A stretch of DNA of 20,072 nucleotides from a virus, in the IMG/VR virus record IMGVR_UViG_3300018024_000027, positions 1 through 20,072 of that record; one strand, given 5' to 3'. The notes beneath the pieces are model-generated. The model ran no database searches, was not told the origin of the DNA, and saw only the letters and a list, made by a program, of their open reading frames with translations. Shown piece after piece: positions 1 through 20,072 of the stretch. The position numbers and the translations under genes are program-made. Position 1 is the stretch's first letter; each line of letters starts with the position of its first letter.

Positions 1-549
1 ACCTTCTGCAAAAGATTTTCTGCTTGTTCGCTTAATACGCTTTTGAAGAGCTAAATCTACGTCAATTAAATCTCCGTATATAACATCAGAATCTACTAAA
101 TTTCTTGATCCATGATCCCAGGTATTTTTTAAAATCCATTTAGCCTTAGTCTCTAAGTCCAAAATCTTTTCTCCGAGTTCATACCATTCTGGAGTAGGAA
201 AATTATTATCGAGCATAAATTGTTTTGCAAGAACTTTATTACTTGACAACATTAAGCATTCAAGACTTGCTCCTGTATAAGGAATTCCAAGAGCGTCCCA
301 TAGCGCCACAGGAACAGTAAGTAATTGATCGTGAGAATAAAGAGCATCTACAAGATTAAAAATACAATCTGGTTTATAAAAATCTAATAACATTTTCATT
401 GCCATTAAATCTAAACTACAGGGAATTTCAACTTTCTCATGCCCTAAATTTCTCAATGCCTCTGAGACTGAATTTATTTGTTGTCGAACATCTACAATAT
501 TAATTACATCATCTTCGGTAAGGCTATTATAGCAAATAACTACTTTCAT
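1..549 (-). CDS. ATP-grasp ligase, D-Ala-D-Ala ligase-like (3' part outside window)
   Basis: The frame is open from an ATG at 549 to the left edge, giving 183 residues and no stop, so the C-terminus is missing. The N-terminal half reads like the pre-ATP-grasp domain of D-alanine-D-alanine ligases: a beta strand at residues 1-7, IPYTG at 89-93, and an NK pair at 104-105 where the family has DK. FPTPEW follows at 117-122, then a strand with the ATP-contacting lysine (WILKN, 138-142) and a glycine-containing loop. These enzymes activate a carboxylate with ATP and join it to an amine; related phage and bacterial ATP-grasp proteins modify peptides or proteins. The substrate cannot be read here, because the catalytic C-terminal third is absent. 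Its start overlaps the stop of the putative small terminase gene (ATGA), so it belongs to that operon. A true cell-wall ligase is less likely in this setting. The family call is fairly secure, the role is not. Confidence 0.78.
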   Translation of the reverse strand, partial: MKVVICYNSLTEDDVINIVDVRQQINSVSEALRNLGHEKVEIPCSLDLMAMKMLLDFYKPDCIFNLVDALYSHDQLLTVPVALWDALGIPYTGASLECLMLSSNKVLAKQFMLDNNFPTPEWYELGEKILDLETKAKWILKNTWDHGSRNLVDSDVIYGDLIDVDLALQKRIKRTSRKSFAEG

Positions 550-1028
550 TCTTTTCTCTCTTCTTGTTGAAGTTCTTGTAAAAACATTTCAATCTCTTCT
601 ACGGAATGTTTAGTTGAAGTTCTTAATTCTCTATTAGGGTCATCTTCTTCTTTAGATTCTATTTGACCCACTCGTCCAAGGAAATCCTTTGGGGCTTTAA
701 TGGCTTGAATAAACAAATACCAAGCAGAGTTGTTAGGGCAACTTGTAGGTCTTTTCCCAGATCGGTGCTGTTCTCCAGCACTTTCAATAGCCCAGCGGAG
801 ATTTTCACGGTATGTTTGTTCCCTTTCTTCACATAGTGCGATTTCATTTAAGCCCTCTGGAGTAACTGGAGTACCCGGACGAATCGCCTTGGCTTTATTT
901 AGAACCTTCTGGATAGTTGCAGATGTAGTATCGAATTCTTGAGAAAGTTTAGATACAGGTTCGCCGGCGACCCAACGCCGTACAACCTCTTCACGTTGCC
1001 GATCTGTAAGAGCTTGATTTGGATACAT
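546..1028 (-). CDS. probable terminase small subunit (HTH DNA-binding)
   Basis: This 160-residue protein has an N-terminal helix-turn-helix (about 9-44: LTDRQREEVVRRW, then SKLSQEFDTTSATIQKVL) of the kind that recognises packaging sites. A central part follows with an aromatic, lysine-rich stretch (SAWYLFIQAIKAPKDFLGRV, 101-120) resembling the small-terminase pattern in which the region after the HTH mediates oligomerisation. The tail is acidic and rich in Glu and Gln. In tailed phages the small subunit binds the genome at cos or pac and recruits the large ATPase-nuclease, which is not in the window. The start at 1028 directly follows the TAA of the upstream 55-residue gene (TAAATG), and the stop overlaps the ATG of the ATP-grasp gene. 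A different HTH regulator is possible. I infer the terminase role from fold and length, not from a signature. Confidence 0.6.
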   Translation of the reverse strand: MYPNQALTDRQREEVVRRWVAGEPVSKLSQEFDTTSATIQKVLNKAKAIRPGTPVTPEGLNEIALCEEREQTYRENLRWAIESAGEQHRSGKRPTSCPNNSAWYLFIQAIKAPKDFLGRVGQIESKEEDDPNRELRTSTKHSVEEIEMFLQELQQEERKE

Positions 1029-1196
1029 TTACTTCTTTTTGGTAAATGACTTTTTCTTGTGTCGCGGGCCAATCATAGATACGCCGGCCTTTTTGGCGGC
1101 ATCATGTTTCTCTTTTGCAACTGCGGGTTCTTGAGAATAAAGATAACGCATTTGCTTTTTCGACGCAAATGGATGTTCACCTTTTTTATATGGCAT
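1029..1196 (-). CDS. small basic phage protein with HPFASKKQMRYLYS motif
   Basis: A 55-residue protein read from the ATG at 1196. A good Shine-Dalgarno (AGGAGAT) lies about 8 bases upstream on the minus strand. Residues 8-21 (HPFASKKQMRYLYS) match a motif often seen in short phage proteins of unknown function, in which a Ser/Lys-x-x-Gln-Arg-x-Tyr-Leu core is followed by a Pro-x-Val-Ala-Lys helix (EPAVAKEK here). The C-terminus is strongly basic (RHKKKSFTKKK), which suits nucleic-acid contact or virion packing, but no biochemical role is known to me. It ends immediately before the start codon of the putative small terminase, which suggests translational coupling. I am confident that it is a gene and have no function for it. 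Confidence 0.8.
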   Translation of the reverse strand: MPYKKGEHPFASKKQMRYLYSQEPAVAKEKHDAAKKAGVSMIGPRHKKKSFTKKK

Positions 1197-1224
1197 AAAA
1201 CAATATCTCCTATTCTATCTTATA

Positions 1225-1623
1225 TTATACCACAGATGAAGTATTTTCGGAAGGGGATTGTCTGACGTTAGCATCAAGAATATCTTTTTGTTGATCTGTT
1301 AAACGATTAGAATATTCATCTAAGAATCTCAGCAGGAATTCTTTAGTTATCATGTCCGTAGGATGTTTAGTACGATATTCTTGTCGAGCGCATAAGAATT
1401 CTTCATCGGTAAACTTTCCAGGCCGACCAACAGGGTTCTTCGCTTTTGGTTCCTTGTGTTGTTTTTCCTTTATAGGGGATTTAGGTTCGGATAGTCCTAA
1501 TTCCTCTAATGTTTCCCATGTAGTTCCTTGCTTACTAACAATCCTTGATAAACCCTGATAACATCTACAGCATAATCCTCTAGCATATATACTTTCATTA
1601 CAACCATAACATTTACATTTCAT
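1225..1623 (-). CDS. zinc-knuckle protein, paralogue of the adjacent upstream gene
   Basis: A 132-residue protein. The first 40 residues form a small cysteine cluster: C3, C5, C8, then RGLC at 15-18 with C19 and C21. This is a likely treble-clef or zinc-knuckle site. The cluster aligns without gaps to the N-terminus of the neighbouring product at 1613-1816: MKC, C8, RGLC, CY at 21-22, V29-S30-K31 and TW at 35-36. After a Lys/Pro-rich linker with an AT-hook-like GRPGKF at about 67-71 comes a helical C-terminal domain that the paralogue lacks. Its start overlaps the paralogue's stop by 11 bases, so the two are co-translated. It could bind DNA or RNA near the terminase genes. No named family is recognised; the gene is convincing, the role is unknown. 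Confidence 0.78.
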   Translation of the reverse strand: MKCKCYGCNESIYARGLCCRCYQGLSRIVSKQGTTWETLEELGLSEPKSPIKEKQHKEPKAKNPVGRPGKFTDEEFLCARQEYRTKHPTDMITKEFLLRFLDEYSNRLTDQQKDILDANVRQSPSENTSSVV

Positions 1624-1816
1624 TAGAAATCTCCATAGATAAATTCTTCTTATTGGCTTCTATTTCCCAATATTTAGGAAGTGCCTGCTTTTTTTCAATT
1701 AACTCTTCCCATGTAAAGGTATTCTTACTAACTAACCTACACATGGCATTGTAACATGGCACACATAGTCCACGATATACAGCCGTGGTCTCACAAGAAC
1801 CATTAAGACATTTCAT
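1613..1816 (-). CDS. short zinc-knuckle protein, paralogue of the downstream gene
   Basis: A 67-residue protein consisting almost entirely of the cysteine module: C3, C8, C18 and C21 as putative zinc ligands, then RLVSK at 27-31 and TWEEL at 35-39. It is the stand-alone form of the module that opens the 132-residue product next to it, so a tandem duplication followed by gain or loss of the C-terminal domain is the simplest history. It overlaps the hypothetical gene upstream by 14 bases (1803-1816) and the paralogue downstream by 11. There is no membrane segment or signal. Function is unknown; a nucleic-acid-binding accessory role is a guess from the zinc module. Confidence 0.75.
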   Translation of the reverse strand: MKCLNGSCETTAVYRGLCVPCYNAMCRLVSKNTFTWEELIEKKQALPKYWEIEANKKNLSMEISNEM

Positions 1817-2069
1817 AATCTTCTCTCCGTTTTAATCCATTCCAAGTGCTTATTATAGTATCAGCAATATCTTCTATTAAAAAATCTCTTATATATAATA
1901 ATTCTAAAGGACTTACATAATAATAATAAAGTTTTTCAGCAGCTTTACTATATGTAATAACCTTTTGTTTTTTATCATATTGTACACTAATCGTTTCTTC
2001 TGATTTAGATTTCGCTTCTAAATAACCTAATAACTCTCCGATGCGTTTAAAGAGTTTTATTTGATCCAC
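1803..2069 (-). CDS. hypothetical protein, first gene of the leftward operon
   Basis: The frame can be extended to a TTG at 2084, but that codon lies inside the Shine-Dalgarno itself (AAGGAGAG). The GTG at 2069, 6 bases after the GGAG, is therefore the better start and gives 88 residues. The protein is mostly helical, with a Tyr/Leu-rich middle (EKLYYYYVSPLELLYIRDFL) that could be a hydrophobic core rather than a membrane span. I recognise no family. It is the first gene after the leftward promoter at 2108-2136 and overlaps the zinc-knuckle gene behind it, so it is the promoter-proximal member of the left operon. Confidence 0.68.
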   Translation of the reverse strand: MDQIKLFKRIGELLGYLEAKSKSEETISVQYDKKQKVITYSKAAEKLYYYYVSPLELLYIRDFLIEDIADTIISTWNGLKRREDYEMS

Positions 2070-2107
2070 AATTCTCTCCTTCAAGTTAAAGTAAAGTGTA
2101 TTTATCT

Positions 2108-2136
2108 AATATAACATCAGTTAAGTAATTTGTCAA
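2108..2136 (-). promoter_or_regulatory. strong leftward sigma70-type promoter
   Basis: Read on the minus strand, a perfect TTGACA (2131-2136) is followed after 17 bases by TATATT (2108-2113). The GTG of the first leftward gene lies about 40 bases downstream behind AAGGAGAG. This should drive all the minus-strand genes from 2069 to the left edge. The upstream palindrome at 2169-2190 is well placed for an operator or activator site. Confidence 0.8.
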
Positions 2137-2168
2137 ATAAAATCCAGGAATTTTATACTTCTTTTAAG

Positions 2169-2190
2169 GAACTATCATATTTGATAGTTC
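2169..2190. repeat. perfect inverted repeat upstream of leftward promoter
   Basis: GAACTATCA and TGATAGTTC form 9-base arms around a 4-base centre (TATT). The element sits about 33 bases upstream of the leftward -35 box and is not followed by a T-run, so it looks more like a protein-binding dyad than a terminator. No second copy was found in the window. Confidence 0.55.
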
Positions 2191-2346
2191 GTGCAAAATG
2201 CGAAACCAAAGTAAGTAGAGATAGACCCCCATGAGAGTTTATAACAAAGTCAAGACAAATCAAGGTTTTAAAAACGTAGTTCTTATGGTGGTACAAGAGA
2301 ATTATTCCTTAGTAACTTGTGTAGGATTTAAGATGGAGAAGGATAA

Positions 2347-2397
2347 TTACTTACTACTATTACTACTACTACTTACTACTACTACTACGTATACGTA
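2347..2397. repeat. TAC/GTA triplet tract ending in a 12-base palindrome
   Basis: A run of TAC triplets, interrupted by single-base insertions, leads into the perfect palindrome TACGTATACGTA (2386-2397). Read on the minus strand the tract is a series of TAG and TAA triplets, the pattern of the DnaA-trio element of bacterial origins, but no DnaA box lies beside it. The 8-mer ACGTATAC in the palindrome recurs at 3251-3258, over the -10 box of the rightward promoter. Confidence 0.7.
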
Positions 2398-2510
2398 TAT
2401 GCGTATTGTCAGCCGTCAATAGTATCTCTTTCCTTTTATTAATTATATCTGATGTGATACTGATAAGATAAGATGATAATTATTTTAGGAAGTATTAAGA
2501 GGATGTCTAT

Positions 2511-2607
2511 TAACTCCTGTAGGGGGTTTGTATGCTGGATTCTCGACGATTTTGACCTTACCACTCGGAGGAGTTACATGGAGTTTTATATATTATATTT
2601 TTTGTGA
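2511..2607 (+). promoter_or_regulatory. leader ORF with sequesterable Shine-Dalgarno
   Basis: TAACTCCT at 2511-2518 is the exact complement of AGGAGTTA at 2569-2576. The second arm contains most of the strong Shine-Dalgarno GGAGGAG (2567-2573) that precedes ATG 2578. The ORF is only nine codons, encodes the hydrophobic peptide MEFYILYFL and stops at 2607. This arrangement fits a leader peptide or a translational switch, with 50 bases between the arms that could hold a sensor. No downstream structural gene begins before 3283, so the target is unclear. Confidence 0.4.
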
Positions 2608-2805
2608 TCTTTTATAATTCCTTACCTAGTAATGTTTACCCCTCGGTAGGAACAGTGTCGTTGCTCTCAATGGTATTACGACCAAAAGTAGGTGTGTCGA
2701 GGAAGGAGGGCTAGATAGATGTTTCTTGCCAATTGAGGGGCGAGGGGTCGATTGCTTTTCTGGATTAGTGGGTCCTCATTAACATTATATGCAATAATAA
2801 CTTAA

Positions 2806-2825
2806 GCCTGGTCCAGCCTGGTCCG
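2806..2825. repeat. tandem 10-mer repeat
   Basis: Two adjacent copies of GCCTGGTCC plus one variable base (A, then G) lie head to tail. The 10-base period equals about one helical turn, so both copies would face the same side of the DNA. Confidence 0.6.
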
Positions 2826-2840
2826 TAACGAGTCGTCTTG

Positions 2841-2861
2841 TGCCATTGGGCTGTAATGGCA
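2841..2861. repeat. 7-base-pair stem-loop
   Basis: TGCCATT and AATGGCA flank the 7-base loop GGGCTGT. The left arm plus GG (TGCCATTGG) recurs as a direct repeat at 3072-3080. There is no T-run after it, so it is not a terminator. Confidence 0.5.
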
Positions 2862-2941
2862 TGTATACCCACAGTAGTTTAGAGGGGCGATAGGTGGCAG
2901 TAAGAAAGAGTTAAACCTAGCCCACCCACGTTTTCCTAAAC

Positions 2942-2984
2942 AGTACACAGACATACACAGATATACCATATATAGTACACAGAC
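2942..2984. repeat. iteron-like TACACAGA repeats
   Basis: TACACAGA occurs at 2944-2951, 2954-2961 and 2976-2983, with starts 10 and 22 bases apart (about one and two helical turns). The longer 11-mer AGTACACAGAC is exact at 2942-2952 and 2974-2984. An AT-rich ATATACCATATATA stretch lies between the second and third copies. Such spacing is typical of sites for an initiator or repressor that binds one face of the helix. Confidence 0.55.
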
Positions 2985-3028
2985 CCTAATGGTAGTATAG
3001 TAACTGCCAAAACGGCAGCCACAGAATC

Positions 3029-3040
3029 GCGTTTAAACGC
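3029..3040. repeat. 12-base perfect palindrome
   Basis: GCGTTTAAACGC is fully self-complementary. A short hairpin (CTGCC, loop AAAAC, GGCAG) lies just before it at 3004-3018. Together with the iteron-like repeats this makes 2940-3040 the densest cluster of potential protein-binding dyads in the region. Confidence 0.6.
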
Positions 3041-3231
3041 CTTGGACAATCGACTATGAACATTATCACCTTGCCATTGGTCCGCGTAGAATCAAAGCCT
3101 AGAGCGTCAGTATGTTCATTTAAGACTACAAGGCATAACAGCCAATACAGCCCAGCCTATACATTCAATAACACGGCACGATACAATCGTACTACTAATA
3201 AAATACTTTCAAGAAAATCCTAAGAGCTAGC

Positions 3232-3259
3232 TTGACAGTATATATATACAACGTATACT
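3232..3259 (+). promoter_or_regulatory. rightward promoter with overlapping AT palindrome
   Basis: TTGACA (3232-3237), a 16-base spacer and TATACT (3254-3259) form a near-consensus promoter about 23 bases before ATG 3283. The spacer starts with the palindrome GTATATATATAC (3238-3249), and the -10 box lies in ACGTATAC, an 8-mer shared with the palindrome at 2386. Both look like operator positions. This should be the first promoter of the rightward arm. Confidence 0.78.
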
Positions 3260-3282
3260 TAATATAGAAAGATAGGTGTGAT

Positions 3283-3540
3283 ATGAAACATAATCGAAAA
3301 TACATACATGAATGGATTGCAACTACAGCAGGGGGACAAAGTTTTACATTCTGTGCTAGTAATCAACGTGATGCATGGAATAAAGCAAGGGAAATATGTC
3401 CACAACAAACTATTGCAAGTATTTGCCGAAAAATCAATGCTCATAAATTGTACGTTAAAAAGCATAAGAAAATGTTAAATGATGGAATAAGACGGCATGT
3501 TTATGAATCGTTATATATATCGGCCGATTCGGACAAATGA
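3283..3540 (+). CDS. hypothetical protein, first gene of the rightward arm
   Basis: An 85-residue protein rich in Lys, Arg and His. The ATG follows a Shine-Dalgarno-like AGGTG at a spacing of about 6 and lies just behind the promoter at 3232. Residues 1-35 (HEWIATTAGGQSFTFCASNQRDAWNKAREI) look like a small alpha/beta fold, and the middle carries two cysteines (C39, C48). No named family is recognised. Being promoter-proximal in an early phage arm, it could be a host-takeover or regulatory protein, but that is only position-based. Its stop overlaps the start of the next gene within a hairpin. Confidence 0.7.
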   Translation: MKHNRKYIHEWIATTAGGQSFTFCASNQRDAWNKAREICPQQTIASICRKINAHKLYVKKHKKMLNDGIRRHVYESLYISADSDK

Positions 3541-3564
3541 TTTTGTCCGAGTATTTTGTCCGAG
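3529..3564. repeat. hairpin and direct repeat over a stop/start overlap
   Basis: TCGGACAAA (3529-3537) and TTTGTCCGA (3542-3550) pair around the loop TGAT, and the stop and start codons of the two overlapping genes lie in the hairpin. TTTTGTCCGAG is then repeated exactly at 3541-3551 and 3554-3564. The second copy could pair with the same left arm, so two alternative hairpins are possible. Confidence 0.6.
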
Positions 3565-3734
3565 AGATTGTCAAGAGAAGTCCCGTATTCTACGGGATAG
3601 GGATATTTGCACCTGGATTAGGATCACCCCGAGATAACGGAAAGGAATACCTTGAAGGGCCGCACTATCCACAACCCCATAAATGGTATGCGGAGGTGGA
3701 CATGAAAGATGGATTTATTACTAAAGTAAAATAG
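3537..3734 (+). CDS. small conserved-looking phage protein (GPHYPQPHKWYAEV motif)
   Basis: A 65-residue protein whose start overlaps the preceding stop (ATGA); no separate Shine-Dalgarno is evident, so translation is probably coupled. The C-terminal part (KEYLEGPHYPQPHKWYAEV, then DGFITKVK) resembles a short family I associate with many phage genomes, in which Pro-His-x-Trp-Tyr precedes a closing beta strand. The first 20 residues are encoded by the hairpin and direct-repeat sequence and may be poorly conserved. Function is unknown. An alternative later start is possible, but there is no better ribosome binding site downstream. Confidence 0.65.
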   Translation: MILSEYFVREIVKRSPVFYGIGIFAPGLGSPRDNGKEYLEGPHYPQPHKWYAEVDMKDGFITKVK

Positions 3735-3746
3735 GGAGCACAAACC

Positions 3747-4046
3747 ATGTACACAAAAGAAGTAGCAGAACTAGACCAACTGGTTAATTGTCACACAATT
3801 CGGGGTACGCTTGGACTATTGGCGGAACTAGCCGCCGAGAGAGCTAAGCAATGCCGAGATTCGGTCAGGGCTTGGCAGCAAGATAATACTGTTGACGTTT
3901 TAGCACCCGATCAGCTGGGCCTTGAGACGATAACTATTGGCCGTTGTCCCGCTCTCGCGGACCAGGACAAACTCGATGGTCTGCAATGGGCGGCATTAGG
4001 CCATGACCTAGTTGTCCTCGCTCGAAAGTTTAAGGAATTACAGTAA
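3747..4046 (+). CDS. hypothetical helical protein
   Basis: A 99-residue protein starting 9 bases after GGAG. It is predominantly helical and acidic, with an Ala/Glu/Arg-rich helix (LGLLAELAAERAKQCRDSV) and a C-terminal helix (LVVLARKFKEL). No signature is recognised. Its GC content is higher than that of its neighbours by eye (for example the stretch around 3930-3990). It is the last gene of the first small transcription unit, followed at once by a long stem-loop with a T-run and a fresh promoter. Confidence 0.68.
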   Translation: MYTKEVAELDQLVNCHTIRGTLGLLAELAAERAKQCRDSVRAWQQDNTVDVLAPDQLGLETITIGRCPALADQDKLDGLQWAALGHDLVVLARKFKELQ

Positions 4047-4057
4047 ATTCCCCCCGA

Positions 4058-4120
4058 CCAGGGCAGGCTATCTTGGCAATACCGGACACGACAATCTTGC
4101 CTAGCTTGCCCTGGATTTTT
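4058..4120 (+). terminator. long bulged stem-loop with T-run, probable terminator
   Basis: CCAGGGCAGGCTA (4058-4070) pairs with TAGCTTGCCCTGG (4102-4114) over 13 positions, one a G-U pair in RNA. Inside it, GGCAA (4075-4079) pairs with TTGCC (4097-4101), leaving a 4-base bulge. The stem is followed by ATTTTTA. The loop is longer than in a standard intrinsic terminator, so a regulated terminator or RNA element is possible. Confidence 0.6.
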
Positions 4121-4122
4121 AC

Positions 4123-4150
4123 TTGACAACTACAAAATATATGATATGCT
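4123..4150 (+). promoter_or_regulatory. rightward promoter, CTTGACA / 16 / TATGCT
   Basis: TTGACA at 4123-4128 and TATGCT at 4145-4150 are 16 bases apart, directly behind the terminator-like stem. ATG 4167 follows with GAGGT as ribosome binding site. The layout matches the promoters at 3232 and 16797. Confidence 0.72.
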
Positions 4151-4166
4151 TGAATAGAGGTAAAGC

Positions 4167-4325
4167 ATGACAATTAAAGAATGGGAACAAAAAGAAATTG
4201 TAAAAATAATCCGTTTTGTTGACAAACGGATTGAAAACAATGCCCGTAATCCTAATGCCTGTCCGTTAAAAATGGATAAGGCTGATTGGGATAGTGCGTT
4301 TAATGAACCAGGAGATACAATATGA
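4167..4325 (+). CDS. hypothetical 52-residue protein
   Basis: A short ORF starting at ATG 4167 with AGAGGT 5 bases upstream and a promoter immediately before. The product is a charged helical peptide (KEWEQKEIVKIIRFVDKRIE) followed by a Pro/Cys-containing tail. Its stop codon TGA overlaps the ATG of the next gene (ATGA). Family and role are unrecognised. The gene is supported by its signals and by the operon geometry rather than by similarity. Confidence 0.65.
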   Translation: MTIKEWEQKEIVKIIRFVDKRIENNARNPNACPLKMDKADWDSAFNEPGDTI

Positions 4326-4675
4326 AAAAATGTGTTTGTGATCTATTTAAAAAAGTTACAATCTTACTGCCAACTCACTATAACGATGGAAGCGTAGTAG
4401 AGGAGTATAAATTGGAAAATGCTCTGAACCGCATTGCCGACATTGGCGGCGGGTATACACTTGATGGTGTAGTTTGTGGAGCTTGGCGAAACCCGGAAAC
4501 TGGTGATATTAAAAAAGAAACCATGCAAAAAGTATGGGTAGTAGTTAATGATGCAATGGTTGCCCCTATCTTTGCTTTTCGTAGACTTGCCGGAGAATTC
4601 GCCACGTACTTCAATCAAGAGTGTATTTACTTTGAAGTCGAGGATGTAGACGTGCAGTTTATTTCTAGGGGATAA
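4322..4675 (+). CDS. hypothetical protein, DUF3574-like layout
   Basis: A 117-residue protein with an alternating alpha/beta pattern: VTILLPTHY near the N-terminus, a GGYTLDGVVCGAWRNPETG turn region at about 42-60, then strand VWVVVND (71-77), a helix (FRRLAGEFATYF) and a final strand (VDVQFI). The order of a beta strand, GGYTxDGxxGxWR and then a long strand recalls DUF3574-type proteins, but I cannot confirm this. It is translationally coupled to the small gene upstream. The ribosome binding site of the next ORF (AGGGG) begins within its last codons. Function is unknown. Confidence 0.72.
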   Translation: MKKCVCDLFKKVTILLPTHYNDGSVVEEYKLENALNRIADIGGGYTLDGVVCGAWRNPETGDIKKETMQKVWVVVNDAMVAPIFAFRRLAGEFATYFNQECIYFEVEDVDVQFISRG

Positions 4676-4678
4676 AAG

Positions 4679-4815
4679 ATGGTGGGTATGGCCGGGGAGA
4701 TAACCCCAAAGACATTGCCAAGCGGTTAAAGCAAGAAGGAGTCATAGACTTTATTTTCGTCTTGGATTATAATGCACCATTTTGCTTGGGCTTTTCAATA
4801 TGGGTGAAAAAATGA
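4679..4815 (+). pseudogene. small phage gene broken by a one-base frameshift
   Basis: ATG 4679 has a good ribosome binding site (AGGGG, 7 bases upstream), but its frame stops after 16 codons. The -1 frame from 4681 is open to TGA 4815. It encodes a protein-like sequence with GDNPKDIAKRLKQEG, then VIDFIFVLDY and FSIWVKK, a pattern I know from short phage proteins. One extra G in the GGG at 4684-4686 would restore a continuous 45-codon gene. The stop of the restored frame overlaps ATG 4812 of the next gene in the same ATGA arrangement used elsewhere here, which argues that the frame was recently functional. A sequencing error, a true mutation or a programmed -1 shift are all possible. Confidence 0.55.
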
Positions 4816-5003
4816 AACAACAAACCTTAAACTTTTCTGATGGTCAACACGTAGTACAATATCAACCTAGCGAAAAAACTTATGCCGTGCGGGGACTAGA
4901 AAGAGCAAAAGAAAACAACCGGCCAACGTGTAATCGTAAAGTAAGCGACTTGCGTATTCAAGGCAAAGGCGGAAGGATTCGCGTAACAAGCGTAAAGAGG
5001 TAA
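4812..5003 (+). CDS. hypothetical basic protein
   Basis: ATG 4812 gives 63 residues and overlaps the stop of the frameshifted gene; a longer reading from 4782 would run against that gene and has no ribosome binding site. The product is basic at its C-terminus (NRKVSDLRIQGKGGRIRVTSVKR) and starts with short strand-forming repeats (FSDGQHVVQYQPSEKTYAVRGL). It may be a small nucleic-acid-associated protein. No family is recognised. Confidence 0.6.
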   Translation: MKQQTLNFSDGQHVVQYQPSEKTYAVRGLERAKENNRPTCNRKVSDLRIQGKGGRIRVTSVKR

Positions 5004-5005
5004 TT

Positions 5006-5206
5006 ATGTCAACTGAACAAAAACGATTTGACGTTGTGGATTTTATAATGGATTATGAAGGCGGAGATATAAGTGAGGAAAGACTGGTTGAAGGTTTCCA
5101 ATACCTCATTGATACCGGCCAAGCATGGACCCTACAAGGCCATTACGGCCGGACTGCCAAAGCCCTGATTGACGGCGGTTATTGCCATAAAGCAGGTGAA
5201 GTATGA
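5006..5206 (+). CDS. small phage protein with LQGHYGRTAKALI motif
   Basis: A 66-residue protein with AGAGGT 5 bases before ATG 5006. It contains DYEGGDISEERLVEGFQYLI and TWTLQGHYGRTA-type sequence near the C-terminus. This acidic helix plus an L-Q-G-x-Y-x-R-T-A-x-x-L-I motif recurs in short proteins of many phages infecting different hosts. Its function is unknown to me (I think it is filed as a DUF, number not certain). The downstream gene starts inside its stop codon, so the two are coupled. Confidence 0.78.
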   Translation: MSTEQKRFDVVDFIMDYEGGDISEERLVEGFQYLIDTGQAWTLQGHYGRTAKALIDGGYCHKAGEV

Positions 5207-5376
5207 TGACAAGAAAAGATTTTAGATTATGGGCTGATGTAATAAAACGGCTTCCCTTAAAAGACCGCGAACGCAAAGCAATGGAAATTGCCAAACTATG
5301 CCAAGATAGTAATGGACGTTTTCGATTGAAAACTTTTCTTAAAGCCCGTGGGGTAAAAAAATTATGTACACAATAA
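5203..5376 (+). CDS. short conserved-looking phage protein (MTRKDF type)
   Basis: The frame begins with two ATGs (5203 and 5206); the first overlaps the preceding TGA. The 56-57 residue product starts MTRKDFRLWADVIKRLP and ends with RFRLKTFLKARG, a pattern of small phage proteins in which a helix for the MTRKDF box is followed by a helix for a nucleic-acid or protein contact. I do not know a function. The stop lies 13 bases inside the next gene. Confidence 0.65.
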   Translation: MMTRKDFRLWADVIKRLPLKDRERKAMEIAKLCQDSNGRFRLKTFLKARGVKKLCTQ

Positions 5377-5528
5377 CCATCGTAACTAACCACGATTCAA
5401 TCCAATATAATACCGACAATGTACGCCAAGCAATACGGACCTTGGCCTCTTGGCGAGTGATCCGACTATTTATTAGGCAAGGCAACAAACTAATTTTGAA
5501 TGTTGCGAAAAAACCATTTGACATTTAA
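5364..5528 (+). CDS. hypothetical 54-residue protein
   Basis: Starts at ATG 5364 inside the end of the previous gene. The product begins with strand-like MYTITIVTNHDSIQY, then an arginine-rich helix (NVRQAIRTLASWRVIRLFI) and a second strand (NKLILNVAKKP). It resembles a minimal beta-alpha-beta unit but matches no family I recognise. No strong ribosome binding site is visible, so coupling is likely. Gene status rests on the packed operon geometry. Confidence 0.5.
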   Translation: MYTITIVTNHDSIQYNTDNVRQAIRTLASWRVIRLFIRQGNKLILNVAKKPFDI

Positions 5529-5544
5529 AGAGAAAGGAAATACA

Positions 5545-5721
5545 GTGACATTAGAAATTCAACACGCTTATAGTAAAGCCATGAGCATGGGTTTTTATAT
5601 TACCCAACGCGGAGAAGGACGTATATGGTTTCTTCATGCTCCAGATGGGCGAACGTGTTTAATGGCGTTAACCCGCGACGACCTACTTAAAAAAATTCCA
5701 ACACAGTTTGATAGCTTGTAG
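5545..5721 (+). CDS. hypothetical protein, GTG start
   Basis: The frame is open from ATG 5500, but that codon lies within the previous gene. GTG 5545 has AAAGGA about 6 bases upstream and is preferred, giving 58 residues. The product has a strand-rich middle (GFYITQRGEGRIWFLHAPDGR) and ends in a helix (TRDDLLKKI). A hairpin of GATAGC and GCTATC arms (5710-5727) spans the stop codon. No family is recognised. Confidence 0.58.
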   Translation: MTLEIQHAYSKAMSMGFYITQRGEGRIWFLHAPDGRTCLMALTRDDLLKKIPTQFDSL

Positions 5722-5735
5722 GCTATCCTTATAGA

Positions 5736-6110
5736 ATGAGAACAAAAAAAGTTACTGTTGTTTTTCGTAAGTGGAAGCCGGCGTATGGTTGTGGGATTAT
5801 TGCCCTATTTCCGAAAGAAATTGCCGACGATAAGGGTCTATATTGTGAATCTTACGAACATATCGGCCAACATGGCGGTGCAGATTATAAAGGTGTAATT
5901 GCGTCTACTACACCGGCAACACAAAACGAAAGCAAGGAATTGCATTGCGAATTAAAATCTCTGGGATACCGCTTGGCAGTGAGCACACATGAGAATCTGA
6001 CAACTCCTAATCATGCAAAAAAACACTCAGATATTGCCCTCCTTTATAAAGGTAATAAAGGCGACATTGACAAACGTCTTAATTGGTTGAAAGGGAAGTA
6101 TGTCTGTTAA
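5736..6110 (+). CDS. hypothetical phage protein (GQHG motif)
   Basis: A 124-residue protein. It begins with a strand rich in basic and aromatic residues (KVTVVFRKWK), then GIIALFPKEIADDKGLYCESY and EHIGQHGGADYKGVI (about 41-55). A later stretch, STTPATQNESKELHCELKSLGYRLAV, is followed by a basic tail. This order recalls a family of phage hypothetical proteins whose members share the FPE-x-A, Tyr-x-H-x-GQHG and E-L-x-x-x-x-GY-x-L blocks. Function is unknown. The start is weakly supported, since no Shine-Dalgarno is visible in front of ATG 5736. The stop overlaps the recombinase gene by 11 bases. Confidence 0.72.
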   Translation: MRTKKVTVVFRKWKPAYGCGIIALFPKEIADDKGLYCESYEHIGQHGGADYKGVIASTTPATQNESKELHCELKSLGYRLAVSTHENLTTPNHAKKHSDIALLYKGNKGDIDKRLNWLKGKYVC

Positions 6111-6762
6111 ACAGGCAATTATCTACTGTCGATTCTCTCCGCGACCTGACGCGGACACATCTAAAAGCAATGGGCAACAGGAAATTCGTTGTCGAATGTA
6201 TTGTGCCGCAAAAAATTATGATATAATAAGTAACTATGCCGATTCGGCCGTATCCGGCAAACAACTACATCGCCCTAAACTCTCGGCCCTCTTGGCCGAC
6301 TTACTCCAACACCCTGGGTGTGTAGTTGTTTGCGATACTGCCGACCGTCTTGCTCGAGATGCTCTTGTAATGCTCACTATTTGTGCTCAGATTGAGGCGG
6401 CCGGATGTACACTTGAATTTGCAGACGGAACACAGAATCGTACCACAAAGGAGGGGCGGCTGTTGCAAACTATCTTGGCGGGTATTGCCCAATACCAACG
6501 CGAAGGCATTGCCGAACGCACAACGATGGGGTTAGCTAAAAAGAAAGCCAATGGTGAATATCTTGGTAAGCCGCCATTGGGATATAAAGTAGTAAATAAA
6601 CATCTTGTAGAAAATCCCCAAGAGTTAATGGCAATTAAACGAATTAAGGAAATAGGTGCTTTGGGTTATACTTCAGAGTATGTCAGAAGTTGTATTGTCG
6701 CTGAATTTGGCATAAGTCCTTCTGCCCGTACAATTCGCAAGATTCTCCAAAATAAGTCTTGA
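6100..6762 (+). CDS. small serine recombinase (resolvase/invertase family)
   Basis: This 220-residue protein carries the N-terminal catalytic domain of serine recombinases. YCRFS at 9-13 has the nucleophile Ser13 and Arg11, DRLARD at 82-87 holds the conserved arginines, and a QREGIAERT helix at 133-141 (QFERE-like) leads into the oligomerisation helix. A YLGKPPLGY linker at 155-162 precedes a short C-terminal HTH that would bind the crossover site (about 165-218). The large integrase-type C-terminal domain is absent, so it is closer to resolvases or invertases than to phage integrases. It cuts and rejoins DNA via a phosphoserine link. The insertion between Ser13 and GQQ (PRPDADTSKSN) is longer than the usual TxxQ. 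Two possible roles are resolving phage dimers or inverting a segment; no inverted target is visible here. Confidence 0.88.
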   Translation: MSVKQAIIYCRFSPRPDADTSKSNGQQEIRCRMYCAAKNYDIISNYADSAVSGKQLHRPKLSALLADLLQHPGCVVVCDTADRLARDALVMLTICAQIEAAGCTLEFADGTQNRTTKEGRLLQTILAGIAQYQREGIAERTTMGLAKKKANGEYLGKPPLGYKVVNKHLVENPQELMAIKRIKEIGALGYTSEYVRSCIVAEFGISPSARTIRKILQNKS

Positions 6763-6786
6763 CAATCTAAAATTCCCAATTACACT
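6759..6786 (+). promoter_or_regulatory. rightward promoter, CTTGACA / 16 / TACACT
   Basis: TTGACA (6759-6764) starts inside the last codon of the recombinase gene. TACACT (6781-6786) is a weaker -10 box at the same 16-base spacing. ATG 6805 follows with AAGAGGT as ribosome binding site. It would give the replication block its own start. Confidence 0.6.
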
Positions 6787-6804
6787 AAACAAAAGAGGTA
6801 AAAA

Positions 6805-7056
6805 ATGAGCACAAAATTACAAATTTTACAAGTTTTGCAAGATGCTTCCGAGGGTTTATTAGCTTGTGAAGTGTGCGAAAAACTATTAAACATTCATCCT
6901 TCTACAATTCGCGGGGCATTGGTATTATTGGAACGTGGAGATTTTATTTCTACCGTAGATGGATCGGCGCAAACCGACACAGGATGCAAAACCAAAATTT
7001 ATTATATTAGACAAAAAGGCGAAGAAGAATTAGAAAGGCTACAAAAGTGTGAATAG
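6805..7056 (+). CDS. winged helix-turn-helix regulator
   Basis: An 83-residue protein with the layout of a minimal winged HTH: helix 1 (KLQILQVLQDA, 4-14), helix-turn-helix (ACEVCEKLLNIHPSTIRGALVLLERGDF, 20-47) and a wing with two strands (ISTVDG and KTKIYYI). A short Glu-rich helix follows. Recognition helix residues S33-R36 are polar, as expected for DNA contact. It stands at the head of the replication block, directly behind its promoter, and is a natural candidate for the block's regulator. Its ligand is unknown; an MarR- or archaeal-type relation is possible but not provable here. It overlaps the next gene by 8 bases. Confidence 0.72.
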   Translation: MSTKLQILQVLQDASEGLLACEVCEKLLNIHPSTIRGALVLLERGDFISTVDGSAQTDTGCKTKIYYIRQKGEEELERLQKCE

Positions 7057-7258
7057 AAAAGTATATCTTTTAATGGGAACGGACGAACGGTATTTGGGTA
7101 CTGTAGGAGATATTCTTGGTTGTGAAGGCGAACAAGACGGAATTGCGAAAGAACTTTTCTATGCCGCGCATGATGCAATAAACGAACTTGTGTATGGACT
7201 TGATAATGAAGAAGAGCAGATAACATTAACGCTAGAAGTGAGGCAATATGGCTTTTAA
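7049..7258 (+). CDS. hypothetical acidic protein, GTG start
   Basis: A 69-residue product from GTG 7049, within the end of the wHTH gene. The upstream AAAGG is 7-8 bases away. Pattern: a basic strand (NRKVYLLMGTDERYLGTV), then a helix (GIAKELFYAAHDAINEL) and a closing strand (QITLTLEVRQYGF). The fold may be a small beta-alpha-beta. It overlaps the start of the P-loop ATPase by 11 bases, so the two are likely co-translated. The role is unknown. Confidence 0.62.
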   Translation: MNRKVYLLMGTDERYLGTVGDILGCEGEQDGIAKELFYAAHDAINELVYGLDNEEEQITLTLEVRQYGF

Positions 7259-8030
7259 ACTTGCTTCCATAACTAACAAAACTTGCTTACGCGCCCCAAG
7301 AATTATCTTGCTAGGTGTAGAGAAAATTGGTAAGAGTACATTTGCGGCGGGAGCAGATCGCCCTATTTTTATTCACATGGAAGGAGAGCAGGGGATAGAT
7401 GAATTGCCTGTTGATAAATGGTGGGAGCCTTGTCAATCTATAGATCATGTCATGGAATGCCTGCAATCAATTTATCTTGGACCAGATAATCACGGTACTG
7501 TTGTGTTGGATTCATCTAGCACGCTAGAACCAATTATTCATACTAGAGTGTGCCAAGATCATCGCGCAAAGGACATTAACAGCGATGGTTTAGGATATGG
7601 TAGAGGTTTTCGAGAAGCGTCTCATTATTGGCGAAAAATAACAGAAGCGTTAGATTCTTTGCGGAATGATCGAAATATGGCCTCAATTATTGTAGGCCAT
7701 GTCAAAATTAAACGCTTTGACGACCCATCTGGGCCGTCATACGATCAATATCAATTCGATATAAATGAAATAGCCGCCAATCTGCTTTATAGGTGGGCTG
7801 ATGTAATTCTTTTTGCCAACACGAAAGTTTTTGTTAAAACCGAAGATATTGGATTCAATAAAGAAAAGCATCAAGCAATCGACGCTTATGGTGGACAGCG
7901 TTTTCTTTACACCCAAAAGAACCCGGCATATCCTGCTGGTGGTCGTGGAGTGTATGGAAGATTACCTGCTGAGTTACCACTTAACTTTGGATCATTCCTT
8001 GATGCGGTATCTGTTGCCTCACGAAAGTAG
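7248..8030 (+). CDS. phage RecA-like P-loop ATPase (AAA_24 type)
   Basis: A 260-residue nucleotide-binding protein. Walker A is GVEKIGKST (23-31), and a hydrophobic Walker B strand ends TVVLDS at 84-89. A third strand with a conserved polar end (ASIIVGHVKIK) and a C-terminal strand pair complete a RecA-type core. In phages of many hosts this family sits directly before a DUF669 protein, as it does here. It is taken to act in homologous recombination or annealing in the manner of Sak4, using ATP to load on single-stranded DNA. The start at 7248 fits the overlap with the upstream gene. I am confident of the fold and context, and moderately so of the recombination role. Confidence 0.85.
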   Translation: MAFKLASITNKTCLRAPRIILLGVEKIGKSTFAAGADRPIFIHMEGEQGIDELPVDKWWEPCQSIDHVMECLQSIYLGPDNHGTVVLDSSSTLEPIIHTRVCQDHRAKDINSDGLGYGRGFREASHYWRKITEALDSLRNDRNMASIIVGHVKIKRFDDPSGPSYDQYQFDINEIAANLLYRWADVILFANTKVFVKTEDIGFNKEKHQAIDAYGGQRFLYTQKNPAYPAGGRGVYGRLPAELPLNFGSFLDAVSVASRK

Positions 8031-8088
8031 TAAAATAGCATTAGCAAATTTTTTAGAACACAATTTAATTTATGAAAGAGAGGTTTAA

Positions 8089-8664
8089 ATGAGTGATTTG
8101 CACCAATTTTTTGGCAATGGGTTTGATGCAAATAGCATCGAACCACAAGGAGATTTTGAGGTTTTGCCTCCCGGCAAATATCCGGTTCTAATTGAAAAGG
8201 CAGAAGTTAAAAAGACCAAAACCGGCGACGGACATTATGTAGCTTTGGTTCATACGATTTTAGATGGACCGGGAAAGAATCGCAAGCTATTCAATAATAT
8301 AAACATCGACAACCCAAGTCAACAGTGTGTGGAGATTGGATTGCGAACATTAGCTGCCCTTGGACAAGCGTTAGGTTTAACCTGCATAAGTGATACAAGT
8401 CAGCTTGTGAATAAGACTTGCATTGCTCATGTAAAAGTTAAAGATGATCGAAATGAAATCAGAACTTATTCCGCGTTAACTCAAAATCCCAATCCCGCTC
8501 CTTATCCAAACAACTCTACCTATCCAATTGGTCAGCCTAATTTTGAAACAAAAACTAATGAGCCTAATCCACAAGCTAACCAAACTAGGCTCGCAGAAGC
8601 AGAAAATTGTAAATCTCAACCGGCTTCTCCGCCGCCTGCGAGCAGACCGCCCTGGATGCGATAA
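8089..8664 (+). CDS. DUF669 protein, probable single-strand DNA-binding partner
   Basis: A 191-residue protein following the P-loop ATPase, with AGAGAGG 6 bases before ATG 8089. Its first part (DFEVLPPGKYPVLIEKAEVKKTKTGDGHYVA) is the entry strand pattern of DUF669 proteins: a P-P-G-x-Y start followed by a strand in an OB-like fold. The middle contains LFNNINIDNPSQQCVEIGLRTLAALGQALG, typical of that family. From about residue 125 on the tail is Pro/Asn/Gln-rich and ends in PPWMR, resembling the flexible tails of single-strand binding proteins. It probably coats single-stranded DNA for the ATPase next door. No direct evidence of binding is visible. Confidence 0.82.
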   Translation: MSDLHQFFGNGFDANSIEPQGDFEVLPPGKYPVLIEKAEVKKTKTGDGHYVALVHTILDGPGKNRKLFNNINIDNPSQQCVEIGLRTLAALGQALGLTCISDTSQLVNKTCIAHVKVKDDRNEIRTYSALTQNPNPAPYPNNSTYPIGQPNFETKTNEPNPQANQTRLAEAENCKSQPASPPPASRPPWMR

Positions 8665-8711
8665 TGAATAAGTATTTACTGTTTCCATTTTTTAAAAGAA
8701 AGAGAGAACCA

Positions 8712-8921
8712 ATGGCCAGAACTATTGTGTCAGACAAATTATTTGTTGAAACGTATGTAACTTGCAATTCGTATGATAGTTTAGCTTTATACTTAAATAT
8801 GAAGCCAACTTCCGTACAAGCTCGTGCTGCTAAGCTTCGCAAGACAGGAGTGAACCTTGTGCCTTATGAACGCAAGAAGAAAGAAGTGGATGTTGAGGGG
8901 TTAAACTCTCTCATTAATTAA
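8712..8921 (+). CDS. small HTH protein
   Basis: The frame opens at ATG 8664, but ATG 8712 behind AAAGAGAG is a better start and gives 69 residues. Residues 14-41 (TCNSYDSLALYLNMKPTSVQARAAKLRK) form a plausible helix-turn-helix, with Q/R-rich recognition helix. The C-terminus is basic and then acidic. It could be a DNA-binding accessory of replication or a regulator. Its stop shares bases with the ATG at 8921 of the following frame (TAATG). Starting at 8664 would add a hydrophobic basic N-terminus (MNKYLLFPFFKRKR), which I think is less likely. Confidence 0.66.
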   Translation: MARTIVSDKLFVETYVTCNSYDSLALYLNMKPTSVQARAAKLRKTGVNLVPYERKKKEVDVEGLNSLIN

Positions 8922-8948
8922 TGTTTCTGCAATCAAGGACGATTGCAA

Positions 8949-9027
8949 GAATGCTTAGTGCGGTTGGTAAGTGGGCTAGAAATGGTGCAACCCTAAGCAT
9001 TCCTGCTATCGCCCTTAATGAAGAGGA
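8949..9027 (+). promoter_or_regulatory. candidate structured cis-regulatory RNA before a membrane gene
   Basis: GAATGCTTAG (8949-8958) is perfectly complementary to CTAAGCATTC (8993-9002). Inside, GGTTG (8962-8966) pairs with CAACC (8988-8992), leaving a 3-base TGC bulge on one side only. The hairpin loop contains GGGCTA (8973-8978), which could pair with GCCC at 9011-9014 (plus TA at 9007-9008) outside the stem, giving an H-type pseudoknot. The Shine-Dalgarno AAGAGGA (9021-9027) follows at once. No known riboswitch class is recognised, and the frame is also open here, so the region might be coding. Confidence 0.42.
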
Positions 9028-9031
9028 ATCT

Positions 9032-9313
9032 ATGGTGCCAGATTTCATAAACGCATGTTTTCTTTTTACTGCGGCAATCTGCTGTATTTTTAGCATAGTA
9101 AAAATATCTAAAGATAAAACGATAAAGGGAGTTTCTATTTTGCAAATTTTGCATCTTTGGGCATGGACTACATGGGGTGTGTTTTTCTATGCCTATTATC
9201 AGATTTACTTATCATTTTGGTGCAGTTTAATTTTAACTATTACCGAAACTATTTGGGTAGCGCAAATCTTTTATTATCGAGAGCGAAATATCCCACCTTG
9301 GAGGCCAACTTAA
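9032..9313 (+). CDS. three-helix membrane protein, PQ-loop/SemiSWEET-like
   Basis: From ATG 9032, behind AAGAGGA at a spacing of 4-5, the product has 93 residues. Three membrane segments are visible: about 5-24 (FINACFLFTAAICCIFSIVK), 34-56 (VSILQILHLWAWTTWGVFFY and on) and 60-82. The short charged loop KISKDKTIKGVS before the second helix and its W-x-x-W-G-x-x-x-Y content resemble SemiSWEET and PQ-loop half-transporters, which move small solutes as dimers. The frame extends upstream to ATG 8921, coupled to the previous stop, giving 130 residues. I prefer the later start because the extension contains the strong RNA structure and reads unlike a leader. The transport role is only suggestive. 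Confidence 0.65.
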   Translation: MVPDFINACFLFTAAICCIFSIVKISKDKTIKGVSILQILHLWAWTTWGVFFYAYYQIYLSFWCSLILTITETIWVAQIFYYRERNIPPWRPT

Positions 9314-9314
9314 T

Positions 9315-9704
9315 ATGACAGAACTAGATTTCCAAGTTTCTCTTTTAAAAGAGGCAAAATTTAAAGAGCAATTAGAAAGAGAAAGTAGAATAAAAATTGA
9401 GGAGGTTGTTGCCGCCTTAATTCCTGGCCCCGAACGCGGATCGAAAACGGTTACACTTGAAGATGGAACTAAGATTACAGTTGAGAGAGGATGGAATTAT
9501 GCCGCTGATTGTGGAGAAATTGGGCATCAATGTAATTTAAATGGTGTTACTAACGTGCCTGTACGCTCAAAAACTACCTACCAATTAGATGAAGCTGGTT
9601 ACGAGTGGTACAAGGCTAACGACAAGAAAGTATTTGATTTGATTTCTCCATTCGTAATTGTGACTCCTAAAAAAACGGCAGTACGGATACAAAATAAGAA
9701 ATGA
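9315..9704 (+). CDS. phage protein with long N-terminal helix (DUF7173-like)
   Basis: A 129-residue protein. Residues 1-35 form a charged helix (LLKEAKFKEQLERESRIKIEEVVAAL), followed by PGPERGSKTVTLEDGTKITVERGWNY, a beta-hairpin in which Gly-Ser-Lys-Thr-Val precedes two strands. This order resembles short phage proteins of the type A-x-R-x-x-x-E-x-x-x-x-x-L-P-G-x-x-G-S-x-T. I recall them as DUF7173 but cannot verify it. The helix may drive assembly. The ATG lies two bases behind the previous stop, and its TGA overlaps the endonuclease start. Function is unknown. Confidence 0.7.
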   Translation: MTELDFQVSLLKEAKFKEQLERESRIKIEEVVAALIPGPERGSKTVTLEDGTKITVERGWNYAADCGEIGHQCNLNGVTNVPVRSKTTYQLDEAGYEWYKANDKKVFDLISPFVIVTPKKTAVRIQNKK

Positions 9705-10123
9705 CAAGAGACGAAAAGAACGCATATCACAGAAAATATTACAGAAAAAATCGTGATCGGATTCTTGAAACACACAAGAAATACCGTAAGCGCAGAAGCG
9801 AGTATATTAAACAATATTATTTAAAAAATAGAGCGAAATTATTAGCTCGACAAATTCAATACACAAAAGATAATCCCAAAATTAGGCAAAATGCAAGGAT
9901 ACAAAGAAAATACGGCATTACCTTACAGCAATACAATCAAATGCGAAGAGATCAAGAGGGTAGGTGTAAGTTATGCGGAAGAAAGAGAAAGTTAGTTCTG
10001 GATCATTGCCATACTACGGGGCGAATTAGAGGTTTTTTGTGTATTAGATGTAATGGCGGATTAGGCGCGTTTGGAGATAGCATCGAAGGTTTGAAAAAGG
10101 CAATTAAATATTTATCACAATGA
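9701..10123 (+). CDS. endonuclease VII-type HNH nuclease
   Basis: A 140-residue protein with a basic, Tyr/Lys/Arg-rich N-terminal half (about 1-85) and the recombination endonuclease VII core at the C-terminus. Zinc ligands C89 and C92 (CKLC), the catalytic DHCHTTGRIRG at 101-111, then LC at 113-114 and C117 with N118 complete the site. Family members cut branched DNA, as in T4, where the enzyme clears junctions before packaging; many phage homologues are nicking or homing-type nucleases. The start overlaps the previous stop (ATGA), and the stop overlaps the Cas4-like nuclease start. The residues needed for zinc binding and catalysis are all present, so I expect an active enzyme. Confidence 0.9.
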   Translation: MTRDEKNAYHRKYYRKNRDRILETHKKYRKRRSEYIKQYYLKNRAKLLARQIQYTKDNPKIRQNARIQRKYGITLQQYNQMRRDQEGRCKLCGRKRKLVLDHCHTTGRIRGFLCIRCNGGLGAFGDSIEGLKKAIKYLSQ

Positions 10124-11286
10124 CCAACATAACTCCGTATATAGACCCTTATCGTCGGCTACTTCCTACTGAATCGAAAACTGTAGAGGCGATATATGAA
10201 GCCTATAAAAAAGAAGGCGACTCCGAACAGCCACGTGGTTATCTTGGTGCGTCGATCATCGGGGCCAGTTGCGAGAGATATTTGTGGTACACGTTTAGGT
10301 ATTGTTGCAAACCAGAATTTACCGGGCGGCTATATCGTTTATTCTCAACGGGCGACCATGAAGAGATTCGCTTTGTTAATAATCTTCGAAGAATAGGATG
10401 CGAAGTACACGAAAAAGACCCATCTACAGGCGAACAGTTCGCAGTAGAGGCACTTGGTGGTCACTTCTCAGGACACTTAGACGCTTGCGTGCTTTGCGTG
10501 CCCGAAGCCCCTAAAACTTGGCATGTACTTGAATGCAAAACTCATAATAATAAATCATTCCAAAAACTAAAGAAAGAAGGCGTCAAGGTATCTAAGCCTC
10601 AGCACTATGCCCAAATGATGACATACATGGGCTTAACGGGCATGACACGGGCTTTATATCTTGCGGTGAACAAAGATACTGATGAATTATATAGCGAGAG
10701 AGTTAGATTCAATAAGGGTGAATTCGATGCCCTCGTGCAACGTGCTGAACGAATTATTACATCAACTACACCACCGGAAAGAATATCAAATAGACAGGAT
10801 TATTATGAATGCTCCTACTGCGACGCAAGAGAAATCTGTCATGGAACAGGCAATGTGGGATTGCCAATTCCATCAATTAACTGCCGCCAATGTTGCCACG
10901 CAACTCCAAGAATGGATGGAAAAGCATGTTGGACCTGTGAACGGCATAATCGTGGACTATCCAACGCCGACCAATCCAAGGCTTGCGACGATCACCTTGT
11001 CTTGCCAGGATTGATTAGTTTTGCGGAACCAATTGATTATGGAAAAGATCAAGTCCTATATGAAAATACAACAGACAAAAAAACTTGGTATCAGGGTGGG
11101 AATGACAACAGGGCATTCAGCACGAAAGAACTCATGCAGTTATCTCCGGAGCAATTAACTAATCCAATAATATCGAAAGTCAAAGAAGTTTTTGACGCAA
11201 CCGTAGAAAGGATTTGGAAAGATGAAAGTCCTATTGTCGATGATTCTGACATTAGTGGTATCCCAAGTGCAAGCGGGAATTCCTGA
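10120..11286 (+). CDS. PD-(D/E)XK nuclease, Cas4/RecB-like with Fe-S cluster motif
   Basis: A 388-residue protein with a RecB-like nuclease core: H80, D121 in FSGHLDACV, E138-C-K140 and QHYAQM at 161-166. The cysteines C51, C231, C234 and C240 match the one-plus-three Cys pattern (C ... CxxC x5 C) that binds a 4Fe-4S cluster in Cas4 and AddB nucleases. A second group, C255, C258, C270 and C273 (CxxC x11 CxxC), looks like an added zinc knuckle after the core. It likely acts as an exonuclease that resects DNA for the recombination ATPase nearby. It overlaps the endonuclease VII gene by 4 bases and the protease gene by 65. Function as exonuclease is inferred from family and context. Confidence 0.86.
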   Translation: MTNITPYIDPYRRLLPTESKTVEAIYEAYKKEGDSEQPRGYLGASIIGASCERYLWYTFRYCCKPEFTGRLYRLFSTGDHEEIRFVNNLRRIGCEVHEKDPSTGEQFAVEALGGHFSGHLDACVLCVPEAPKTWHVLECKTHNNKSFQKLKKEGVKVSKPQHYAQMMTYMGLTGMTRALYLAVNKDTDELYSERVRFNKGEFDALVQRAERIITSTTPPERISNRQDYYECSYCDAREICHGTGNVGLPIPSINCRQCCHATPRMDGKACWTCERHNRGLSNADQSKACDDHLVLPGLISFAEPIDYGKDQVLYENTTDKKTWYQGGNDNRAFSTKELMQLSPEQLTNPIISKVKEVFDATVERIWKDESPIVDDSDISGIPSASGNS

Positions 11287-12070
11287 CGAATTACAGGCAG
11301 TAAGCGTTACAGTTAAAGCCGATAACTGCCAGGGATCAGGCACCCTTGTAACGCGAAAAATCGGGAATGATAATATATCATTTATCTGGACAGCAGGGCA
11401 TGTCGTTGCTGGATTGCGTGGAGTACGAACGGTAATTATTGCTGGAAACACAAAAACCATAATAGAATACAAAGATGCCGAGGTAGTCCAAGAAATGCAA
11501 GAGGACGGCCGGAGAGTTGGAGAAGTTAAATATGATGCCAAGATAGTTAAAGTAACCGATGCTAGCTATGGTGAAGATTTGGCCCTTCTAATGGTTCGTA
11601 AATATAATGCCTATCCCCAAACTGCTTGCGTTAAATTTAAGCTCGACAAACAATATATTCCGCCGATTGGAGTATCTGTTGTGCATGTTGGAAGTTTACT
11701 CGGACAATTTGGAGCTAATAGTTTTACTAATGGCCTTGTATCGCAAACCGGTCGGCTTTTACCCGGCAAGGGTGCCGAAGCAAAAGTATTCGATCAAACT
11801 ACCGTAACCGCATTTCCGGGTTCTTCAGGCGGTGGTGTATTCCTTGCGGAGACCGGGGAGTATATCGGAATGCTTACTCAGGGAGTCCAACAACTACAGG
11901 GATTTAATTTTATTGTCCCTATTCGACGTATTCATAAATGGGCATGGGATAGTAAAATTGAATGGGCACTTGATCCATCTATTTCTGGACCACCTATCAA
12001 AGACATCGAATCCATGCCAGTAGAAGATATTAGCACTATTGAAAATTCTCATGAACAACCGGAAGATTAA
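11222..12070 (+). CDS. exported trypsin-like serine protease
   Basis: A 282-residue protein. It starts with a signal peptide (MKVLLSMILTLVVSQVQA, with cleavage likely after A18). The chymotrypsin-fold triad is visible: H60 in TAGH, D119 in GEDLALL and S202 in PGSSGGGVF. The C-terminal 35 residues are acidic and probably disordered. It should be exported and act outside the cytoplasm, for example on envelope or surface proteins. The gene begins 65 bases inside the nuclease gene, behind GGAAAG, and precedes an FmdB-type gene by 2 bases. An exported protease in a block of DNA-recombination genes is unusual. The enzyme could help lysis, exclude other phages, or be cargo acquired from a bacterial genome. 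Catalytic function is well supported, target unknown. Confidence 0.86.
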   Translation: MKVLLSMILTLVVSQVQAGIPDELQAVSVTVKADNCQGSGTLVTRKIGNDNISFIWTAGHVVAGLRGVRTVIIAGNTKTIIEYKDAEVVQEMQEDGRRVGEVKYDAKIVKVTDASYGEDLALLMVRKYNAYPQTACVKFKLDKQYIPPIGVSVVHVGSLLGQFGANSFTNGLVSQTGRLLPGKGAEAKVFDQTTVTAFPGSSGGGVFLAETGEYIGMLTQGVQQLQGFNFIVPIRRIHKWAWDSKIEWALDPSISGPPIKDIESMPVEDISTIENSHEQPED

Positions 12071-12072
12071 AT

Positions 12073-12261
12073 ATGCCAATTTATGAATATGAATGTCAGG
12101 ATTGTGGTTGTGATTTTGAGAAACATCATTACGGAAAAGGCAGCCAAGTTGTTGAATGTCCTAAATGTGGTGGGCCATCCGAAAAACAATTTTCGCCCCC
12201 TACTGTAATTCAAACAGGCTACAAAGAATCTGATGCGAGATATAATCGAGGGAAGGGATGA
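12073..12261 (+). CDS. FmdB-type zinc ribbon protein
   Basis: A 62-residue protein that opens with MPIYEYECQDCG and ends its fold with ECPKCGG. The four cysteines C8, C11, C29 and C32 form the zinc ribbon of the FmdB/CxxC_CxxC_SSSS family of small putative regulators. The Ser/Gln/Arg tail is flexible. The ATG lies 2 bases after the protease stop, and its TGA precedes the helicase ATG by no spacer. Members are widespread in bacteria and phages and their roles are poorly defined. Association with a helicase or transcription is inferred from position only. Confidence 0.85.
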   Translation: MPIYEYECQDCGCDFEKHHYGKGSQVVECPKCGGPSEKQFSPPTVIQTGYKESDARYNRGKG

Positions 12262-13857
12262 ATGTTTCAACTTCGCCCCTATCAAATCGAAGCGATAGAA
12301 GCACTACATAATTATATATGCACCAAAGAAACTAACCCATGCATTGTGCTGCCAACTGGTTCAGGTAAATCAGTGGTAATGGCGGCAATTGTTAATAAAT
12401 GGAAAAAAGAATCTCCTAATGTACGCGGTTGTATATTAGCTCATAGAAAGGAATTAGTTGAACAAAATGCCAGACAACTTAGAAATCTTGGCTCCGATGT
12501 TGGTATCTTTTCTGCGGGACTTAGAAGAAAAGACTACGAAAAATCTATCCTCTTTGCGTCGATTGATTCGATATATAGAAAATCCGGGGAACTCATTCCC
12601 TTTGACTTCATCTTTGTGGATGAAGCGCATAGAATCCCTCCTTCAGGAGAAGGGAAATATAGAACTTTCATTACAGGATGTAAGCGATTTAATAAAAATC
12701 TCAGAGTCATAGGCTGGACGGCTACTCCCTTCAGAATGGGCTGCGGACCCGTCTGCCATAAGGACCACATTTTAAACGAGGTATGTTATGAAGCAAAAAT
12801 TACAGACCTTATCAATCAAGGATACTTATGTAATCTTCGGTCGAAAGCTGGCTCAAGAAATCCAGACCTTAAGAATGTCAAACGCAACTCTGGCGGAGAT
12901 TACATCACTAACTCGCTTGCAAGAGCAACTAACAAAGATGATGTTGTTATAGCCGCAATATCTGAAGCCGTCGATATTATTAGACAAGAAAAACGACATG
13001 CTGCAATTTTCTTTTGTGTAGATATAGAACATTGTCAGAAAGTTTCGCGTGAATTACAGAAGCACAACATCTATGCTCCTTTTATCACAAGCAAAACCCG
13101 CCCACAAGAGCGCGATAGGCTGATTAAGGATTTTCGTAATGGATCAATTAAAGCAGTTTGCAACGTAAACGTACTAACGGAGGGCTTTGATGCTCCGCAT
13201 ATTGACTGTATTGTATTGCTTCGGCCAACTTTGTCTGCTGGTTTATTTTCTCAGATGGTTGGTCGCGGATTACGACTATTCTCTGGAAAAGACTATTGTC
13301 TTGTCTTGGACTTCGGTGGGTGTATTGATGAACATGGGCCTATTGATTTACTTGGCGAAAATCAACGAGTGGTTATGGCGACGTGTCAAAATTGCCGCGA
13401 AAGCTTTTCGAGGGTCATTCGAGCCTGCCCCGCATGTGGTTGGACAATCCCGCCTCAAGAAGTTGATCGACTTGACACAATTGAACGTGAACGCCGAATG
13501 CACGGCACAAAAGCCAGCGGAAAAAACATCTTCTCAGTTGAACCAGAGACTTTCGCCGTCAACACCGTGTATGTTGAAAAGCACATCAAGCCTGGACAAC
13601 CCTCTTCTTTACGAATTAAATACCGATGCGGCCTTAGCGTCTTTCGAGAATGGGTTTGCCTTGACCATCCAGGAGAAGCCGGCCAAATCGCACAAGAATG
13701 GTGGAAAAAAAGATTCCAAAACAAAAACAAAGTCACGGTCAACGAAGCACTCCAAAATATGTTCGTTTCGCAAACGCTCCTCGACTACACAAAAACGATC
13801 ACAGTAGTTCGTAAGGGTAAATATTTCCAGATAATTGGGTATAACAAATCTATATGA
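12262..13857 (+). CDS. SF2 DNA helicase with C-terminal zinc finger
   Basis: A 531-residue superfamily 2 helicase. Motif Q-like residues RPYQIEAIEAL (5-15), Walker A PTGSGKS (31-37), DEAH at 120-123, TAT at 153-155, and QMVGRGLR (331-338) as motif VI define a two-lobed RecA fold. After the core comes a zinc finger with C375, C378, C389 and C392, followed by about 140 residues that I do not recognise. In phages such helicases remodel forks, displace R-loops or reinitiate replication. The start behind GGAAGGG follows the FmdB stop directly, and the TGA overlaps ATG 13854. The +1 frame of its 3' third is open for over 200 codons (13190-13807), see the findings. Confidence 0.9.
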   Translation: MFQLRPYQIEAIEALHNYICTKETNPCIVLPTGSGKSVVMAAIVNKWKKESPNVRGCILAHRKELVEQNARQLRNLGSDVGIFSAGLRRKDYEKSILFASIDSIYRKSGELIPFDFIFVDEAHRIPPSGEGKYRTFITGCKRFNKNLRVIGWTATPFRMGCGPVCHKDHILNEVCYEAKITDLINQGYLCNLRSKAGSRNPDLKNVKRNSGGDYITNSLARATNKDDVVIAAISEAVDIIRQEKRHAAIFFCVDIEHCQKVSRELQKHNIYAPFITSKTRPQERDRLIKDFRNGSIKAVCNVNVLTEGFDAPHIDCIVLLRPTLSAGLFSQMVGRGLRLFSGKDYCLVLDFGGCIDEHGPIDLLGENQRVVMATCQNCRESFSRVIRACPACGWTIPPQEVDRLDTIERERRMHGTKASGKNIFSVEPETFAVNTVYVEKHIKPGQPSSLRIKYRCGLSVFREWVCLDHPGEAGQIAQEWWKKRFQNKNKVTVNEALQNMFVSQTLLDYTKTITVVRKGKYFQIIGYNKSI

Positions 13858-14033
13858 AAAAGAAAAATTTAATGGCATATATTTCTAAGTTTGATCTTGT
13901 GGGGGGGATTCATTATTTTGTAAGTTTTCAACCATTTACTCCGCGATTAGGGAAAAAATTTAATCATTATAAAGATGCTAGGAAGTATGCTTTAAGACAC
14001 GTTTACGTAAAAAATTTAAATAGCTATTGTTAA
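13854..14033 (+). CDS. hypothetical 59-residue basic protein
   Basis: ATG 13854 overlaps the helicase stop (ATGA), and the TAA at 14031-14033 overlaps the ATG of the prim-pol gene. The product is basic with an aromatic strand (GGIHYFVSFQPF) followed by a helix (YKDARKYALRHVYVKNL), a strand-helix pattern seen in small phage proteins. It contains a run of G (GTGGGGGGG at 13899-13907) that could be prone to slippage. No family is recognised. The gene is convincing from its two overlaps and continuous frame. Confidence 0.62.
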   Translation: MKKKNLMAYISKFDLVGGIHYFVSFQPFTPRLGKKFNHYKDARKYALRHVYVKNLNSYC

Positions 14034-16306
14034 TGAACCAACTCCTTGAAGCTGCATTAAGCTACGCCAATATCGGTTGGCATATATTTCCGCTTGTTCC
14101 CAAGCAAAAGGTTCCGCTTACTGAACATGGCGTAAAAGACGCTACTGTCGATACAATACAAATTAGAGAGTGGTGGTCTAAATGGCCTAATGCAAATATA
14201 GGTTTAGCCTGTGGTGAAAAAAGCGGAGTTTATATAATTGATGTTGATGTAGATTTAGAAAAAGGAATAAATGGTCTTGAATCATTAAAAGAATTTCCTC
14301 CCTTACCAGAAACAGTTAAACAATTTACTCCTAGGGGTGGCTTTCATGCGTTTTTCAAAACTAACAACCCGCCAGCTAATCGCAATAGTTTCCGTCCCGG
14401 CCTCGATATTCGCGGTTCTGGCTACTATGTGGTCCTTGCCCCTAGCGTGCATCCTAACGGCGGTCGGTATTGCTGGTGTGATAGCTGCTTATCAGGAGAT
14501 ATTGTCTTAGCCGAATACCCCGATTTCATGCGTCCTGTAACGCGGGCACCGTGGGCCTGTTCGGCTATGGCAAAAGACGCTACAAGCGTTTCGGTGCCCG
14601 CTCCTTTAGATATTTTACAACGTGCAAGTTTGTATCTTGCCCAATGTGACCCAGCCATACAGGGTCAAGCCGGTCACGATAAGTTATTGTGGGCCGCTAC
14701 TGCTTTAGTTCACGGGTTTCAATTGTCAGACAACCAAACTTATGATTTACTTACAAGGGAATATAACCCTCGTTGTGTCCCTCCCTGGGATTTAAGCAAT
14801 AAAAAAGATCAGAAAGACTTTGAACGTAAAATATCGGAAGCAAGAAAACTTACACCACAACATCAGAAAGGATGGTTGTTAAATGAACGAACTACTTGTG
14901 ATTCTCTTTGCACTATTGATATTGATAAATTGGTTTCAAACCAGAATACAATTACACATTGCGGAAAATCTACAATTTATTCATCAACAGTTGATCCAAC
15001 AGCGTCCATCGCACATAGATTATGTTCCACCCGAAAATATGAATTAGATTTCCTTTGCCAACCAACTGGATTATTAGGAGAAATTTGTTCATGGATAAAT
15101 TCGACATCGCTAAAGGCACAGCCATTTTTATCTTTGGCCTGCACCCTCGCTTTTTTGGGTGCTCTCTTTGGGAGAAAGATCAAGGACCAACTTGGAAGCC
15201 GGACTAACTTATATTGTATGGGAGTAGCTCAATCGAGTGCGGGGAAAGCCCATGCTATGAATCAGATTCGGAAGATTTGCATGGAAGCCGGGATCATAGA
15301 GATACTGGGTGGTGATGATATTGCCTCCGATGCTGCTATAGAAGAAAGAATGAGTAGAGTCGAATCTACCCTTTTTTTGTGGGATGAAATCGGCCATTTA
15401 CTTACTCATATAAAATCCGGGGCAAGTAAGCATTTATCCCAAGTTGTTTCTTTGCTAATGAAATTATATTCTGCTGCCGGCAGCAGTTATTGCGGGAAAG
15501 AGTACGCAGAACAAGGAAAACAGCGTACAATTATACAACCGTGTTGTTGTATTTATGGCACATCTACACTAGAGCGATTTGCTACAGGAATTACACAAGC
15601 AGAATTGCAAGATGGTTGGTTAAGTAGATGCTTAGTATTTCATTCTCCCGAAAATCCGATCAAATGTCGAGATAGACCAGACTCGACAGTACCTAAGTCT
15701 ATTATAGATCAAGTTCAAAAATGGTATCATAGACAAATTGGACCTGAAAATGATGGACATACACTTGACCCTTTTATTTCTCCGAGTTATACTAAACCTA
15801 TCCCACAACAAATTATAGTTTCAACTGACAATGAAGCCGAAAAAATCTTTATCGAATGCGACAATGAAAGTATCAAATATGGAAAAGAACAACCAGCACT
15901 TAATTGTCTCTGGGGAAAAGCTGAAGAGAACGCTAGAAGAATTGCTCTTATTATTGCCGCTGGAGAAAGATATACTGACTTACGAATTTCTTCCGCAAAT
16001 GCTGATTATGCGTGTAGGCTCAATAAATATTTACTTATAGATTTTGAAAAAAAGATTGTGCCAGAAATAGTAGCTGGTGAACTTGATAGCAGGAAGAGAA
16101 AGTTAGTTTCTATTATCGAAAAGAAAGGGGAAAAGGGTTGTGGCAAACGAGATTTAACTCGTAACTCACAGTGGACCAACCAAAAACAACGTAATGATCT
16201 AATTTCCGATCTTATTGAAGCCGGAGAAATTGAACAGCAATTAGATAAAGCAGGGCATTTAAAATATTGGACAACGGAATACTTTTTGAAATTGGAGAAG
16301 AAATGA
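14033..16306 (+). CDS. prim-pol / DUF3987-like primase-helicase fusion
   Basis: The 757-residue protein starts at ATG 14033 within the stop of the small gene; a TTG two codons earlier is less likely. The N-terminal half is a bifunctional primase-polymerase of the archaeo-eukaryotic type: metal ligands in IIDVDVD (D70, D72, D74), TPRGGFH with H105, and APSVHPNGGRY with H140. A helical linker resembling primase C-terminal domains follows (about 195-275). The C-terminal half is a DUF3987-like P-loop domain: Walker A-like GVAQSSAGKA (398-406) and Walker B LFLWDEIG (447-454), then a zone with three adjacent cysteines. It would synthesise primers and unwind the fork. The Walker A has GKA instead of GKS/T, so ATPase activity may be weak. 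The DNA polymerase is not in the window. Confidence 0.9.
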   Translation: MNQLLEAALSYANIGWHIFPLVPKQKVPLTEHGVKDATVDTIQIREWWSKWPNANIGLACGEKSGVYIIDVDVDLEKGINGLESLKEFPPLPETVKQFTPRGGFHAFFKTNNPPANRNSFRPGLDIRGSGYYVVLAPSVHPNGGRYCWCDSCLSGDIVLAEYPDFMRPVTRAPWACSAMAKDATSVSVPAPLDILQRASLYLAQCDPAIQGQAGHDKLLWAATALVHGFQLSDNQTYDLLTREYNPRCVPPWDLSNKKDQKDFERKISEARKLTPQHQKGWLLNERTTCDSLCTIDIDKLVSNQNTITHCGKSTIYSSTVDPTASIAHRLCSTRKYELDFLCQPTGLLGEICSWINSTSLKAQPFLSLACTLAFLGALFGRKIKDQLGSRTNLYCMGVAQSSAGKAHAMNQIRKICMEAGIIEILGGDDIASDAAIEERMSRVESTLFLWDEIGHLLTHIKSGASKHLSQVVSLLMKLYSAAGSSYCGKEYAEQGKQRTIIQPCCCIYGTSTLERFATGITQAELQDGWLSRCLVFHSPENPIKCRDRPDSTVPKSIIDQVQKWYHRQIGPENDGHTLDPFISPSYTKPIPQQIIVSTDNEAEKIFIECDNESIKYGKEQPALNCLWGKAEENARRIALIIAAGERYTDLRISSANADYACRLNKYLLIDFEKKIVPEIVAGELDSRKRKLVSIIEKKGEKGCGKRDLTRNSQWTNQKQRNDLISDLIEAGEIEQQLDKAGHLKYWTTEYFLKLEKK

Positions 16307-16470
16307 GTAAAGATTTTGTTACAAAAATTGAGGAAATAGTAGAATCAATTTCGCTAAATCCTACACAGCTAAACCTAGCCCATTGTTTTTTATTGGGGAG
16401 TTATTTAATTGCAAATGCCGTTAGGGAAACTTCTATAGAAATAGAATGTGATGACATATATGATGTCTGA
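16303..16470 (+). CDS. hypothetical 55-residue protein
   Basis: ATG 16303 overlaps the prim-pol stop (ATGA); a longer frame from 16267 would lie inside that gene and lacks support. The product is a helical, acidic peptide with two helices (VTKIEEIVESI and LNLAHCFLLGSYLIANAV), an amphipathic type that could dimerise. It overlaps the RusA gene by about 20 bases. Function is unknown; proximity suggests an accessory of replication. Confidence 0.6.
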   Translation: MSKDFVTKIEEIVESISLNPTQLNLAHCFLLGSYLIANAVRETSIEIECDDIYDV

Positions 16471-16846
16471 AGAAATAACCATTATACTTCCGCTTCCTAA
16501 TAAAGTTTTACAACCGAACTTTACTATTGGAAGTTTTGGTGGTCGTATGATGAAGGCAGCAGCAGCAAAGAAATATCGCCGACTAGCAAGAGAAGCAATT
16601 GAAGCAGAACAACTTGAAACATTGCCTTGGAAGAAAATATTTGTACAAGCTACTTTTCATTATAAAACAAGGCGAAGGAGAGATACGGATAATGCAATGG
16701 GAGCTTTAAAATCCGCCTATGATGGTATTATTGAATCAGGTCTTATACCAGATGATACCCCAAATTATATGAAACGAAAAGAACCAGATTTTAAACTTGA
16801 CAAAGAATTTCCACGAGTTATACTAACAATTACGAGGTTAGAATAA
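16451..16846 (+). CDS. rusA: RusA-family Holliday junction resolvase
   Basis: A 131-residue protein of RusA type. The hallmark acidic and basic residues are in RRRRDTDNAMGALKSAYDGI (about 74-93), where D78, D80 and D91 are the metal-binding aspartates, followed by IPDDTPNYM. It cleaves four-way junctions symmetrically, and in phages helps process recombination or replication intermediates. Several start codons cluster (GTG 16448, ATG 16451, 16460, 16463); none has a strong ribosome binding site, so initiation likely depends on coupling to the upstream gene. Length is close to that of E. coli RusA (120). A promoter-like element lies inside its 3' end. I use rusA in the family sense, not as proof of orthology. 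Confidence 0.88.
   Translation: MTYMMSEEITIILPLPNKVLQPNFTIGSFGGRMMKAAAAKKYRRLAREAIEAEQLETLPWKKIFVQATFHYKTRRRRDTDNAMGALKSAYDGIIESGLIPDDTPNYMKRKEPDFKLDKEFPRVILTITRLE
16797..16824 (+). promoter_or_regulatory. internal promoter, CTTGACA / 16 / TATACT
   Basis: Inside the end of the RusA gene, TTGACA (16797-16802) and TATACT (16819-16824) lie 16 bases apart, the same geometry and -10 box as at 3232. The next gene starts at 16846. A similar, weaker pair (TTGACC, 17 bases, TATACT) is at 15765-15793 in the prim-pol gene; the two share CGAGTTATACTAA. It would give the distal genes their own start. Confidence 0.6.
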
Positions 16847-17139
16847 TGGTAACACAAAAACAGGAAGGCGCAATAAGACACTATTCCGACTATTACACAA
16901 CTGACTCGTGTATTTCCGAAATTACTAAAGTAGACCAAAAGATAGTCGGCATTATACGCAGATATTATATTTTTACAACCGAACAAGAAAGGGAGAGGGT
17001 TGAAAAATTATTAAATGACAGTATTCCCGACGGGGCAATAGAAATTAAAACTAAAATTCCCTTGCATACGATACACACAATTAAAAATTATTTAAAATTT
17101 AAGGAGAAAAATGAAAAAGAAAAACCAAAAAATAAATAA
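16846..17139 (+). CDS. hypothetical protein, helical and charged
   Basis: A 97-residue product. The ATG shares bases with the RusA stop (TAATG). The first half contains a strand pair and Tyr/Arg-rich segment (IRRYYIFTTEQERERVEKLL); the end is a Lys/Glu/Asn-rich tail. This length and layout is common among phage small proteins without known role. The gene lies behind the internal promoter and overlaps the phosphoesterase gene by 29 bases. No family is recognised. Confidence 0.6.
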   Translation: MVTQKQEGAIRHYSDYYTTDSCISEITKVDQKIVGIIRRYYIFTTEQERERVEKLLNDSIPDGAIEIKTKIPLHTIHTIKNYLKFKEKNEKEKPKNK

Positions 17140-17959
17140 TCTCATTATAGTAAGTGATTTGCATTGCGGGTGTCGGCTTGGCTTATGTCCAGCAAATAGA
17201 ATAAAACTCGATGACGGAGGTGAATATTTTGCTTCTGAAATACAAAATAAAGTATGGACATGGTGGAGGGAATTTTGGAATATATGGGTTCCCGAAGCAA
17301 CTAAAGGCGAACCTTTTGCAGTTTGTATAAATGGAGATGTAATTGATGGGGTACACCACAATTCTACAACTCAAATTAGTCATAATCTTCAGGATCAAAA
17401 ACGTATTGCAATTGTAGTATTAAAGCCAATTGTAAAATTATGCGAAGGCCGATTTTACATGGTTAGAGGAACTAAGGTCCATGTCGGCGAAAGTGGTTGT
17501 GACGAAGAAAACATTGCAGAACAATTAGGAGCGATACCAGACGAAGAGGGTCGGTATGCTCGCTGGGAACTTTGGTGTCGCATTGGTAAGGGACTTGTAC
17601 ATTGTATGCACCACATAGGAACTACAGGAAGCGCACATTATGAATCAACAGCAGTTACTAAAGAGCTTACCGAATCTTACACTCAGGCAGGTAGGAATAG
17701 ACTTGAGCCGCCAGATGTCGTGGTCCGATCACATCGTCATAGACATATTGAAGTTCGCGTACCAACATCTCTCGGATATGGTATATCATTTGTTACGGCA
17801 GGGTGGCAACTGCGGACTCCCTTTGCCTACAAAATTCCTGGAGGAAGAGTAATGACTCCGCAAATCGGAGGAAGCCTAATTCGTCAAGGTGACGAAGATT
17901 TATTCACGCGACACAAAATTTGGGATATTGGTCGCAGTAAAGTAGTGGAGAATTTATAA
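17111..17959 (+). CDS. calcineurin-like metallophosphoesterase
   Basis: A 282-residue protein with motifs of dimetal phosphoesterases: SDLHCG with D16 and H18, NGDVIDG with D76 and D79, RGTKVHVG at 119-126 in place of the usual GNHD, HCMHHIG at 164-170, and SHRHRH at 207-212. The RGT-x-x-H variant keeps the histidine but replaces the usual Asn-His-Asp, as I have seen in phage members. The enzyme could hydrolyse a phosphodiester of nucleic acid or a nucleotide. ATG 17111 sits behind AAGGAGA at a good spacing. It lies between two small genes in the distal early operon, before the nucleotide enzymes. Its substrate is not readable from the sequence. Confidence 0.85.
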   Translation: MKKKNQKINNLIIVSDLHCGCRLGLCPANRIKLDDGGEYFASEIQNKVWTWWREFWNIWVPEATKGEPFAVCINGDVIDGVHHNSTTQISHNLQDQKRIAIVVLKPIVKLCEGRFYMVRGTKVHVGESGCDEENIAEQLGAIPDEEGRYARWELWCRIGKGLVHCMHHIGTTGSAHYESTAVTKELTESYTQAGRNRLEPPDVVVRSHRHRHIEVRVPTSLGYGISFVTAGWQLRTPFAYKIPGGRVMTPQIGGSLIRQGDEDLFTRHKIWDIGRSKVVENL

Positions 17960-18255
17960 TGGTATATAACAAAAAAAAGAAAAAATTTATTCCATATAAG
18001 GAATTTGAAGATGAAATTTCAAAAGAAGTAGAATCTGAAATTTCTTTATCTGAATGGCAGGAAGCGTTAAACGTAAACCAACCAAATGATTCTGGAAATA
18101 CGATTACAGAACTATCCGAAATGCTTAATTTATCAAGATCATCATTACGGAAGCGTCTTAAACGAGGAGTTAAAGAGGGTTGCATAAAATCAGGATGCGC
18201 TATGCGTAATAACCGTGTTCACGAAGTATACCAAATAATTAAGAAAGGGAAATAA
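17959..18255 (+). CDS. wHTH DNA-binding protein
   Basis: A 98-residue protein. A Lys-rich N-terminus (1-10) and an acidic helical linker precede a helix-turn-helix at about 48-77 (TITELSEMLNLSRSSLRKRLKRGVKEGCIK), followed by a short wing (MRNNRVHEVYQII). This form fits a small DNA-binding regulator or a replication accessory. The start overlaps the phosphoesterase stop (TAATG). The presence of two wHTH genes (6805 and here) in one arm suggests distinct control steps. Target unknown. Confidence 0.7.
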   Translation: MVYNKKKKKFIPYKEFEDEISKEVESEISLSEWQEALNVNQPNDSGNTITELSEMLNLSRSSLRKRLKRGVKEGCIKSGCAMRNNRVHEVYQIIKKGK

Positions 18256-18256
18256 T

Positions 18257-18718
18257 ATGGAACCAGACCCAAGACCTCCTTATACACAACAAAATCACGA
18301 GGACTTTTGCAAAGAAGTTATACGTAGATTCGATACTGGAGCAACACGAGATACAGATGAAGGAAAATTAGACTTCGAAGGGTTTTTAAGTCCGTTAGTA
18401 CTAGAACGATATGCCCAATATATGAATAAGCATCGCAAGCAATCGGATGGCAAACTGCGAGATAGCGATAATTGGCAAAAGGGAATTCCTTTGAAGGCTT
18501 ATATCAAGTCTCTTTGGCGGCATTTTTTCGATCTATGGAAAATTCATCGTGGAGCCAATTGTCCAATCTATGACAAGAAAGATGGACATTTAATTACCGC
18601 ACCAGAAGCATTATGCGCCATTATATTCAATGCTTCCGGATACTTACATGAGTTGTTAAAGCCGAAAGAACCTACGTATTACGAATTACGCGACAGGGTA
18701 TTAGGAGAAATGAAGTAA
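18257..18718 (+). CDS. dATP/dGTP diphosphohydrolase N-terminal-like protein
   Basis: A 153-residue helical protein with FDTGATRDTDEGKLDFEGF near its start (25-43), then SPLVLERYAQYM (45-56), DNWQKGIP (71-78) and SLWRHFFDLW (85-94). This is the family once called DUF5664, now named after a dATP/dGTP diphosphohydrolase N-terminal domain, and is frequent in phages. The name comes from association with MazZ-type enzymes that shape the dNTP pool of 2-aminoadenine phages; stand-alone members have not, to my knowledge, been shown to have that activity. No PurZ-like synthetase is visible in this window. The next gene starts in its stop codon. Family is clear, biochemical activity inferred. Confidence 0.82.
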   Translation: MEPDPRPPYTQQNHEDFCKEVIRRFDTGATRDTDEGKLDFEGFLSPLVLERYAQYMNKHRKQSDGKLRDSDNWQKGIPLKAYIKSLWRHFFDLWKIHRGANCPIYDKKDGHLITAPEALCAIIFNASGYLHELLKPKEPTYYELRDRVLGEMK

Positions 18719-18990
18719 TGCCATACATTAAACAAGACCGACGTGACAAGATGGACAATCTCATCAATGTAATTATAGATGAGATTGATAGGGGAGATTG
18801 TCCTGAAGGCGAAGTAAATTATGTTATATCCAGAATTGCTTCGCGCGTTTTATCGGGTCCAAGATATAAGGATATTTCTGTTGTAGTCGCAGCTTTTGAG
18901 TGCGCAAAATTGGAGTTCTATCGTAGAGTTGCATCTAAATTAGAAGATCAGGCAATACAACGTAACGGAGATATTAAAGAGTATGAATAA
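18718..18990 (+). CDS. conserved phage protein of MPYI-KQDRR type
   Basis: A 90-residue protein starting MPYIKQDRRDKMD. A middle region GEVNYVISRIASRVL and the late ECAKLEFYRRVASKLEDQAIQ and NGDI complete a pattern I know from many phages, where it is a protein of unknown function often next to the nucleotide enzymes. I believe this is DUF6899, but cannot check it. The E-x-x-K-x-E-x-Y-R-R helix suggests interaction with a partner. The start overlaps the DUF5664 stop, and it overlaps the next gene by 8 bases. Confidence 0.78.
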   Translation: MPYIKQDRRDKMDNLINVIIDEIDRGDCPEGEVNYVISRIASRVLSGPRYKDISVVVAAFECAKLEFYRRVASKLEDQAIQRNGDIKEYE

Positions 18991-19441
18991 CATTTATTTA
19001 GCAGGGCCAATTCAGGGTTTAAGACATGGAGAAGCAGAATCTTGGAGAAAACAAATTATACGTTTACTAGATGATGCTAGTTCTGAAGTTAATTGCTTAT
19101 CGCCAATGCGTGCAAAAGATAAGTTAAGAAATGTAGGCGTGATAAACACAGCCTATGAAGAACTTGGATGTTTATATTCTGCACATGGTATTATGTCCAG
19201 GGATTTCCACGATTGTACAACTTCTTCTATGGTAATATTTAATTTCCTTGGCGCAAAAAAAATTAGCGTAGGCACTGTGATGGAATTGGCGTGGGCGTAT
19301 CAGGCACGTATTCCTACTGTGGTGATTATAGAAAAAGAAGGTAATATACACGAACATCCGATGGTTAACGAAGCCATTAACTTTCGCGTAGATTCGATTG
19401 AAGAGGCAGTTGAAGTTGCACTTTCGGTTTTGGGATTATAA
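18983..19441 (+). CDS. nucleoside 2-deoxyribosyltransferase-like protein
   Basis: A 152-residue Rossmann-like protein. YLAGPI at 5-10 is the entry loop, RD at 73-74 and D77 follow, and SVGTVMELAWA at 95-105 supplies the catalytic glutamate E101. These are the hallmarks of the nucleoside 2-deoxyribosyltransferase family, which exchanges bases on deoxynucleosides. Related phage proteins also include DUF4406 members and nucleotide hydrolases such as DNPH1-like enzymes. It likely recycles or cleans the nucleoside pool during replication, together with the DUF5664 gene. The start lies inside the preceding gene. Reaction (transferase or hydrolase) cannot be decided here. Confidence 0.84.
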   Translation: MNNIYLAGPIQGLRHGEAESWRKQIIRLLDDASSEVNCLSPMRAKDKLRNVGVINTAYEELGCLYSAHGIMSRDFHDCTTSSMVIFNFLGAKKISVGTVMELAWAYQARIPTVVIIEKEGNIHEHPMVNEAINFRVDSIEEAVEVALSVLGL

Positions 19442-19442
19442 T

Positions 19443-19760
19443 ATGACTACACATCAATGGCGTAAATTGACAAGATGGATTAGAAAAGTTTTCCCTGTAG
19501 CTTCAAGAGTAATTTTAAAGCGCAGAAAAATAAAAAAGAATTGTGCCGTAAGAACCGTTCATTCCATCCCGTCTTATCCTTATGCTATTTTTAGGCTTTA
19601 TATAAATTCTAATGCAACTGTAATAGAGCAAACAGATGCTTTATTGCATGAGTGGGCACATATCCTATCGGAAGAAGAAACGCATTCTCATGCCGGTAAT
19701 TGGGGAATATTACACGGTAAAATAATTGAAGAGTGGGGTAATATCTTTGGAAGCAAGTAA
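19443..19760 (+). CDS. small HEXXH zinc metallopeptidase-like protein
   Basis: ATG 19443 (two bases after the previous stop) gives 105 residues. The N-terminus is strongly basic (RKLTRWIRKVF, RVILKRRKIKK). A zincin motif HEWAH is at 69-73 in LLHEWAHILSEEE, with later H83 or H91 in HAGNWGILHG as likely third ligands. This resembles the very small phage SprT- or ImmA-like metallopeptidases. It could cleave a host regulator, as ImmA does, or be a structural zincin. No signal peptide is present, so it acts in the cytoplasm. It is the last secure gene of the rightward operon. Confidence 0.78.
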   Translation: MTTHQWRKLTRWIRKVFPVASRVILKRRKIKKNCAVRTVHSIPSYPYAIFRLYINSNATVIEQTDALLHEWAHILSEEETHSHAGNWGILHGKIIEEWGNIFGSK

Positions 19761-19761
19761 G

Positions 19762-19932
19762 ATGATTAAAGACCTCGCCAATCAACGATGTCTAATATGT
19801 GGTGAACTTCGCAAGTGGTGCCTATGTCAATGCAAAAAGCTTCCCGATAATACCGGGAAGCCTTCTGCTGAATCAAATCATAAGACTAGTCATCATCAAG
19901 AAGATCATCCAGCTTGTGACAAGCCTGCTTGA
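19762..19932 (+). CDS. small Cys-rich protein at the operon end
   Basis: ATG 19762 follows the metallopeptidase stop by one base. The 56-residue product has C10, C13, C20, C22 and C24, a plausible zinc-binding cluster, then a His/Ser/Asn-rich tail. The 3' half crosses the leftward terminator hairpin (19834-19861) and lies opposite the minus-strand gene, which weakens it. The Cys-rich first half looks like real protein, so the gene could end in a region shared with the terminator. Low to moderate confidence. Confidence 0.48.
   Translation: MIKDLANQRCLICGELRKWCLCQCKKLPDNTGKPSAESNHKTSHHQEDHPACDKPA
19834..19861 (-). terminator. intrinsic terminator for the leftward gene
   Basis: GCTTCCCG (19839-19846) and CGGGAAGC (19854-19861) form a GC-rich 8-base-pair stem with a 7-base loop. 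On the minus strand the stem is followed by TTTTT (19834-19838). On the plus strand it lacks a T-run. It lies 24 bases after the stop of the minus-strand gene at the right edge. Confidence 0.85.
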
Positions 19933-20071
19933 GCAAGTCGTAACCTGTTTTAAATCTATTGGCAACATCATCTTGACTGCCTGATACTTTGAACTTTGCA
20001 TCTGATGTAGCCATAAATCCTTCGATAAATATATCACACATTCCTATCAGTGTTTTCTCTTTAACTCGATT
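19886..20071 (-). CDS. minus-strand gene entering from the right edge
   Basis: Read leftward from the right edge, the frame is open for 61 codons and ends with TAG at 19886-19888, followed by a terminator. Its end is KLDDLLDDD, preceded by a helical stretch (DDVANRFKTGYDLLKQACHK). If it starts inside the window, ATG 20014 behind GAAGGA gives a 42-residue protein (MATSDAKFKV...). Otherwise the 5' end lies outside. The helical acidic tail resembles phage proteins of unknown role. Its orientation shows that the rightward arm ends here and a leftward unit begins. Confidence 0.6.
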   Translation of the reverse strand, partial: NRVKEKTLIGMCDIFIEGFMATSDAKFKVSGSQDDVANRFKTGYDLLKQACHKLDDLLDDD

Positions 20072-20072
20072 G

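Follow-up and report, generated by a model that had tools for sequence, protein, structure and literature searches.

A fast-evolving non-coding element between divergent operons of uncultivated phages, a candidate replication origin

The window analysed here is the whole of a virus record, 20,072 bases long. Between its divergent operons lies a gene-free stretch of about 1.2 kb, and two further records carry this region at 100% identity. The region is probably a member of a family of non-coding elements that evolve fast and are shared, at this location, by at least 18 environmental phages and by a prophage of a cultured bacterium. We argue that it is a DNA-level phage control element, most likely a replication origin or an origin-like initiation site, and we give this explanation about an even chance of being right.

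The region and its neighbours

A previous sequence-only reading described 2137-3231 as a non-coding region between divergent promoters, and both descriptions hold. These positions are exactly the span separating the -35 boxes of two divergent promoters, TTGACA-17-TATATT on the minus strand and TTGACA-16-TATACT on the plus strand (Table 1). Codon-usage calling leaves the stretch free of genes. The longest open frame in the region has 76 codons, compared to a shuffle mean of 77. The frames are broken in the homologous element L088. A peptide-coding role is rejected on these grounds. The few members of the family with longer open frames are the GC-rich ones. A tRNA search of the window found none, and BLASTN against phage records gave no match. 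A possible third promoter points into the element, but no counterpart was found as a class among the other members.

The leftward operon encodes an HTH protein and two paralogous zinc-ribbon-like proteins. These tandem paralogues (1225-1623 and 1613-1816, minus strand) adjoin the element, and tblastx finds 43% identity between them over 49 aa. Genes of this kind also flank the element in L010, L104, L112, L147 and L164. On the right side are a small serine recombinase, a Sak4-like AAA protein, an SSB-like DUF669 protein, a Cas4-like exonuclease, a trypsin-like peptidase, a helicase, a Prim-Pol/DUF3987 primase-helicase and RusA. The peptidase (PF13365, 11222-12067) is encoded within the replication operon, flanked by the genes for the exonuclease and the helicase, which is an unusual position for a protease. 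A terminator-like hairpin, ATTCGGACAAATGATTTTGTCCGAGT (3527-3552), spans the boundary of the first two rightward genes, overlapping the stop of the former and the start of the latter. There are few Sak4 relatives in cellular genomes. Since they include Verrucomicrobiota, Lentisphaerae and Planctomycetaceae, their distribution suggests that the phage hosts lie in the superphylum of these groups, an assignment that rests on relatives.

Table 1. Features of the element, in window coordinates (a point marks features given no strand)
Feature	Position	Strand	Remarks
Whole intergenic element	2085..3282	.	Between divergent operons; gene-free by codon-usage calling
Leftward-operon promoter TTGACA-17-TATATT	2108..2136	-	11/12 consensus matches
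Possible promoter into element TTGTCA-18-TATACT	2130..2159	+	L088 keeps TTGTCA..TATAAC
Hairpin GAACTATCA-TATT-TGATAGTTC	2169..2190	+	L088 alignment; alifold z about -3 on both strands
Stretch almost identical in L088 (GTGCAAAATGCGAAACC..GACCCCC)	2191..2230	+	L088 alignment
AT-rich simple-sequence stretch (TACTAC repeats, GTATACGTATATGCG)	2348..2406	.	Relatives have TATATA/TGTGTG runs there
Motif M1 ACCAAAAGTAGG	2681..2692	+	L024 ACCAAAGGTGGGG; C. frondis prophage ACCGAAAAGTAGG; inverted in L104
Best window match to core profile built without the window	2692..2750	+	E 0.2, next 6.7
Motif M2 GGAGGGCTAG	2705..2714	+	60 nt before GGGTCC
GGGTCC, counterpart of near-invariant GGGGCCCC	2770..2775	+	
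Hairpin TGCCATTGGGCTGTAATGGCA	2841..2861	.	L112, L164: hairpins of different sequence at similar offset
Motif M5 CTAGCCCACC, complementary to M2	2917..2926	+	Counterparts in L011, L024, L112, L163
C- and A-rich tail	2917..3230	+	Precedes rightward promoter
Three direct repeats TACACAGA	2944..2983	+	Starts 2944, 2954, 2976; start spacing 10 and 22 bp
Rightward-operon promoter TTGACA-16-TATACT	3232..3259	+	11/12 consensus matches

A family of elements with a G-rich core

L088 was reached through the leftward HTH gene. It shares the left two thirds of the element (76% over 2097-2318, 73% over 2673-2855), with a diverged and hardly alignable middle part (2319-2672). The distant Sak4-bearing phages L010, L011, L024 and L028 have gene-free divergent regions of 1.1-1.4 kb, and reading these side by side revealed a common G-rich core. 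The Sak4 proteins of the family phages are only about 53-63% identical to that of the window. Two pattern scans of all IMG/VR contigs, with motifs taken from already known members, gave matches almost only in this phage group. A sequence-only profile of ten cores (R1) recovered more members in records outside its model, with E from 6e-14 to 9e-4. It also recovered two of the three new contigs of the last pattern scan; the third has E 3e-10 with the next profile, whose model included that contig. There are 18 distinct phage elements: the window, L088, L010, L011, L018, L024, L028, L030, L104, L108, L112, L114, L121, L138, L147, L161, L163 and L164. Besides the window and L088, syntenic or profile-matched elements are thus present in 16 phage records. 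In most members the same kind of element lies between diverging genes or operons. The pattern matches L090 and L093 were rejected as coincidences in coding sequence. L148 and L170, single weak matches in Planctomycetota genomes with no phage context seen, look like chance. About 780 genomes of two phyla held no further convincing members.

A second profile (R2) was built without the window and L088. It matched a prophage of Cerasicoccus frondis NBRC 105381 (Verrucomicrobiota) with E 1.4e-4. The prophage element, near 146.3 kb of contig JAVDPC010000005.1, lies between a leftward terminase operon and rightward genes, and its CACCGAAAAGTAGGCACACGTCGGGCGGGGGGTAACTT resembles GACCAAAAGTAGGTGTGTCGAGGAAGGAGGGCTAGAT of the window. 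The same contig carries Prim-Pol, RusA-like, serine recombinase and Sak4 genes. This prophage (L168, G046 C5 140000-156000), with its terminase, serine recombinase, RusA-like and Prim-Pol genes, is a cultured relative of the uncultivated phage group. The small serine recombinase (resolvase domain, 220-224 aa) is encoded at 6100-6762 in the window and at 11229-11903 in L168. Some relatives have parts of the element inverted, so the recombinase may have a link to DNA inversion.

It must be noted that the profile alone does not prove that the window is a member. The best R2 match falls at the core with E 0.2 (7.2 bits), the next best has E 6.7, and nhmmer on the window gives E 8.2. L088 behaves like the window, with E 0.16. 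We argue that membership is likely from the position of this match together with the synteny, the 60 nt spacing, the skew profile and the presence of repeats in the matching place.

The consensus of the core is GTGGCGnnGGAGGSGGGSTA...GGGGGGTGG...GATT...TGGGGCCCC. Its order and spacing are conserved. The distance from motif M2 (GGRGGSGGGCTA) to GGGGCCCC is 57-61 nt in 9 of the first 10 members and 51 in L010. The window has 60 nt between M2 and GGGTCC, which is a variant of GGGGCCCC. Consensus folding found no conserved local fold of the core. The AT-rich stretch is often accompanied by a hairpin and M1 (ACCAAAGGTGGGG) in the members. The richest 60-mers are 62-90% AT across the family, and in many members they reach up to 82-90%. 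L024 has a long, nearly perfect inverted repeat inside its element (1737-1913), with a chance Rfam match to MIR1515. It looks like a small inserted mobile repeat, and a second copy of M1 is found just left of it.

Hairpins occur about 90-135 nt after M2, and their sequence differs from member to member. A direct or palindromic repeat array follows 135-350 nt past M2 across the family. The window was previously called repeat-bearing, and it is. The TACACAGA repeat is absent from the rest of the 20 kb on either strand, and among 2000 shuffles only 2 gave any 8-mer in three spaced copies within 45 nt. This array stands where relatives have TGTAGTCAnnnTGACTACA palindromes, in 2 or 3 copies in several members. 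The palindrome pattern was derived from the elements it was counted in, and its absence elsewhere (0 in about 0.19 Mb outside the elements) is the informative part. Other repeats are TCGATACA (twice in L030) and TGTACTAGT (twice in L112), so the repeat sequence varies among members. All members have a C-rich, G-poor and usually CA-rich tail, and the rightward promoter was found with 10-11 of 12 matches in six of them.

The base counts of the sequence-only reading were reproduced exactly: G82 and C47 in 2641-2910, G51 and C84 in 2911-3240. When the members are aligned on M2, G exceeds C in the bins from -50 to +50 in 16 of 17, and none of the 17 is G-rich at bin +300. The mean profile has a G peak at -50 to +50 and a C trough at +250 to +400. 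Since this profile recurs across members, the G-to-C reversal is a conserved property of the element in nearly all of them. The argument that the direction of the skew speaks against an origin is weak, since the local switch from G to C is itself conserved as part of the core. The cumulative skew that was proposed as a check reaches its lowest point at the element's left edge, both in the window and in several relatives. In most records the minimum of whole-genome GC skew also falls at the element, but these minima track gene direction. They therefore prove nothing for or against an origin, and we discard them as evidence. The region is conserved enough to be functional, with core, spacing and skew profile kept in 17 members.

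Origin, RNA or regulation

The candidates raised earlier, an origin, an RNA or regulation, were the right ones. We argue for a DNA-level element, and within that class for an origin. It lies between a leftward operon and a rightward operon that leads into the replication genes. A phage DNA-binding protein would bind the phased repeats, TACACAGA in the window and TGTAGTCAnnnTGACTACA in relatives. The G-rich core, built on a fixed 60 nt geometry, would be a conserved assembly or strand-separation site, and the AT-rich simple-sequence stretch would open. The phage Prim-Pol/DUF3987 primase-helicase, SSB and Sak4 could then act at the opened site. Protein binding, melting and initiation at the element are what we infer from its sequence. 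That the phage group carries Prim-Pol/DUF3987 primase, helicase, SSB, Sak4, exonuclease and RusA counts for an origin. Of the features by which an iteron origin is judged, the element has phased repeated sites unique to its locus (three copies of TACACAGA at spacings of 10 and 22, putative binding sites) and an AT-rich stretch (above 70% AT in 12 of 17 members, a candidate unwinding site). There is no initiator-like gene adjoining the element, the primase gene being 11 kb away (14027-16306), and DnaA boxes are not in excess (3 found, 4.1 expected). The differences in repeat sequence among members and some base-pair compensation on the plus strand also count against an origin.

One can instead imagine that the plus strand (about 2166 to 3230) is read into a large structured non-coding RNA, which would represent a new class and could be the primer of an RNA-based origin. 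We consider this unlikely, if still a serious contender. The G-rich part would pair with the C-rich 3' part, and the RNA would end at the CA-rich unstructured tail, perhaps by Rho. The possible promoter at 2130-2159 is retained in L088, and a C-rich, G-poor tail is present in every member. M2 and M5 are complementary, and their differences match between the window (CTAG) and L024 (GGCTACAT/ATGTAGCC). However, this long-range helix is found in several members and not in all, so we do not use it as proof of an RNA. G-rich transcripts form stable R-loops, which would suit an RNA-primed origin. In the most far-reaching reading, the 105-nt G-rich core, retained while the rest of the 1.1-1.4 kb element changes fast, would mark a new large phage RNA class or an RNA-primed (R-loop) phage origin, with hosts in the Verrucomicrobiota and probably related phyla. 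We hold this reading to be slightly less likely still.

The folding evidence is divided. Compensatory changes had been proposed as a check, and a few exist. In the 2169-2190 hairpin of L088 one T-A pair becomes C-G and the closing A-T becomes G-T, the latter a change that preserves pairing only on the plus strand. The alifold z for L104/L028 also favours the plus strand (-3.4, versus -0.6 on the minus strand). Neither L108/L114 nor L112/L147 has a strand preference. Each of these covariation alignments had only two sequences. The many dyads reported earlier are only partly borne out. In the window alone, fold energy is ordinary on either strand and the core part has z -0.8, but across 17 members it is unusual, with a mean z of -2.0 on the plus and -2.1 on the minus strand. 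A scan for the sigma-70 consensus found no promoter enrichment upstream of the core (mean best score 7.8 on the plus strand, 8.35 on the minus strand, about 8 in shuffles). The suggestion of GOLLD or ROOL fails as well. No Rfam family matched the window at gathering score or E<=5. Among the relatives, at E<=2 and <=0.5, there were only chance miRNA, snoRNA and sRNA matches far below gathering scores. GOLLD is rejected for having no covariance-model match (E<=5) and no tRNA nearby, and ROOL for having no such match in the window (E<=5) or the relatives.

Two further observations bear on DNA versus RNA. Three members have a portion of the element inverted or moved with respect to the core: M1 is inverted in L104, and the AT-rich stretch is downstream of the core in L112 and L147. 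Inversion of a module is tolerable for DNA modules but not for a single folded RNA, so it counts for a DNA-level element. The half-sites of the palindromes are often not complementary to each other, for example TGTCATCA/TGACTACA in L104, and so the palindromes suit protein sites better than hairpins. The DNA-level element is favoured because of these half-sites, the inversions, the strand-equal fold z and the lack of promoter enrichment.

A transcription-control region would also be a DNA-level element. The repeats would be operators for a phage repressor or early regulator, and the core a host-factor or anti-termination site. There are divergent promoters on both sides, and HTH genes adjoin the element in L010, L028 and L104. 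However, 1.2 kb is large for operators, and the repeats are some 130-380 bp away from the rightward promoter, with a distance that is steadier to the core than to the promoter. For the HTH protein of L104, a close homologue exists only in the record of L028 and not in other phages with the same palindromes, so this protein is rejected as a general palindrome binder. We think transcription control distinctly improbable. An origin is preferred over it because the repeats keep their distance to the core and the element accompanies replication genes, which is an argument by inference. It is scarcely credible that the region is a functionless neutral or decaying spacer, or a site of inserted repeats: it diverges fast (2319-2672 hardly aligns even with L088) and the L024 element holds a large inverted repeat, but core, spacing and skew profile are conserved in 17 members and independent profile finds reach E 6e-14 to 9e-4.

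Comparison with known systems

The element is assigned to no known family, and its closest resemblance is to a replication origin or control region of a kind not recognised before. GOLLD is usually, but not universally, found in or near tRNA arrays. GOLLD and ROOL RNAs are non-coding, 0.6-1 kb long and rich in dyads, and are carried by phages or prophages (PMC12286853). Our element is likewise a phage- and prophage-borne non-coding stretch with dyads. It differs from them in that the window element has no model match at E 5, no tRNA nearby and no consistent strand-bias or promoter evidence for an RNA, and in that the core keeps its sequence but shows no local fold.

Extrachromosomal mycobacteriophage prophages have an RNA-based origin: their replication requires a non-coding region of 0.4-0.5 kb that is transcribed (PMC7157519). 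These origins adjoin parABS, and RNA-seq and plasmid assays stand behind them (PMC7157519). Here too a non-coding phage region is proposed as the start of replication, but no par genes are seen and the hosts are different. Because such origins are known, the combined reading, in which an origin is primed by its own G-rich RNA, stays alive.

Phage P4, with ori/crr and the primase-helicase alpha, is an example of an iteron-type theta origin. The element resembles this type in its phased direct or inverted repeats, AT-rich stretch and phage-coded primase-helicase. It is unlike it in having no adjacent initiator gene or DnaA boxes, and in that the repeats vary between relatives while the conserved part is the G-rich core. 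ColE1-type origins are RNA-primed. The G-rich sense strand of the element could form an R-loop as in these, but no RNAI-like antisense is seen, size and order differ, and a primer RNA is only hypothetical here.

In uncultivated phages, control loci that do not encode proteins almost never receive an annotation, since their sequences change too quickly for searches to follow. Synteny and a core profile recovered one such family here. The C. frondis prophage copy, being in a cultured bacterium, opens origin activity, transcription and protein binding to direct tests. If the element is an RNA, it would represent a large phage RNA of a new class; if an origin, it would be a recognisable origin type for the phages of Verrucomicrobiota and their relatives, and a basis for replicating vectors.
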